Assembly (NCBI GenBank): GCA_022821845.1
Contig: JAJECT010000027.1
Coordinates: 1-64,000, forward strand
Direction: 5' to 3'
Length of the DNA stretch: 64,000 nt
From: Rhodothermales bacterium
GTDB taxonomy: Bacteria; Bacteroidota; Rhodothermia; Rhodothermales; VXPQ01
The notes under the pieces were generated by a model. It saw nothing but the letters and a program-made list of their open reading frames with translations. It was not told the origin of the DNA and did not search any database. The position numbers and the translations under genes are program-made. How positions within the stretch are numbered: position 1 is the first letter of the stretch; every line of letters starts with the position of its first letter. Positions 1 through 64,000 of the stretch are shown here, piece after piece.

Positions 1-87
1 CACCTGGAGGTTCGAGATGCTTACGTTACCGCGCTGTTTGGGAAGCAGCGGTGCGATCCGTTCAAATTGGGCCTCGGTGAGTTCCAT
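1..87 (-). CDS. IS5-family transposase, N-terminal fragment (runs off window)
   Basis: Reading the minus strand from the ATG at 87 gives 29 in-frame codons to the window edge, starting MELTEAQFERIAPLLP and continuing KQRGNVSISNLQV. This is the typical N-terminus of IS5-group DDE transposases (MELT-x2-FE-x-I-x2-LLP-x-QRGN). The rest of the gene lies outside the window, so it is not known whether the element is intact. The family call rests on the N-terminal signature only. Confidence 0.75.
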   Translation of the reverse strand, partial: MELTEAQFERIAPLLPKQRGNVSISNLQV

Positions 88-175
88 GTCTCTGAAATTT
101 GCTTTAGATTGCAGCGTTCATAGACAACGAAACAAAGGAAATCATGTTCCCAAATAGTGTTAACAGGCCCTAATT
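88..175. mobile_element. Probable non-coding end of the IS5-like element
   Basis: Upstream of the transposase start the sequence is AT-richer than the rest of the window. Read inward on the minus strand it starts GGGCCTGTTAACA near 175, which resembles the GG..CCTGTT termini of IS5-group elements. The other end is outside the window, so the inverted repeat and target duplication cannot be verified. Confidence 0.4.
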
Positions 176-298
176 GTTTCATGGTTTTTGGGGGATAAGG
201 TGTATGAGAATGACCGGTTGGCTGCGGCCGGTTATGCGTTTGAATATTATGGACCCTATACTTGAAAAAAAACAACGCCCTCGCAATTTATTTTTTCT

Positions 299-456
299 TC
301 ACAATATATTTTGTCGTAAATCAATTATTTTCAGTGTTTTAGGCCTGTCAAGGAGCAATCCGTCTTCGTACTTGAGGCGTTTCTGATCCATACCCTTGGC
401 GAGGGTAGCCATCTGCTCCAGCGTGTCCAGGCTACGGTGGTTGTGCCTGCCCCGAG
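299..456 (-). pseudogene. Remnant coding frame, probably an old transposase tail
   Basis: The minus strand has an open frame ending at the TGA at 299-301. It reads protein-like, with segments such as HNHRSLDTLEQMATLAKGMD and KRLKYEDGLLLD. It has no start of its own and runs directly into the IS3-type terminal sequence at 460. I read it as the 3' remnant of a gene, perhaps another transposase, cut by the neighbouring IS3-like element. Family not recognised with certainty. Confidence 0.3.
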
Positions 457-459
457 AAG

Positions 460-479
460 TGGTCCGTAAAAACTGGACA
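460..479. repeat. Candidate IS3-family terminal inverted repeat
   Basis: The sequence TGGTCCGTAAAAACTGGACA lies just beyond the 3' end of the IS3-like transposase remnant. It begins with the TG dinucleotide usual at IS3-family ends and resembles their TCCAGTTTTTACGGACCA repeats. The partner repeat was not found because the element is truncated. Confidence 0.4.
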
Positions 480-506
480 GGTTTTTAGGTATAGGATTGC
501 GTTGGT

Positions 507-715
507 TTACGCCGCCTTCGCGAGCGGCTTGCGTCTGTAGTATACGTCGTCGGGCGTGAGGTTGTCAAGGCCCTGGTGCGGGCGTTCTTCGTTGAAGTAG
601 CGGACGTAGGCAGCGATCCCCTTTTGGCCTCGGCCACCGTCTCGTACGCATGACGGTACACTTCCTCTTGCTCTACAATCTGGTTTCTGCTCCCGAACCC
701 CCGCTTGCTGACGGC
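507..715 (-). pseudogene. IS3-family OrfB (integrase core) remnant, frameshifted
   Basis: Two minus-strand frames together give the C-terminus of an IS3-type rve integrase. One frame has EEVYRHAYETVAEAKRG, and a second frame continues with IAAYVRYFNEERPHQGL and then DNLTPDDVYY. Intact OrfB proteins have these joined as one block, so a frameshift lies near 620-640. The catalytic DDE core that should precede them is missing upstream of about 715. This is a dead fragment of the right-hand end of an IS3 element. Confidence 0.75.
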
Positions 716-776
716 AACAAGGGAACCAGGACGCCTGTACGGGCGAATGCGAACGCGCCAAACGAAGGGATTTTTC

Positions 777-1868
777 TCAGCGCACCCTGAGATACTGCAC
801 GCTGAACAAGCGATTCGCGTCCGTCCAGACCTTCTGCACGGCGAACCCGGCGCGTTCGGCAAGGCGCCGAAAACGCTCCAGCGTGAATTTGTACGAATAC
901 TCGACCAGAATCGGCTCGCCCTCGGCGAAACGGACGGAATGCCCGTTTACCCGCACGGTTTGCCGGCAGGCGCTCACCAGCGACATTTCGATGCGCCCCT
1001 CGTCGAGGTTGTAGACGGCCCGGTGCCGGAACGCATCCAGGTCGAACGTGGCGCCCAGTTCCCGGTTCAGGCGGCGCAGCAGGTTCTTGTTGAACGCCGC
1101 CGTAACGCCCTCGGCATCGTTGTACGCCGCCTCGACGGTTGGCCGGTCTTTCTCCAGGTCCACCCCGATCAGCAACCCGCCGCCGGGGCCCGCCGCCTCG
1201 GCCATGCGCGTCAGAAAATCGAGGGCCTCCCGCGGCTCGAAATTGCCTATGGTGGAGCCGGGAAAGTAGACGACGGCGCGCGCCGCCTCGAACTCGGCGG
1301 ACGGAACCGCAAAAAAGGTCGTATAGTCCGCAGCCAGGGCGCGCATGGGAATATGCGGGTACGCCGCCCGGAGCCGACGCATCGAAGCGGCCAAATGCTC
1401 TTCGGAAATATCGATCGCCACATAGCCTGCCGGGTCAGACATGCGATCCAGCAGCAAGCGCGTCTTCAGGCTGCTTCCGCTGCCATATTCGAGCAAGAGG
1501 CAGCGCGGCCCCAGGCAGGCCACCATCTCGTCGAGATGCGCCTGCATGATGGCCCGCTCCGTGGCGGTCGGATAGTATGCTGAGAGCTCCGTAATCCGGT
1601 CGAAAAGACGGGACCCCGCGGCGTCGTAGAGGTACTTGCAGGGAAGCGACTTGGGCGCGCGCGCCATGCCGTCCATCACGTCGGCGAGCAGGACGGCGGC
1701 GGAGGCGGGAAGCGCAGGGGCGTCCGAACCGCTCGCACCGGACGGTTCCTTGCCGTTGCGAAGGGGGACTTGCTGCGCAGAGGGTATAGAGTGTACAGAA
1801 GGCGCCGAGGCGGACGAAGCCGGGCCTCCGTTGGCGTTTTCGGGAGAATCGGGTACGACGGGATTCAT
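777..1868 (-). CDS. egtD: L-histidine N-alpha-methyltransferase EgtD
   Basis: Predicted to trimethylate histidine to hercynine with three S-adenosylmethionine, the first step of ergothioneine synthesis, in the cytosol. The 363-residue product has the EgtD N-terminal segment (PCKYLYDAAGSRLFDRITEL), an SAM-binding motif EYGSGSSLKT near residue 124, the FPGSTIGNFEP motif, and a C-terminus of the expected kind ending DANRLFSVQYLRVR. Length fits the ~320-residue family plus a low-complexity Ala/Ser/Pro N-terminal tail. I use the ATG at 1868 because an ATG at 1961 would add only unconserved residues. It is the last gene of a minus-strand series with egtB, separated from egtB by the giant Ig-like gene. 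egtA, egtC and egtE are not in the window. Confidence 0.92.
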   Translation of the reverse strand: MNPVVPDSPENANGGPASSASAPSVHSIPSAQQVPLRNGKEPSGASGSDAPALPASAAVLLADVMDGMARAPKSLPCKYLYDAAGSRLFDRITELSAYYPTATERAIMQAHLDEMVACLGPRCLLLEYGSGSSLKTRLLLDRMSDPAGYVAIDISEEHLAASMRRLRAAYPHIPMRALAADYTTFFAVPSAEFEAARAVVYFPGSTIGNFEPREALDFLTRMAEAAGPGGGLLIGVDLEKDRPTVEAAYNDAEGVTAAFNKNLLRRLNRELGATFDLDAFRHRAVYNLDEGRIEMSLVSACRQTVRVNGHSVRFAEGEPILVEYSYKFTLERFRRLAERAGFAVQKVWTDANRLFSVQYLRVR

Positions 1869-2155
1869 AACTTCTGTGGCGGATAGCGTTCGGAAAACAT
1901 ACGAGAAGGCGCCGCCGAGGGTGTAGCGATGGCGTACGAGGCGCGCGGGGCAAGGTTGCACGGAAAGATATTATTTTCCAGAGAAACTCGTGCGAGATCT
2001 TCAGGCAACTTCCCTGGCGCATCTTTCCCGCTCGCTCGCCGCTCCCGTTGACCACGCCCGCGCCTTCCACGCTGCAACTGCCCACGCCATCAACTGGCTG
2101 CATCGAAGCATCGCCTCAAAATCGACCGGACAACGGAAATGCTCCCTTTGCTCGA

Positions 2156-5100
2156 TTACTGGCTCCCCACAGCAGCTGGCGATGCGGTTTCTTCATACTC
2201 CGCCTCGCCTATGTTCCTGCGCGGCGCATTCCACTCGACCGATGTCGGCGAAGGAGCGCGGCCCGATCCCCGAGGCGTAAAACGCAAAAACACGGCTCCT
2301 TCCTCAGGCATGCGGTCCAACGGAATGCGTACGCGGCTGCGCGTGTACACCAGCGTCTCGCTACGACCCAGCTCTCGACCGTCCCCGTCGTACGCCACCA
2401 CCTCGCCTGCAAAAGGACGATCCGCCGTTTCCAGCATAAATGTCGCCGACAGCGAATCCGCGTACGAGATCGCCAACAACCGAGCGCGAAGCTGCGAAGC
2501 CCCTTCTCCGGGGATGTACAACCCCGGAACGCGCATCGTCACTCGAGCTGTACGATCTTCGTCAACATCCTCAGGCATACGGTCCAGGTTCGCATAACTA
2601 CGAGGAGCGGATACCACGTCGAAAAACGCCGCATACCCCTTATCAACCATCTCTCTGCGCGCCTCCCCCCTCACCCTGTAACGAACAAGCCCCTTCTCGC
2701 CCGGCATCAGAACCAGTACGCCCGGATATACCTCTACCATCTCCGACAAATCGCCCAGACGAGACCCTGTAGTATCCTCTACCGCTATCTCGCGCCCCGA
2801 CTCCGTCGCCTCCGTATAGCCAAAACGAGCCGACGTCGATACCTCGAGAGGAACAAGCGATGGATTCGATAGCTCGAACGCCCCGGTGGGCTGCTTTCCG
2901 GTCAAAAACGCCATGTCTGGATAAATGCTTAGATTCTGATCCGCGGTCAAGCCTGCGGGAACCTCGCGCGATGCGCCGAGACGCACCCCCCCGGGGCCTA
3001 TCGTGATTACGCGCTGCGAAGAAACGACCGTCACCGTAACTTCCACCCAATGCGTCTCCTCGCGTTCGCCCGAACGCAGAACGACACCCAGATTACCCGC
3101 GTAATGACCCGGAGGCGCGTCCGCAAGGTCCAACGCGCCTCCGAAGCGAAGCAGGCGACAGGTTTCTTCCCGAAGCATCGTCTCCGTATACAGACCGCCT
3201 ATTGCCTGAGACGAAAGCTGCTCGCACGATGCTGCATACGACCAGGCGGGCGTAAAAACGAGCGAAGCGCCCTCGGCAACCCGCGTGCGTTCGAGAACGG
3301 CCGGAGAGGCCAACTCGATAGACAAATCCATCTCTGCGTTCTCGCGAAGGGCGTCGCCGTCCAGGGCAAGCGTCATGCGACCCGCATGGTACGGGCCCGA
3401 TACGCGCGTCGATATGCCATCGGTCATCGGATCGAGCGACGCCCGCGTATCAGCCGACTGCACCCCGAAGCGCAAGGGAGAAGCGCTTACCGTTATACCA
3501 AGCACCGAAACCCGGTCGGGTTCAGTCGGCGAAACCCGGTCGAGCACCGTCACCCTTACCTCGGCCGTTGCGTCTTCTGCATTCTCCGCCGAAACAGTCA
3601 AAAGGTACTCGTACGTCTCGGCTTCGTCCACCTCCTCCGGCACATAGAACGTCGGCGAAGCAATGTCCACAGCGCTCAGCAGCGCCGTGTTCGGCGTATC
3701 GCCCAATGCCGTCCATATATACGCATACTGCGGGTCGACGCCCGGCGCGCCCGATACGGAACACGCCAGAATGATATCCGGCGCCCCCTCGTACACAGAG
3801 CCCGGATCTGCGCACGCCGCCGCAATAGGTTCCCTGTTCAACACCGTAACCGTAACGGTCTTTTCGTCCGGATCCGCATTCGCCGTCGTGACGCGCGCCA
3901 CATACGTCCAGGTCGTATCCCGACCCACCTCGGCGGGCACGGCGAATGTCGGCGTAGCCGTATCGCGATCCGTCAATTGATCGGCAGGGGACCATGACCA
4001 GGCATACGTCAAACCCGGCGGCCCGGTAGCGAAACAGGAAAATTCGAAGGGCGGCGATCCCTCGTACACAGGATCGGGGTCGTCGCAAGTAATCTCAAGT
4101 GCGCTGTTTCTCACAGTTACCGTCCAGTTCCAGTTCGCGGCATCGGCATTCGGGGCCGATATCGCAAGCTGGTATTCGTAAGTCCGGTCCTCGTCCAGCG
4201 TCCCGTATGGCGGAATGTAGAAAGAGGCAATCATCCCGGTGCGGGAATGCAGAAGGTCGATAGCCGCCTCTGGCGTATCGCCGCGCACGCTCCACCAATA
4301 CGAATAAACGCCGCCGGGAGACCCTTGCGGGGGGACTAAAACATCGTCCGAAGTACACGCGGACGACTCGATTGTATCCCCGGCGCCCTCCCATACGGTG
4401 GCGTAATCCGAAAAGGTATGCGTTGCACACCATGTAATATTCGGCTTCTCAAGCACTGTTACCCTCACATCTTCAACGATGTCGGCGAAACCGTCGGCTG
4501 ACATCGTCACCGTGTATTCGTAGTTCTTATCCGCCTCGCCCGGCTCATCGATATCGCCCGGCGCCGAGAACACGGGAGCGTAACTGTCGGTACCGCTTAA
4601 ACGATTTGCGACATCCGTACCGGACCAGACGTATGTTGCCCCGGACGGCTGGTTTGCAACCGTACAGTCCAGCGTAATGTCCCCCGCTCCCTCGTAGATA
4701 CTGGCGTTCTCGCACCTGACGGAAGGCGCCAACGCATCCGTGTTCCTCACCTTCACCTTAATCGTTTTCTCGTCTGGGTCATAGCCTGGAGCGCTTGCTG
4801 TCACCGTGTACGTCCAGGTCGTATCCCGGTCTACCTCGAGAGGCACAGCGAATGTCGGCCTACCCGTATCGTGCCCCGTCAGCCCGGTTGTCGGAGACCA
4901 GGACCACCTGATTTCGCCGGTGTCCCGGCGATGCCATGCGGAACAGGAAAAAACAATATTCGCAGCGCCCTCTTGCACGCTGCCGGGATCTTCGCATTCA
5001 ATGGCGGTTTCCAGATTTCTAACGCTCACGTATACGTCCTGACTCTCAACCCTGTTACCACTGAAGGAGAGCTGGTAATCGACTCGAACAAGAAAATGGT

Positions 5101-6688
5101 AGCGCGTCGTTTCGCTTACGCTATCAGGCACGCGAAAAAAAGGATCGGGAACGTTGACGGCACTGAGGATTCCCGGATCGTACGAATGCTCCCATAACCA
5201 TGTCTCGTTCAGGATTTGCTCGCCCTCCGGCGAAATAACCCAGCACTGGCGTTGCTGATCCGGGTCCCCTTCGTATACAGGAGCAAAGACAGTGCATTTA
5301 AGATTGTCGAGCGGATCCGAAATCCCTGCCTTCGACGTACGCTGCCCGCCTCCCTCCGCATCCTCGACTTTCACCGTCACTCTTCTTCTCGCCGTGTGGG
5401 GCGTACCCGAAGCCGACGTCGTCATGCTGGCTATGTAATGGTACTCCGCGCCCGCACTGCCGGCAGGCGCCGTAAACAAGGGAGACGACAAGTCCGTCGC
5501 ATCGAGAGGAGACAGGTCCGTTCCCCACAAACCCTCCCACTTCCACAGCGCCGACGCGGATTCCTCGTCGTAGTCCATGCGAAAAGACAAAGGACCTGCC
5601 CCCTCGCAATCGAGCGAAACCGTCTCTCCCTCTTCCACCACTACCTCCAATGGACAATATACGACCGGACGACGGCTCAATACATGCACCTCCACCTCCT
5701 CATGCGAAGAAAGGCCCGTTGCGCGAGAGATCGCCGTCAAGCGGTACCGGTAACGAAACGTCGCCTCCCCCGAAAGAAACGACTCCAACGTCTTGGGCGC
5801 CGGCGCCTCCAGAGCGATCACCGAAGGATTAGGGCTGTCTTCGGGAATCAAACGCGGATTGTCCAGATAGTCCCGCGTCGCACCGCCTATGGGCTCCCAG
5901 AAATACGCCAAATACTCTTCCCCCGCAGCGTCCCATGCGCGGCAATTGATCGCGCCCGTCTCCAACTCCTCCAAAAAAATCGCCGCAGGACAATCCAGGC
6001 GCGGGGGCTCCTGGCTGCCGAATCCGCCGCGAACAGAACCGGGAGGCGCATCGGGCGCATCGGGCAAATCGGGCGTTTCCGGAATAAGAAACTCCTCTTC
6101 CGGAACGAATCCCAACGGGTCCAAATCCCCCTCTCGCAGCGGGCAGCCTGCAACGGGTTCGTCAAAAAATGCAAGCGGATCGCATTTGTCCTGAAAGCCG
6201 GGCAACGTATCCCTGTCTCGGACAGAACCGCTCGCAACACCCCCTACTGTAACGATAACCATCGCCGTCTCGTATAAGGTCGCGCCCACCGTTGTCAATC
6301 GATACGCGTATTCCGCGCCTGCTCCCGACACAGGAGCCGTGAACAAGGGCGATAATTTGTCCAGGGCATCTAGAAAATCGATTCCGTCGCCCGATAACGA
6401 CTCCCAACGGTAGCGAACGCCCTCTTCCGGTACATTCGTCGCAGCACACGAGAGCAGAACGGATTCCCCTGCCAGGGCATGAAGGCGAGAAGGACAAGAC
6501 AAGGCAAACGACTCGTCGTAATTATTCCCGCCTTTCACAGGAAACCCTCCTTCCTCTATGACCTGAGCCTGCGCCGACGATGCAAAGAGCAGCCCGACCG
6601 CAAGCAGGCGCGCCATGCGGGCGGCTATGGCCTCAGAGAGGCGGAAAAACGCCGGGCGTATTTCCCGATTTTTCGTCTTTCTCGTCAT
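2156..6688 (-). CDS. Giant exported protein: Ig-like modules + DUF4402-like + PapD-like domains
   Basis: About 1510 residues. A signal peptide is visible (MARLLAVGLLFASSAQA); if the ATG at 6616 is the true start the protein begins directly with it, otherwise at 6688 with a 24-residue basic extension. Residues ~60-1050 hold about nine Ig/PKD-like modules. Several open with a Cys, then V/IYEG, then a second Cys about 18 residues later, and each ends in YxYxVTVxA and VTVxxR strands. Residues ~1058-1215 resemble DUF4402 (LRFGVQ start, PPGHYAGNLGVVL end). Residues ~1219-1475 resemble a PapD-type pilus chaperone fold (VYPGVLVLMPGEKGLVRYRV, MRVPGLYIPG). The composition looks less G+C-rich than egtB and egtD, suggesting insertion. 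Probably a secreted or surface adhesin-like protein; no enzymatic motif seen. Domain calls are by eye. Confidence 0.7.
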   Translation of the reverse strand: MTRKTKNREIRPAFFRLSEAIAARMARLLAVGLLFASSAQAQVIEEGGFPVKGGNNYDESFALSCPSRLHALAGESVLLSCAATNVPEEGVRYRWESLSGDGIDFLDALDKLSPLFTAPVSGAGAEYAYRLTTVGATLYETAMVIVTVGGVASGSVRDRDTLPGFQDKCDPLAFFDEPVAGCPLREGDLDPLGFVPEEEFLIPETPDLPDAPDAPPGSVRGGFGSQEPPRLDCPAAIFLEELETGAINCRAWDAAGEEYLAYFWEPIGGATRDYLDNPRLIPEDSPNPSVIALEAPAPKTLESFLSGEATFRYRYRLTAISRATGLSSHEEVEVHVLSRRPVVYCPLEVVVEEGETVSLDCEGAGPLSFRMDYDEESASALWKWEGLWGTDLSPLDATDLSSPLFTAPAGSAGAEYHYIASMTTSASGTPHTARRRVTVKVEDAEGGGQRTSKAGISDPLDNLKCTVFAPVYEGDPDQQRQCWVISPEGEQILNETWLWEHSYDPGILSAVNVPDPFFRVPDSVSETTRYHFLVRVDYQLSFSGNRVESQDVYVSVRNLETAIECEDPGSVQEGAANIVFSCSAWHRRDTGEIRWSWSPTTGLTGHDTGRPTFAVPLEVDRDTTWTYTVTASAPGYDPDEKTIKVKVRNTDALAPSVRCENASIYEGAGDITLDCTVANQPSGATYVWSGTDVANRLSGTDSYAPVFSAPGDIDEPGEADKNYEYTVTMSADGFADIVEDVRVTVLEKPNITWCATHTFSDYATVWEGAGDTIESSACTSDDVLVPPQGSPGGVYSYWWSVRGDTPEAAIDLLHSRTGMIASFYIPPYGTLDEDRTYEYQLAISAPNADAANWNWTVTVRNSALEITCDDPDPVYEGSPPFEFSCFATGPPGLTYAWSWSPADQLTDRDTATPTFAVPAEVGRDTTWTYVARVTTANADPDEKTVTVTVLNREPIAAACADPGSVYEGAPDIILACSVSGAPGVDPQYAYIWTALGDTPNTALLSAVDIASPTFYVPEEVDEAETYEYLLTVSAENAEDATAEVRVTVLDRVSPTEPDRVSVLGITVSASPLRFGVQSADTRASLDPMTDGISTRVSGPYHAGRMTLALDGDALRENAEMDLSIELASPAVLERTRVAEGASLVFTPAWSYAASCEQLSSQAIGGLYTETMLREETCRLLRFGGALDLADAPPGHYAGNLGVVLRSGEREETHWVEVTVTVVSSQRVITIGPGGVRLGASREVPAGLTADQNLSIYPDMAFLTGKQPTGAFELSNPSLVPLEVSTSARFGYTEATESGREIAVEDTTGSRLGDLSEMVEVYPGVLVLMPGEKGLVRYRVRGEARREMVDKGYAAFFDVVSAPRSYANLDRMPEDVDEDRTARVTMRVPGLYIPGEGASQLRARLLAISYADSLSATFMLETADRPFAGEVVAYDGDGRELGRSETLVYTRSRVRIPLDRMPEEGAVFLRFTPRGSGRAPSPTSVEWNAPRRNIGEAEYEETASPAAVGSQ

Positions 6689-6758
6689 CGGATCGCACGC
6701 GCTTCAGAATATTCGATGCAGGCGTTTTTGGTTGAAGTACCAGATGAAGGCGGATATC

Positions 6759-8066
<1,308 letters not shown>

Positions 8067-8109
8067 ACTGAAATTCCTTCTTGTTGCGGAATGCCGTAGG
8101 ATACGTCTT

Positions 8110-8137
8110 AGGATACGTTTATTTTACGGAATGTGCA
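8110..8137 (-). promoter_or_regulatory. Possible promoter of egtB
   Basis: On the minus strand, TGCACA and TATCCT are separated by 16 bases, about 45 bases upstream of the egtB start. TATCCT also occurs as the -10 of the better promoter before the T9SS gene. A second GGATACG copy lies at 8099, so the site may instead belong to the repeat family described in the findings. Confidence 0.25.
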
Positions 8138-8168
8138 TACACCGTTCCTCCATTGCGTTCCGTCCTCC

Positions 8169-9797
8169 ATGCCCGCGCTTCGATCCGACCGCAGTCGAGA
8201 CATCCTGCCCGTAAGCGTCGGGGCGTATAAAAACCTTCCCGCAGGCGCCCTCCCCCTGCCGCGCTCCAGCGGGATCCTGCTGCACGTAACGTCGCTGCCG
8301 GGACCGTACGGCGCGGGCGACCTGGGGCCGGAAGCGTACCGGTTTGCGGATTTTCTGGCGGAAACCGGCCAGCGCATCTGGCAAGTGTTGCCGCTCGGAC
8401 CGGCGGGCCTCGGCGATTCGCCCTATTCCAGCCCGTCCACGTTCGCCCTGGACCCTGTGTTCGCAAGCCCGGACCTGATGCGGACGGACGGCCTGCTGGC
8501 GACGGGCGATCTGACAGACGGCGCCGGAGAAGCCGCATCGCACCCTGCTGCGGCGACGGACCGGTCCAGGGCGGATTTCGAGGCAGCCCGGGACCTGAAA
8601 AACCGGCTTTTGCAACGGGCTTTCGCGCGGTTCGAAGCCGGGCGAACGCCCATCGATCCGGCGGCCTTCGACGCCTTCTGCGCCGACGAGGCGCACTGGC
8701 TCGACGACTTCGCCCTGTACATGACCATCCGGGCGGAATACGGGAACGTGGAATGGACCGCATGGCCCCGAAAATACGCCCTGCGGGACCGGGAGGCCCT
8801 CGAAGCGTTTCGCGCCGACCGACAGGGCCGCATCCGGCAATGCCAGTTTGCGCAATTCGTGGCGTACGACCAGTGGCGCCGCCTCAAGCGCTACTGCAAC
8901 GAACGGGGCATCCTGCTATTCGGCGATATTCCCATTTACGTAGCGCACGACAGCGCGGACGTGTGGACGCACCCGCATCTTTTTCGCCTGGACGAGGACG
9001 GGCGAAGCGTTTTTTCCGGGGGCGTTCCGCCCGATTATTTCAGCGAGACCGGGCAGCGCTGGGACAATCCGACGTACCGCTGGGAGGCGATGCGGGAAGA
9101 CGATTTCGCATGGTGGGGCCGTCGGTTCGAAGCGATTATGAACCAGGTGGACATCGTGCGGCTGGACCATTTTCGGGGGTTTGCAGCCTATTGGGAAATT
9201 CCCGCAGGAGAAGAAACCGCGCTGAACGGCGCGTGGCGCAAGGGCCCTGGCCTCCCGTTTTTCGAAAGCATGGCGCGGCGGCTCGGTCCGTTGCCGCTGG
9301 TGGCTGAGGACCTTGGCGTCATCACGGAGGACGTGCGAGAACTGATCGACGCGCTGGGACGCCCCGGCATGGCGGTGCTTCAGTTCGCCTTCTGCCACGA
9401 CGCGGGCAACCCGTTCCTGCCGCATAACAACGCCCGAAACCTCGTGTTGTACACGGGTACGCACGACAACGATACGTTCCTGGGCTGGTGGGACGCGCTC
9501 GCGGCGGATGCGCGAAAAAAACGCGAGTACGACTTCGCCCGCGCCTACCTGGGACTGGACGAGCGGCCCGGAGAAGCCGTGCATTGGGCCGCGCTAAGGG
9601 CCGTGTTCGCGTCCCCGGCGGACTATGTCGTCTTCCCGATGCAGGACCTGCTGGGGCTGGGGACGCAAGCGCGCATGAACACGCCGGGGACCGCGGCGGG
9701 CAACTGGGGGTGGCGGTTTGCGCAAGAACAACTTACGCCGGATATCCGCCGCCGCCTCAAGCAGCTGGCAAGGACCTATGGACGGACGCCCTGGTAA
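8169..9797 (+). CDS. malQ: 4-alpha-glucanotransferase (amylomaltase, GH77)
   Basis: Predicted to transfer 4-alpha-glucan segments between maltodextrins in the cytosol. About 542 residues from the ATG at 8169; a GTG at 8133 would add 12 residues. It begins in typical GH77 fashion (RSSGILLHVTSLPGPYGAGD). It carries the nucleophile Asp in VRLDHFRGF (near residue 330), the acid/base Glu in LVAEDLGVI (near 376) and the third Asp in YTGTHDNDTFLGWW (near 430). The C-terminus NTPGTAAGNWGWRF is standard. It is divergent from egtB and the first of four alpha-glucan genes in the region. Length is normal for bacterial MalQ. Confidence 0.95.
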   Translation: MPALRSDRSRDILPVSVGAYKNLPAGALPLPRSSGILLHVTSLPGPYGAGDLGPEAYRFADFLAETGQRIWQVLPLGPAGLGDSPYSSPSTFALDPVFASPDLMRTDGLLATGDLTDGAGEAASHPAAATDRSRADFEAARDLKNRLLQRAFARFEAGRTPIDPAAFDAFCADEAHWLDDFALYMTIRAEYGNVEWTAWPRKYALRDREALEAFRADRQGRIRQCQFAQFVAYDQWRRLKRYCNERGILLFGDIPIYVAHDSADVWTHPHLFRLDEDGRSVFSGGVPPDYFSETGQRWDNPTYRWEAMREDDFAWWGRRFEAIMNQVDIVRLDHFRGFAAYWEIPAGEETALNGAWRKGPGLPFFESMARRLGPLPLVAEDLGVITEDVRELIDALGRPGMAVLQFAFCHDAGNPFLPHNNARNLVLYTGTHDNDTFLGWWDALAADARKKREYDFARAYLGLDERPGEAVHWAALRAVFASPADYVVFPMQDLLGLGTQARMNTPGTAAGNWGWRFAQEQLTPDIRRRLKQLARTYGRTPW

Positions 9798-9829
9798 CGG
9801 GACGAACGCGCGGCAAGGCGGCCGAAGCG

Positions 9830-11554
9830 TTATTTCATCAACACCATGTGGCGGGTTTCGATGCGCGTTTCCGTTTCCAGCACGTACGTATACACGCCGC
9901 TGGGCCATCCGGAGGCGTCCAGCCGCACTTCATGCCCGCCCGCCGGATACAAACCATCCGCGGGAACGGCTACCCGCTGCCCCAGCAAGTTGTATACGGA
10001 TAGCCGAACGCGCTCGGCGAACGGCTGCGACCAGGAAATCGACGTGGATGGATTGAACGGGTTCGGATAATTCTGCGCAAGTTCTACGCCGGACGGAAGT
10101 TCCGTCGGCGCTTCCGCAGACAGGACCGGCGGCGTAACTACGAACCGGGGCCGAATGGGGAATACGTAACCGTCGAGCGGGATGCGACCATTGTCTACAC
10201 TCAATTGCGAGAGGAAGAACCAGTCGGTCCGGTCGCCGACGGTCGAATACATATATGCTTTGTCGTTCGGCGAATCGCTTGTACGGGGCGCAGGCGTAAA
10301 AAGAAGATAATTGTTGTCCGCTCCCTTGTTGACGAGGCCTATGAAAATTTGCTCTGGCAAGTCCGAAAGCGCAGCGTCCTCCGCCGGCAGGTCGAGGCGC
10401 GAAAACCAGAATCTGTCGTTGGTAAGGATGTGCGACGCATAGGGGCCTTCCTCCACGTCCATGCTATACAGTTCCTTGTTCGGCAAGCCGTCCTCGCCTC
10501 GGTCCCATACCTTAAGCGTAAAATCGCGGGGGACGCCGGGGTCTATGCCGCTTCTGCTGCCGAGCTCGTTGGCGTACGCCGGCGCTACGAAAACGGAAGC
10601 CAAACGGGCGTCTTTGGGCACGTCGTAGAGATTGGTCGCAATAGCATCGGCCCCGCCGAAAATATATATGCCCTCGTTGCGGCCGGTATCCCAGGACACG
10701 ACCGTTTCTTCCAACGCGCTGTCCGAAGGAATACGAAATACGGGACGGACGGGAAACCCGTGATCGGCCAGCGACCCGCCTTGAACCGGTATTTGCGCCA
10801 GCGGGTACCAGGTCGTCCTCGGACCATCGGTCGCATACAGATACGCCGCGCCCCGCGGCGCCGTATCCCGGAGAAGAGATACCCCAAAGCCAAGATAATT
10901 TTCGTCGGTCCCCGCGTTGGCGAGGCCTACGAAGATGCGATCCGGAAGATCGCCAAGCGCCTTGTCTTCCGCAGGAAGGTCGATTTGCAGAAAGGCATAC
11001 GCCTTACCGCGGACAAGGTGAAACGCATCGGTCGGCTCTTGCACGTCCATGCTATACCGTTCCGTGCCCGGCGAGCCGTCGTCGGCCACATCCCATATCT
11101 TGAGCGTAAAATCTTTGGGGGACGAGCGCGGCGCATGTGGCGGGTCATACTGGTTTATATACACCGGCGCCGCGAGCACAGAGGTCAGGCGCCCCCCGGA
11201 GGGCACATCGTAGCGCTGGGCATAAATATGCTCCTCGCTGCCCAAAAACAACGTATCGTACCGATCCGAATCGTAGGCAAGCATAACGTCCCGATACCCG
11301 GATGCGACGGCGCCCTCGCCGCCAACCGCTTGCGCGCCCGCCTGCCTCGGCGACACCGAAATTTCCGCCGCAACGCGGGGCGGCGCTTCTATCGTTTCAA
11401 TCTCTTGCCGCTGGAAAACGCCTTCCTGGGCCTGGGCAAACAGGTCGGCGCTTGTGGCCACGCCCCAAACGAGGGCGACAAAAAGACTGGAAAGCAAAAA
11501 CGCGCTGTTACATCGTATCGCAACAGCCGTCGAGGGGAGGATACGCATTGGCAT
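9830..11554 (-). CDS. Exported protein with two repeat modules and a T9SS sorting domain
   Basis: 574 residues. An N-terminal signal peptide is followed by two copies of a ~190-residue module. Matching parts are DFTLKIWDVADDGSPG versus DFTLKVWDRGEDGLPN, and LPDRIFVGLANAG versus LPEQIFIGLVNKG. The C-terminus is a type IX secretion sorting domain: ELAQNYPNPFNPSTSISW, then VRLSVYNLLGQRV, SGVYTYVL and a final basic-aromatic strand. The protein is thus predicted to cross the outer membrane by T9SS and be surface-bound or released. No catalytic motif recognised. It sits alone between malQ and glgX and has its own promoter-like sequence upstream, so a role in glucan use is only a guess. Confidence 0.8.
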   Translation of the reverse strand: MPMRILPSTAVAIRCNSAFLLSSLFVALVWGVATSADLFAQAQEGVFQRQEIETIEAPPRVAAEISVSPRQAGAQAVGGEGAVASGYRDVMLAYDSDRYDTLFLGSEEHIYAQRYDVPSGGRLTSVLAAPVYINQYDPPHAPRSSPKDFTLKIWDVADDGSPGTERYSMDVQEPTDAFHLVRGKAYAFLQIDLPAEDKALGDLPDRIFVGLANAGTDENYLGFGVSLLRDTAPRGAAYLYATDGPRTTWYPLAQIPVQGGSLADHGFPVRPVFRIPSDSALEETVVSWDTGRNEGIYIFGGADAIATNLYDVPKDARLASVFVAPAYANELGSRSGIDPGVPRDFTLKVWDRGEDGLPNKELYSMDVEEGPYASHILTNDRFWFSRLDLPAEDAALSDLPEQIFIGLVNKGADNNYLLFTPAPRTSDSPNDKAYMYSTVGDRTDWFFLSQLSVDNGRIPLDGYVFPIRPRFVVTPPVLSAEAPTELPSGVELAQNYPNPFNPSTSISWSQPFAERVRLSVYNLLGQRVAVPADGLYPAGGHEVRLDASGWPSGVYTYVLETETRIETRHMVLMK

Positions 11555-11615
11555 TGTTCTCGTAATTCAGGTGGCGCGGGGCGCGCCCGCCTGGCGGCCC
11601 CTTATATCGGAACAC

Positions 11616-11644
11616 AGGATACATCGCCCGGAACAGGTTGTCAA
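11616..11644 (-). promoter_or_regulatory. Sigma70-like promoter for the T9SS protein gene
   Basis: The minus strand has TTGACA (11644-11639), a 17-base spacer, then TATCCT (11621-11616). The -35 box is a perfect match and the -10 box matches 4 of 6, with ideal spacing. The start codon is about 55 bases downstream of the predicted transcription start. Confidence 0.6.
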
Positions 11645-11712
11645 GCCCTGGGCGCGATTGTTCATCGGTCCAGAGCGATGCAGGCGGCGCGTTCCGCTGC
11701 CTGACAGGCGCT

Positions 11713-13920
11713 TTACCGCGGCGCCCGCAGCACGACCGTAGAAAACGCCTCCACGAGGATCCGCCCGTCCTCGATCCGGTCCCCTTCCCGAAAGCCGCCG
11801 CCTTGGGAATCCGCAGGCATATCCATGCCCGACACGAATTCCCAGGGGCCTTGCGGGGAATCCGTTCCGACGCAAAGCAGCGTTTCCGGGGCGGGAAGCG
11901 CAAACGTCGCCGCGCGCTCCCCGGCGTTGAACAGCGTCAGCATGGTGTCGTCTTCGCGCTTGCGGCCCGCTGCGTCCAGGCCATGGAGGCCGCCCCCGCA
12001 CAGCAACACGCCAAACGCCCGCAATCCATGATCCGTCCAGTCGCCATGGCCCATTTCGCGTCCCTCGGGATGCCACCAGAACACGTCGCGGGCGCCCTCG
12101 TCGTTCGTCTCGCCCCGCAAGAAAAAGCGCCGCCGGAAACTCGGATGCGCTTTCCGAAGGGCCACCATCTTCTTCGTAAAGTCCAGAAAGGCCCGCTTCC
12201 GCTCGTCGAGGTCCCAGTCGTACCAGGCGAGTTCGTTGTCCTGGCAATAGGGATTGTTGTTGCCTTCCTGCGTATTCGAAAGTTCGTCGCCGCCCAGCAG
12301 CATCGGAACGCCCTGGGAAAGCAGCAAGGTCGCCATCAGGCTCCGCTTGCGCCGCTCGCGCGCGGCCAGCACGTCGGGGCGGTCCGTGGGGCCTTCCACG
12401 CCGCCGTTCGCGCTGTAGTTGGGTTCGTGTCCGTCCCGGTTGTCTTCTCCGTTCGCATGGTTGCGCTTGCGTTCGTAACTCACCAGGTCCTCCAGCGTGA
12501 ATCCGTCGTGGGACGTTACGAAATTGACGGAGGCGGACACGCGCCGATGCGGCGCCCGGTACAAATCGTTCGACCCCGCATGCCGGGTCGCAAAAACGCC
12601 CTGCATCCCCGCGTCGCCCCGCCAGAACCGGCGTGCGACGTCCCGAAAACGCCCGTTCCATTCCGACCAGAGCCAGGGAAACCCGCCCACGCGGTACCCG
12701 CCCGGCCCCACGTCCCAGGGCTCCGCAATCAGTTTCACGCGGCTGAGCACGGGGTCCTGCTCGACCAGCGTAAAAAACGCGGAAGCCATATCCACGTCGT
12801 ACTGCGGGCGCGCCAGCGTCGTCGCCAGATCGAACCGAAATCCGTCCACGTGCATGTCGCGCGCCCAGTACCGCAAACTGTCCATCACAAGACGCAGGAC
12901 TTGCGGACACCCGGCGTCCAGCGTATTGCCCGTCCCCGTATAATCCGACAGGAAGCGGCGCTGGCCCGGGTTGGCCTTGTAATACGAAAGATTGTCCAGG
13001 CCCCGCAGGGAAAGCGTGGGGCCCAACCGGTTTCCTTCCCCGGAATGGTTGTACACCACATCCAGAATCACCTCGAAACCCGCTGCGTGCAGCGTACGCA
13101 CCATCTCCTTGAATTCGCGTACGGCCCCGGCGAGGCCCGACGCAGCGTACCCCGGCTCCGGCGCGAACCAGCCCAGCGTATTGTAGCCCCAGTATTGATT
13201 CAGCCCGGCCTCGAACAGGCGGCGGTCGTGCACGTGGGCATGAACAGGCAGCAATTCGATGGTCGTGACGCCCAGGCTGCGCAGGTGATCCAGTACGGGT
13301 TCCGAAGCCAGGCCCGCATACGTGCCCCTGAGCGCCGGCGGCACGTCCGGGTGTCGCTTGCTGAGGCCCTTGACGTGCGTTTCGTATATAATGGCGTCTT
13401 CCCAGGGAATGTCCGGCGGGCGATCCCCTTCCCAGTCGAACCGCTCGTCCACAATGGCCCCGAGCGGGGCGTACGGCGCGCTGTCGAGGTCGCTGAAAAG
13501 CAGGTCCTCCTCCGGCGTTCCGGGCACATAGCCGAACAGGCTGTCATGCCAGGCAAGCGGGCGCCCGACAGCCTTCGCGCAGGGATCGAAAAGCACCTTG
13601 TTCGGATTGAACCGGTGGCCGCGTTCGGGATCGTACGGGCCATGCGCACGGTAGCCGTAACAGGCCCCCGGAGCCAGGCCGGGCACGTAGCCGTGCCACA
13701 GGGGACCGGTTCGTTCGGGAAGCGCAAGCGTTTCCGAGGGCGCGTCCGCATCGCCATCCTCGAACAACACCAGTTCCACCCGCTCCGCATGGCGGCTGAA
13801 CACCGAGAAATGGACGCCCTCGCCGTCCCAGCGCGCGCCGGGCGGATTGGGCGCGCCGGGCCATATCCGGGCCTGTTTTTTCGAGTGCGTTCCCGCTGAT
13901 TTCGACGTACCTTTCAACAT
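11713..13920 (-). CDS. glgX: Glycogen debranching enzyme GlgX (isoamylase-type)
   Basis: Predicted to hydrolyse alpha-1,6 branches of glycogen limit dextrin. 735 residues, with an N-terminal CBM48-like domain ([19 protein letters not shown], then [20 protein letters not shown]) and a GH13_11 barrel. Catalytic residues are visible in [12 protein letters not shown] (Asp, near 357), [10 protein letters not shown] (Glu, near 394) and [14 protein letters not shown] (Asp, near 460), with [11 protein letters not shown] near 560. C-terminal beta domain present. Length is near E. coli GlgX (657) with a basic N-terminal tail. Divergent from glgE; the 127-bp gap presumably holds both promoters. Confidence 0.94.
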
Positions 13921-14047
13921 GACGTACTATAATCCCATGAAATAACCGAATGTCCGAAGGGCGTTCCGAAACCCCGAAAACCGCCGCCCGTTCCATCGCT
14001 CGCCAGCAAACCGCCCTGCGCCTTCCCGAAATGCGCGCCTTCCCGAC

Positions 14048-16030
14048 ATGGATGATCTGAATTTGCCCGAAGACGCCTCCCGCCCGGTGCTTGCCGGGCT
14101 GGCGCCGCGAACGAACGGAGGCCGCTGGCCCGTCCGCAGGTTTCTCGGCGACGAAATGACGGTCCGGGCGGACCTGATTGCCGAAGGGCACGAACGCATC
14201 GCCGCGGAACTCCTCGTCCGCCACGAAGACGACGAACGGGAGTCGATCCGCCCGATGGCGCTGCGACACAACGACGAATATTTCGCCTCGTGGACGCTGG
14301 ATCGGCTGGGAACCTGGTTTTTTCGGGTGCGGGCCTGGGCCGATCCCTTTGCGACATGGCGAGATCAGTTTGCGCGCAGGGTGGAAAGCAAGGACCCCGA
14401 GGTCGCAAGCGAACTGCTCGTGGGCGCGGGGTTTCTGAAACGATCCGCAGTGATCGCCGAGGGCAAGGATCGGAAGGCGCTGCTGCGCTACGCCGAAGCC
14501 ATAGCAGCGGGGGACGTCGCCGCCGCGCTGGACGAGACGGCGGTTGCGCTCGCGCAAGCCCACGACCCCCGCCCGGCGCAGATCGAGAGCGAAACGTACG
14601 CCGTGCACGCAGACCCCGTGCTGGCCCGCTTTGCCGCCTGGTACGAATTCTTTCCCCGCTCGGCGCCCCGGAAGCATGGCAGCGGAAAAAGCGCCGCGCC
14701 CCACGCCACGCTGGACGACGCGGCAAAACTGCTGCCGCGCATTCGGGAACTCGGGTTCGACGTCGTATACCTTCCCCCTGTGCATCCCATCGGACATACG
14801 CACCGGAAGGGCAAGGACAACGCGGCGAACGCGGAGCCGGGCGATCCCGGCAGCCCCTGGGCCATCGGCGCCGAGGCCGGCGGACACAAGGCCGTGCATC
14901 CCGATCTGGGCGGGCTGGACGCCTTCGACCGGTTTGTTGCGGCGGCCCGGCAATGCGACCTGCATGTGGCCATAGACATTGCGTTCCAGGCGTCCCCGGA
15001 TCATCCCTGGGTGCGCGAGCATCCCGACTGGTTTCTGCATCGACCCGACGGCTCCATCCGGTATGCGGAGAATCCGCCCAAAAAATACCAGGACGTGTAC
15101 CCGCTGGATTTTTTCTCGAAAGACCGGGAAGGGCTGTGGAACGAACTGAAAAGCGTGTTCGAGTTCTGGATCGAGCGGGGCGTGCGGGTATTTCGGGTGG
15201 ACAATCCCCACACGAAACCTTTTGCCTTCTGGGCATGGTGCCTCGGCGCGCTGCGCAAGCGGCGTCCCGACCTCGTCTTCCTGTCCGAAGCGTTTACGCG
15301 GCCCAAAATCATGTACGAACTGGCCAAACTGGGCTTCAATAATTCGTACACATATTTCGCCTGGCGCAATACGAAAGAGGAATTGACCGGATATTGCCGG
15401 GAATTGTACGAGACGGAAGTCGGGGAATTTTTTCGTCCCAATTTCTGGCCGAATACGCCGGACATTTTGCAGGAATATCTGGTGCGAGGCGGGCGGGCGG
15501 CGCACGTCGCGCGGCTTGCGCTGGCCGCCACGCTGTCGTCGGCGTACGGCGTCTATGGTCCCCCCTTCGAACATGTGGAGAATGCGCGGCATCCAGACCG
15601 GGAAGAATACGCGAACAACGAAAAATACGAGGTCCGGTCCTGGAACTGGAACGATCCGGACTCGCTGCAACCGTTCATGCAGCAGCTGAACCGGATCCGC
15701 CGGGAGAACCCGGCCCTTCAGCGCATGCGGAACCTGCGGTTTCACGATACGGACAATCCCGAATTGCTTGCGTACTCGAAGCGGTTTGGAGAAAACCGCA
15801 TCGTCCTCGTCGTGAATCTGGACCCGCGCCGCGAACAGCGCGGATGGCTTTCCCTCGCCCCCGCGGACCTGGGCCTGCCGGAGGGCGAACGCTGGATCAT
15901 GCGCGACCTGCTTGGCGAAACATGCGCGTCCTGGAAAGGCGACGTACATTACATCCGGATCGACCCGCAACAAACCCCGGTGCGCATTTTCCGCGCCGAA
16001 CAAGCGCATTCGTCCCCGAAGTCCCCCTGA
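14048..16030 (+). CDS. glgE: Alpha-1,4-glucan:maltose-1-phosphate maltosyltransferase GlgE
   Basis: Predicted GH13_3 enzyme that adds maltosyl units from maltose-1-phosphate to alpha-glucan ends. 660 residues. An N-terminal beta domain (GGRWPVRRFLGDEMTVRADL), a helical insert, then the barrel with GlgE hallmarks FDVVYLPPVHPIGHTHRKGK and GSPWAIGAEAGGHKAVHPDL. The nucleophile Asp is in FRVDNPHTKPFAFWAW (near 384) and the Glu in FLSEAFTRPKIMYELAKLGF (near 414). Three bases separate it from glgB, so the two are surely cotranscribed. No treS or maltokinase gene, which would supply maltose-1-phosphate, is visible here. Confidence 0.94.
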   Translation: MDDLNLPEDASRPVLAGLAPRTNGGRWPVRRFLGDEMTVRADLIAEGHERIAAELLVRHEDDERESIRPMALRHNDEYFASWTLDRLGTWFFRVRAWADPFATWRDQFARRVESKDPEVASELLVGAGFLKRSAVIAEGKDRKALLRYAEAIAAGDVAAALDETAVALAQAHDPRPAQIESETYAVHADPVLARFAAWYEFFPRSAPRKHGSGKSAAPHATLDDAAKLLPRIRELGFDVVYLPPVHPIGHTHRKGKDNAANAEPGDPGSPWAIGAEAGGHKAVHPDLGGLDAFDRFVAAARQCDLHVAIDIAFQASPDHPWVREHPDWFLHRPDGSIRYAENPPKKYQDVYPLDFFSKDREGLWNELKSVFEFWIERGVRVFRVDNPHTKPFAFWAWCLGALRKRRPDLVFLSEAFTRPKIMYELAKLGFNNSYTYFAWRNTKEELTGYCRELYETEVGEFFRPNFWPNTPDILQEYLVRGGRAAHVARLALAATLSSAYGVYGPPFEHVENARHPDREEYANNEKYEVRSWNWNDPDSLQPFMQQLNRIRRENPALQRMRNLRFHDTDNPELLAYSKRFGENRIVLVVNLDPRREQRGWLSLAPADLGLPEGERWIMRDLLGETCASWKGDVHYIRIDPQQTPVRIFRAEQAHSSPKSP

Positions 16031-16033
16031 GGC

Positions 16034-17923
<1,890 letters not shown>

Positions 17924-17985
17924 CGCGGGGCCGCGCTGCCTCGCCCTTCCTCGGCGGCGCGCCCTCGTGGCCTGCGCGCCTGGCG

Positions 17986-18094
17986 GACTTGATCGGCGTA
18001 TCCTTAATCGGCGTACCCTTAATCGGCGTATCCTTAATCGGCGTATCCTTAATCGGCGTATCCTTAATCGGCGTATCCTTAATCGGCGTATCCT
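17986..18094. repeat. 15-bp tandem repeat array (about seven units)
   Basis: The unit TCCTTAATCGGCGTA is repeated six times head to tail from 18001 to 18090, with one base change in the second unit. A diverged unit (GACTTGATCGGCGTA) precedes it and a partial unit (TCCT) follows. The unit matches the reverse complement of the dispersed repeat core found elsewhere in the window. The array lies between glgB and the superoxide dismutase gene. Although 15 bp keeps a reading frame open, no gene is supported there. Confidence 0.95.
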
Positions 18095-18159
18095 GGAAAA
18101 CATCTTGCGGACAAATCGCGTACGATACGGGCAGGGCGGCGAAAAGCATTCCCTGCGCA

Positions 18160-18183
18160 AAGGATACGCTGATTCAATCCGCG
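18160..18183 (+). repeat. Dispersed gene-border repeat, copy upstream of sod
   Basis: AAGGATACGCTGATTCAATC followed by CGCG. Matches the family core GGATACGCTGATTAAGTCC with two or three differences. Located 34 bases before the superoxide dismutase start, and opposite in orientation to the neighbouring tandem array. Confidence 0.7.
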
Positions 18184-18216
18184 CCTTTTATTCACGCATA
18201 ACGAAATACCGACCCC

Positions 18217-18828
18217 ATGGCACACCAACTTCCCGACTTGCCCTACGCTTTCGACGCGCTGGAACCCGTGATCGACGAACGAACCATGCGGATTCACCAC
18301 GGCAAGCACCACCAGGGATATGTCAACAAACTGAATGCCGCGCTCAGCGGGCAGGAAGCGTTGCAGAACCTGTCGGTGGAAGACCTTCTTCGCAACATAA
18401 ACAAGGTCCCCGAATCCATCCGGGGCGCGGTCCGAAACAATGGCGGCGGACACGCCAACCACACCTTGTTCTGGAGCGTTATGTCGGGCAGCGGCGGCGA
18501 CGCGCCCGGCGGCGCCCTTGCGGCGGCGATCAACGCCGCGTTTGGTTCGCTCGACGCCTTCCAGGCAACCTTTGCGGCGAATGCGGCGGGACGGTTCGGG
18601 AGCGGATGGTCCTGGCTCGTCGTGAACGGCGACGGTGCCCTTGAGGCCTTTTCCACGGCCAATCAGGACAGCCCGCTCATGCAGGGACACACGCCGATTC
18701 TGGGCCTCGACGTCTGGGAGCACGCCTACTACCTGAACTACCAGAACGACCGCGGCGCCTATGCGAACGCCTGGTGGAAGGTGGTCAACTGGGATGAGGT
18801 CGCGCGCCGCTTCGACGCCGCCCGCTAA
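18217..18828 (+). CDS. sodA: Superoxide dismutase, Mn/Fe family (Mn-like)
   Basis: Dismutates superoxide to H2O2 and O2. 203 residues, no signal peptide, so probably cytosolic. The four metal ligands are visible: His in [13 protein letters not shown], His in [13 protein letters not shown], and Asp and His in [17 protein letters not shown]. The motifs [11 protein letters not shown] and GSGWSWLV resemble Mn-type enzymes, but cambialistic or Fe use cannot be excluded. Normal length. The upstream region holds the 15-bp array and one dispersed repeat copy, which might affect its expression. queE follows after 42 bases. Confidence 0.93.
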
Positions 18829-18870
18829 CAGGGGCGCGGCGCCTGGCCGACCCGGCGGCGGCATAGAGCA

Positions 18871-19503
18871 GTGTCGTACAGCGTCAAGGAAATACAGTAC
18901 ACCCTCCAGGGAGAAGGCGCCCGCGCAGGGCGCCCCGCGGTATTCCTGCGCTTCGCCGGATGCAATCTGTGGAGCGGGCGGGAGGCGGACCGGGCTACCG
19001 CCACCTGTTCGTTCTGCGATACGGATTTCGTGGGAACGGACGGCCCCGGAGGCGGCCGCTTCGACGCGGCGGACGACCTGGCGCACGCGGTGGCCGCCCA
19101 TTGGCCTGCGGAAGAACAGGCCCGCTATGTGGTGTGTACGGGCGGCGAACCGCTCCTGCAACTGGACGCGGCGCTCGTGGCGGCCCTGCACAGGGAAGAT
19201 TTCGAAGTAGCGATCGAAACGAACGGGACGAAAAAGCCCCCCGAAGGCGTCGACTGGATATGCGTCAGTCCGAAGGCGGACGCCGCGCTGCTGCTGACCG
19301 AGGGCGACGAACTGAAACTGGCGTACCCGCAACCCCTTGCGCCCCCGGAACGGTTTGTCGGCCTTGCGTTCCGGCGCTTTTTCCTGCAGCCGATAGACGG
19401 CCCCGACCTGGCGCGCTACACGCAAGAAGCCATCGCGTATTGCCTGGCGCATCCGACCTGGCGGCTTTCGCTCCAGACGCACAAATTCCTTGGCATTCCG
19501 TAG
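18871..19503 (+). CDS. queE: 7-carboxy-7-deazaguanine synthase QueE (radical SAM)
   Basis: Predicted to convert 6-carboxytetrahydropterin to 7-carboxy-7-deazaguanine for queuosine synthesis. 210 residues, starting with GTG at 18871 (SYSVKEIQYTLQGEGARAGR). The cluster-binding cysteines have the C-x14-C-x2-C spacing (CNLW, then CSFCDT near residues 31-50) known from one QueE subgroup instead of the usual C-x3-C-x2-C. VCTGGEPLLQLD and IETNGTKKPP are family motifs, and the end HPTWRLSLQTHKFLGIP is conserved. No other que gene is nearby. Confidence 0.93.
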   Translation: MSYSVKEIQYTLQGEGARAGRPAVFLRFAGCNLWSGREADRATATCSFCDTDFVGTDGPGGGRFDAADDLAHAVAAHWPAEEQARYVVCTGGEPLLQLDAALVAALHREDFEVAIETNGTKKPPEGVDWICVSPKADAALLLTEGDELKLAYPQPLAPPERFVGLAFRRFFLQPIDGPDLARYTQEAIAYCLAHPTWRLSLQTHKFLGIP

Positions 19504-19554
19504 GGCCGACGTCCTGCGCGGGTAACAGGAACGCGGCGGGCGATGCGGTCTGGA

Positions 19555-20115
19555 TCAGCGCAGGCCTATAGCCCGCAACATGGCGGCAAGATCGGAAGCG
19601 GACAAGACGCCGCGCGCCTGCAACGCTTCGAGCGCCGCCCGCACTTCGGTCGGGTTGGTCGCGGCGTCGCCGGAAACGCCTGCGCCCTCCTCTTCTTCAA
19701 GGGGGGACAGCATCGCTTCCTGCAAAAAGGCCGCCACGTACCGGCACGCCCCGGGCCGGCCCGAAAAATCCAGCACCACGTCGAACGTGGCCCGCCCCCT
19801 GTTGACCTTGATGGTCATGCTCCGCCCGCCCATCAGTTTGCGCTTCTCCGCTACGCCAACCATATCCGCGTACCGCACATCCCGAACCGGCGACAAGTCG
19901 TTGTTCTGGAACACCAGGCGGTCCGCCGTAAACACAGCCCCGTCCTTGGCGCTGCCGATGCGCGTGGCGTCGTACAGGGCCAGCACGTCGGACTCGGACA
20001 CGCCCGCCGCATAATCGCGGAGTGCATTGCGCAGTTTCTCCCGGGGAATCCGGGGCGCCACATAAAGTCCGAGGCCGGGGTCGTGCGGAAGGAGCGTCTC
20101 CGCGAGCTGTTTCAT
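19555..20115 (-). CDS. Hypothetical protein with PH-like domain
   Basis: 186 residues, no signal peptide or membrane segment. Residues ~45-135 have a pattern seen in bacterial PH-like/SHOCT-associated domains: ALYDATRIGSAKDGAVFTAD, VFQNNDLSPVRDVRYADMV, KVNRGRATFDVVLDF. An acidic linker (EEEEG) leads to a short C-terminal helical segment (EVRAALEALQARGVLSASDL), which resembles a SHOCT-type helix pair. Function unknown. It lies 115 bp downstream of nuoN on the same strand and could be read from the nuo transcript. Confidence 0.65.
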   Translation of the reverse strand: MKQLAETLLPHDPGLGLYVAPRIPREKLRNALRDYAAGVSESDVLALYDATRIGSAKDGAVFTADRLVFQNNDLSPVRDVRYADMVGVAEKRKLMGGRSMTIKVNRGRATFDVVLDFSGRPGACRYVAAFLQEAMLSPLEEEEGAGVSGDAATNPTEVRAALEALQARGVLSASDLAAMLRAIGLR

Positions 20116-20230
20116 GGCGATGCGGTTATTCGAGGGATGCGCTGCTTATTTCCAGAAAACCCATAAAAATCCATACGTCTGCGAGGATGCGCCGGCAAGG
20201 CATGGCGAAGCAATGCGCCCGGCGCCGCCG

Positions 20231-21697
20231 CTAAAAAAATCCCCGGATCACGCCCAGAAGGCCCGGCGCAACGCCCAGAACCAGCAACGCCGCCGCGCAC
20301 GAGACCAGCACGATCCGCAACGCAAGCGGGGACGAAAACGCAGCGTCCGGCGGCGCGGATTCCGGCGCGGATTCCGGCGAGCGCATAAAAAAGACGTACA
20401 ATACGCGCAGGTAATAAAAAGCCGATACGACGCTGGCCAGCACCCCGATTACGACAAGCCAGGCATACCCGGCGGCGACGGCGGGCGCGAATACCGCGTA
20501 CTTGCCCAGAAAACCGCCAAACGGCGGAAATCCCGCCAGGCTGAACATAAAACACCCCATGGCGACGCCCACGAGCGGCTTGCGGAGTCCCACGCCCGTC
20601 AGCGAATCGAGGGTTTGCTCCTGCCCCGCCTTGCCGTCCCATTCCAGAAAAGCCATGACGCCGAAGGCGCCGATATTCATCAGCGTGTACGCAAGCAGAT
20701 AGTACAGCGCGCCGGACCAGGCGGCAACCCCGCCCGCCGTCAGGGCGACCAGAATATACCCTCCGTGCGCAATGGAAGAATAGGCCAGCATGCGCTTCAC
20801 ATTCGATTGCGCGACCGCCAGCAGGTTGCCCAGAACCATCGTCGCGGTCGCAACAAGCGCGAAGAGGGGACTCCAATCGTCCACGGAAGCGATATCGCGC
20901 AGAATCAGGATCAACGCGCCGAACGCCGCCGCCTTCGAGGTGGTGGACATATAGCCCGCCATAGTGGTCGGGGCGCCCTGGTATACGTCCGGCGTCCACA
21001 TATGAAACGGCGCCGCGCCCACCTTGAAAAAGAATCCGATCAGCAGCAACGCCGCGCCAGCCCGGAACAGCGCCACCCGCCCGCTCTCGGCAAGCCCGGC
21101 GGCCATCTCCGGGATATACATGGTCCCGGTCGAACCATACATCAAGGCGATCCCGTACAGGAAAAAGCCCGTAGCGAAGGCCCCCAGCAAAAAATACTTG
21201 AGGGCGCTCTCGGCGCTCCCTTCGTTGTCGCGCAACAATCCCGCCATCACGTACAGCGCGACGGACATCGTTTCGAGTCCGATGAACGCCGCCGCCATAT
21301 GGTTCGCCGAGCCGAGAACCATCATCCCCACCGTAGCGAACAAAATCAGCGTATAGATTTCGCCGTATTCCTGGCCTGTTCTTCTCCAGTACGAGGGCGA
21401 AAGCGCCACGGTAAGCAGTCCGCCAGACAGGATGACGATATTCACGAACGAGGCGTACCCCCCCGTGCGGACCATGCCGTAAAAAGCAGTGCCGGCTTCC
21501 GTGTCCAGGCGCGTCGCCTCGAAGAGTATGCCGACGGCAAGCGCCGCCCCGGAAGTCCAGGCCAGTTCGCGCAGGCTGCTTCCGAAAGCATCCCGAACCA
21601 CCAGCCACACCCCCGCCGCCGCAACAAGCGTCAACGGCAGAGTGGCCAGCACATCCCCCGGAAGGGCGTCATAAAAACGAATCAGGTCTGTTTCCAT
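20231..21697 (-). CDS. nuoN: NADH-quinone oxidoreductase subunit N
   Basis: Proton-pumping antiporter-like membrane subunit of respiratory complex I. 488 residues with about 14 predicted helices. The pump-related residues are present: Glu in IGLETMSVALYVMAG, Lys in GFFFKVGAAPFHMWTPDVYQ, and the discontinuous helix region near MLAYSSIAHGGYILVAL. Normal length. It is the last nuo gene here, 10 bp after the pcd gene. Confidence 0.95.
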   Translation of the reverse strand: METDLIRFYDALPGDVLATLPLTLVAAAGVWLVVRDAFGSSLRELAWTSGAALAVGILFEATRLDTEAGTAFYGMVRTGGYASFVNIVILSGGLLTVALSPSYWRRTGQEYGEIYTLILFATVGMMVLGSANHMAAAFIGLETMSVALYVMAGLLRDNEGSAESALKYFLLGAFATGFFLYGIALMYGSTGTMYIPEMAAGLAESGRVALFRAGAALLLIGFFFKVGAAPFHMWTPDVYQGAPTTMAGYMSTTSKAAAFGALILILRDIASVDDWSPLFALVATATMVLGNLLAVAQSNVKRMLAYSSIAHGGYILVALTAGGVAAWSGALYYLLAYTLMNIGAFGVMAFLEWDGKAGQEQTLDSLTGVGLRKPLVGVAMGCFMFSLAGFPPFGGFLGKYAVFAPAVAAGYAWLVVIGVLASVVSAFYYLRVLYVFFMRSPESAPESAPPDAAFSSPLALRIVLVSCAAALLVLGVAPGLLGVIRGFF

Positions 21698-21707
21698 CGG
21701 ATACGGT

Positions 21708-21992
21708 TCACAAACGGTCTATCCTCTTGGCCAGCGCTACGTCGAAAGCCGTCACCTTGCCGCCCGCGTCGTGCGTGTTGAGCGCCAGCGTAACCCGGTT
21801 GTATACGTTGCGCAGGTCCGGGTGATGATCAAGCGATTCGGCTTCGAACGCGACCCGGACGATGAACGCCATGGCTTCCTTGAAATCGCCGAACGTAACC
21901 TGCTTCACGAGCCGGTCGTCCTCGAAGGTCCACCCGTCGAGCGCGTGCAACGCTTCGGCGATTTCTGCTTTGGAGAGGGGTTGTCGAGACAT
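21708..21992 (-). CDS. 4a-hydroxytetrahydrobiopterin dehydratase (pterin-4a-carbinolamine dehydratase)
   Basis: Dehydrates the 4a-hydroxypterin released by pterin-dependent aromatic amino acid hydroxylases. 94 residues, full family length. The active-site motif is intact: AESLDHHPDLRNVYNRVTLA and then THDAGGKVT. It lies inside the nuo set between nhaD and nuoN. The same insertion (nhaD plus pcd) has been reported among the complex I genes of Rhodothermus marinus, which supports a Rhodothermales origin. Its link with complex I is unexplained. Confidence 0.93.
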   Translation of the reverse strand: MSRQPLSKAEIAEALHALDGWTFEDDRLVKQVTFGDFKEAMAFIVRVAFEAESLDHHPDLRNVYNRVTLALNTHDAGGKVTAFDVALAKRIDRL

Positions 21993-22040
21993 AGGCGATC
22001 AGGTTCTGCGGCGGCTGGACTGCGGCGCATGAAAAGGGGC

Positions 22041-23627
22041 TTACAATGGTACGATCCATCCGCTGTAGAAAATGACCCAGATCACGAAATACACGGGGAC
22101 CAGGATCGGCAGCGAATATTTGACGAAATATCCCACGAAGCTGGGCACGTCCACGCCGCTTGACTCGGCGATGGCTTTCACCATGAAGTTCGGCGCATTG
22201 CCGATATAGGTCATGGCGCCAAAGAACACCGCCGCCACGGAAATGGCCTGCAGGAATATCCACGAGTCGGCCCCGGCGGCGAATTCCATGACCTGCGTCG
22301 CCGCGCTTACGTCCAGCCCGAACTTGCCCATCGCCGCCGCCAGGAAGTTGAGGTAGGTCGGCGCATTGTCCAGAATGCCCGACAAAACGCCCGTAGCCCA
22401 GTAGAACATGCCCACGGACAGCGATTCGGAATTCTGGCTCGCAAACTGGCTGATGAGCTGGAGCGCCGGCTGCATCGTTGCGAAAATGCCCAGAAACAGC
22501 CAGCCCACTTCGCGAATAGGCTCGAAGGTGAACTCGTTTTTCTCAAGGGCTGTCTTGTCCGCGGACACGAACGCCAGGACGCATACCGAAAACATAATAA
22601 GTTCGCGAATGCCGAACGGCAAATGCACGCTGCCTATATGCAGCCGGGGAACCCAACTGAAAACGTTCGGATCGACGAACACGGCAAGAATGACCACCAC
22701 AACCCATATGAAATTCTTCCGGCCTACGACGGACATCAGGCCGCGGGAAGCGTCCACGGCGGGCGCAACCTCTTTATTCCTCGAATCGATGACGTAAAAA
22801 ATGGCCAGCAGCAAAAACATGGCCGGCAGCCAGATATACCAGACGTGCGTGAACGTCCAGAAGAAGGGCACGCCGCGCAAAAAGCCCAGAAAGAGCGGCG
22901 GATCGCCTATGGGCGTCAAGCCGCCGCCCACATTGGCGACCAGGAAAATGAAGAAAACGATATGATAGGGTTTCAGCCGGCCCCGATTGAGACGCATATA
23001 CGGCCGGATGAATAGCATCGCCGCGCCGGTCGTGGCGATCAGGTTTGCGATGACGGACCCGGCGAACAGCAGGATGGAATTCGTCCATGGGGTCCCGCGC
23101 GCGTTCAGGCTGAGAAAAATGCCCGACGCAGCGATGAACAGCGACGCGACCAGCGCGATGAAGGACAGATACTCGGCCAGCGCATGCATCATGGGCACCG
23201 ACGAACCCAGCACGAACAGATAATAGATCACCACGAAGGCGCCGAGCGCCACGGCGTACTTCGGATAATGCTTGTGCCAGTGATGGGCGTAGAAAAGCGG
23301 CCCCGTGGCAATCATGACGAGCAGGGCAAGAAACGGCAGGACGAGCCATACGGGAGGCAGCGGCCCATGATGATCTCCCTCGCCATGCTCCGCGTCGGCT
23401 GCATGGGCGTCGCCGGCGGGAGCATGGTGGGAATCGTCGCGCGCAGCCTCGTCGGCATGGACGGCGTCCGCTTGTTCCACGCCGGATTCCTGCAACGCAG
23501 CGGGGGGCGCCGACCAGGCCGCGCCCGGCAACGATAAACTGCCCGCCAGTAACATCGCCGCCGCAAGGGCAAGGCAGCGAGCAAACGCAAGGGGGCTGGA
23601 GAAACGAATGGAGGGAAGGAAAGCCAT
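22041..23627 (-). CDS. nhaD: NhaD-type Na+/H+ antiporter
   Basis: Predicted cation/proton antiporter of the inner membrane (ion transporter superfamily). 528 residues: a signal-like first segment, a His/Asp/Glu-rich periplasmic stretch (residues ~55-88, e.g. DDSHHAPAGDAHAADAEHGE), then about 12 helices. Conserved NhaD-type motifs include FLVANVGGGLTPIGDPPLFL, TGVLSGILDNAPTYLNFL and GAMTYIGNAPNFMVKAIAE. It is 11 bp after nuoM and 48 bp before pcd, so it is part of the complex I operon, as in Rhodothermus marinus. It may couple sodium export to respiration (inference). Confidence 0.9.
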   Translation of the reverse strand: MAFLPSIRFSSPLAFARCLALAAAMLLAGSLSLPGAAWSAPPAALQESGVEQADAVHADEAARDDSHHAPAGDAHAADAEHGEGDHHGPLPPVWLVLPFLALLVMIATGPLFYAHHWHKHYPKYAVALGAFVVIYYLFVLGSSVPMMHALAEYLSFIALVASLFIAASGIFLSLNARGTPWTNSILLFAGSVIANLIATTGAAMLFIRPYMRLNRGRLKPYHIVFFIFLVANVGGGLTPIGDPPLFLGFLRGVPFFWTFTHVWYIWLPAMFLLLAIFYVIDSRNKEVAPAVDASRGLMSVVGRKNFIWVVVVILAVFVDPNVFSWVPRLHIGSVHLPFGIRELIMFSVCVLAFVSADKTALEKNEFTFEPIREVGWLFLGIFATMQPALQLISQFASQNSESLSVGMFYWATGVLSGILDNAPTYLNFLAAAMGKFGLDVSAATQVMEFAAGADSWIFLQAISVAAVFFGAMTYIGNAPNFMVKAIAESSGVDVPSFVGYFVKYSLPILVPVYFVIWVIFYSGWIVPL

Positions 23628-23638
23628 GGCGTATGCAA

Positions 23639-25274
23639 TCAGTTGTTTGGCTCCGAAACAGCCTGCGGGGACTTCGAATCAGAGGCCGGGGAGGCATGTC
23701 CAAAAAAGCGCGCGGCGTCTTGCGCAGGACGGGCGTCCTCCGCAGCCATGCGTTTTTCGCGAATCGAATCCAGCAGAAACTGCGTGGCCGGTTCGCTCTT
23801 TTGTAAAAACCGGTTTGGGGCAAAGCCCAAAACAAACATAAGCACAACCAACGGAATCATGAGCGCGATTTCGCGGCCCGTCATATCGCGCAGGGTCCGA
23901 TTCGCCTCCTTGTCGAGCGGCCCGAAAAACGTCTTGTAGACCATCCACAGAAGATATACGGCCGCCAGAATCACGCCGGAGGCGGCGGCGGCGATAAGTA
24001 CGGGATGGCCGATCAGGTCGCTTTGGAACGCGCCGAGGAGGATCATGAATTCGCCCACGAAACCGTTCAGTCCCGGCAATCCGGCGGACGCCAGCACCGA
24101 GAAAACCATGAAAAACGTCAAGACGGGAACGGTGCGGGCAATGCCCCCGAAATCGTCCATTTCCCGGGTGTGGCGACGTTCGTACAACATGCCGAGGAGC
24201 AAAAAGAGCGCGCCGGTGGACAATCCATGATTGACCATCTGAATGAGGGCGCCCTGCATGGCTTCCGTCGTGAATGCGAAAATGCCCAGTACGACGAACC
24301 CGAGGTGGCTAATGGACGAATAGGCCACCAGTTTCTTGGCGTCGGACTGCACCCGGGACACCAGCGCGCCGTAAATAATGCCGATCGTGGCAAGGATGGC
24401 GAACGGCAGCGCGTAATCGTACGCCGCATGCGGGAAAAAGGGCAAGCAAAAACGCACGAGCCCATAGGTCCCCATCTTCAGGAGCGTCCCGGCAAGAATC
24501 ACCGACCCGCCGGTAGGCGCCTCCACATGCGCGTCCGGAAGCCAGGTATGCAAGGGAAAAACGGGGACCTTGACGGCAAAGGCCAGGGCGAAAACAGGGA
24601 ACAGCCAGGCTTGCAGGCTCGCGGGCGCGTCGAACGCCAGCAGTTTGTACCAGTCCGTCGTGAACACGCCGCCATTCACCGCGTCGCCCGCCGCATAGCC
24701 GAGATACAGAATCCCGACCAGCATGAGCAGGGACCCCGTCAGCGTAAAAAGCACGAACTTGACGGCGGCGTAGATGCGACGAGGCCCGCCCCATACCCCG
24801 ATAATGAAATACATCGGGATCAGCGTAAGCTCGAAAAAGACGTAGAACAGAAATACGTCGAATGCGCAGAAAACGCCCGTAACGCCCGTCTGCAAAATGA
24901 GCAGCAGCGTGTAGTATCCCTGCCTCCGCTTGTTTATGTAATGCCAGGAAGACAGGACGACGATGGGGCCAAGCAGCGTCGTAAGCATCACGAGCAACAG
25001 GCTCAGCCCGTCGACGCCTACGAAATACTTGATGTCCACGCTTTCCGGGAACCAGGCTACCTTATCGACCAGCTGCGGCGTCCCGCCCAGCTCGGGAGAC
25101 GCATCGAAGGCAGCGAAAAGCCCAAGCGACAAAAGAAACGCGGCCACGGTGGTCCCCAGCGCCACCCACCGCACCGCGCGGTCGCTGCGCGCCAGCAGGG
25201 TCAGCCCCGCCCCCGCAAGGGGCAGGAAAATGACCAGGGATGTGATATGCGGAATCGACATGGCCTCTGGAAAA

Positions 25275-25285
<11 letters not shown>
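23639..25285 (-). CDS. nuoM: NADH-quinone oxidoreductase subunit M
   Basis: Antiporter-like membrane subunit of complex I. 548 residues with about 14 helices. Essential residues are visible: Glu in FYVFFELTLIPMYFIIGVWG and Lys in FAVKVPVFPLHTWLPDAHVE. KKLVAYSSISHLGFVVLG and NHGLSTGALFLLLGMLYER are standard. The C-terminal ~45 residues after the last helix (REKRMAAEDARPAQ onward) are a soluble tail. Overlaps the end of nuoL by 11 bases, which suggests translational coupling. Confidence 0.96.
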
Positions 25286-27308
<2,023 letters not shown>

Positions 27309-27344
27309 ATCGGATTCGCCTTGAAGCAGGCGCGCGCGTATTCC

Positions 27345-27650
27345 CTAAAACCTGAACAGATTGAACCGGGTGAGATCGACCGTTTCCTTCTTTCTAAACA
27401 ATGCGATGACAATGGCCAGGCCCACCGCCGCTTCCGCCGCCGCGACCGCCATCACGAAAAAAACCAGCATTTGCCCGGCTGCGTCGCCCAGGGCGCGGCT
27501 AAAAGCCACCAGCGTGATATTGACGGCGTTGAGCATCAATTCGATCGACATGAACACGACGATCGCATTGCGGCGCAGCAGTACGCCCAGCGCGCCAATC
27601 GTAAACAACACCGCGCTCAGCGACAAATACCAGTCCAGCGTCCATTCCAT
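27345..27650 (-). CDS. nuoK: NADH-quinone oxidoreductase subunit K
   Basis: Small three-helix membrane subunit of complex I, 101 residues, exactly the family length. It has the two conserved membrane Glu residues in [18 protein letters not shown] and [19 protein letters not shown]. Nine bases after nuoJ. Confidence 0.95.
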
Positions 27651-27659
27651 AGCGTTCTC

Positions 27660-28169
27660 CTAACCCTTGTTCGAGCTTCTACGGGCAAGCAATACCGCGC
27701 CTATCGTGGCCACCAGCAGCAAAATGCCCGTGACTTCCATGGGCAGCGCATAGCGCGTCAGCAATTCCCGGCCCAGCGCCGAAGCAGAGCCGGAAGCGGC
27801 GTCCGGCATGGTCGGCTCCGGCAAAAGGTCCAGGCTGCCGGCCAGAACGTACGTCAGCTGCGCCAGGACGACCATCCCCAGCAAAAAAGCGACGGCGCGT
27901 TTCCAGTCGATGGATTGCAACTTCGGAAGGGCCGCCAGATTCAGCAACATGATGACGAACAGAAAAAGCACCATGATCGCGCCCGCGTACACCAGTATCT
28001 GCGCCACCCCGATGAACCGGGCGTTCATCATGACGTACAGGGCCGCCACGCAGCACAGGTTGAGCACAAGCCAAAGCGCTCCGGACACGGGGCTTCTGGA
28101 AACGATCAGCCCGATCCCCGAAGCGATCGCCACCGCGGCGAAAAAGAAAAAGAAAAGTTGGGAAACCAT
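27660..28169 (-). CDS. nuoJ: NADH-quinone oxidoreductase subunit J
   Basis: Five-helix membrane subunit of complex I. 169 residues from the ATG at 28169 (MVSQLFFFFFAAVAIASG); an upstream start at 28217 would add 16 polar residues. The flexible helix 3 motif VGVAQILVYAGAIMVLFLFV appears as IGVAQILVYAGAIMVLFLFV. First gene of the set seen here; nuoA-I are not in the window. Confidence 0.93.
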   Translation of the reverse strand: MVSQLFFFFFAAVAIASGIGLIVSRSPVSGALWLVLNLCCVAALYVMMNARFIGVAQILVYAGAIMVLFLFVIMLLNLAALPKLQSIDWKRAVAFLLGMVVLAQLTYVLAGSLDLLPEPTMPDAASGSASALGRELLTRYALPMEVTGILLLVATIGAVLLARRSSNKG

Positions 28170-28255
28170 GTAATAAAATTCGGAGCGGCGGCGGCAAGGC
28201 CGAGGCGCAGTATCCATCCGTTACGGCAAAGGTAGCCAAAAGGCTGCAACGGGAC

Positions 28256-28283
28256 AATATACGATCCCGTAAATCCCCGTGAA
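28256..28283 (-). promoter_or_regulatory. Possible promoter of the nuoJ-nuoN operon
   Basis: The minus strand has TTCACG and TATATT separated by 16 bases, followed by GTCCCG, about 85 bases before the nuoJ ATG. The same TATATTGTCC string occurs upstream of mdh. The -35 match is modest, so this is only a candidate. Confidence 0.35.
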
Positions 28284-28311
28284 TTATAGAATATTCTGTG
28301 CAGACCAGGCC

Positions 28312-29757
28312 TCACTGCGGCGCGGCAAAGACAGACGGGGCCAGCGAAAGCGCCTCGAACAAACGTTGTCCCACCTCCGCATTGTCGAGATTCCCGCGAA
28401 ACCGCGCGCTGCCGGGGCCGTACGCATACATATTCACGTCGTTCGCGGTATGTCCGAGGGTCGTCCAGGCCACGCCGGCCCGCCGCGCAACGATCTCGCC
28501 CAGCGCATGGCCCAGCCGGCCTTCCTTGCGCGCCGCCGCGATCGCCGCCCGCTCTATGGCCGTCAGGTCCTCGACGCCCGCCATGGCGGAAAGCACATCC
28601 TCGGGGGCTTCGCCGCCCTCCACGGCGCTTGCCATCGCATCCGTGGAGGCGGTCGCGGCGGTCAGTCGCTCCGGGCGCCAGTCGTACCATGATTGCGCAT
28701 ACAGGCTTTGCCAGTAGGTAGGCGCTTCGCCCACGCGATCCGCCTTGTCGGGATCAAGCAGGGACCGGCCCAGCGCCAGCCCGCCGGTTTCATGATCGGA
28801 AACCGCCACAAGCAGCGTTTCGCCGTTTTCTTCCGCAAAAATCCGGGCCGCCTCGAACGCCTCGTCGTACGCCAGCGTCTCCCGGAGCGCCGCTGCTGCG
28901 TCGTGCGCGTGCGACGCATGATCAATGCGGCTCCCTTCCACCATCAGAAAGAAACCCGCCTCGCTTTGCTGCAAAACCTCAAGCGCTTTCTGCGTCATGC
29001 GTGCGAGATGCGGAACATGCGACGCCTCCCCTTGCGCCACGTCTATCTCCCAGGGCATGTGGCTTTCGGAAAAAAGCCCCAGCGCCGGCCCCTCCCGTAC
29101 GGCCTCCAGCGCCTCCATATCCTCGACGGTCTGATATCCGAGAAAAGACGCTTCCTGCACCAGGTCCCTGCCGTCGCTGCGCGCGCCGCCGCGGGCCTCG
29201 GGCAGAAAAAAGCGGCGCCCGCCGCCAAGCAACACCTCCAGCCCCGCATCCAGCATCTGCAAAGCGATCTCGGACTCCATGCCCCGGTCCGGCACATGCG
29301 CCGCAAACGCCGCCGGCGTCGCATGGGTAAGCCGACTGGTCGACACCAGCCCCGTAGCCATCCCCCGCGCCTCGGCGGCCTCGACGATGGTCTGGAGCGG
29401 GCGGTGCAGCGTATCGACCGCGATCGCCCCGTTCTCCGTCTTGAATCCGGTAGAATACGCGGTAGCGCTGGACGCCGAATCCGTAATGCGCTCGCGGGCC
29501 GAATGGGTGCGCACCGATCCGGTATGATGCGGATCGAGGTAAAGACCCTCGCGCAAACCAAGGTGGATCGCCGCCTCCCGGGCCATCGTGAAATGCGCCG
29601 CGCCGGCGCCGTCGGCGATGAACAGAATGACATTCCGCGGCGCGCGATCCGAAAGCGCAGGGGACGCCGTATCCGGGGAAGCGGCGGGCGAACAGGACCA
29701 GTGCATGCCGGCCAGCAGCAGCAACAGGGAAAATCCAGAGAGCGAGGAACGAGACAT
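28312..29757 (-). CDS. Alkaline phosphatase (PhoA family) lipoprotein
   Basis: Predicted to release phosphate from organic esters outside the cytoplasm. 481 residues. The N-terminus is a lipoprotein signal (FSLLLLLAGMHWSC). Metal and catalytic motifs of the PhoA family are visible: VILFIADGAGAAHF, the nucleophile Ser in ITDSASSATAYSTGFKT, VEGSRIDHASHAHDAAA, AVSDHETGGLALG, and the final His in TTLGHTANDVNMYAYGPGS. I use the ATG at 29757 because everything upstream in this frame is antisense to mdh. Divergent from mdh with a 255-bp gap. Confidence 0.92.
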   Translation of the reverse strand: MSRSSLSGFSLLLLLAGMHWSCSPAASPDTASPALSDRAPRNVILFIADGAGAAHFTMAREAAIHLGLREGLYLDPHHTGSVRTHSARERITDSASSATAYSTGFKTENGAIAVDTLHRPLQTIVEAAEARGMATGLVSTSRLTHATPAAFAAHVPDRGMESEIALQMLDAGLEVLLGGGRRFFLPEARGGARSDGRDLVQEASFLGYQTVEDMEALEAVREGPALGLFSESHMPWEIDVAQGEASHVPHLARMTQKALEVLQQSEAGFFLMVEGSRIDHASHAHDAAAALRETLAYDEAFEAARIFAEENGETLLVAVSDHETGGLALGRSLLDPDKADRVGEAPTYWQSLYAQSWYDWRPERLTAATASTDAMASAVEGGEAPEDVLSAMAGVEDLTAIERAAIAAARKEGRLGHALGEIVARRAGVAWTTLGHTANDVNMYAYGPGSARFRGNLDNAEVGQRLFEALSLAPSVFAAPQ

Positions 29758-29897
29758 AGCGGCGCAGGATCGGGATGGGAGAACGCTTCGCAGGAATATC
29801 GGAAACGGCGCGTTAAAAAAAGCCGCCAATATTCTTGATTTCGGCGCGGCGGGCGTCTGCACGAAACTTTCGCAAACCCTGCGCGCCCCGCATAGCG

Positions 29898-29911
29898 TAT
29901 ATTGTATATTG
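29898..29911 (+). promoter_or_regulatory. Duplicated TATATTG box upstream of mdh
   Basis: TATATTGTATATTG, two directly repeated possible -10 boxes, lies about 105 bases before the mdh start. No clear -35 box was found at normal spacing. TATATT is also the -10 of the sigma factor promoter at 31077. Confidence 0.3.
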
Positions 29912-30012
29912 TCCGCGCTGGAGCGCGATCCTTTGCGAAGAGAGGCGTCGCGCTTTCTTCGCCCGCCACATTCGTTATAGGATACTCTGATCAACATAAT
30001 AAACATGCCGTC

Positions 30013-30948
30013 ATGTCCAAGCTGACTGTCATAGGAGCCGGAAACGTGGGCGCTACGGTCGCCGACTGCGTAGCGAAAAAAGACATCGTGCGCGAAATCG
30101 CGCTGATCGACATCGTCGAAGGGCTGCCGCAAGGGAAAGCCCTCGACATGCAGGAATCCGCGCCCGTGCACGGTTTCGACACGCGCGTTACGGGCACGAA
30201 CGCCTACGAAGACACGGCGGGCTCGGATATATGCGTGATCACGGCGGGCCGCCCCCGCACCGCCGATATGTCCCGCGACGACCTGCTGGAACTGAACGCC
30301 AAAATCGTGCAGTCGGTCGCCGAACAGTTCGCCGCCCATAGCCCGGACGCCATTATTGTGGTCGTTTCGAATCCGCTGGACGCCATGACCTCCGTAGCGC
30401 ATGCCGCCAGCGGCTTTCCCGCGCAGCGCGTGATGGGCATGGCGGGCATACTCGATACGGCAAGGTACCGCGCCTTCGTCGCGCTGGAACTGGGCGTATC
30501 GGTGCGCGACGTGCAAGCGCTCCTCCTCGGCGGACACGGCGATTCGATGGTGCCGCTCCCCAGTTGCACCACCGTCGGCGGCGTGCCGGTATCCGAATTG
30601 CTTTCCCCGGAAACGCTCCAGGCCATTGTGGAGCGCACCAAGGGCGGGGGCGGCGAAATTTCCAGGCTCATGGGGGCTTCGGCGTGGTACGCGCCGGGCG
30701 CCTCGGCCGCCGCAATGGTTGAATCCGTGATGAATAATCTCGGCCGCGTATTGCCCTGCGCCGTGCAACCTTCGGGGCAATACGGCCTCAGCGAGCTGTT
30801 CATCGGCCTGCCTGCCCGGCTCGGACGAAACGGCGTGGAAAGCATCCTTGAAGTCGCCCTCTCCGACGAAGAACAGGCCCTGCTGGACGCTTCCGCGGCG
30901 CATGTGCGTCGGAATCTCGACACGCTTCGGCAAAAAGGATTCGCATAG
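30013..30948 (+). CDS. mdh: Malate dehydrogenase (LDH-like)
   Basis: Oxidises malate to oxaloacetate with NAD+ in the TCA cycle. 311 residues from the ATG at 30013, chosen because the Rossmann start SKLTVIGAGNVGATVAD follows at once. Substrate and catalytic residues are visible: Arg in TAGRPRTADMSRDDLL (PR-T-MSRDDLL is the MDH type of this loop), VSNPLDAMTSVA, the Arg in MAGILDTARYRAFVA, and the active His in LGGHGDSMVPL. Normal length. Confidence 0.95.
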   Translation: MSKLTVIGAGNVGATVADCVAKKDIVREIALIDIVEGLPQGKALDMQESAPVHGFDTRVTGTNAYEDTAGSDICVITAGRPRTADMSRDDLLELNAKIVQSVAEQFAAHSPDAIIVVVSNPLDAMTSVAHAASGFPAQRVMGMAGILDTARYRAFVALELGVSVRDVQALLLGGHGDSMVPLPSCTTVGGVPVSELLSPETLQAIVERTKGGGGEISRLMGASAWYAPGASAAAMVESVMNNLGRVLPCAVQPSGQYGLSELFIGLPARLGRNGVESILEVALSDEEQALLDASAAHVRRNLDTLRQKGFA

Positions 30949-31053
30949 GGATTCGCCAGGTTCCAAAGAAGTATTTCCGGTGAATATCGCCCTCCGGCGA
31001 CGCGTCAGGAAGGCGGTTGCGCCGCTTTTGCAACATTTCCTTGCGGATACCCC

Positions 31054-31082
31054 TTGAATCCGCGGCAAAAATGCCTTATATT
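31054..31082 (+). promoter_or_regulatory. Sigma70-like promoter of the sigma factor gene
   Basis: TTGAAT (31054-31059), a 17-base spacer, TATATT (31077-31082). Both boxes match 5 of 6. The predicted transcript starts near 31089, giving a leader of about 95 bases before the GTG at 31183. A GGATAC sequence lies just upstream at 31045. Confidence 0.65.
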
Positions 31083-31182
31083 AACGGGATAGGCTTGTTT
31101 GCGCCCTGCGGAAACAGCCTGAAGCCCAAACCAACGAGCAGGCGCGGGGCGAACCCTTCCCCGCAAAACCAAAGACCAGGAC

Positions 31183-31848
31183 GTGGCGGTATTGCAGAAA
31201 AAGATCGTAACGAAGAAGACCTCCCGGACCGCTTTGAACAAGCGGCAGTCGGCCCTCGCCGAAATGACGGACGAGGATTTGATGTCGCAGTTCCAGGCAG
31301 GTTCCGTGGCGGCGTTCAATATTCTCGTGGAAAGGTATTCCGAGCGTTTGACCCATTACCTCTACGGGTTTCTGGGAGACATGCGCCGTTGCGAAGACCT
31401 GCTTCAGGAAACGTTCCTGCGCGTATACCGCAATCGGCATTCGTACCGGCGAATCGCCAAGTTCTCGACCTGGCTCTACACGATCGCAGGCAACCTGGCG
31501 CGCTCGGAGTACCGCAAGCGCAAGCGCCGCCGCCTGTACTCCATCCAGAGCGTAAATCGGGATAACGAGGAGTACGAGATGCAATTGCCGGACGAATCGT
31601 TCTCGCCCGACAAGCATACGGAAAGCATCATTCAGGACAAGTACATTCAGCAGGCGCTGGACGATATTCCCGCGTCGTTCCGGGAAGTGGTCGTGCTGCG
31701 CGACGTGCAGCAACTGGCCTACGACGAGATTGCGGAAATCACCGGCCTGCCGATGGGCACGGTCAAAAGCCGCATCAATCGCGGGCGCACGAAGTTGCAG
31801 ACCCTCCTGAAGGACGTATACCCTTTCTACGAACCGGCTGCGGTGTAG
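31183..31848 (+). CDS. RNA polymerase sigma factor, ECF type
   Basis: 221 residues. Region 2 is seen in AAFNILVERYSERLTHYLYG and CEDLLQETFLRVYRN, with the -10 recognition helix around KFSTWLYTIAGNLARSEYRK. Region 4 is seen in QLAYDEIAEITGLPMGTVKS and RINRGRTKLQTLL. There is no region 3, as in ECF factors. The start is a GTG at 31183 followed by a basic tail (QKKIVTKKTSRTALNKRQ); an ATG at 31264 would give 194 residues beginning MTDEDLMSQF, the more usual ECF start. No anti-sigma gene follows. It has its own promoter and terminator, so it is a single-gene unit; its target genes are unknown. Confidence 0.88.
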   Translation: MAVLQKKIVTKKTSRTALNKRQSALAEMTDEDLMSQFQAGSVAAFNILVERYSERLTHYLYGFLGDMRRCEDLLQETFLRVYRNRHSYRRIAKFSTWLYTIAGNLARSEYRKRKRRRLYSIQSVNRDNEEYEMQLPDESFSPDKHTESIIQDKYIQQALDDIPASFREVVVLRDVQQLAYDEIAEITGLPMGTVKSRINRGRTKLQTLLKDVYPFYEPAAV

Positions 31849-31887
31849 CCAAGCCAGCCCGGCTTGTTCTTGCGACGCCTTTTTTCG

Positions 31888-31924
31888 ACCGGCGCCGTCT
31901 CCTGGGGCGGCGCCGGTTTTTTTA
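31888..31924 (+). terminator. Rho-independent terminator after the sigma factor gene
   Basis: A perfect 10-bp stem (ACCGGCGCCG ... CGGCGCCGGT) with a 10-base loop is followed by a run of seven T including the last stem base, then ATT. It lies 40 bases after the stop codon and between convergent genes, so it may also help stop transcripts from the opposite side. Confidence 0.85.
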
Positions 31925-31927
31925 TTC

Positions 31928-31959
31928 GCGGACAGGCTGATCAAGTCCGCAAATTTCAG
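31928..31959. repeat. Dispersed gene-border repeat, copy at the end of the fusion gene
   Basis: The stretch contains GCTGATCAAGTCCGC and then AAATTTCAG. It matches the family consensus GCTGATTAAGTCCGC, GAAGCCCAG at roughly 20 of 25 positions. It supplies the TGA stop (31958-31956) of the minus-strand fusion gene. GCGGAC and GTCCGC at its ends could form a small hairpin. Confidence 0.55.
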
Positions 31960-34900
31960 GGTCCGTCGGACGGGACAAGCGAAGCGCGCGCAAAATCTTC
32001 CCGCAGAATCCGGTCCAGCGTTTCCACGTACCGATCCGCCCCGGACGCCGAGATGACCAGCGGCGGCTTGATTTTGAGCACATTCCCGTACGGCCCGTCC
32101 GCGCTGGCCAGAATGCCCAAAGCGCGCATCCGCTCCACCACATAGGAAGCCGCCTCGCCCGCCGGTTCTTTCGACGTCCGGTTGGCCACCAGTTCCACGC
32201 CCAGAAAAAGGCCGCGGCCGCGTACGTCGCCGATGATTTCGTGCGTTTCGGCAAGCGCCGCGAGCCCGTCCCGGAATTGCCGGCCCCGCTCCAGCGCATG
32301 CTGGGCGAGCCCTTCCTCCTCGATCGCGTCCAGCACGGCCAGGCCCGCCGCGCAGGAAGCCGGGCTGCCGCCGAAGGTATTGAAGTATTCCATTCCGGTA
32401 TCGAAGGACCGCGCCAATTCCGGGGTCGTTACGACCGCGCCCAACGGATAGCCGTTGCCAATGGGTTTTCCCATCGTTACGACGTCCGGCAGGGCGCCTT
32501 GCAGTTCGAAGGCCCAGAACGCCTCGCCCATGCGTCCGAACCCGGTCTGCACCTCGTCCGCAATGCATACGACGCCCGCCTCCCGAGCCGTTTCGAACGC
32601 CTTCCGAAGATACCCGTCGGGGAAAAACACTTGCCCGGCGCAGCCCATCGCCGACTCGGCGATAAACGCCGCCACGCCCTCCGGGGCCGCCGCCAGCGCT
32701 CGCCGAAGCAGCCCCGCATGATGGTCCGCGTCACCCGCGTGCCGGTACGGATCGGGCGTGGGCACGATATGCGCGTGCGGCGGGCACCCTTCCCCGCCTT
32801 TTCCGTCGAATTTGTACGAGCTAATGTCAATGAGCGACGACAAATGCCCATGATAGGCGTGCCGGATCGCCGCTACATGCCGAAAACCCGTATGGGCCCG
32901 CGCAATGCGCAGCGCCAGATCGTTGGCCTCGCTCCCGCTGTTTACGAAAAAACATACGGACAGCGGATCGGGAAGCCGAGCCGTCAGGCGTTCCGCATAG
33001 GCGCTCAATTCGTCGTAGAGGTAGCGCGTGTTCGTATTCAGTACGCGCAACCGCCGCGCTACGGCCTCCCCCACGCCGGGATGCCCATGCCCTACGTGCG
33101 CCACGTTGTTCACCGTGTCTAGAAAAGGCTGCCCGTCCCGGTCGTACAGAAAGGCCCCGTGCCCCCGATGTATGCACAGGGGCGTCCGGTACGAAACGCT
33201 CAGCGACGGCGCAATGCGTTCCCGGCGGCGAGACAACGATTCCGACGCATCCGCCGATCGGGGCGCGCGCGCGGAGGCGGAAAGCCCCAGCAAGTCGGAC
33301 GGATCGGGGGAAACGGCCATCCAGACATCCCGGCACCACGGCGGCGCCACCCCCGGAAAAGCCCCTTCGATATGCATCCGGTCCGCTACGATCTGCACAT
33401 GCGCGTGCGGCGCCCAGCCCCCGTTCTCGTCCGACGCCCCGATCTCTGCGATTTTTTCCCCGGCCCGCACGGTCGCGCCGACCTGCAATCCCTGAATCGA
33501 GGCGCGGGACAAGTGGCCGTACAGCGTACAGAACGACGGACCGTCTTCGGGAGCGTGTTCAAGCAATACGGTCGGACCGTAATCATAGGGCGCGTCGTAC
33601 TCCGCCACGCTGCAAACCACGCCATCGAGCGGCGCAAAAACCGGGCTGCCCGGCGGCTGGAACAAATCGACGCCCAAATGGACCGTCCGCATTTCGGAAC
33701 CCGTTTCGTACTGCGGCCCCCGGTACGCCAGACGCACTTCGGCATACCGGCCAATGCCCGCCTCCGCGCCCGCCTCCCGTATCCTGCGCTCGATTTCGCG
33801 CGCCGACCGATCCGGGTCCGACGGATCGCGGAATATCCAGGCCGAACTTTTCGTACTGAAATCGAACGTTTCCATCGCAGCAGCGGACGCGGCCACGACC
33901 GGGGCAAACGTTCCCTTTCGGCGACGGCACCAGGCGACGGTCCGGGCGCCGTTCGGGCACGGCTCGTACCCGCAGGCCTGCCGAATCGCATATTCCGCAA
34001 AACGCGGCGGGACGTCGCGCAGCAGCGCCAGCGTACGGAGCGCCGGTTCCCGGCTGACCGACAGATAGGCGTTGTCCGGCTCCATGCGTTGCTGCTCCGC
34101 GGACATGCACACGCTAACGCAGAGCCGCATGGCCAGAAAGGGAAACAGGACCGCCGTTTCGCACTCGTCGAGCGGGAAAACCTCGTGACAACTTCTTGCC
34201 ATGGCGACGGCGGCGCGCAGCGGATCGGGCATGCCCAGCGCGCCGTAGGCCGCAGCCACCGCCAGGTCGGCCACCGCATACGAAACCAGCATGTCTCCAA
34301 AGTCGATCAGCCCGACGATCCGGCGGGTTCGATGCGAAGGGCCGTTCGCCAACACATTCCAGTCGTTGGCGTCGTGGTGCGTCGCGCCCCGGCGCAAGCG
34401 GTCGCCGCAACGCGCCAGCGCGGCGCTGAAAAGCCCTGTGAACGGTTCGACGAGCCGCCGTTCGTCCGGCGACAGCAAGTCCAGCCGCCCGGTCGCCGTT
34501 TCTGCGGCGCGGGCCAGGTCCCAGGGCAGCGGGCGCGCCAGTGCAGGGTGCGAAAAATCCGCCAGCGCGGCGGACAGACGCCCCATGAACCGTCCCAGAT
34601 CGGACAACAGGTCGAGCGTACGCGGGCGGACCGAAGTTAGGGGTACGCCGGGCACCCAGGAAAGCAGGCGGGCGAAATGCAGGCGCCCCGCCGGATCGGA
34701 CAAGCGCACGATCTCCTCGCCGCCGGACGACGAAACAACCGAAGGCGCCGCAAGGCCGCGCGCTGCAAGGTGGCGCATGGCGGCGTGCTGCGCCTCCAGC
34801 GTCTCGCGCCCCTCCAGCGCATGCGCGATCTTGAATACAAAGGAAGGAACGTCTGAAAAAGCCCCGTCCGCCGCCTCCGCATACGCGGCGAAATTGCAAT

Positions 34901-35039
34901 CCCTGTCGCTGGGGAGCGGCTTGAGGCGCGCGGACAGGCCGTACTGCTCGGCAAGCATCCGGCAGGCCGCGTCCGCCTCGAAGCGGGGACGTCCCCGGGC
35001 AGTATCGGCAGCCTGACGGCGCAGGGCGTCCCCGGTCAT
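31956..35039 (-). CDS. Three-domain fusion: APH-type kinase, M23 (LytM) domain, class III aminotransferase
   Basis: 1027 residues from the ATG at 35039. Domain 1 (~20-330) is an aminoglycoside/hydroxylysine-kinase-like phosphotransferase with catalytic THHDANDWNVL near 215 and VGLIDFGDM near 245. Domain 2 (~440-560) is an M23 fold with the zinc ligands HLGVD near 453 and HAHVQ near 543. Domain 3 (~600-1020) is a PLP class III aminotransferase with FFVNSGSEANDLALR, IADEVQTGFGRMG and the PLP Lys in VTMGKPIGNGYPLG near 853. Related separate eukaryotic enzymes phosphorylate an amino alcohol (hydroxylysine, ethanolamine) and then eliminate phosphate, so a kinase plus phospho-lyase is plausible. 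The M23 role is unknown. No signal peptide. The ATG overlaps the stop of the small lipoprotein upstream. Confidence 0.88.
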   Translation of the reverse strand: MTGDALRRQAADTARGRPRFEADAACRMLAEQYGLSARLKPLPSDRDCNFAAYAEAADGAFSDVPSFVFKIAHALEGRETLEAQHAAMRHLAARGLAAPSVVSSSGGEEIVRLSDPAGRLHFARLLSWVPGVPLTSVRPRTLDLLSDLGRFMGRLSAALADFSHPALARPLPWDLARAAETATGRLDLLSPDERRLVEPFTGLFSAALARCGDRLRRGATHHDANDWNVLANGPSHRTRRIVGLIDFGDMLVSYAVADLAVAAAYGALGMPDPLRAAVAMARSCHEVFPLDECETAVLFPFLAMRLCVSVCMSAEQQRMEPDNAYLSVSREPALRTLALLRDVPPRFAEYAIRQACGYEPCPNGARTVAWCRRRKGTFAPVVAASAAAMETFDFSTKSSAWIFRDPSDPDRSAREIERRIREAGAEAGIGRYAEVRLAYRGPQYETGSEMRTVHLGVDLFQPPGSPVFAPLDGVVCSVAEYDAPYDYGPTVLLEHAPEDGPSFCTLYGHLSRASIQGLQVGATVRAGEKIAEIGASDENGGWAPHAHVQIVADRMHIEGAFPGVAPPWCRDVWMAVSPDPSDLLGLSASARAPRSADASESLSRRRERIAPSLSVSYRTPLCIHRGHGAFLYDRDGQPFLDTVNNVAHVGHGHPGVGEAVARRLRVLNTNTRYLYDELSAYAERLTARLPDPLSVCFFVNSGSEANDLALRIARAHTGFRHVAAIRHAYHGHLSSLIDISSYKFDGKGGEGCPPHAHIVPTPDPYRHAGDADHHAGLLRRALAAAPEGVAAFIAESAMGCAGQVFFPDGYLRKAFETAREAGVVCIADEVQTGFGRMGEAFWAFELQGALPDVVTMGKPIGNGYPLGAVVTTPELARSFDTGMEYFNTFGGSPASCAAGLAVLDAIEEEGLAQHALERGRQFRDGLAALAETHEIIGDVRGRGLFLGVELVANRTSKEPAGEAASYVVERMRALGILASADGPYGNVLKIKPPLVISASGADRYVETLDRILREDFARASLVPSDGP

Positions 35040-35197
35040 GGCGCAGGCTCGAATGCGATAAGGAACTGGTCCGTCCCCGATGCCTGCCTGTGCGCCGAGG
35101 GGAGCGGCGCTTCTTCTTCGGGCGCGCTGCATCCGGCGCAGACGAGCACAAGCGGAGAAACGAACGGGAACAGGAAGCGGCGAACGATGCGAAGCAT
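35036..35197 (-). CDS. Small lipoprotein, 53 residues, coupled to the fusion gene
   Basis: From the ATG at 35197: a basic n-region (MLRIVRRFLFPF), a hydrophobic stretch and a lipobox LVCAGC. It continues with an acidic SAPEEEAPLPSAHRQASG tail and ends at FEPAP. The predicted mature protein is only about 30 residues. Its TGA stop overlaps the ATG of the fusion gene in ATGA, a usual sign of translational coupling. No family recognised. The lipobox and the coupling are seen directly; that it is expressed is inference. Confidence 0.55.
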   Translation of the reverse strand: MLRIVRRFLFPFVSPLVLVCAGCSAPEEEAPLPSAHRQASGTDQFLIAFEPAP

Positions 35198-35540
35198 AAA
35201 AACTCCTCGGAAAAGGCGCAATCTGGAAAAAGGTGGATACCCGCCCTGACGTACAGAGTTTCGGAAATCCGAATGCGCCCGCCCGGACGGCGAGAAACGC
35301 AAGCGAGCCGCCCGTGCGCATAGCCAAGCGCCCCTTCCGGCGCTCCCGACCGGCCCTCAAACGCCCGATCCGCGTAGATTTCTTGCGGAACGAAAAACGC
35401 GTCCGTTCATATTATGCGTTCGAGGGTTTTTCTGTTCGGTCGGATCGCTGCGCCCGAAACGCCGCATCCGCCTGACGCCGCGCTTCCGAAAGCCTGGCGC
35501 GCCCTATCGCCACCCACCACATTTTCACCGTATTAAAACC
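35198..35540. other. Divergent intergenic region, 343 bp
   Basis: Separates the minus-strand lipoprotein/fusion unit from the plus-strand propeller operon, so it should hold promoters for both. A TATTAT box near 35412 is the only AT-rich stretch; no convincing -35/-10 pair was found. No gene or hairpin terminator recognised. Confidence 0.5.
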
Positions 35541-37919
35541 ATGGCACCCCAACGCTACCGTATGCTGCTCGCCGCTTTCCTGGCTTCCGTCTGCCTTGTC
35601 GGGACAGCGCAAGCCCAAAAAGGATTCGGCAAGGCCGCCCTGATTTCCGAGGACCGCATTTTTGTCGGAGAACCGGATAATCTGTACCGTCCCGGCGCCG
35701 TGTACGTCTTCCATCGGGCGGACGGAGCCTGGATGCAGGAAGCCGTGCTTACGGCGGCGGACGCCGAAATGAACGACGGGTTCGGAAGCAGCCTGGCGAT
35801 CGAGGGAGATATGCTTGTCGTGGGATCGTCCGGGGCGGACGGGCAAGGCGGTTCCGCCCACGTATTCCATCGCATGGACGGCGACTGGATGCATGAGGCA
35901 ACCCTTGCGGGCGAGGGGGCCGAACCCGACGACGCCTTCGGCGCCACCGTTGGCCTGAGCGACGGCGCCGTATTCGTCGGCGCGCCAGCGGCCGATTCGT
36001 CTACGGGAACCGCCTACGTGTTCGAACAGGACGCCGACGGCATGTGGATGCAGACGGGCCAGTTGCATGGCAGCGAAGCGGAAGGAGGCGCGCGCTTCGG
36101 AACCGCGATCGCCGCCGCAGAGGGACGCGCATTCGTCGGAGCCCATGGCGGCAATGACGCGGCGGGCGGCGTGTACCTCTTCGAACGGGACGCCTCCTCC
36201 GGCGAATGGACCGAAGCGCAACTGCTGAAAGGACGCGTTTCGGCAGAAGGCGACCGCTACGGCGCTTCGCTTGACCTTCTGGGGGACCAATTGCTGGTCG
36301 GCATACCCTGGTTCGCCAACCGGACGGGCGGCGCCATCATGTATCACCGAGACGACGCGTCGAACGGATGGGAATCGGCCATGCTGCTGCTCCCCTTCGC
36401 CGCCTCCAACCCGCCCGCCTTCGCATCCGGCCTCGCGCTAAGCGGCGACGAAATATGGAGCGCCGCCCCCTTCGCCGCGAATGCGCGCGGCGGCGTCTAC
36501 CGGTTCAAAAAAGCCGATGACGGGGGCTACGCCAAATCCACGATGCTCGATCTTCCCGATTTGCAGCGCGGCGATTTGTTCGGGGGCGCGCTGGACGTTT
36601 CCGGAAACCTTGCGGTCGTCGGCCTCAGCAGGGCCGACTTCGGCGCAGGTGTGGTCGCCGTGTTCGAACGCGACGAGGGCGGCGCCTGGGAGCAGACGGA
36701 AACGCTGCGCAGCCCGGCGGGCGGCCTGGAAGCCGTCACAGGGGACAGGGTAGATTGCGCGGAAGGCGCCGCCGGCGTCTTTTCCTGCGACATGGTGGAC
36801 ATGCTTGCGTTTCTGCCGATAGCCGACCTGGGCGGAGAACGCGGCGTGCAGGTGAACGACATCTGGGGCTGGACCGACCCGGAAAGCGGGCGGGAATACG
36901 CGCTCGTCGGACGCATGGACGGCACCTCCTTCGTGGACGTAACGGATCCCTCGAACCCGGTCTATCTGGGCAACCTGCCCAAGACGGAAGGGACGCCGGG
37001 CGCCGTCTGGCGGGACATCAAGGTGTATAAGGACCATGCCTTCATCGTAGCGGACGCCGCCGAAGAGCACGGCGTACAGATATTCGACCTGACCGCGCTG
37101 CGCACTGTCGGCGACATGCCCGTAACGTTCGAGCAAACGGCGCATTACGACGGGATCAACAGCGCGCACAATATCGTCATCAACACGGACACCGGGTTTG
37201 CGTACACCGTGGGCGGCCGGGCCGGGGGGGAAACCTGCGGCGGCGGCCTGCACATGATCAATATCCAGGACCCGACCAACCCTGTGTTCGCCGGATGCTA
37301 TTCCGCGTCGGGCACCGGGCGCGCGGGCACGGGATACTCCCACGACGCGCAATGCCTCGTCTACCGCGGCCCGGATTCGGACTACGCCGGACGCGAACTT
37401 TGCTTCGGCTCCAACGAAACCGCGCTGAACATTGCGGACGTTACGGACAAGGACGCTCCGGTCAATATCGCTACGGCGGAATACCCAAGCGTCTCTTACA
37501 CCCATCAGGGCTGGATCAGCGAAGACCATCAGTACTTCTTCGTCAACGACGAACTGGACGAGATTAGCGGCGCCGTCCCGGAAACCCGCACCCTTATCTG
37601 GGACATTACGGACATCGACGATCCCCAGCTCGTCAAGGAATATACGTGGGGAAGCCGGGCGTCGGACCACAACCTGTATATTCGCGGGAACCTGATGTAT
37701 CAGTCGAATTACGTCAGCGGGCTTCGCATCCATGACGTGAGCGACCCCATGAACCCCCGCGAAGTCGGCTATTTCGACACGATGCCGGTGGGCGACAACG
37801 ATTCGGGCTTTGCCGGATCCTGGAGCAACTATCCGTTCTTCGAGAGCGGCACCATCGTGGTTTCCAGCATCGGCGAAGGCCTTTTCGTCCTGAAGAAGAA
37901 GCAGGAACTCGGCCTTTAG
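35541..37919 (+). CDS. Exported FG-GAP / choice-of-anchor B propeller protein
   Basis: 792 residues with a signal peptide (MLLAAFLASVCLVGTAQAQ). Residues ~25-390 hold about seven FG-GAP-type blades (e.g. DGFGSSLAIEGDMLVVGSSG, DAFGATVGLSDGAVFVGAPA). Residues ~400-792 form a choice-of-anchor B domain with LVIVD-like repeats: VQVNDIWGWTDPESGREYAL, GTSFVDVTDPSNPVYLGNLP, INSAHNIVINTDTGFAYTVG and SYTHQGWISEDHQYFFVNDE. Such proteins are found at the surface of many Bacteroidota; their ligands are unknown. No T9SS sorting tail was seen; the protein ends LFVLKKKQELGL. First gene of a plus-strand set that continues to moeA. Confidence 0.85.
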   Translation: MAPQRYRMLLAAFLASVCLVGTAQAQKGFGKAALISEDRIFVGEPDNLYRPGAVYVFHRADGAWMQEAVLTAADAEMNDGFGSSLAIEGDMLVVGSSGADGQGGSAHVFHRMDGDWMHEATLAGEGAEPDDAFGATVGLSDGAVFVGAPAADSSTGTAYVFEQDADGMWMQTGQLHGSEAEGGARFGTAIAAAEGRAFVGAHGGNDAAGGVYLFERDASSGEWTEAQLLKGRVSAEGDRYGASLDLLGDQLLVGIPWFANRTGGAIMYHRDDASNGWESAMLLLPFAASNPPAFASGLALSGDEIWSAAPFAANARGGVYRFKKADDGGYAKSTMLDLPDLQRGDLFGGALDVSGNLAVVGLSRADFGAGVVAVFERDEGGAWEQTETLRSPAGGLEAVTGDRVDCAEGAAGVFSCDMVDMLAFLPIADLGGERGVQVNDIWGWTDPESGREYALVGRMDGTSFVDVTDPSNPVYLGNLPKTEGTPGAVWRDIKVYKDHAFIVADAAEEHGVQIFDLTALRTVGDMPVTFEQTAHYDGINSAHNIVINTDTGFAYTVGGRAGGETCGGGLHMINIQDPTNPVFAGCYSASGTGRAGTGYSHDAQCLVYRGPDSDYAGRELCFGSNETALNIADVTDKDAPVNIATAEYPSVSYTHQGWISEDHQYFFVNDELDEISGAVPETRTLIWDITDIDDPQLVKEYTWGSRASDHNLYIRGNLMYQSNYVSGLRIHDVSDPMNPREVGYFDTMPVGDNDSGFAGSWSNYPFFESGTIVVSSIGEGLFVLKKKQELGL

Positions 37920-38026
37920 CAACCGTGGCGGCAAGCGGGCGCATCGCGCAACAGCTCGGCGCAGCCCGCTTGTCCATACCGCTTCGCCATTCTTCGCCAG
38001 CGCCCCCGCAGCCCCTGCGCTTTGTA

Positions 38027-38045
38027 CCCTTAATCAGCGTATCCT
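38027..38045 (-). repeat. Dispersed gene-border repeat, copy abutting a start codon
   Basis: CCCTTAATCAGCGTATCCT, the reverse complement of the family core. Its last base directly precedes the ATG at 38046. Confidence 0.75.
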
Positions 38046-39452
38046 ATGCGGCGGAATTTTAATCAGCGCGTCCTCAAAAAGGCAGTCCTCCTCTGCGCGC
38101 TGGGAGGCCTACTCACGGCGGCGTCCGCGCCCCGGGCCGCCGGGCAAACGCACGGCGACGCAGTCTTTACACGCGACGTCCTTCCGGTTATCCAGGAAAT
38201 TTTCCTGCCGCTGCTGACAGAGGACACGGGCCTCGACGCAAGTTCGTGGGAAGCCCTGATGCGCGGGTCCGACCAGGGAGAAGTCGTCATTCCTTTCGAC
38301 CCGGACCGAAGCTTGCTGATCGAGCGCGGCGTGGCGGCCGGCGTTGATCCCCATGCCCTCGCGCTCGCGCGAACATGGATCGAACGCGGCGCGCAAAACG
38401 ACGACGGCCAGGTCCCGTATTCGGACGGCGGGCCGTTCCTGTACGTATGCAACCAGGGATCCGCCGTACTCTCTGTGATCGACATGGAGGCGAACGTCGT
38501 GGTCCGCACCGTGGACTTGCGCGATTTCGGGTTCTCCGAAAACGCCAAGCCCCACCACGTGGCGGTTACCCCGGATGGGGCGTTCTGGTTCGTATCGCTC
38601 ATCGGCGAGCACGCCATCCTGAAATTCAATCGGAACAACGAACTCATAGGCCAGGCGCCGTTCGAAGCGCCGGGCATGCTGGCCTTCGACCCCGTCCTGG
38701 AGCGATTGTACGCGGGACGGTCCATGAGCGCCGTGAATCCGCCGCAGCGCATCGGCATTATCGAGCCGGACAGCATGGCGGTCGAGGAAATCGACGTATT
38801 CCATCCCCGACCGCACGCCCTGAACGTAACCCCGGACGGAAAGCATGTGTTCAGCGCCAGCCTGGGCGTGAATCAGATCGCCGTCCTGGACGCCGAATCG
38901 CTGGATATCGAACTCGTCTCCGTTCCGGGCATGCACCACAGCCTGGTGCAATTCGCCATAGCGCCGGGCGGACAGTCCATGATCGTTGGCGGACACATGA
39001 GCGGCGACGTGCTGCTCATCGACCTCGCGGAGCCAATGCAGCCGAAGGTTACGCGCGCCTTGCCCCTCGGCGGCGGCCCCTGGCATCCGTCGTTTCTGCC
39101 CGGCGGGGATCGCGTGGTTTTCCCCGCCAAAATGGCCAACGCCGTCGCCATCCTTGACGCCGCCGACGGAAGCCAAATCGCAACCATTTCCGGGCCCGGC
39201 GTCGCCGAACCGCATGGCAGCGCCACGCGCCCGGACGGACGATACATTTACGTATCCAGCAATAACCTGAACGCCGCGTTTACGCCCCGATACCAAGAAA
39301 CAACCCCGGAAGGCAACGAAACGCCCAACAAAACGCGCAATGGCTCGGTGGCGGTTATCGACGCGAACACGTTCGACATCGTAAAGGTCATCGAGGTGGA
39401 GCAGTACCCCACGGGCATAGGCGCCCAGCGGGACGTCATGACCGCCCCATGA
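38046..39452 (+). CDS. YncE-like beta-propeller with a cytochrome-type N-domain lacking haem motif
   Basis: 468 residues, signal peptide (AVLLCALGGLLTAASAPRAAG). Residues ~40-115 resemble the Planctomycete-type cytochrome c (PSCyt1) domain: FTRDVLPVIQEIFLPLLTED, then LDASSWEALMRGSDQGEVVI and DPDRSLLIERG. The CxxCH haem site expected after DVLPVIQ is absent. Residues ~130-460 are a YncE/NHL-like propeller: FLYVCNQGSAVLSVIDMEAN, PHHVAVTPDGAFWFVSLIGE, PHALNVTPDGKHVFSASLGV, DGRYIYVSSNNLNAAF. Probably periplasmic or surface exposed. Its stop overlaps the next start in ATGA. Codons 5-10 are themselves a repeat copy. Confidence 0.8.
   Translation: MRRNFNQRVLKKAVLLCALGGLLTAASAPRAAGQTHGDAVFTRDVLPVIQEIFLPLLTEDTGLDASSWEALMRGSDQGEVVIPFDPDRSLLIERGVAAGVDPHALALARTWIERGAQNDDGQVPYSDGGPFLYVCNQGSAVLSVIDMEANVVVRTVDLRDFGFSENAKPHHVAVTPDGAFWFVSLIGEHAILKFNRNNELIGQAPFEAPGMLAFDPVLERLYAGRSMSAVNPPQRIGIIEPDSMAVEEIDVFHPRPHALNVTPDGKHVFSASLGVNQIAVLDAESLDIELVSVPGMHHSLVQFAIAPGGQSMIVGGHMSGDVLLIDLAEPMQPKVTRALPLGGGPWHPSFLPGGDRVVFPAKMANAVAILDAADGSQIATISGPGVAEPHGSATRPDGRYIYVSSNNLNAAFTPRYQETTPEGNETPNKTRNGSVAVIDANTFDIVKVIEVEQYPTGIGAQRDVMTAP
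38057..38075 (-). repeat. Dispersed gene-border repeat, copy inside a 5' coding end
   Basis: TTTTAATCAGCGCGTCCTC, one or two bases different from the copy at 38027. It lies within the first codons of the propeller gene and encodes FNQRVL. Confidence 0.6.
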
Positions 39453-41410
39453 GACCGAGGATGCATCGCTCCCGCCCCCTTTCCCTGCTTGCCCTGCTTT
39501 GCGGATCGCTGCCCGCCGCGCTGCTTCCGGGGTGCGCCGCCACCGGACCTGGCAGAGCGGCCGAACAAGCCGCCGGCCCGCTGCCCGCCACGCGCGTCAT
39601 CGCTCCGTTCGAGGTGTACAAGGGGAGCGGCGAAACCTACGCATATCCATTTCTTGGCGGATTCAACATGCCAAGACCCCAGCTCCTCGATATCGATGCG
39701 GACGGGGACCAGGATTTGTTCGTGCAGGAACGCCCGAACGCCATCATGTTTTTCGAGCGCAACAATGCGGCGGAAGGCCCTGCATGGACCTGGCGCGCCG
39801 ACAAATACGAAGCGCTCGACGTCGGCGAATGGTACCGCTTCGCCGACCTGGACGGGGACGGCGACTTCGATCTCCTCGCCGAACAGCCCTACAGTCATAT
39901 GCGGTACTACAAGAATGTCGGAACGGCCCGGGAGGCCCGCTTCGCGGAAGCGGCGGACACCTTGCGGGACGCGGCGGGCGCCCCCGTATTTTCCGACCGG
40001 CAGAATATCCCCAACGTAACCGACATAGACTGCGACGGCTTGCCGGACCTGTTCATTGGCCGCATCGACGGCACCGTCATGCGCTACGAAGCGACGGAAA
40101 CCGAGCCGGTCCCCGTATTCGAGGTCGTAACGGAAAATTTCGAAGACATTCGCATTGTGGCGCAGTTTGGACAGCCCGGCATGCCCGCCCCGGCGGCGCT
40201 TCCGAATATTCCGGGGGATAATGAAATGTTCATGAACGATGGACCGTCTCCGGGAGGAGACCTTTTTGCGGACGGCGCGCAAATACGCCCGGACCGGCTC
40301 CATGGAGCCAATACGATGACCTTCGCCGATATCGACGGCGACGAGGATCAGGATTTGTTTTGGGGGGATTTCTTCGAGCCGGGCCTGCTCTACATCGAAA
40401 ATACGGGCGCCTGCGCGCGGCCTCGCTTGCGCGCGACGCCGGTTCCGTTTCCGGTCAACGATCCGCTCCAGTCCAGCGGATACAATGCCCCCTCCTTCGG
40501 CGACCTGGACGCGGATGGCGACATGGACCTGCTGGCGGGCGTCCTCGGGGGCGCGTTCAACCCGAACAAAACGGCGCAATCCAATCTGTACATGTACGAG
40601 CAACGCGGCGACAAGCAGTTTACGCTGCGTACGACCCGGTTTCTGGACCAGATCGACGTGGGAAGCGAAAGCTACCCCGTGCTGGTCGATCTGGATGCGG
40701 ACGGCGACGAAGACCTGCTGGTGGCCAACAAAATCTCGGCGGAAGGCGGGCGCGCCGCCACCATGACGTACTTTGAAAACGCGGACGGCGCATACCGCCC
40801 GGGCGAAGCGCCCGCATTCTTTCCTGCGTACCACTACGCCCCGGCCTTCGGCGACCTGGACGGCGACGGCGACCTGGACCTGCTGCTTGGCACCTGGAAC
40901 GACGGCATTGCATGGTACCGCAACGAAGGCGCGCCCGCCGCGCCGAACTTCGTATTGCAACAGCGGGGGTTCATCCGATTGACCCGAGGGAGCCACGCCA
41001 CCCCGACCCTCGTCGACATTGACGGCGACAACGACCTGGACCTGTTCGCAGGCGAAACGTCCGGAACAATCAACTTCTACCGGAATGCGGGCACGGCGAC
41101 CGCGCCGGTTTTCGAATTCGTTTCGGACAACTATGCAGACATCGACGTCGGACGCCGCAGCGTGCCCGTCTTCGTCGATGCGGACGGCGACGGGGACGCG
41201 GACCTGATCGTCGGCAGCGAGCAGGAAGGCCTGTTGCTGTTCCGCAACGAGGGAAGCCGGACGACGCCCCGATTCGGCGAGCGCGAACAGCTGCCGTACG
41301 AGACGCCGCAAGCCGCCGTCCCGGCTTTTGGCGACCCGGACGGCGACGGCCGCCTCGAACTTGTGCTCGGCGGATACAGCGGCGGACTCCTGTACTTCGA
41401 CGGCCCGTGA
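39449..41410 (+). CDS. FG-GAP / VCBS repeat lipoprotein
   Basis: 653 residues with a lipoprotein signal (LLCGSLPAALLPGC). It is built from about ten FG-GAP/VCBS blades carrying the calcium-type motif D-x-D-x-D-x-D-L, e.g. LLDIDADGDQDLFVQE, FADLDGDGDFDLLAEQ, FADIDGDEDQDLFWGD, FGDLDADGDMDLLAGV and FGDLDGDGDLDLLLGT. Probably an integrin-like propeller anchored to a membrane. It overlaps the previous gene by ATGA, and its own TGA overlaps the GTG start of moeA. Binding partner unknown. Confidence 0.85.
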   Translation: MRPRMHRSRPLSLLALLCGSLPAALLPGCAATGPGRAAEQAAGPLPATRVIAPFEVYKGSGETYAYPFLGGFNMPRPQLLDIDADGDQDLFVQERPNAIMFFERNNAAEGPAWTWRADKYEALDVGEWYRFADLDGDGDFDLLAEQPYSHMRYYKNVGTAREARFAEAADTLRDAAGAPVFSDRQNIPNVTDIDCDGLPDLFIGRIDGTVMRYEATETEPVPVFEVVTENFEDIRIVAQFGQPGMPAPAALPNIPGDNEMFMNDGPSPGGDLFADGAQIRPDRLHGANTMTFADIDGDEDQDLFWGDFFEPGLLYIENTGACARPRLRATPVPFPVNDPLQSSGYNAPSFGDLDADGDMDLLAGVLGGAFNPNKTAQSNLYMYEQRGDKQFTLRTTRFLDQIDVGSESYPVLVDLDADGDEDLLVANKISAEGGRAATMTYFENADGAYRPGEAPAFFPAYHYAPAFGDLDGDGDLDLLLGTWNDGIAWYRNEGAPAAPNFVLQQRGFIRLTRGSHATPTLVDIDGDNDLDLFAGETSGTINFYRNAGTATAPVFEFVSDNYADIDVGRRSVPVFVDADGDGDADLIVGSEQEGLLLFRNEGSRTTPRFGEREQLPYETPQAAVPAFGDPDGDGRLELVLGGYSGGLLYFDGP

Positions 41411-42627
41411 AAACGCTCATCTCGTTTCCGGAAGCGCGGGACATCGTGCTAAAGCGCCTCCCCGGCCCGCGCGAAGACCAAACGGACCTCGACAAGGCGC
41501 TGGGCCAAACGCTGATCCGGCCCATCGTTGCGAAAGACGCGATCCCCCCGTTCGACAACTCGGCCATGGATGGCTTTGCCGTGCGCGCGCAGGATGTGCC
41601 GGCGGCGGGCGTTCGTTTGCCGCTCGCCGGCGAAATTCCCGCGGGATGCGCCGATGCCCCCGCGCTTGCGGCGGGCGCTTGCCTGCGCATCATGACAGGC
41701 GCCCCGTTGCCGAAAGGGGCGGACGCCGTACTCCCGGTCGAGGTCGCGGAAGTACACGCTGCGAACCAGGCCGTAACCTTCCTGCAGGCGGCGACCCCGG
41801 GCAAGCATGTGCGCCCTGCCGGGCAAGACATACGGCGCGGCGATACGGCGCTGGAAGCCGGAAAGACGCTGACCCCCGCAGACCTTGCCGTACTCGCGGC
41901 GCTGGGATACGCCAGGGTCCCTGTCGCGCAGGCGCCGTCCGTATCGGTCGTCACCACGGGCAACGAACTCGTCGCGCCGTCCGAACCGCTGCGTCCCGGC
42001 GCGATTCGCAATGCGAACGCCCCCATGCTGGCGGCCCAGATCGCGACGGCGGGCGGGCGGGTGCATGGACATTTTCACGCCCGGGACGCGCGGACGGACG
42101 TTCGCCGCGCGCTCGAAGCCGCGCGCGAGGCCGACATGATGATCGTATCGGGAGGCGTTTCCGTGGGCGCGTACGACATCGTGAAAGAAGTCCTGGAAGA
42201 GATGGGCCTCGCCATGCTGTTCTGGCGCGTACGGCAGCGGCCCGGCAAACCGCTCGCCTTCGGGTTGCTGGAAGACAAACCGGTGTTTGGCCTCCCGGGC
42301 AATCCGGTCTCTTCGGCGGTCTGCTTCGAAGCCTACGTTCGCCCGGCCCTGGCCCGGATGCTGGGGAGGCGACAGGTATTGCCCCGGCTCGAACCCGCCG
42401 TACTGGACAAGCCCATCGCGAAGAAAGAAGGCCTGCATCAGTTCGTGCCGGGGCGCGCATGGCGGACGGGCTCCCTGTGCGCCGTGGCGGCGGCGGGACC
42501 ACAAGGCTCCCACATCGTATCGTCGCTGGCGCGGGCGGACGGCCTCATTCACCTTGACGAATCGCTTGGGGAAGCGCCTGCGGGCCTGTCCGTTCCGTTC
42601 GAGCGTTTCGCCGTCCCCCGCGCCTGA
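41407..42627 (+). CDS. moeA: Molybdopterin molybdenumtransferase MoeA
   Basis: Inserts molybdate into adenylylated molybdopterin. 406 residues with GTG start at 41407 (MKTLISFPEARDIVLKRLPG). Family motifs are present: IPPFDNSAMDGFAVRA, IMTGAPLPKGADAVLPVE, VVTTGNELV, IRNANAPML, IVSGGVSVGAYDIVKEVLEE, RQRPGKPLAFGLLEDKPVFG and LPGNPVSSAVCFE. Full length. It is translationally coupled to a surface lipoprotein gene (overlap GTGA), which is unusual, and faces moaA convergently 44 bp away, so the two cofactor genes are adjacent but not cotranscribed. Confidence 0.95.
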   Translation: MKTLISFPEARDIVLKRLPGPREDQTDLDKALGQTLIRPIVAKDAIPPFDNSAMDGFAVRAQDVPAAGVRLPLAGEIPAGCADAPALAAGACLRIMTGAPLPKGADAVLPVEVAEVHAANQAVTFLQAATPGKHVRPAGQDIRRGDTALEAGKTLTPADLAVLAALGYARVPVAQAPSVSVVTTGNELVAPSEPLRPGAIRNANAPMLAAQIATAGGRVHGHFHARDARTDVRRALEAAREADMMIVSGGVSVGAYDIVKEVLEEMGLAMLFWRVRQRPGKPLAFGLLEDKPVFGLPGNPVSSAVCFEAYVRPALARMLGRRQVLPRLEPAVLDKPIAKKEGLHQFVPGRAWRTGSLCAVAAAGPQGSHIVSSLARADGLIHLDESLGEAPAGLSVPFERFAVPRA

Positions 42628-42671
42628 CGGGCTGGAGCGAAAAGGCGGCTCCGGGTCGTACGCCTACCCGC

Positions 42672-43652
42672 CTATCCGCCAATCAGAATCATCGGGCGGT
42701 TTTCCTGATCCACCAGCTGAAGCATGCCGGCATGCGCGGCCTGCTTGCGCAGCACGGCGTTCCGGATCGCTTCGTCCAGCTCCCGATCCGAAGCCCCGCT
42801 CCGAAGCATATCGCGCAAGCTGACCTCGGCCTGCCCGAACAGGCATACTTTCAACGCCCCGTCGGCAGTAAGCCGAAGCCGATTGCACGAGCCGCAGAAT
42901 TTTTCGCTCATCGACGCAATAAACCCTATCGTGCCCCGGTGTCCCGGAACGCGCCAGGTTCTCGCCGTGGCGTTCGGGTCGTCTTCGAGGCGCTGGAGGG
43001 CGGGATAAAAAAGGCGAATGCGCTCCAGCATGTCCGCATAGGAAAAAAAGCCGGTTTCCGACCAGCCATTACCCTGAAAAGGCATGTATTCGATGAACCG
43101 GACCGCAATGGGGACATGCCGGGTCCATTCCACGAAATCCAGCAATTCGTCGTCGTTTACCCCGCGCATCACGACGCAATTCACCTTCACCGGATCGTAG
43201 CCGTACGCCATCGCCATCTCGATGGCCTGCAACACCTCTTCAAGACCGCCGCGGCGGGTAATCCTTTCGAATTTTTCCGGAACCAGGGTATCCAGGCTGA
43301 TATTGATCGCACCCAGTCCGGCGGCCTGGAGCCGGGGCAATTTTTTCGGCAACAGCATGCCGTTCGTGGTGAGCGCCAGCGTATCGAGCCCGGGCAGGCG
43401 CCCCAGCATTTCCACCAGGTCTTCCACGTGCTTGCGGACCAGCGGCTCTCCGCCCGTCAGGCGAATTTTATCGACGCCGCCGCAAACGAAAAGGCGGGCC
43501 AGGCGTTCGATCTCCTCGAACGTAAGCAAATCGCTTCGGGGGGAAAGGGCTACCCCCTCTTCCGGCATGCAATACCGGCAGCGCAAGTTACACCGCTCCG
43601 TAATGGAAATGCGAAGCGCGGTATGCTTGCGTCCGAGGCGATCAACGAACAT
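42672..43652 (-). CDS. moaA: GTP 3',8-cyclase MoaA (radical SAM)
   Basis: First step of molybdenum cofactor synthesis. 326 residues from the ATG at 43652; a TTG four codons upstream is possible. The N-terminal cluster is in SITERCNLRCRYCMP and the C-terminal cluster in FCGSCNRLRLTADGALKVCL. LRLTGGEPL appears as IRLTGGEPLVRKH. The protein ends in ILIGG, matching the conserved C-terminal GG tail of MoaA needed for activity. Normal length. Upstream is a TATATTG box at 43665. Confidence 0.95.
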   Translation of the reverse strand: MFVDRLGRKHTALRISITERCNLRCRYCMPEEGVALSPRSDLLTFEEIERLARLFVCGGVDKIRLTGGEPLVRKHVEDLVEMLGRLPGLDTLALTTNGMLLPKKLPRLQAAGLGAINISLDTLVPEKFERITRRGGLEEVLQAIEMAMAYGYDPVKVNCVVMRGVNDDELLDFVEWTRHVPIAVRFIEYMPFQGNGWSETGFFSYADMLERIRLFYPALQRLEDDPNATARTWRVPGHRGTIGFIASMSEKFCGSCNRLRLTADGALKVCLFGQAEVSLRDMLRSGASDRELDEAIRNAVLRKQAAHAGMLQLVDQENRPMILIGG

Positions 43653-43744
43653 AGACGAACACAATATAACGAATAAACCAAACGGGGGATGCGGGGACTA
43701 TAACCGAACGCTTCGCCCTCCGTTTCGATCCAGAGGCGCCTTCT

Positions 43745-45169
43745 TTGCCGCATCAGACAGATTCCCGTACCCGGCCTTCCAGGCAGCCCGCCTGGGGCCG
43801 CGCGATTCTCGAAGCCATTCGCGGAACGCAACAGGACTTCACGTCCGGCAGCCTCGTGCGCGCCGTAGCGCTCCTGTCCATTCCGATGGTTCTGGAGATG
43901 CTGATGCAATCCGTTTTCGAGTTCGCCGACATTTTCTTTGTCAGTCGGCTGGGGTCGGAAGCGGTGGCGGCCGTAGGCCTCGGCGCCTCGCTGCTGATTT
44001 TCGTATTCGCCACGGGCATTGGCCTGAGCATGGCGGTGACCGCCATGGTGGCCCGACGCATTGGCGAAAAGAACCCCGAAGCAGCGTCCGCCGCGGCCTG
44101 GCAAGCCATCCTGGCGGGCCTGGCGATCTCCATCCCGTTCGCCATAGTCGGCATGCTGTTCGCCCCCGATATGCTCCGCCTCATGGGCGCTTCGGAAGCG
44201 GTCGTGGAATACGGCGCTACGTATGTCGCCATTCTCTTCGGAAGCAACATAACCATCCTGTTGCTTTTCCTTATCAACGCCATTTTCCGGGGGGCGGGCG
44301 ACGCCGTCCTGGCGATGCGGGCGCTGGCCATCGCCAACATCCTGAACATCGCGCTCGACCCGCTATTCATCTTTGGCCTCGGCCCGATCCCCGCCATGGG
44401 CATTACCGGCGCGGCCATCGCCACGGCCCTTTCGCGCGCCGTGGGCGTCGCCTATCAGCTGGTCGCGCTGTTTCGGGGCAGCGGACGCCTCGCGATACGC
44501 CGCGAAACCATGCGCGCAAACACAAAACTCTTGCGTCGCATGTTGGGCATAGCCGGGCCGGGCATCGTGCAGTACCTCGTTGGATCGGCCAGCTGGATCG
44601 CGATCATACGCCTGGTGGCGGCCTTTGGCAGCGAGGCGGTAGCGGGGTACACCATCGGGGTGCGCGTCGTCATTTTCGCCATCCTGCCTGCATGGGGCAT
44701 GGCCAACGCAGCCGCCACCTTGACCGGACAAAACCTCGGCGCCGGACAACCCGACCGAGCGGCGAAGTCCGTATGGATTACGGCCATCGCGAGCGCGGGG
44801 CTTCTTTTGCTGGCGGGCGTCGCGCTGATCCTGACAGACCGCATCATTATGCGCCTCTTTACCGACGAGCCCAATGTAATCGAGGTGGGCGCGCTCCTGC
44901 TGAAATATCTCGGCCTCAGTTACCCTTTCCTTGCCCTCGGCCTGACCATGCTGCAAGCCTTCAACGGCGCCGGGGACACCGTCACGCCTACCTGGATCAA
45001 TTTTTTCTGCGCATGGGTCTTCCAGATTCCCGTGGCGTTGCTCCTGGCCCATCCGCTGGGCCTGGGCGCGGAAGGCATTTTCGTCAGCGTTGCAGCCACC
45101 CAGGTCGTCTACGCCGCCGTGGGCATCGCATGGTTCCAGCGCGGACACTGGAAATCAAAGGTGGTGTAA
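43745..45169 (+). CDS. MATE-family multidrug/cation efflux protein
   Basis: Predicted Na+ or H+ coupled exporter with 12 helices, inner membrane. 474 residues. The start is probably the TTG at 43745, because DFTSGSLVRAVALLSIPMVL, the usual MATE entry into helix 1, follows about 33 codons later and no ATG precedes it. The two-fold repeat is visible: IPMVLEMLMQSVFEFADIFF and the second half around IAGPGIVQYLVGSASWIAII. Other motifs are FRGAGDAVLAMRALAIANIL and LQAFNGAGDTVTPTWINFF. Substrate unknown. Confidence 0.9.
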   Translation: MPHQTDSRTRPSRQPAWGRAILEAIRGTQQDFTSGSLVRAVALLSIPMVLEMLMQSVFEFADIFFVSRLGSEAVAAVGLGASLLIFVFATGIGLSMAVTAMVARRIGEKNPEAASAAAWQAILAGLAISIPFAIVGMLFAPDMLRLMGASEAVVEYGATYVAILFGSNITILLLFLINAIFRGAGDAVLAMRALAIANILNIALDPLFIFGLGPIPAMGITGAAIATALSRAVGVAYQLVALFRGSGRLAIRRETMRANTKLLRRMLGIAGPGIVQYLVGSASWIAIIRLVAAFGSEAVAGYTIGVRVVIFAILPAWGMANAAATLTGQNLGAGQPDRAAKSVWITAIASAGLLLLAGVALILTDRIIMRLFTDEPNVIEVGALLLKYLGLSYPFLALGLTMLQAFNGAGDTVTPTWINFFCAWVFQIPVALLLAHPLGLGAEGIFVSVAATQVVYAAVGIAWFQRGHWKSKVV

Positions 45170-45310
45170 CGAAAAATCACAGGCCGCGGAATGAATAGCG
45201 ATCTCCCATCCGCAGAACCCGAAAGCGCCGGCGCGGTACGAACCGTTCGCAACTGTTCGCGCCGTCCGGCGTTTTTTATGGATATATCGCCCCTGCAACG
45301 CGCCCTGCCC

Positions 45311-46084
45311 ATGTTCCCCGCTTCCACAAAAAGGTGTACGCTGGCCGCGCTGACCGCCGCCCTCTTGGCAGGGGGATGCGGAAGCGCTGTCTCGCTCACA
45401 AGTTCGGCCCCCGCCGAACCGGTCGTCGTGGACGCGCAGCTAAGCGAATGGGGCGGCAAATTAAATACGCTAAGCGGCAGCGACGCCCTGCTGGTCGGCA
45501 TGCAGAACGACGACGAACGCCTGTACCTTGCCCTCAGCACCAGAAACGGAGCAAGCATCGGAAGCATTATGCGCGCCGGGCTGATTATCTGGTTCGACCC
45601 CGACGGCGGCAAGGAGCAAGCATTCGGCATTCGTTTTCCGCTGGGGCTGTCCATGGACGATACCGGCAATCGGCGTCTTAGCGAAGGCGCGGCGGGCGAC
45701 CGCATTCGGATTCAGCGCTCCACGCAGGAAATGGAAATCATCGGGGCGGACGGACAAACGATGCGCAGGAACAAGGACGCCATTCCGGGTATCGTCGCCG
45801 CCATTGAGGCGGACCAAGGCGTACTAACGTACGAAATCGCCGTGCCCCTGGTCCCCGCCAGCGGGGTGTTGTACGCCATTGGCGCAGAACCCGGCCAGCA
45901 AATAGGCGTGGGCGTTGCGACCCCGGAAGAGTTCGTCGTCAATGTGGCGCAGCAACCCGGATTCGGGGGCTTGCCGGGCGGACGCATGGCCAGCGCAGAA
46001 GAACGCGGCTATCGGGGACCTCCTCCGGGCGGCCTGGGAATCAGCACATTCAAGGAATGGATGCTCGTAACACTGGCCGAATAG
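45311..46084 (+). CDS. CBM9-like lipoprotein
   Basis: 257 residues from the ATG at 45311, chosen because a lipoprotein signal follows (TLAALTAALLAGGC); earlier in-frame ATGs at 45191 and 45278 add a long polar stretch. Residues ~35-140 resemble a CBM9/DOMON-like sandwich: VVVDAQLSEWGGKLNTLSGS, DDERLYLALSTRNGAS and AGLIIWFDPDGGKEQAFGIR. The C-terminal part is Gly/Pro-rich (GFGGLPGGRMASAEERGYRG). Function unknown. Overlaps the next gene by 28 bases. Confidence 0.7.
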   Translation: MFPASTKRCTLAALTAALLAGGCGSAVSLTSSAPAEPVVVDAQLSEWGGKLNTLSGSDALLVGMQNDDERLYLALSTRNGASIGSIMRAGLIIWFDPDGGKEQAFGIRFPLGLSMDDTGNRRLSEGAAGDRIRIQRSTQEMEIIGADGQTMRRNKDAIPGIVAAIEADQGVLTYEIAVPLVPASGVLYAIGAEPGQQIGVGVATPEEFVVNVAQQPGFGGLPGGRMASAEERGYRGPPPGGLGISTFKEWMLVTLAE

Positions 46085-47160
46085 GGTATTTCCGGGCATA
46101 CGCGACGCCGCGCAGACTTTCGTCCCGCCAGCTCCTGCGCATCGCGTCGTGCCTCGTCCTCGGGATCGCCCTTATGGCGTCTCGCCCGGCGTTCTCGCAA
46201 AAGCTTGGGGATATCATCGGGGATGTCGGCGCCGACTACGCCAAATTATACCTTCAGCCGCTGGTCAACGCGTTCGGCGCGGACATCAACAGCGGACTGA
46301 TCCATACGGCGAGGGTGGGCGGCGGAACGCTTCCCGTCGATCTGTTCGTTGGCGTAAAGGTTACAAGCGCCTTCGTCCCCGACATCGACCGGACGCTTGA
46401 TATCGCGTACGAAACGTCGTACGCCTTCCCCGCTCCGGGCGGCCTCCGGTATACCCTGCCCGTCACGTTCGAAATCAAGGACGGCCCCACCATATTCGGC
46501 GACGCGGCGCCGGCCGTCGTCGAGGGCCGCGTCCGGGAAACGGTGCACCTCGGACTGGACGGGCTGGAAGGCACCCCGGACGATATCGTAATCGACAGCA
46601 CCCTTACGTTCAAGGCGCTGCCGGGTTTGTACGATGGGCCGCTCGCGCCCGTCGCGATACCCCACCTCGCCCTCGGAGCGGTGGCAGGCACGGATGTCAT
46701 CTTTCGCTATTTTCCGCGCGTCCGACACCAAAGCTACGGGTATCTCGAATTTGTCGGCGTCGGACTTCGGCACAGCGTGGATCGGTACATACCGAGCCTG
46801 CCGTTCCGTATTTCCGGGCATTTCATGATGCAGCGCCTCCTGATTACGAACGCCGACAAGGACGAACTCCTCAAGGCTTCCGCCGTGGTGGCCGGCGGCG
46901 CCATCAGCAAGACCTTCGTTTTCCTGACGGTGTACGGCGGCGTCCAGGCCGAAGAAACCCTTGTGGAAGTGAATTACACGTTCGGGGACGAACTGTCCGT
47001 CGCCGAAGGCCAGAATATCTCCTTCGAACTGGCGGGAGACACCACGATCCGGGGCCTCCTGGGCCTGTCGCTCAAACTCGGGCCAATCCTCCTGAACGTG
47101 GAGGGAAGCCGGGGAAACCACCGAACCATACTCACTGCGGGCGTGGGCGTCGCGCCGTAA
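46057..47160 (+). CDS. Exported protein, DUF6588-like (probable outer-membrane barrel)
   Basis: 367 residues. A signal-type hydrophobic stretch (LLRIASCLVLGIALMASRPA) lies after a long n-region, so the true start may differ. The mature part begins LGDIIGDVGADYAKLYLQPL and then LVNAFGADINSGLIHTARVG, which I recall from the DUF6588 family of Bacteroidota. Alternating beta strands run to the end (RTILTAGVGVAP). Overlap with the preceding lipoprotein gene suggests the two are made together. Convergent with the recombinase remnant 17 bp away. Confidence 0.65.
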   Translation: MDARNTGRIGYFRAYATPRRLSSRQLLRIASCLVLGIALMASRPAFSQKLGDIIGDVGADYAKLYLQPLVNAFGADINSGLIHTARVGGGTLPVDLFVGVKVTSAFVPDIDRTLDIAYETSYAFPAPGGLRYTLPVTFEIKDGPTIFGDAAPAVVEGRVRETVHLGLDGLEGTPDDIVIDSTLTFKALPGLYDGPLAPVAIPHLALGAVAGTDVIFRYFPRVRHQSYGYLEFVGVGLRHSVDRYIPSLPFRISGHFMMQRLLITNADKDELLKASAVVAGGAISKTFVFLTVYGGVQAEETLVEVNYTFGDELSVAEGQNISFELAGDTTIRGLLGLSLKLGPILLNVEGSRGNHRTILTAGVGVAP

Positions 47161-47177
47161 GTCGCCGCAAGAGGCCG

Positions 47178-47933
47178 CTACAACCCGGCCATTCTGCAGG
47201 CGGCGGCGATTCTGTTCGAGATGCTTTTCGTGGTCATGGAAAAAATGCGCTCGCCGGAATCGTCGAACATGCCCTTGCGCGCCTGAAGCGAGCGAATCGC
47301 TTTCAGCGCCTGGGCCGTGTCTTTCGTCAAGTACCCGGTGTATCCGATCTCGTTATCCTTGCGGGGCGCCACATTAAGGAGCGCGGAGCCGTCGGGACGC
47401 CATACGACCGCGCCCCACGTAATGCGAATAGCCTCGTACCGGCATAAGGTGCAGTCGCGCATAACGGCTATAAGCGCCACGTCCACCTTGCCGCGCTTGA
47501 GCGCGTGTTCTTTCGTTTCCGTTCGCCCGGTCTTGCCCACCCGGGGAATGTACGCCGTCGCTTTGATCGCCTCGAATTCCTCCTGGGTCAACAAATTGAT
47601 CCAGTTCACCGGGCGCCTTCTTTCCCGAACCTTGTACGTCAGGTCGCGCATGGTCGTCCGCACCAGGTCGTCTTCCGTCGGGTCTTCGATGCGCTGCTGC
47701 GGGCCGGCGCCATTCGCCCTCGCGTGCGCCGCCTTGATGGCCGAGTAATCTACCCGGATCGCGCTCGCCGACTTGCCGGCGAAGGCGCGCTGCCGAAGGT
47801 ATTTCGCCACCGTACTTCTTCCGGCGGGAAGCGAAGAGACCTCGTGCTGTTCGCAAAAACGCACGAATCCCTTCCACGCGCTCGTGTATGTTTTCAGGGT
47901 GTTGGGCGTGAGAGTACTTGGAGACTTTCCCAT
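47178..47933 (-). pseudogene. Tyrosine recombinase (phage integrase family), C-terminally truncated
   Basis: 251 residues. The N-terminal SAM-like core-binding domain is present (TPNTLKTYTSAWKGFVRFCE, TVAKYLRQRAFAGKSASAIR). The catalytic domain begins with NLLTQEEFEAI and has the box-I Arg in CTLCRYEAIRITWGAVVW. The frame stops at ISNRIAAACRMAGL, just before the box-II HxxR and the nucleophile Tyr, so about 60-70 residues are missing and the protein should not catalyse strand exchange. The missing part would overlap the next gene. I read it as a relic of an integrated element, with the truncation marking an old junction near 47180. Confidence 0.8.
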
Positions 47934-48980
47934 ATCTGGATAGAAACAGGATGGCTACGCTTGCGGCATGTGAAGCATGGGTTGCGCAAGAAACCCGAAG
48001 CGCGAAACGAAGCACAGTCCCCTTACTCCCGGGACAACGCGCTTGCCGAGCGCACCGTAACCCATGGCGATGAGATTGACGCCAACCCGAGGGGTGGCCA
48101 TCATGCTGTAGCGCGTGCTGTCTGAGATCCGGTAGGTGTAGCCTCCCGGGATACCGTCGAATGCAAGTATACCCGGTCCGGCAAGATTTGAACATGCGGG
48201 GGCGCGTTGCGGGCGACTCAGTTTCTGAAAACGCCCGACGCCTCCGCAATGCAGGTGGCATGGATATTTTTGACGCTGCAACGAACGGAATGTTTCCGTT
48301 CCTTCCCGGCTTGCGCGGCCCGCAGACGATACATGCCTGGCAAGCGTGGCCAGGCGTTGAGGCAAGCCGCGCGGGCAAACACGAACATACGGAAAAACAT
48401 CAGGCGGCGAGCCTGTCTGAGAACCGCCCGCGCGGCGCGCATGGGCGGTTCCGGGGTTTCGGGTCGCAGCAACGCGCTACAGACCCGGCCCCCCGCAAAG
48501 ACCCCTGCCCGGTTCGCTTCCTGCGCTCCATTCCCCCGTGTGAAGCAAACCCGATCGTTCTGCGAAGAACCGATTCGGGAGGAAGAAACCAGGGCGAGGG
48601 GTATATCGAATAAACGGTAATTCATGGCCTTGTCTATCTATTCGGCGTCCGGATACGAAAAAACGCCTTCTATGCAGTAAAAATCGTCCGCGTCAGACAA
48701 TGGGGGCGAAATCCCTCGGCTATCGCGCCGAAGCGACATGTTGTAATTTTAAGGCAAAAACGCTGGAAAAAACAATGTATTTACGTTTTTATCTTTTCAT
48801 AGTTAAATAAAGTCGCCTGCTTGTTTTACAATCATTAAAAAAGACAATTCATTCTTTTCCTTATAAACGAAGGAAAGTCGCGCTTTTCGAGAAATAAACA
48901 ATGCCGAGGTAAACGAATTTTTTTGTGAAGATTTGATGAAGATACGATTCGCTTGACCGAAGAGCCGCCGCAATCGACGC
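47934..48980. other. Gene-poor region, 1.05 kb, partly AT-rich
   Basis: No gene is convincing here. A minus-strand frame at 47955-48180 reads somewhat protein-like (GGYTYRISDSTRYSMM, RVGVNLIAMGYGALGK) and may be a gene fragment. From about 48720 to 48955 the sequence is strongly AT-rich (poly-A/T runs, e.g. near 48830-48850), unlike the rest of the window. It lies between the truncated recombinase and the exported sugar-enzyme cluster. It may be leftover mobile DNA or a long regulatory region. Confidence 0.5.
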
Positions 48981-49925
48981 TTACAAGGCCGCTTCCATGC
49001 GTTGCAGCGTGGCCATGGACGCCGTAGCGATCCGCTCGGGACCGGGTTCGAAATCGAAAACCTCAAGCGATACCCACTTGTCGTAGCCCTTGTCCCGGAA
49101 CGCCCGCAGCGCAGCGACATACGCCGCTTCCGCGTCGCCCGTCCCCAGATATGTACCGTCCATCTCCTGAATCTGGATGTGGCCGATATGCTCGTAATAC
49201 GTATGCACCAGTTCGTCCAGCGGGCGCGTCTCGTCGGCTGTGTTGTGGAAATCGAACATGGTCGAAACAGCCGGGTGGTTGACGGCCTCCACCACCGCCA
49301 GCGCTTCTCCCAGCGTATTGATCACGTCCGTCTGGTCGCTGGACAGCGGCTCGAGCAACAGCTGTACGTCCTGCGCGGCGATGGCCTCCGCCGTATCGCG
49401 CAACCCGTTCGTCAAATGCTCGACGGCTTCCCCGGTCGGAATATCCACCGAGGAACGCTGCCCGGGCGAACCGAAAATCATTACCTTGCCGCCAAGGTCC
49501 GCGCAAAATTCCGCCAGTTTCGCCACATAATCCCAGCTTTGGCGGCGAAGCGCCTCGTCGGGCGTCGTGGTATGCAACCCTTCGGGCGTAACAAGCAGCC
49601 AGTGCAGTCCGAGCACCGGCGCGCCCGCCTCCTCCGCCGTCCCCCGAATCTCGGCCCGTCGATCCCGCGAAATGTCGTCTACATGGCCCGCGAGCGTAAA
49701 GGGCGCCACCTCGATTCCCTCGTATCCCGTTTCCGCGGCATACCGGCATTGCCGCGCCCAGTCCCAGTCCTGCATGATTTCGTTGCAAATGGCGTATTTC
49801 CAGGCGGGCTTCGCAGGCGTTCCGGTTCCTTCGGGGGCGCATCCGGCGAGCCATCCGCCCAAAGCCGCCCCGCCGAGGGCAGCGGACGAAGTTTCTATAA
49901 AACGGCGACGATCCATGCGCTTCAT
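48981..49925 (-). CDS. Exported sugar phosphate isomerase/epimerase-like TIM barrel (Tat/lipoprotein)
   Basis: 314 residues from the ATG at 49925. The N-terminus has a twin-arginine motif and a lipobox together (MDRRRFIETSSAALGG, then WLAGC). The barrel is of the xylose-isomerase-like AP_endonuc_2 type: ETGYEGIEVAPFTLAGHVDD, APVLGLHWLLVTPEGLHTTT, VQLLLEPLSSDQTDVINTLG, VSTMFDFHNTADE and IGHIQIQEMDG. The metal-binding Glu, Asp, His and Glu of the family appear present. Substrate unknown. Last gene of a minus-strand set of four exported sugar-related proteins; gap to the previous gene 82 bp. Confidence 0.82.
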   Translation of the reverse strand: MKRMDRRRFIETSSAALGGAALGGWLAGCAPEGTGTPAKPAWKYAICNEIMQDWDWARQCRYAAETGYEGIEVAPFTLAGHVDDISRDRRAEIRGTAEEAGAPVLGLHWLLVTPEGLHTTTPDEALRRQSWDYVAKLAEFCADLGGKVMIFGSPGQRSSVDIPTGEAVEHLTNGLRDTAEAIAAQDVQLLLEPLSSDQTDVINTLGEALAVVEAVNHPAVSTMFDFHNTADETRPLDELVHTYYEHIGHIQIQEMDGTYLGTGDAEAAYVAALRAFRDKGYDKWVSLEVFDFEPGPERIATASMATLQRMEAAL

Positions 49926-50007
49926 GGGGTAACGGGGTTTGAGAATGCGCTTGAGGGAAAAGTACGCGAAAAAGATACGATCCGGCGAGCGGGCAAACGG
50001 TCCGCCG

Positions 50008-51171
50008 CTATTCGGCGAAATCCCGCCAGGCCGCTTCCACTTCGTCCGGCTCCGGATGCCCGGAAAAAAGGACGATCCGATGCCGCAACATCGTCGAAGC
50101 CCCGGGCGCCAGGGCAAAATGCAACGCTTCCTTCCCTTCGCTGAACACAGCCTGTCCAAAGGGATTGGCAGCAAACAAACCGTAGTCGCGCGCATGCCAG
50201 TACGTGGGGAATCCCGGATTTCGGGGGTGATCGAAGATGGCGACAGTAACCGGACGGTCCTCGACAGTCCCGGAAAGCGTCATCCAGCGCGCCCGTTTCC
50301 CCCACACGTCGGGATAGCCCGCAATCCCTTCGCTGTTGCGGTACTGCCCGGTCACCCCCTTGTTGTCCGTCGTACTGCGCGCGGAACCATCCTCCGCAAG
50401 CACGTCCACCGGGCGGGTCGAAGGCATTTCGAGCGCGCGCGTTACCCGCAGGCCCAGGGCGCCTTCCTTGTTGTCCTCGAAAGACACCGCCTCCTCCAGC
50501 GCCGTCAGCGTCGCGATGCGATCCACCATGCGCAGATCCCCTTTGGCATGGAACGCAAAGCGGGTCTCCTCCCGAAGCAGCGCCGTCCCGTCCGGAGCCA
50601 GCCAGTCCATCGTTACGTCCAGCGCGCCGCGGCCCGCCCCGCCTTGGACATGCGTAATGGCCCGGTGGCGAATCGCGCCCATCGACATCGCGCGCTCCCC
50701 CGACGCGGCGCCCGAATTATTCCAGAAATCCAGCCCGTTTACGTCCCCGTAATTGAACCACAAGCCGATATGGTGCGGATGGTCCACGCGCTCGCCTGCA
50801 ACCCGGCCGAGAGGATACCCTCGCGTCACGGCCACGCCAGAGGCCGCGCGAAGCGGATACAGAACCGGCTTTTGCAGCACGGACAGCGTGTCGGCGTAGA
50901 CGTACGCGGTAAACAGTTCGCCATCGACCAGCACGTCCACGCGCTGCGCCGCCGAGTCCGGGACAACGAGAATCCGGGGCGGATCTGCGAGCGGATCGTC
51001 CGCCTGTCCATACGCCTGTCCATACGCCAGGCCGGGAAGCATGCCCGCCGCGCAGACGCACGCCGCCGAGACGAACCGGACGGCCTCCCGCGCAAAAAGT
51101 CGGCAGCCCCCGAATCGCCCGAATCGCGCAATTCGCCTGGCGCGCATGCCCGACGTCGCCTCAAAACGCAT
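50008..51171 (-). CDS. PmoA-family protein (DUF6807), exported
   Basis: 387 residues from the ATG at 51171; another ATG at 51147 is possible. A signal peptide follows (FVSAACVCAAGMLPGLAYGQ). Family motifs: VLYPLRAASGVAVTRGYPLG, ERVDHPHHIGLWFNYGDVNG, GRGALDVTMDWLAPDG, VAIFDHPRNPGFPTYWHARD and YGLFAANPFGQ. PmoA-like proteins occur with sugar catabolism genes but have no settled activity; the conserved His pair in DHPHHIG is seen. A copy of the dispersed repeat sits just before the start. Confidence 0.82.
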   Translation of the reverse strand: MRFEATSGMRARRIARFGRFGGCRLFAREAVRFVSAACVCAAGMLPGLAYGQAYGQADDPLADPPRILVVPDSAAQRVDVLVDGELFTAYVYADTLSVLQKPVLYPLRAASGVAVTRGYPLGRVAGERVDHPHHIGLWFNYGDVNGLDFWNNSGAASGERAMSMGAIRHRAITHVQGGAGRGALDVTMDWLAPDGTALLREETRFAFHAKGDLRMVDRIATLTALEEAVSFEDNKEGALGLRVTRALEMPSTRPVDVLAEDGSARSTTDNKGVTGQYRNSEGIAGYPDVWGKRARWMTLSGTVEDRPVTVAIFDHPRNPGFPTYWHARDYGLFAANPFGQAVFSEGKEALHFALAPGASTMLRHRIVLFSGHPEPDEVEAAWRDFAE

Positions 51172-51187
51172 AAGGACAGACTGATTT

Positions 51188-51219
51188 AAGGATACTCTGA
51201 TTAAATCCGCGAAGCTCAG
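51188..51219 (+). repeat. Dispersed gene-border repeat, near-complete copy
   Basis: AAGGATACTCTGATTAAATC followed by CGCGAAGCTCAG. One of the two longest copies, alongside that at 53558. It lies 16 bases upstream of the PmoA-like start and 22 bases past the stop of the Gfo/Idh gene. A partial extra CTGATTTAAGG precedes it. Confidence 0.8.
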
Positions 51220-51241
51220 AAGAGTGCGAGGCGCGCCCTGA

Positions 51242-52612
51242 TCACCCGACGACAACATCTTTTTTCTGCGCGTCGAAGGAAACCCGCTGGCCCGTATGCA
51301 GCGCGGCGATCGTCATGCACAGCGCCACCGAATGATTCCAGGCGGCATGCACGTCCGCATTGGGCGTTTTGCGCGAGCGTACGCATTCCATCCAGTTGCG
51401 CATGTGCGCCATGGTGGCGTCGTCGCCGCCCGTGTTCGCCGCCGTGGCGACGCCCCCCGCCTCCTCCAGTTTCGTTTCGCCCAGCTGGAACGGCTGCATG
51501 CCCATGGCCGCCGCATGGCGTTCGCTCAGCCCGCCCTCCGGCGTCACAGCGTTCGTATCGAGATTCAGCGTGCCCCCGTTGGAATAATACAGTTCCCGCA
51601 CGCCGCCCGCCGAATTCGTCTGCCGGGAAGAATACACCACCTGAAACCCGCCGCCCGCGTCTTCCGGCGAACCGTAGTCGTATACGGCGGTCATCGTATC
51701 GAAATTCGTGCGCCCGTCCCTCCACAGGTAAATCCCCCCGTTGGCGGCCACGCTGCGGGGATACGGCAAACCGGTAAACCAGTGCACCGTATCGATCTGG
51801 TGCACCATCCATTGATCGGGAATACCGGAAGAATACGGCCAGAACAGCCGGTATTCGAGGTATTTCCGAGGGTCCCACGGTTCGTGCGGCCGGTTCATCA
51901 GGTAGCGCGTCCAGTCCGTATCCGATTCCCGAATGGACGCCGCGAGGTCCGGGCGCCGCCACCGTCCGGGCTGGTTCACATTCCAGGTCATATGCGCGGA
52001 CACGATATCGCCGAACTTGCCGGAACGGATATACTCGTTGGCGGCCATGTAATTCGAGGCGCTGCGGCGCTGCGTACCCACTTGCAGCACGCGATCCGAC
52101 GCAGTAATCTTCTCCAGCGCCAGATTGGCGTCCGCCATCGTGTTGGCGAACGGCTTTTCGACATAGGCGTCGCATCCGGCTTCGACCGCCTCGATGGCGT
52201 GCAGCGCATGCTGGAAATCCGCCGTGGAGACAACGACCGCATCGACCATGCCGGATTCGTACAACTCCTCGTTGTTGCGCATCGCCTGTACGCCCTCCCC
52301 GCCCGCGAGGCCCGCTTCCGCCCGCTGCGCCTGCACGAACGCCACGCCCTCCTCCCGTCGGCGATTCCATATGTCGGACACGGCCACGATATCGAAATTC
52401 AGTTCCTTCCCGTAGGCCATGAGCGCAGGAATGAGCGAACCGCGCGCCCGCCCGGAAAAACCCACGATACCCACGCGGACACGATCATTCGCGCCCCGGA
52501 TGCGGGCGTAACTTTGGGCGGTCACGCCGCCTGCGAGCATGCTGCCCGCCGCGCCGGCGGACAGCGTTTTGAGGAAATTCCGGCGAGAAGATACAGGGAG
52601 TCTGCGCGTCAT
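51242..52612 (-). CDS. Gfo/Idh/MocA-family oxidoreductase, Tat-exported
   Basis: 456 residues. A Tat signal (SSRRNFLKTLSAGAAGSMLA) is followed by the NAD(P)-binding start RVRVGIVGFSGRARGSLIPA and the family's VEKPFANTMADANLALEKI (the EKP motif). The C-terminal domain has AHMTWNVNQPGRWRRPD, WMVHQIDTVHWFTGL and EGGLSERHAAAMGMQ. This is the exported subgroup common in sugar-degrading Bacteroidota. Probably oxidises a sugar or acts as a glycoside lyase/hydrolase with bound NAD (inference). It sits between the PmoA-like gene and the second TIM barrel. Confidence 0.88.
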   Translation of the reverse strand: MTRRLPVSSRRNFLKTLSAGAAGSMLAGGVTAQSYARIRGANDRVRVGIVGFSGRARGSLIPALMAYGKELNFDIVAVSDIWNRRREEGVAFVQAQRAEAGLAGGEGVQAMRNNEELYESGMVDAVVVSTADFQHALHAIEAVEAGCDAYVEKPFANTMADANLALEKITASDRVLQVGTQRRSASNYMAANEYIRSGKFGDIVSAHMTWNVNQPGRWRRPDLAASIRESDTDWTRYLMNRPHEPWDPRKYLEYRLFWPYSSGIPDQWMVHQIDTVHWFTGLPYPRSVAANGGIYLWRDGRTNFDTMTAVYDYGSPEDAGGGFQVVYSSRQTNSAGGVRELYYSNGGTLNLDTNAVTPEGGLSERHAAAMGMQPFQLGETKLEEAGGVATAANTGGDDATMAHMRNWMECVRSRKTPNADVHAAWNHSVALCMTIAALHTGQRVSFDAQKKDVVVG

Positions 52613-52677
52613 AATGCGTTTCGTAGCGTTCGTTGTACGGATGCCTGAAAGGACAGGATACTATAGATATACTATCG

Positions 52678-53538
52678 TTACGCCGCCATGCCGTCAAGCA
52701 CGCCGCGCATGTACGCAAAAGATTGCTTCATGCCCGGCAGCGGATCGTTCCCGTCGATCTCGTATTCGAGGTTTACGTACCCCCGATAGTCCATCTTCGC
52801 CAATTGCCTGAAAATATCGGCGACCGGCAGGACGCCTTCCCCCACGATGCACTGGCTGGCCCGGTCGTTCGCGTCCCGCAGGTCCTTCATATGCACGTCC
52901 AGCAACCGATCCCCTGCCTCGGCGCAAGACTCCACGACGTCCACGCCGGTCCGGGCCGCATGCCCGATATCGATGCATACCCCCACGCGCGGGTCCATGT
53001 CCCGGATCACTTCGAGGGCGTCGCGCGGTCCGGGGAAATGCGGGTCTTCCGGGCCATGATTGTGAATGGCTACCTGAATGTCGTATTCCTTGACGAACCG
53101 CTCGATGCGGGGCATATTCTTCGCAGTCGGGGCAATGACCAGCAGGGGAATGCCCACCGCCTTCGCATACTCGAAAAACATGCGCACATGGTCGTCGTTG
53201 TCTTTCGTGATGCCGTTGTTGCCCCCGCTTACGATCTCGATGCCCGCCCGCGCAAACGCCTGCACGCCCGCCGCCAGTTCTTCCGGGGAATCTTCGTAGG
53301 GCATATGAAACGATTTGACGCTGATATGCCGCACATGCAGCGCCTGGATCATGGAAATCGCCTCGGTCCGGTCGAAATTGCGCAGCGAAAAGGTCGCTAC
53401 GCCCAGGGTAAACGGGACGTCTTTGGCGGAACGCTTCGGGTGCGCAGCGGACGCGGCGCGGGGCGCCAGGCCCATCCCTATGGAAGAGAGGGCGGCGGTC
53501 TGAACAAATCGGCGGCGTGTTACGTCTCGAAGAGGCAT
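52678..53538 (-). CDS. Exported sugar phosphate isomerase/epimerase-like TIM barrel (Tat)
   Basis: 286 residues. Tat signal with RRRFVQTAALSSIGMG. AP_endonuc_2-type barrel: VPFTLGVATFSLRNFDR, HVRHISVKSFHMPYEDSPEE, AGIEIVSGGNNGI, DIQVAIHNHGPEDPHFPGPR, VGVCIDIGHAARTGVDVVE, DRLLDVHMKDLRDAN and YVNLEYEIDGNDPLPGM. The usual metal ligands (His, Asp, His, Glu) fall in these motifs. First of the four-gene minus-strand cluster. A repeat copy and a TATATTTG box lie upstream. Confidence 0.85.
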   Translation of the reverse strand: MPLRDVTRRRFVQTAALSSIGMGLAPRAASAAHPKRSAKDVPFTLGVATFSLRNFDRTEAISMIQALHVRHISVKSFHMPYEDSPEELAAGVQAFARAGIEIVSGGNNGITKDNDDHVRMFFEYAKAVGIPLLVIAPTAKNMPRIERFVKEYDIQVAIHNHGPEDPHFPGPRDALEVIRDMDPRVGVCIDIGHAARTGVDVVESCAEAGDRLLDVHMKDLRDANDRASQCIVGEGVLPVADIFRQLAKMDYRGYVNLEYEIDGNDPLPGMKQSFAYMRGVLDGMAA

Positions 53539-53961
53539 GGGCGTATGAATGCTGGTTAAGGATGCGCTGATTAAGTCTGCGAAGCCCAGCGGCTTGCGCG
53601 GGGGCGTCCTGGCAAGGGCGATTCGCGCCGCGCAGGGCGGTCAAACGAATCTTTCCAGGGAAACATACTATCAAATATAATATCGCCAAAGCGGCGGAGC
53701 CATGCCTGTAATTTTATGAATTAAAAACGAAGAAAAGAAATGGCCCGGGAGCCGCCACGCTTCCGAACGACCGCAACGCGGGCGAGCTCGCATATTTCTG
53801 CCGATTTCAACGAGGCAAGCGCAACGTACCCGACGAGCAAACGCGATGCGCTGAGCAAAGCATTTGTGATCGGGGTATCCTGTATCCGTCGCATGTAGTA
53901 TCTTGCGGGCTGTTCGCCGCCCCATCCCCCGAAAATATTCCAAAAAAACGATCCATCATTC
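53539..53961. other. Divergent intergenic region, 423 bp
   Basis: Holds one long copy of the dispersed repeat and an AT-rich stretch. On the minus strand TATATTTG (53679-53672) matches the -7 box TAnnTTTG of Bacteroidota promoters, about 135 bases before the TIM-barrel start. No -33 TTTG was found at normal spacing. No gene is supported. Confidence 0.5.
53558..53589 (+). repeat. Dispersed gene-border repeat, near-complete copy
   Basis: AAGGATGCGCTGATTAAGTC followed by TGCGAAGCCCAG. About 26 of 32 bases agree with the copy at 51188. Located 20 bases upstream of the TIM-barrel start. Confidence 0.8.
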
Positions 53962-54762
53962 ATGCGTACGCTCTTTCGCCTTGTTCCCTTCCTCATTTTT
54001 GCCGCCGCCGGCCTCGTGGCGCCGCGCGATCAGGCCCGCGCCCAGGGGTGGAGCATAACAGAAGTGCAGTACCAGGTGGGCGCCGCCATGGAAGAACACC
54101 AGGTAAGCCCCGAAGGAATACAACACGTGCTTACGTTCCAGCACGCCAGCGGCTGGTCCCGAGGCGAGAATTTTTTCTTCGCGGACATGGCGTGCTGCGA
54201 CGGGGCCGGGGCCGCCAGCCGGGATATTTATATGGAATGGTACCCGTTTCTGAGCCTTGAGGCCCTTACCGGACGGGAATTTACGTGGGGTCCCATCCGG
54301 GGCGTGGGCCCGCTGGGGGGCATCAACTGGGGAGCGCAAGACAAAGTCCTGAAAATCACGCCCGGACTGCGGCTGCAACTGGACCTGCCGGGCTTCCTGT
54401 TCGCCAACCTCGACTACCTGTATCTCGTAGACCATAGCGCGGGCCTGGCCGAAAACGGCGCGCCCAAAAGCGACAACAGCCACATAATCGATTTCAACTG
54501 GGTCTTGCCGTTCAACATCGGGGGCAGGTCTTTCTCGCTGGAAGGGCACGCGGAATGGCAAAGCCCCCGCAACACCGAAACGGGGCGCGCGCCCTACTGG
54601 ATTCTCATGCAACCGCAACTCCGCCTGGACGTCAGCGAGGCGGTAACCGGAAATCCGGGGCGTTTCTTCATGGGAACCGAAATGCACATCTGGATCAACA
54701 AGTTCGGCTTCGAGGACGCGGACGAAATCATTCCGCAATTTCTGCTTGCCTTTCGCTTTTAG
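53962..54762 (+). CDS. Outer-membrane channel, Tsx/OmpK-like
   Basis: 266 residues with signal peptide (LVPFLIFAAAGLVAPRDQAR). Family-type features: WSITEVQYQVGAAME near the mature N-terminus, HASGWSRGENFFFADMACCD, IYMEWYPFLSLEALTG and a barrel ending in aromatic strands (IIPQFLLAFRF, final Phe). Tsx-like proteins form nucleoside-specific channels, but the substrate here is open. It stands alone, convergent with the BCCT gene 44 bp away. Confidence 0.75.
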   Translation: MRTLFRLVPFLIFAAAGLVAPRDQARAQGWSITEVQYQVGAAMEEHQVSPEGIQHVLTFQHASGWSRGENFFFADMACCDGAGAASRDIYMEWYPFLSLEALTGREFTWGPIRGVGPLGGINWGAQDKVLKITPGLRLQLDLPGFLFANLDYLYLVDHSAGLAENGAPKSDNSHIIDFNWVLPFNIGGRSFSLEGHAEWQSPRNTETGRAPYWILMQPQLRLDVSEAVTGNPGRFFMGTEMHIWINKFGFEDADEIIPQFLLAFRF

Positions 54763-54806
54763 CCCGCCCCGCGACCTCCTCCTCGCAAGGGCGGCCTGTC
54801 CCGCCG

Positions 54807-56384
54807 TCAGGGCGCATCCTCCCGAATCCACTTCATGAAAGACACGGCCAGCAGCGCCAGAATAACCATCAACGGAACGGACACCAGAATAGAGGACGCC
54901 TTGAGCGCCTCGATGCTATCCTGTCCCCCCACGAACATCAGGGCAAGGGATACGACGGCAAGCACGACGGCCCAGAAAAGACGATGCCACCGGGCCGGTT
55001 CGACGACGCCGATGCCCTGCTCCTTCGTAGCTACCGCCGCCAGCACATAGGAGGCGGAATCCATTGTGGTGGCCCCGAAAATGAACGACAGGACCACGAA
55101 AAGCGCCACGAGCGGCGCGGCGAACAGGATCGCCCGGTCCCCTACGGCGGCAATGGTCGCGATGATCGCTTCGGGCGCCTCGCCAGCGAGCACCATGCCC
55201 GTCAGGTTTTGCGATCCTTCCAGTTCGAAAAACAGGCCCGTATTGCCCAGGACGCCGAAAACGATCCAGCAACCAAGCGATCCGGCGATGATTTCGCCGA
55301 AAATCACTTCGCGGAGGGTGCGGCCCCGCGATATCCGGGCGACGAACAGCCCCATGAACGGCGCATAGGCGACCCACCAGGCCCAGTAGAAGATCGTCCA
55401 GTCTTCGGAAAAAACGCTGGAACCGCCAGAAGCCACGCCGGACGCGGCAATGGCGTCGCCCGCCCGGGCCACCGCGTCCACGTGGAAACTCATCGCGATA
55501 AAATGCTGAAACACCTTGCCGACGCTATCGGTGAAGGAATCCACGATAAAGAGCGTCGGACCGAAGATGAGTACGAACGCCATGAGCGCGAGCACCAGCC
55601 AGGTATTGAGGTCGCTCAGGATTTTGATGCCCTTTTTCAGCCCGGAATACACGCTGAACCCGAACAGCGCGCTCCAGATGACAATCACCGTCGCATCCAG
55701 TATAAACGTGCGTTCGAGGTCGAACAACTCCGCAATGCCGGCGGAAATAAGCGGCGTGCTAAGCCCTACGGACGTGCCCACGCCCCCCAGCATGCCCAGA
55801 ATGAACGCAATGTCGATGATCTTGCCGGGGAGGCCCGCCGCGGCCCGGGCGCCGATCACGCCTTCGCACGCTGCCGAAAGGCGCAAGACGGACCGGCCCC
55901 GGTTCCAGTACAGATAGCCGAGCGGAAGCGCCGGCACGCAATAGACGGCCCAGGCCAACGGCCCCCAGTGGAACATGCCATAGGCGGCGGCCCAGCGGAT
56001 CGCTTCCCTGGAACCAGGTTCGGCGTCGAACGGCGGAGACACATAGTAATACGCCCATTCGATCGTGCCCCAATAGATGACGCTGGCGCCAATGCCTGCG
56101 CAAAACAGCATGGACCCCCAACTGAATAGCGAAAATTCGGGGGTACTGTCCGCGCCGCCAAAGCGAATGCGTCCGTATTTCCCCAGGGCGACATAGAACA
56201 AAAACCCGGTGGAGGCGACGAAAAACCACAGGTGAGCCCATCCGAGGTTTCGGGTCACCCAGTTCTTGGCGTCGCCCAGCGCCTGTTCGCCGCCGGACGG
56301 AAAGAGAAGCAGTGGCGCGACGAGACAAAGGACTCCGCCAAAGGTAACCCAGAAAATAACCTTTTCTATCTTTGGTCCTTGCAC
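54807..56384 (-). CDS. BCCT-family transporter (betaine/choline/carnitine type)
   Basis: Predicted Na+ or H+ coupled uptake of a quaternary amine, inner membrane. 525 residues with 12 helices. Family motifs: LFCAGIGASVIYWGTIEWAY, MFHWGPLAWAVYCVPALPLG, the SEDWTIFYWAWWVAYAPFMG helix-8 signature, and ISRGRTLREVIFGEIIAGSL. The helix-3 Gly-rich start is of the type seen in H+/Na+ symporters. The C-terminal osmosensing tail is short, so substrate uptake for nutrition is as likely as osmoprotection. It lies 54 bp downstream of the PIG-L gene and is likely cotranscribed. Confidence 0.92.
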   Translation of the reverse strand: MQGPKIEKVIFWVTFGGVLCLVAPLLLFPSGGEQALGDAKNWVTRNLGWAHLWFFVASTGFLFYVALGKYGRIRFGGADSTPEFSLFSWGSMLFCAGIGASVIYWGTIEWAYYYVSPPFDAEPGSREAIRWAAAYGMFHWGPLAWAVYCVPALPLGYLYWNRGRSVLRLSAACEGVIGARAAAGLPGKIIDIAFILGMLGGVGTSVGLSTPLISAGIAELFDLERTFILDATVIVIWSALFGFSVYSGLKKGIKILSDLNTWLVLALMAFVLIFGPTLFIVDSFTDSVGKVFQHFIAMSFHVDAVARAGDAIAASGVASGGSSVFSEDWTIFYWAWWVAYAPFMGLFVARISRGRTLREVIFGEIIAGSLGCWIVFGVLGNTGLFFELEGSQNLTGMVLAGEAPEAIIATIAAVGDRAILFAAPLVALFVVLSFIFGATTMDSASYVLAAVATKEQGIGVVEPARWHRLFWAVVLAVVSLALMFVGGQDSIEALKASSILVSVPLMVILALLAVSFMKWIREDAP

Positions 56385-56438
56385 AAAGGAGTCCCTTCTG
56401 TCCTGGTCATATTTTTTTTCGCAACGGGGCGCGCCGAA

Positions 56439-59126
56439 TCAGGGGGCGGACGATCCGCCAAGCGCAATCGCATTGGACAATATACGGAATGCGCCCGGAA
56501 CGCCATAGGGAACCTGACGGTGCAGCGCCAGCGAAAGGTAGCTATAATGCCCTGATCCCGTCTCGGCGACAAGCCATATGCCCTGCTGAGGGTCCTGTCC
56601 GGTATCCTGCGTTTCCACCAGCGGCGTATAGGCGGCGTCCCATTCGGTGAAGAATTTGGACCCCCGCTGCTCGATCCATCCATCGAAATCCGCCATGGAA
56701 ATGGCGTTGGGCGCAGTCAGGAGGGGATGATCCGGCGCAAGGATGCGCACGGGGGAATCCTGCTCGGAAACTTCCTGCGCGCCCCGGGGCAATTCGGCGG
56801 GATGCGGCGCCATGTCGTTCGGAACGAATTCCTGCGTCTGATACAGCACGACGAGGTTGCCGCCCGCAGCGGCGTAGTCCAGCAAGCGGCGGTTATGCTC
56901 GACCAGGTCCTGCCGCACGGCGTACGCCCGCGTCCCGATCATAATGGCGTCGAAATCGCTCAGGGACCCGCTCGCCAGGTCCGCCTCGGCGAGCAGTTGC
57001 ACGGAAGCGCCCAACGCTTCGATCGCCGCAGGCACTTCGTCGCCCACGCCCATCACGTAGCCCACGCGCATCCCGTCCAGCCGGGCGACCGGCACGGTCA
57101 GAATGGTGGTTTCCGCCGGAATCTCAAGCCGGGCCAGCGGCAAATCCCGGTGGTCTATGACCTGGTAGCCATGCCGGTACTGGATGTAGTCCTGCCCCCG
57201 GGGCGTCGCGACAACCCGAATCGCGGCCTCGCCAGACCAGTTCGCCGGAGGCTGCGCCATGAACCGGACTTCGACCGCCTCCCCCCGATTCCGAAAGGCA
57301 TGCGCCTGGATGGCCGGCTCGCTTGTCCAGCCCTCGGGCAGTTCGACCGTAATGTCCACGTCTGCGGAATCCGCAATGGCTTCCACGCGCGCGAGCACCG
57401 GAATCGCATCCGCCGCGGCGGCGCCTTCCTCCACCGGAACCACGCGCACCCGCGGAAGCGCCGAAACCGACACGTCAGGAAGTATTTCCACGCGGCGGGC
57501 CAGAAAACCGTACGGCAAGCGAGATACGTAGCCGGTGACCGGCATCTGCCGCGCAATATCCGCGCCGTCCACCGTCAGGCGCACCTGCACGGACAACGCC
57601 ATGGGAAGCCAGGGCAAATGCCGGACGGAAGCCCGGCCAGCAGCCCAATACATGTTTTCGGTGGGGCTGCTGCGCCCGTAATGCGGACCGTCGTAGATGG
57701 TTTCGTCCGACCCGACCCGGATCATGAGCTCCGTCTCGTGGCCGCCGTCTCCCTCCCACCGGGCCAAAAGCGCGTGGCCTTCCGCATTGCGCTCCAGCGC
57801 CATCGCCTCGCCGACCGCAACGCGATCCGGCAGTTCGCTCTCCACCGCGACCGTCACAGCGACTGCCTGCCCGACCGTGAGCGTCGCGCCCAGATCCTGA
57901 TCCGCCAGTTCGGCCCGTATCCGCACGCCCGCCGCCGCAATAATCGCCTCTTCGAACTGCCGCTCCTTCACCGCCAGTTGAAAAGCCGTCTCCGGAAGCG
58001 CTTCTCCGGCCGCCTCGACCAGGTCGCGCGTCATAAGCAAGCCGCGCGCGAGTTCGGCAACGGACTGCTCCGGCGCCAGGAAATCGAAATCCCGCTTCGC
58101 GCCGTCGATCAGCGCCTGCAATTCCGCAAGCGACGCAGCCATCTCGGGAGGCGCTTCTTCGCCCACCAGCGCCGGCAAGCCGGGCAGCGTCGTGTCCACC
58201 CCTTCGAAAAACGTATCGGATACGCGGTTTTCCGCCTCGGCGGGCATGTCGCCCATCCGTTCGTAGCGGTACGTACGGCGGCCCCAGGGCCAAACCCGCC
58301 CGGAAGTCTGAGAGCGCTGAAGGCTCAGGCCGTATCGACCGTACGCCCCGTACGAAACGCCCAGCAGCGGGCTGTATTCCCTCGCATCCAGCATCACATG
58401 GTGCGGTTCGTCCTCGGCGGCTCCACCCCGGAAAAACATCGGCGTGGACCAGGGGCGCAACCCTTCTTCCGAAATTTGCTCGGGAAAGCGCGCGGGGTCG
58501 CCCGCCGCGGCAACCGCCTGCGGCGTAAGCACGCCCGAAGCATGGTGATGTCCATGTCCGTCGCGCCGGTCGCCGTAGAACCGCGACACCACGGCGATGG
58601 GACGATTCAGGCGAATGATCCGCACCACGTCCTCCAGCACGACCTCGGCGTCCCAACTGCGCATCGCTTCTTCTATCGTCTTCGAATATCCATAATCCAC
58701 GGCGCGGGTAAAGTACAAGTCGTCCAGGCCGTAGTACCGCCCGGCCAGCACCAGTTCCCGCGTACGGATCAGGCCCAGCGCGTCGAACAGTTCCGGCCCG
58801 ATGGCGTTGGCGCCCGCCTCGCCCCGGTTCAACGAGAGTTCAGACGTGCGCGCCCCCCATTTCCGGGAGGACAGGGCCAGCATGCCCGCATGTTCGTCGT
58901 CCGGATGCGCAAGCACATGCAGCAAGGAAGCCGTCGTGCCCAGTTTGTTTATGCGGTGCCAGGCTCCCGAAGCGCCCTGGTCGGAGGGCAATATCTCCCC
59001 CGATATGGGCGGCGGAAACGCCAGCACGCCTTCCAGAGAAGATTGGGCGGCGACAGGGCGCGGCGGCGAAAGCAGCAACCCGAGGGCGAAAAGCGAAACG
59101 ATGCAAACTCCGAAGAGGCGGCGCAT
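56439..59126 (-). CDS. Exported PIG-L family deacetylase with ThuA-like C-terminus
   Basis: 895 residues. Signal peptide (VCIVSLFALGLLLSPPRPVA). The LmbE/PIG-L domain (~60-310) has the zinc motif VLAHPDDEHAGML and GHGHHHASGVL, typical of N-acetylglucosaminyl deacetylases. The middle (~400-690) is beta-rich with Ig-like strands (VDITVELPEGWTSEP). The C-terminal ~180 residues resemble a glutamine-amidotransferase/ThuA fold: FDAIMIGTRAYAVRQDLVE, RRLLDYAAAGGNLVVLYQTQ and SGHYSYLSLALHRQVPYGVP. It probably removes acetyl groups from an external amino sugar. Upstream of and likely cotranscribed with the BCCT transporter. Confidence 0.88.
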   Translation of the reverse strand: MRRLFGVCIVSLFALGLLLSPPRPVAAQSSLEGVLAFPPPISGEILPSDQGASGAWHRINKLGTTASLLHVLAHPDDEHAGMLALSSRKWGARTSELSLNRGEAGANAIGPELFDALGLIRTRELVLAGRYYGLDDLYFTRAVDYGYSKTIEEAMRSWDAEVVLEDVVRIIRLNRPIAVVSRFYGDRRDGHGHHHASGVLTPQAVAAAGDPARFPEQISEEGLRPWSTPMFFRGGAAEDEPHHVMLDAREYSPLLGVSYGAYGRYGLSLQRSQTSGRVWPWGRRTYRYERMGDMPAEAENRVSDTFFEGVDTTLPGLPALVGEEAPPEMAASLAELQALIDGAKRDFDFLAPEQSVAELARGLLMTRDLVEAAGEALPETAFQLAVKERQFEEAIIAAAGVRIRAELADQDLGATLTVGQAVAVTVAVESELPDRVAVGEAMALERNAEGHALLARWEGDGGHETELMIRVGSDETIYDGPHYGRSSPTENMYWAAGRASVRHLPWLPMALSVQVRLTVDGADIARQMPVTGYVSRLPYGFLARRVEILPDVSVSALPRVRVVPVEEGAAAADAIPVLARVEAIADSADVDITVELPEGWTSEPAIQAHAFRNRGEAVEVRFMAQPPANWSGEAAIRVVATPRGQDYIQYRHGYQVIDHRDLPLARLEIPAETTILTVPVARLDGMRVGYVMGVGDEVPAAIEALGASVQLLAEADLASGSLSDFDAIMIGTRAYAVRQDLVEHNRRLLDYAAAGGNLVVLYQTQEFVPNDMAPHPAELPRGAQEVSEQDSPVRILAPDHPLLTAPNAISMADFDGWIEQRGSKFFTEWDAAYTPLVETQDTGQDPQQGIWLVAETGSGHYSYLSLALHRQVPYGVPGAFRILSNAIALGGSSAP

Positions 59127-59349
59127 GGCGAAAAGGGGGCGGGGCGAAAGAGGCGTATATTATTTTTTCATAAGTAATCAAAAAACGAGGTGATGCGCAA
59201 GCGAAACGGGATACGGGGCGGATTCCGCGGGCTACGGCGGGCCATAGCAGGCCCGGTTTGCCGCAAATCCGTTGATCCTTCTTTGCGCTGATGCGTATCT
59301 TGTCTGCTCGCAAAGGCAACCGCCCGTACGATAAACCCGCAACGCATCC

Positions 59350-59910
59350 ATGACCGACCACGACAGCCCTGCCCGCCTCCTCTCCCTGCGATTCGGCGCG
59401 CTGTGCGCATTCGTGCTGGCGGCGGCGCTCCTGCGCTGGCTTCCGCACCCGCCCAACGTGGCTCCCATTGGCGCCATGGCGCTGTTCGGCGGCGCGCTGT
59501 TCGCCAGAAAAAGCGTGGCTATCGCCATGGTCTTTACCGCCATGCTGCTGGGCGACCTGCTGCTTGGCTTCCGGCCGGTTCCCATCGTGTATGTCGCTTT
59601 CGCGGGCGTGGTCGGCGTTGGCTTCCTGTTGCGCAACAACCGGGGTCCGTGGCGGATCGCAGGCGCTTCCGTAGCCGGGTCCGTACTCTTTTTCGTCGTA
59701 ACGAATTTCGCCGTCTGGGCGGGCAGCGCGCTCTTCCCGCAGTCGATGTACCCGCAGACCCTGGAAGGACTCATCGCGTGCTACGTCGCCGCCATCCCGT
59801 ACTTTCACAACACGCTCCTCGGCGACGCCTTCTTCACGGCGGCGCTCTTCGGCGGATTCGCGCTGGCGGAGCAGCGATTCCCGGCGTTGCGGCTGGAGCG
59901 AACCCCTTAA
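59350..59910 (+). CDS. Small integral membrane protein, DUF6580-like
   Basis: 186 residues, about five helices. LRWLPHPPNVAPIGAMALFG and FTNFAVWAGS-type motifs (VVTNFAVWAGSALFPQSMYP) followed by CYVAAIPYFHNTLLGDAFFT fit the DUF6580 family, which resembles ECF-transporter substrate-binding (S) components. No A/T components are nearby. The TAA stop lies inside a copy of the dispersed repeat. Confidence 0.75.
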   Translation: MTDHDSPARLLSLRFGALCAFVLAAALLRWLPHPPNVAPIGAMALFGGALFARKSVAIAMVFTAMLLGDLLLGFRPVPIVYVAFAGVVGVGFLLRNNRGPWRIAGASVAGSVLFFVVTNFAVWAGSALFPQSMYPQTLEGLIACYVAAIPYFHNTLLGDAFFTAALFGGFALAEQRFPALRLERTP

Positions 59911-59925
59911 TCAGCGTATCCTTAG
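59903..59925 (-). repeat. Dispersed gene-border repeat between two convergent stops
   Basis: CCCCTTAATCAGCGTATCCT followed by TAG. It contains the TAA of the plus-strand DUF6580 gene (59908-59910) and the TAA of the minus-strand outer-membrane gene (59924-59922). Confidence 0.8.
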
Positions 59926-60677
59926 TAAGAATAAATCACGCTGGCGCTCCAGATAAAAGGGTCGCCCTCGATATTGGTGTGCAGGGACTTGTTGACGAGG
60001 GCGGACAGGGAAAGCGGAAGTCCCTTTCTGGACAGTACGGCGCTCGGCGAGAAATACGTCCCGCGCTCGTCGTCTATGATGAGTTGATACAGTTGCGTGT
60101 TTAACGCAACGGCCCACTCGTCGAACAGTTCGATATCGGATAGGCGGGTGTTGAGGACGATAAAGTGCAGGTTGCGCAAGGCGCCTTCTTCTATGCCGGT
60201 CGCATACAGATAAAGCAGCCCGGCGCTCAGATTTTTCGTAAGGGAATACTCCGGCAGGATCTGCCCGCCCACGAATCGCCGCCCGATGATGGCCTCCCGC
60301 GCGTCGTCTTCCCCTTCTTCCGTGACGGTCGAGGTGACGAAGTTAAGGACCGAGTTGAGGGCGACGCGAAGCCGGAATTTGTCGGTCTGCATCATCCGGT
60401 ATTGCCACCGGAACACAAAATCCCAGGGTTTCCCGGCGGTGGCGAACCGGAGTTGCGGCTCGAACGTCAATCTTCTCTTGCCAAGTCGCAGATCGAATTG
60501 CACCGCAGGCTTGCCGAGGGTAAAGCTGGGTATCTGGGAAATGCCTTTGTTGGTAAGGTGGATATTCCCGGAGAAGGATTTCGCGGGCGGTTCGGGTTTC
60601 TGGGCATGCGCCGGGCGGACGGACAATGCGAGGGCAAAAACCAGCATTGCGCCTGCGACGAGAGACGATGTTTTCAT
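59922..60677 (-). CDS. Outer-membrane beta-barrel protein, unknown family
   Basis: 251 residues from the ATG at 60677, giving a clear signal peptide (SSLVAGAMLVFALALSVRPA). Alternating strands: VQFDLRLGKRRLTFEPQLRF, WDFVFRWQYRMMQTDKFRLR, GGQILPEYSLTKNLSAGLLY, and a terminal DPFIWSASVIYSY with a final aromatic residue, as expected for a barrel. No family recognised and no operon partner. Confidence 0.65.
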   Translation of the reverse strand: MKTSSLVAGAMLVFALALSVRPAHAQKPEPPAKSFSGNIHLTNKGISQIPSFTLGKPAVQFDLRLGKRRLTFEPQLRFATAGKPWDFVFRWQYRMMQTDKFRLRVALNSVLNFVTSTVTEEGEDDAREAIIGRRFVGGQILPEYSLTKNLSAGLLYLYATGIEEGALRNLHFIVLNTRLSDIELFDEWAVALNTQLYQLIIDDERGTYFSPSAVLSRKGLPLSLSALVNKSLHTNIEGDPFIWSASVIYSY

Positions 60678-60807
60678 GTTGTGCCGGGGGCGAAACGGGA
60701 AGCGCTCCGGCAAGATATGCTATCAGGGCCCGGTTTGCAATTCAGGACGCGATAAATCCCGGAAACGGGGTACTCCGCTGGTTAAAACCGCTTCGTTTGG
60801 GGCAGGC

Positions 60808-60836
60808 TTATTCTGCGCATATTATGCGGTGAATAA
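60808..60836. repeat. Hairpin repeat unit A (diverged)
   Basis: TTATTC ... GAATAA arms around a GCGCATATTATGCGG-type core, 29 bases. First of three units spaced 62-63 bases apart. Confidence 0.65.
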
Positions 60837-60869
60837 TCACGGGAGCCTGTTTCGCGAAGAAAAGCGCCT

Positions 60870-60961
60870 CTATTCGCCGCATTTTTTGCGGTGAATAGGC
60901 GGACGGGGTGGTTTTCGCGTGAGCAGCAAGGCTTATTCGCTGCATTTTTTGCGGTGAATAG
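60870..60961. repeat. Hairpin repeat units B and C
   Basis: Two nearly identical 29-base hairpins start at 60870 and 60933, with arms TATTCgCCGCA / TGCGGtGAATA around a T-rich loop. Each is followed by GCGGACGGGGTG and a TTTT-GCG segment, so the repeated unit is about 63 bases. They resemble REP-type intergenic palindromes. Confidence 0.8.
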
Positions 60962-61010
60962 GCGGACGGGGTGATTTTGCGAGTGCGTGGGAGGCGCCCC
61001 GCCAAGCAGG

Positions 61011-61271
61011 CTACAGCTGCATAAACATGAGTACAATATACACCAATACGAGAGCAAGAAAGCCAACAATCGAGCCCTTGATCCAACGAAAAGTAATTTT
61101 GTTTTTCTTCTCCAGATCGGCGGTCCGTTGTTTATCTATTTCAAGCTGGACGAATCGTCGGGGTACTACATCCCCCTGCCCGATATAGATAGCTGTTGCT
61201 ATCTTTTCCGCCTGGGGCCGTTCAAGGCCCGCGTCCACAAGAGATTGAGTAATGGCGCGGATGTCGATCAT
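61011..61271 (-). CDS. Small membrane-anchored protein, DUF1640-like copy 1
   Basis: 86 residues from the ATG at 61271. The N-terminal helical segment IDIRAITQSLVDAGLERPQA / EKIATAIYIGQGDVVPRRF matches the start of the neighbouring copy 2. A short charged helix and one C-terminal membrane segment follow (GSIVGFLALVLVYIVLMFM). It lacks the long coiled coil of copy 2. It resembles the DUF1640/CCDC90 family (helical head, coil, C-terminal anchor). Function unknown. Its upstream sequence is duplicated in front of copy 2. Confidence 0.7.
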   Translation of the reverse strand: MIDIRAITQSLVDAGLERPQAEKIATAIYIGQGDVVPRRFVQLEIDKQRTADLEKKNKITFRWIKGSIVGFLALVLVYIVLMFMQL

Positions 61272-61290
61272 TGCCTTCGGGAAGGTTTGG

Positions 61291-61356
61291 TAAGTAATAT
61301 GCCGCTTTCGGCGTTCGGTTTCAAACGCGCCGCATGGCCCTCCGTGCAAGGCCAAA
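61291..61356. repeat. Conserved upstream block, copy 1
   Basis: About 66 bases including AAGTAATATGCCGCTTT and GGCGTTCGGTTTCAA, nearly identical to 61902-61966. It immediately precedes DUF1640-like copy 1 on the minus strand and shares its position relative to copy 2, so promoter and gene were duplicated together. Confidence 0.85.
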
Positions 61357-61366
61357 ACAAAGCAAC

Positions 61367-61882
61367 CTATTGCTGCAGAAACAGGAATACAAACTGCGCC
61401 AATACGGCAGCGACAATCCCAAACAACAACCCCATGTTCCAGCGCTGCATGGTATTGAATCGTTTCGACATTTCGGTACGGATGGAGCCTGTCTCGGCAC
61501 GCATCTCACCCCGGAGTTCGCCTATCGCGGCGCGCATCTCACCCCGGAATTCGCCCATCTCGGCGCGGACAGAACCTATCGCTTCGCCCATCTCGCCCCG
61601 GAGTTGGCCTATCTCGGCGCGGACAGAACCTATCGCTTCGCCTACCTCAGCTCGAACGGAACCTATCTCGCCCCGGAGTTCGCCTATCTCGCCCCGGAGT
61701 TCGCCTATCTCGGCGCGGAGTTCGCCCATCTCGGCGCGAAGTTCGCCTATTTCTCCTCGGAAAAAGTCCTGCGTGACCGTTTCTTCCTGACCGTTGCGGA
61801 TAGCTTTTGCTATCGCTTCGGCCGGACGTTTTTCAAGGCCCGCCGCCTCAAGGTCTTTGGATGTTTTGAGGGTGTCGATCAT
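61367..61882 (-). CDS. Coiled-coil, membrane-anchored protein, DUF1640-like copy 2
   Basis: 171 residues. Head TLKTSKDLEAAGLEKRPAEA / IAKAIRNGQEETVTQDFFRG, then about twelve 7-residue repeats of the type GELRAEI / GELRGEI / GSVRAEV (residues ~44-135), then one membrane segment near the C-terminus (MGLLFGIVAAVLAQFVFLFL). The heptads predict a long, probably trimeric or dimeric coil. The DUF1640/CCDC90 family has this layout. The underlying DNA consists of 21-bp repeats that could change in number. Partner unknown; copy 1 follows 95 bp downstream. Confidence 0.8.
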   Translation of the reverse strand: MIDTLKTSKDLEAAGLEKRPAEAIAKAIRNGQEETVTQDFFRGEIGELRAEMGELRAEIGELRGEIGELRGEIGSVRAEVGEAIGSVRAEIGQLRGEMGEAIGSVRAEMGEFRGEMRAAIGELRGEMRAETGSIRTEMSKRFNTMQRWNMGLLFGIVAAVLAQFVFLFLQQ

Positions 61883-62250
61883 GGCTTTCGGAGAGGTTCA
61901 GGAAGTAATATGCCGCTTTTGGCGTTCGGTTTCAAGCGCGCCGCATGGCCTCCGTGCAAGGTCAAAGCGAAGGAGGCGCCTTGCAAAACCCCCGTCCAGG
62001 CGATTTTGCGCTGGCGGCCTCCCCTGCTGCATGGCGCCACCGGTCCCGTTCTGCCCATAATAGACACATAACTCGCCGAAATATAACCCCATTGCGCCAA
62101 AAAATCGACAATTGCGCCGAAAATCCGGGAACCCGGCGGCGAGCATACGCGCAACGTTGTCAAGCACAATACAGGCAGACAATATGGAACAATCGTTTGC
62201 TCTTTTCGTGATTGCATGAAATCGTTTTCTGTCCAGACGAACAAGACCGC
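61883..62250. other. Intergenic region with the second conserved upstream block
   Basis: 368 bases between DUF1640-like copy 2 and the antitoxin gene. 61902-61966 holds the second copy of the conserved upstream block. Beyond it nothing was recognised. Confidence 0.55.
61902..61966. repeat. Conserved upstream block, copy 2
   Basis: GAAGTAATATGCCGC followed by TTTTGGCGTTCGGTTTCAAG and CGCGCCGCATGGCC. Differs from copy 1 at only a few positions over 65 bases. Located 20 bases upstream of DUF1640-like copy 2. Confidence 0.85.
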
Positions 62251-62505
62251 ATGGCCAGTATCACCATTCGCAATCTATCCGCGGAGTCAAAGGAGCGCCT
62301 CCGGCGTACAGCGAGGCAACGAGGTTGTAGCCTTGAAGCGCTGGCCCGGTCTATTCTGGACGCCGCCGCCAGAGACGCCGCCCACGATACGGCGGCGCCC
62401 TCCAGGTTTCCGTACGATCTCATCTCGATAGTCGAGCCCGGCGAAGATATAGAACCGTTTCTGCAGGATCACGACCACCCCCAAGCGCCTCTGAACCTGC
62501 AATGA
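62251..62505 (+). CDS. FitA-type ribbon-helix-helix antitoxin
   Basis: 84 residues from the ATG at 62251. The N-terminus MASITIRNLSAESKERLRRT and ARQRGCSLEALARSILDAA match the FitA/VapB class of DNA-binding antitoxins, which bind their operator and cap a PIN toxin with the C-terminal tail (here RFPYDLISIVEPGEDIEPFL). Its TGA overlaps the ATG of the toxin in ATGA, the usual operon layout. The toxin is truncated, so this is now an orphan antitoxin. Confidence 0.85.
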   Translation: MASITIRNLSAESKERLRRTARQRGCSLEALARSILDAAARDAAHDTAAPSRFPYDLISIVEPGEDIEPFLQDHDHPQAPLNLQ

Positions 62506-62564
62506 TCCTGCTGGACACAAATGTCTTGTCCGAGTTGACCAAAGCAGTAAACTTGAGAGCCTGA
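62502..62564 (+). pseudogene. PIN-domain toxin (FitB/VapC), truncated to 20 codons
   Basis: The frame reads MILLDTNVLSELTKAVNLRA and stops. MILLDTNVLSEL is the conserved start of PIN toxins with the first catalytic Asp (D5). The other ~120 residues with the remaining acidic residues are gone. Homology ends near codon 14-15, about 62544. The next gene's stop is at 62570, so foreign DNA joins here. Confidence 0.85.
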
Positions 62565-62569
62565 AGCGG

Positions 62570-64000
62570 TCACGTTGCTACTTCGGCCTCGACGCTAACA
62601 GCGTTTGCAATCTCGGTATAAAGGTCAATCTCAACGTTAGCCCGAAGGGTAACTATCAAAGCATATCGTACGCGACGATCAGCCCGTTTCAGTTTCGGCT
62701 TCTCACGCCACCAGCCTCCAACCGGATAGACGGCTATCGCATACCGATCAGCAAGATCGGTCGCTGTTCCTTTCCAAAGGTCAGAGTGTATCGAGCCTCG
62801 ATTACGAAGATTATATCCCAAGACCCACCCATCGTCGTTCCCGCCCTTGGGCGGGTTACGACCCTCATCGCGCGCAGCTGCGTTAATTCTTTCGCGAAAT
62901 TGGGTGAGGCTATCCTCCGGGCGCTTGACAGAAAAGCGCAATCCGTGACCACTATATCGATGGCGGTTTGTCCAGCCTCGTTCGCCGGGATTCGGTTCTA
63001 TAAAATAACTCAGCGTCACTCGCATTTCTATCTCGGTTTCACCAAGCGACTTCAGCGTATCTTCAGGCCAGGGCAAATTGTGAAGCATCATGTCCTGCGG
63101 TCGAGCTGCCGAACCATCAAGGACAAAAGGCTGCAGGTCGGATTCAATCACCAAGGTCACATCGCTCGAAAGGCTGCGCAATGCCTTTTCAATATCCGGA
63201 ACGCCATATCCATACCGACGCATGATGAGCCGTTGATTATTCTTGTTGGGAGTTTCCGGCAAGTGCGCAAGCATTTGGCGCGTCCAACCAGCGGAATGTA
63301 TAATGAGTGCGCGGACCGTCTCAGGCCACAAATCGGGTTGATCTGAAAATATTTGAGCAGCTATGCGGGCAACCTGCGCAGTTGCCGCGCTTGTGTCGCG
63401 AGTCACAGTAAATGTACGCTCTTCTGGGCGATTATAAGTTGTCAAAATAGCCAGGTCATCAAGGTGGTCTATTTTATCAGTTGCAGGGTTAATACCGTAA
63501 TTTCCACCCTCGAAAACCACATCCGGTTTGATTGGCCAATCGTCATCCCAATTTACCGATGTACGACTTAACGGAGATAAATCTCCCGTATTAGCCATAA
63601 CTTTCCATCCTTGAAAATCAGGATGCGTGATTGTGCATTTTTCTGTGATAGCGCCAACAGTTAACGCATTCCATGCTTGCGCAGGATCCTCAATAGTAGC
63701 CGTATCGTTCTGGTCCAGATATTCTGTCGCCGGATAGAAAACCCGAATATTGCCAGCGGAGATTACGATTAGTCTTTGATCATCGCTGTCTCCATAAGCC
63801 AGATCATCAATCTTGGCGGACCAGGACGAAGGGCGCCCACGCCAATGATCTCCTCCGCTGGTCACAGCAAGGCAGTAGACGCGGGGCCGTTGCGGGGACT
63901 GGACTTCTATGCGCCCAACAGCAGTGGCAGTGATATAGCCGTAAAGATCAGGCTTGTTGTCGCCGCGATCTGGAAGTATTTTTACAGATTCGAGTCTGTG
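62570..64000 (-). CDS. Subtilisin-like S8 family peptidase (3' part; 5' end outside window)
   Basis: The frame is open from the stop at 62570 to the window edge, 476 codons; the visible part starts HRLESVKILPDRGDNKPDLY. Features: RPRVYCLAVTSGGDHWRGRP, SSWSAKIDDLAYGDSDD, LIVISAGNIR (oxyanion Asn), VMANTGDLSPLSRTS, and the nucleophile Ser in RDTSAATAQVARIAAQI. The catalytic Asp and His should lie upstream, outside the window. A ~190-residue C-terminal beta domain follows the catalytic core. The sequence is clearly more AT-rich than the chromosome around it, suggesting transfer. S8 proteins of this type are, as far as I recall, often encoded beside an AAA ATPase; the upstream neighbour cannot be seen. 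Confidence 0.85.
   Translation of the reverse strand, partial: HRLESVKILPDRGDNKPDLYGYITATAVGRIEVQSPQRPRVYCLAVTSGGDHWRGRPSSWSAKIDDLAYGDSDDQRLIVISAGNIRVFYPATEYLDQNDTATIEDPAQAWNALTVGAITEKCTITHPDFQGWKVMANTGDLSPLSRTSVNWDDDWPIKPDVVFEGGNYGINPATDKIDHLDDLAILTTYNRPEERTFTVTRDTSAATAQVARIAAQIFSDQPDLWPETVRALIIHSAGWTRQMLAHLPETPNKNNQRLIMRRYGYGVPDIEKALRSLSSDVTLVIESDLQPFVLDGSAARPQDMMLHNLPWPEDTLKSLGETEIEMRVTLSYFIEPNPGERGWTNRHRYSGHGLRFSVKRPEDSLTQFRERINAAARDEGRNPPKGGNDDGWVLGYNLRNRGSIHSDLWKGTATDLADRYAIAVYPVGGWWREKPKLKRADRRVRYALIVTLRANVEIDLYTEIANAVSVEAEVAT

Follow-up and report, generated by a model that had tools for sequence, protein, structure and literature searches.

Chaperone-usher assembly is thought to need a separate chaperone, which donates a strand and then leaves. 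In this pathway the chaperone and the subunit are separate proteins, and the pilin lacks its final antiparallel strand (PMC10104325) while carrying an N-terminal donor strand. The locus described here departs from this scheme, as all complete copies in the genus have subunit and chaperone fused into one chain, and the pilin domain has an extra strand at its end and an array of Ig-like modules in place of the donor strand. The copy under study, a protein of 1510 amino acids, lies between egtB and egtD, two genes of antioxidant (ergothioneine) synthesis, in a stretch of 64,000 nucleotides from a Rhodothermales bacterium, hereafter the window, in which all features below are numbered (residues are those of the 1510-aa protein).

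777..1961, minus strand: egtD, host gene flanking the insertion at its low-coordinate end (TIGR03438, 393 bits)
1961..6758, no strand: insertion of 4798 bp relative to the same-genus genome G001, replacing 19 bp, with clean junctions
2156..6688, minus strand: giant fusion protein of 1510 aa with Ig, DUF4402-like and PapD-like parts, an uninterrupted open reading frame
2222..2944, minus strand: predicted two-domain PapD-like chaperone domain, residues ~1249-1489 (AlphaFold2 model m17e5e803a321, VIA Z 11-12)
2945..3022, minus strand: conserved linker with the motif RxVxxxGPGGVRF, residues 1223-1248
3023..3064, minus strand: extra C-terminal strand REETHWVEVTVTVV, residues 1209-1222, absent from unfused subunits
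3071..3502, minus strand: DUF4402-like pilin domain, residues ~1063-1206 (homology to unfused subunits, A6 profile)
3539..6511, minus strand: array of nine Ig/PKD-like modules, each with a Cys pair, residues ~60-1050 (scores above the Pfam cut-offs of PF22352 and PF13927; Cys spacing)
6563..6688, minus strand: N-terminal leader, residues ~1-42 with ...ASSAQA|Q at its end, probably a signal peptide (sequence judged by eye)
6759..8066, minus strand: egtB, host gene flanking the insertion at its high-coordinate end (TIGR03440, 574 bits)

A reading of the window from its sequence alone had described about nine Cys-paired modules with a YEG motif, and the array indeed contains nine Cys pairs, spaced by 16-17 residues (24 in one of them), most of which enclose the motif [YWQE]EG. 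The canonical B-F disulfide of Ig domains is spaced differently, and Pfam matches to K319L-like_PKD (PF22352, 49.8 bits against a cut-off of 27) and Ig_3 (PF13927, 37.4 bits against a cut-off of 30) place the modules among Ig/PKD-like folds. No tandem repeats were found at the DNA level, and neither T9SS C-terminal sorting domain model (TIGR04183, PF18962) matched the giant protein. A nearby protein of 574 residues (window 9830-11554, minus strand) does carry a T9SS C-terminal sorting domain, and for this reason the organism probably uses the type IX route as well.

The nine modules are followed by the C-terminal half of the protein, about 440 residues, for which searches of Pfam and of PDB sequences returned nothing significant in either the pilin or the chaperone part. 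The pilin domain was recognised through its relatives, since it is about 28-35% identical to small secreted proteins encoded as separate genes in family f15 (the unfused subunits). DUF4402 (PF14352) matches 9 of the 11 aligned A6 members (best E 2.3e-5), neighbouring or related subunits score above the DUF4402 cut-off, and the A6 profile matches the window's pilin domain with an E-value of 5e-43. The earlier reading of a DUF4402-like pilin domain is supported by homology to unfused subunits that match this model; in the window's own domain Pfam finds no DUF4402.

The two forms differ at their ends. All 35 unfused subunits found by profile stop about 15 residues or less past the F-strand motif, ending at strand F as chaperone-usher pilins do, whereas in all 21 aligned fused proteins strand F is followed by a further strand with alternating hydrophobic residues (h.h.h.h). 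The AlphaFold2 model, which covers residues 945-1510 and was built from 37 sequences (mean pLDDT 86), places this strand confidently (pLDDT 90-97) after a two-residue turn, and, judging from strand order and model confidence, it would fill the groove of the pilin domain. At the other end of the domain, the Ig array of the fused protein takes the place of the N-terminal extension that would serve as donor strand in unfused subunits. The distance from the F-strand motif to the start of the chaperone is 57-59 residues in 21/21 fused proteins.

As for the last domain, previously noted as pilus-chaperone-like, structure prediction yielded a PapD-like fold: residues 305-545 of the model (1249-1489 of the protein) match SfaE, CfaA, CsuC, FimC and PapD with Z 11-12 in VIA-align, a structural re-alignment concerned chiefly with the chaperone region. 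When the chaperone profiles were compared with three chaperones of E. coli, no significant similarity emerged, and PapD_N was matched weakly by a relative in another family (E 6.7e-4), so that the chaperone identity rests on the predicted fold together with weak PapD_N matches of relatives. The fused chaperone retains alternating hydrophobic residues in its G1 strand and, immediately ahead of the F1-G1 loop, an invariant Arg. The domain order of the 1510-aa protein bears out the claim that subunit and chaperone occupy one chain.

The fusion is not peculiar to the window, a point on which the sequence-only reading needs correcting: such fusions occur in almost all of the genus and in family f15, and most of them share an operon with a divergent usher. 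Matches among 99 relatives were confined to these two groups. The window's own genome (G000) has further copies of the fusion family on contigs C30 and C38, and the C-terminal half is 59-75% identical among copies within the genus. All chaperone and subunit matches found across the genus lie in fused frames, at contig ends or in short fragments or remnants, and G002, a closed genome, has a single fused copy, adjoining the usher operon. In f15, on the other hand, DUF4402 subunits and the chaperone are encoded by adjacent separate genes, followed by a protein of ~750 aa and by ExbB/ExbD-like genes, and several f15 genomes with these unfused genes possess, in addition, another operon that contains fused copies together with a separate usher-like gene. 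In a tree rooted with chaperones from other families of the phylum, the fused chaperones are monophyletic (UFBoot 98) and their sister group is the unfused f15 chaperones (99); a single ancestral fusion is the simplest reading.

Several further loci of the family were observed. On contig C30 of the window's genome (14453-22801) two giant genes of the fused family stand in tandem, one encoding 1701 aa and the other running off the contig after 1058 aa. In the closed same-genus genome G004 (C1:701644-701778, locus L036) the fused protein is reduced to a remnant of 44 aa and there is no usher, an apparent loss of the fusion/usher system. Very large frames lie directly upstream of f15 fused operons (L067 11436-19001, the 5' ends of L073-L076, and L077 10258-16575), some of them with putative Ig-like repeats recognised by eye.

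Identification of the usher required more than the standard model, as Pfam Usher (PF00577) matched none of the 99 relatives, the window's own genome included, while an E. coli control was positive. The neighbour of ~750-860 aa is nevertheless an usher by profile comparison and predicted fold: hhalign against E. coli FimD, YehB and YraJ gave an E-value of 1.1e-7 over 562 columns, and the AlphaFold2 model of the protein encoded on C38 of the window's genome (39525-42041) aligns with PapC over 408 residues (Z 26.7, rmsd 3.4) and matches FimD with a Foldseek value of 5.6e-29, the next non-usher porins, of the OprD type, reaching Z 14.4. Of 296 genomes searched across the phylum, 49 encode ushers related to this one; a chaperone gene adjoins the usher in all eight neighbourhoods read, and a recognisable subunit gene is present in most. 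This divergent usher family indicates that chaperone-usher systems occur in this phylum yet escape the Pfam usher model. In the literature searched, mostly outside subscription journals, DUF4402 is not mentioned and, by titles and counts, chaperone-usher is never paired with Rhodothermales and meets Bacteroidota in two papers, in passing mentions only.

The operon of the closed genome G002 reads o222, ExbD, o308, ExbD, TPR lipoprotein, fused protein, usher, ExbB, with ExbB and one ExbD above the Pfam cut-offs and the second ExbD just below. In the window's genome exbB adjoins the C38 usher; ExbD and the TPR lipoprotein were found neither there nor in G001, in both of which the operon contig breaks inside the fused gene, and o222 was likewise not found in these two genomes among the loci read. 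Other families show a different set of neighbours. Downstream of divergent chaperone and usher genes at L116:12012-17019 (f18 genome G121), Pfam identifies a rotor-like protein bearing the middle and C-terminal domains of FliG, together with small lipoprotein-like, MotA/ExbB-type and MotB/OmpA-type proteins; the order at L119:11502-15772 (f17 genome G201) is similar, the Pfam run having covered L116 only. This repeated proximity of usher genes to genes for proton-channel proteins raises the question of whether some ushers are energised. It is possible, and suggested here tentatively, that these systems represent a non-polymerising chaperone-usher display coupled to the proton motive force, in which each adhesin has its own chaperone and final strand, exchange takes place within one chain, and ExbB/ExbD (in other families the FliG-like and MotA/MotB-like proteins) act on the usher or its cargo.

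Taken together, we lean towards regarding the giant protein as a derivative of chaperone-usher adhesins made as a single chain. In such a molecule the Ig array would be the part meant for exposure, and the DUF4402-like domain would correspond to the pilin domain that forms the base of two-domain tip adhesins. The extra strand would supply the missing final pilin strand in cis and so complete the domain, which would make extension by classical donor-strand exchange impossible; the fused protein therefore probably does not polymerise in the classical way, as far as sequence and model indicate. The fused chaperone may dock the molecule on the divergent C38 usher and stay behind on the periplasmic side to anchor it, leaving the Ig array exposed on the cell surface, and in complete operons the ExbB/ExbD-like proteins and the lipoprotein may energise or brace the usher. 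A polymerising version of the self-chaperoned fibre envisaged in the sequence-only reading is less favoured than a self-completed single-chain adhesin because the extra strand is present, the Ig array replaces the donor strand and no free subunit or chaperone was found in the genus. Against the single-chain adhesin, the fused chaperone, with its G1 donor strand and invariant Arg retained, could still complement the subunit itself, and the missing ExbD, TPR lipoprotein and o222 of the window's genome and G001 weigh the same way, though the operon contig is broken in both. It also counts against the single-chain adhesin that the 64-kb window contains no usher gene (usher-like and Exb genes are both absent from it), and the window copy would have to depend on an usher encoded elsewhere.

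Three other accounts of the fused chain have to be weighed. In the first, which is unlikely although slightly more probable than the others, donor-strand exchange would occur in cis: the chaperone's G1 strand would complement the pilin domain first, the built-in strand would replace G1 at the usher, and the folding energy would drive the export of one molecule. Conservation of both the fused G1 strand and the extra strand, each with alternating hydrophobic residues, and a linker of nearly fixed length are consistent with this account, but the strand that AlphaFold2 so confidently sets after F by way of a two-residue turn gives no sign of two states. Slightly less probable is a precursor that is cut within the RxVxxxGPGGVRF linker in the periplasm, which would release a free chaperone and leave an ordinary chaperone-usher adhesin. 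The linker motif is conserved and AlphaFold2 confidence drops near model residues 291-300; however, no known protease site was identified, a length constant within two residues is unusual for a mere cleavage loop, and the extra strand would remain after the cut. We give about the same low credence to a simple secreted or periplasmic Ig-repeat protein that makes no use of an usher and whose pilin and chaperone domains are degenerate relics. The lack of an usher beside the window copy and the short remnant in G004, a genome of the same genus without an usher, fit such decay, but the sequence identity of the C-terminal half within the genus and the retention of the fused gene beside usher and ExbB in operons argue against it.

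The position of the window copy is itself informative. In the same-genus genomes G001, G002, G003 and G004 the gap between egtB and egtD measures 36-131 bp, and the two genes are also adjacent across the order, so that the arrangement with the giant gene between them, whose conservation in relatives had been the point to check, is not a conserved one. The window is 95% identical in DNA to G001, and the copy is a recent insertion between egtB and egtD, an extra paralogue; no target-site duplication was found at 1961..6758. Its GC3 is 0.65, against about 0.76-0.79 in most of the larger window genes and 0.73-0.74 in its paralogues in the same genome. In the gene tree the window copy joins those of G003 and G005 (support 82-96), while the C30 and C38 copies of its own genome cluster with G001 at 100. 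Acquisition, first proposed from composition and position, is thus supported by the insertion, the low GC3 and the adjacency of egtB and egtD in congeners, and the gene was probably transferred from a different lineage within the genus; less likely, though possible, is the relocation of an old paralogue. That the order egtB-giant gene-egtD is ancestral or a product of misassembly is highly improbable, for although the assembly is a draft in 45 contigs, the adjacency in four congeners and across the order, clean junctions inside one contig of 130 kb and the deviating GC3 all speak against it. Just downstream of egtD (window 485-862, minus strand) lies a transposase-like remnant (EVYRHAYET...), also present at the G002 and G004 loci, which is possibly a trace of mobile elements near the insertion.

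The named carriers are MAGs of Rhodothermales or Rhodothermaceae. Among their sources are the sponge Aplysina aerophoba for bin80 (PMC5649159), Caribbean Ircinia sponges for the jk18x series (PMC9531527) and the skeleton of the coral Isopora palifera for the IP30a series (PMC11070183), the Rhodothermales bins of the latter two being assigned by series name. It is plausible that Ig-rich surface proteins in such sponge and coral MAGs are host-contact factors.

Among described systems, the tip adhesins FimH, PapG and CsuE resemble the giant protein in combining an exposed N-terminal part with a C-terminal pilin domain, a PapD-like chaperone and an usher, whereas the giant protein would expose nine Ig/PKD-like modules, has its chaperone attached covalently and bears an extra final pilin strand. 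PapC and FimD share with the C38 protein, by fold, the barrel, a plug-like domain and C-terminal domains at 12-14% identity, but this type of usher escapes PF00577 and shares its operon with ExbB/ExbD-like proteins. The chaperones PapD, FimC, CsuC and EcpB have the same arrangement of two Ig-like domains as that predicted for the fused chaperone, as well as the alternating-hydrophobic G1 strand and the invariant Arg before the F1-G1 loop, while the window chaperone differs in being joined to its subunit and in showing no significant similarity to E. coli chaperones by profile. A naturally fused chaperone that is unable to leave, joined to a subunit that seemingly has its own final strand, would separate usher secretion from polymerisation. 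Engineered self-complemented pilins such as SafD-dsc and EcpAsc have a donor strand in cis, which the window's pilin domain appears to share; these, however, were made in the laboratory (PMC4654587, PMC5700814), whereas the arrangement in the window, as read from sequence and predicted model, appears to be natural.
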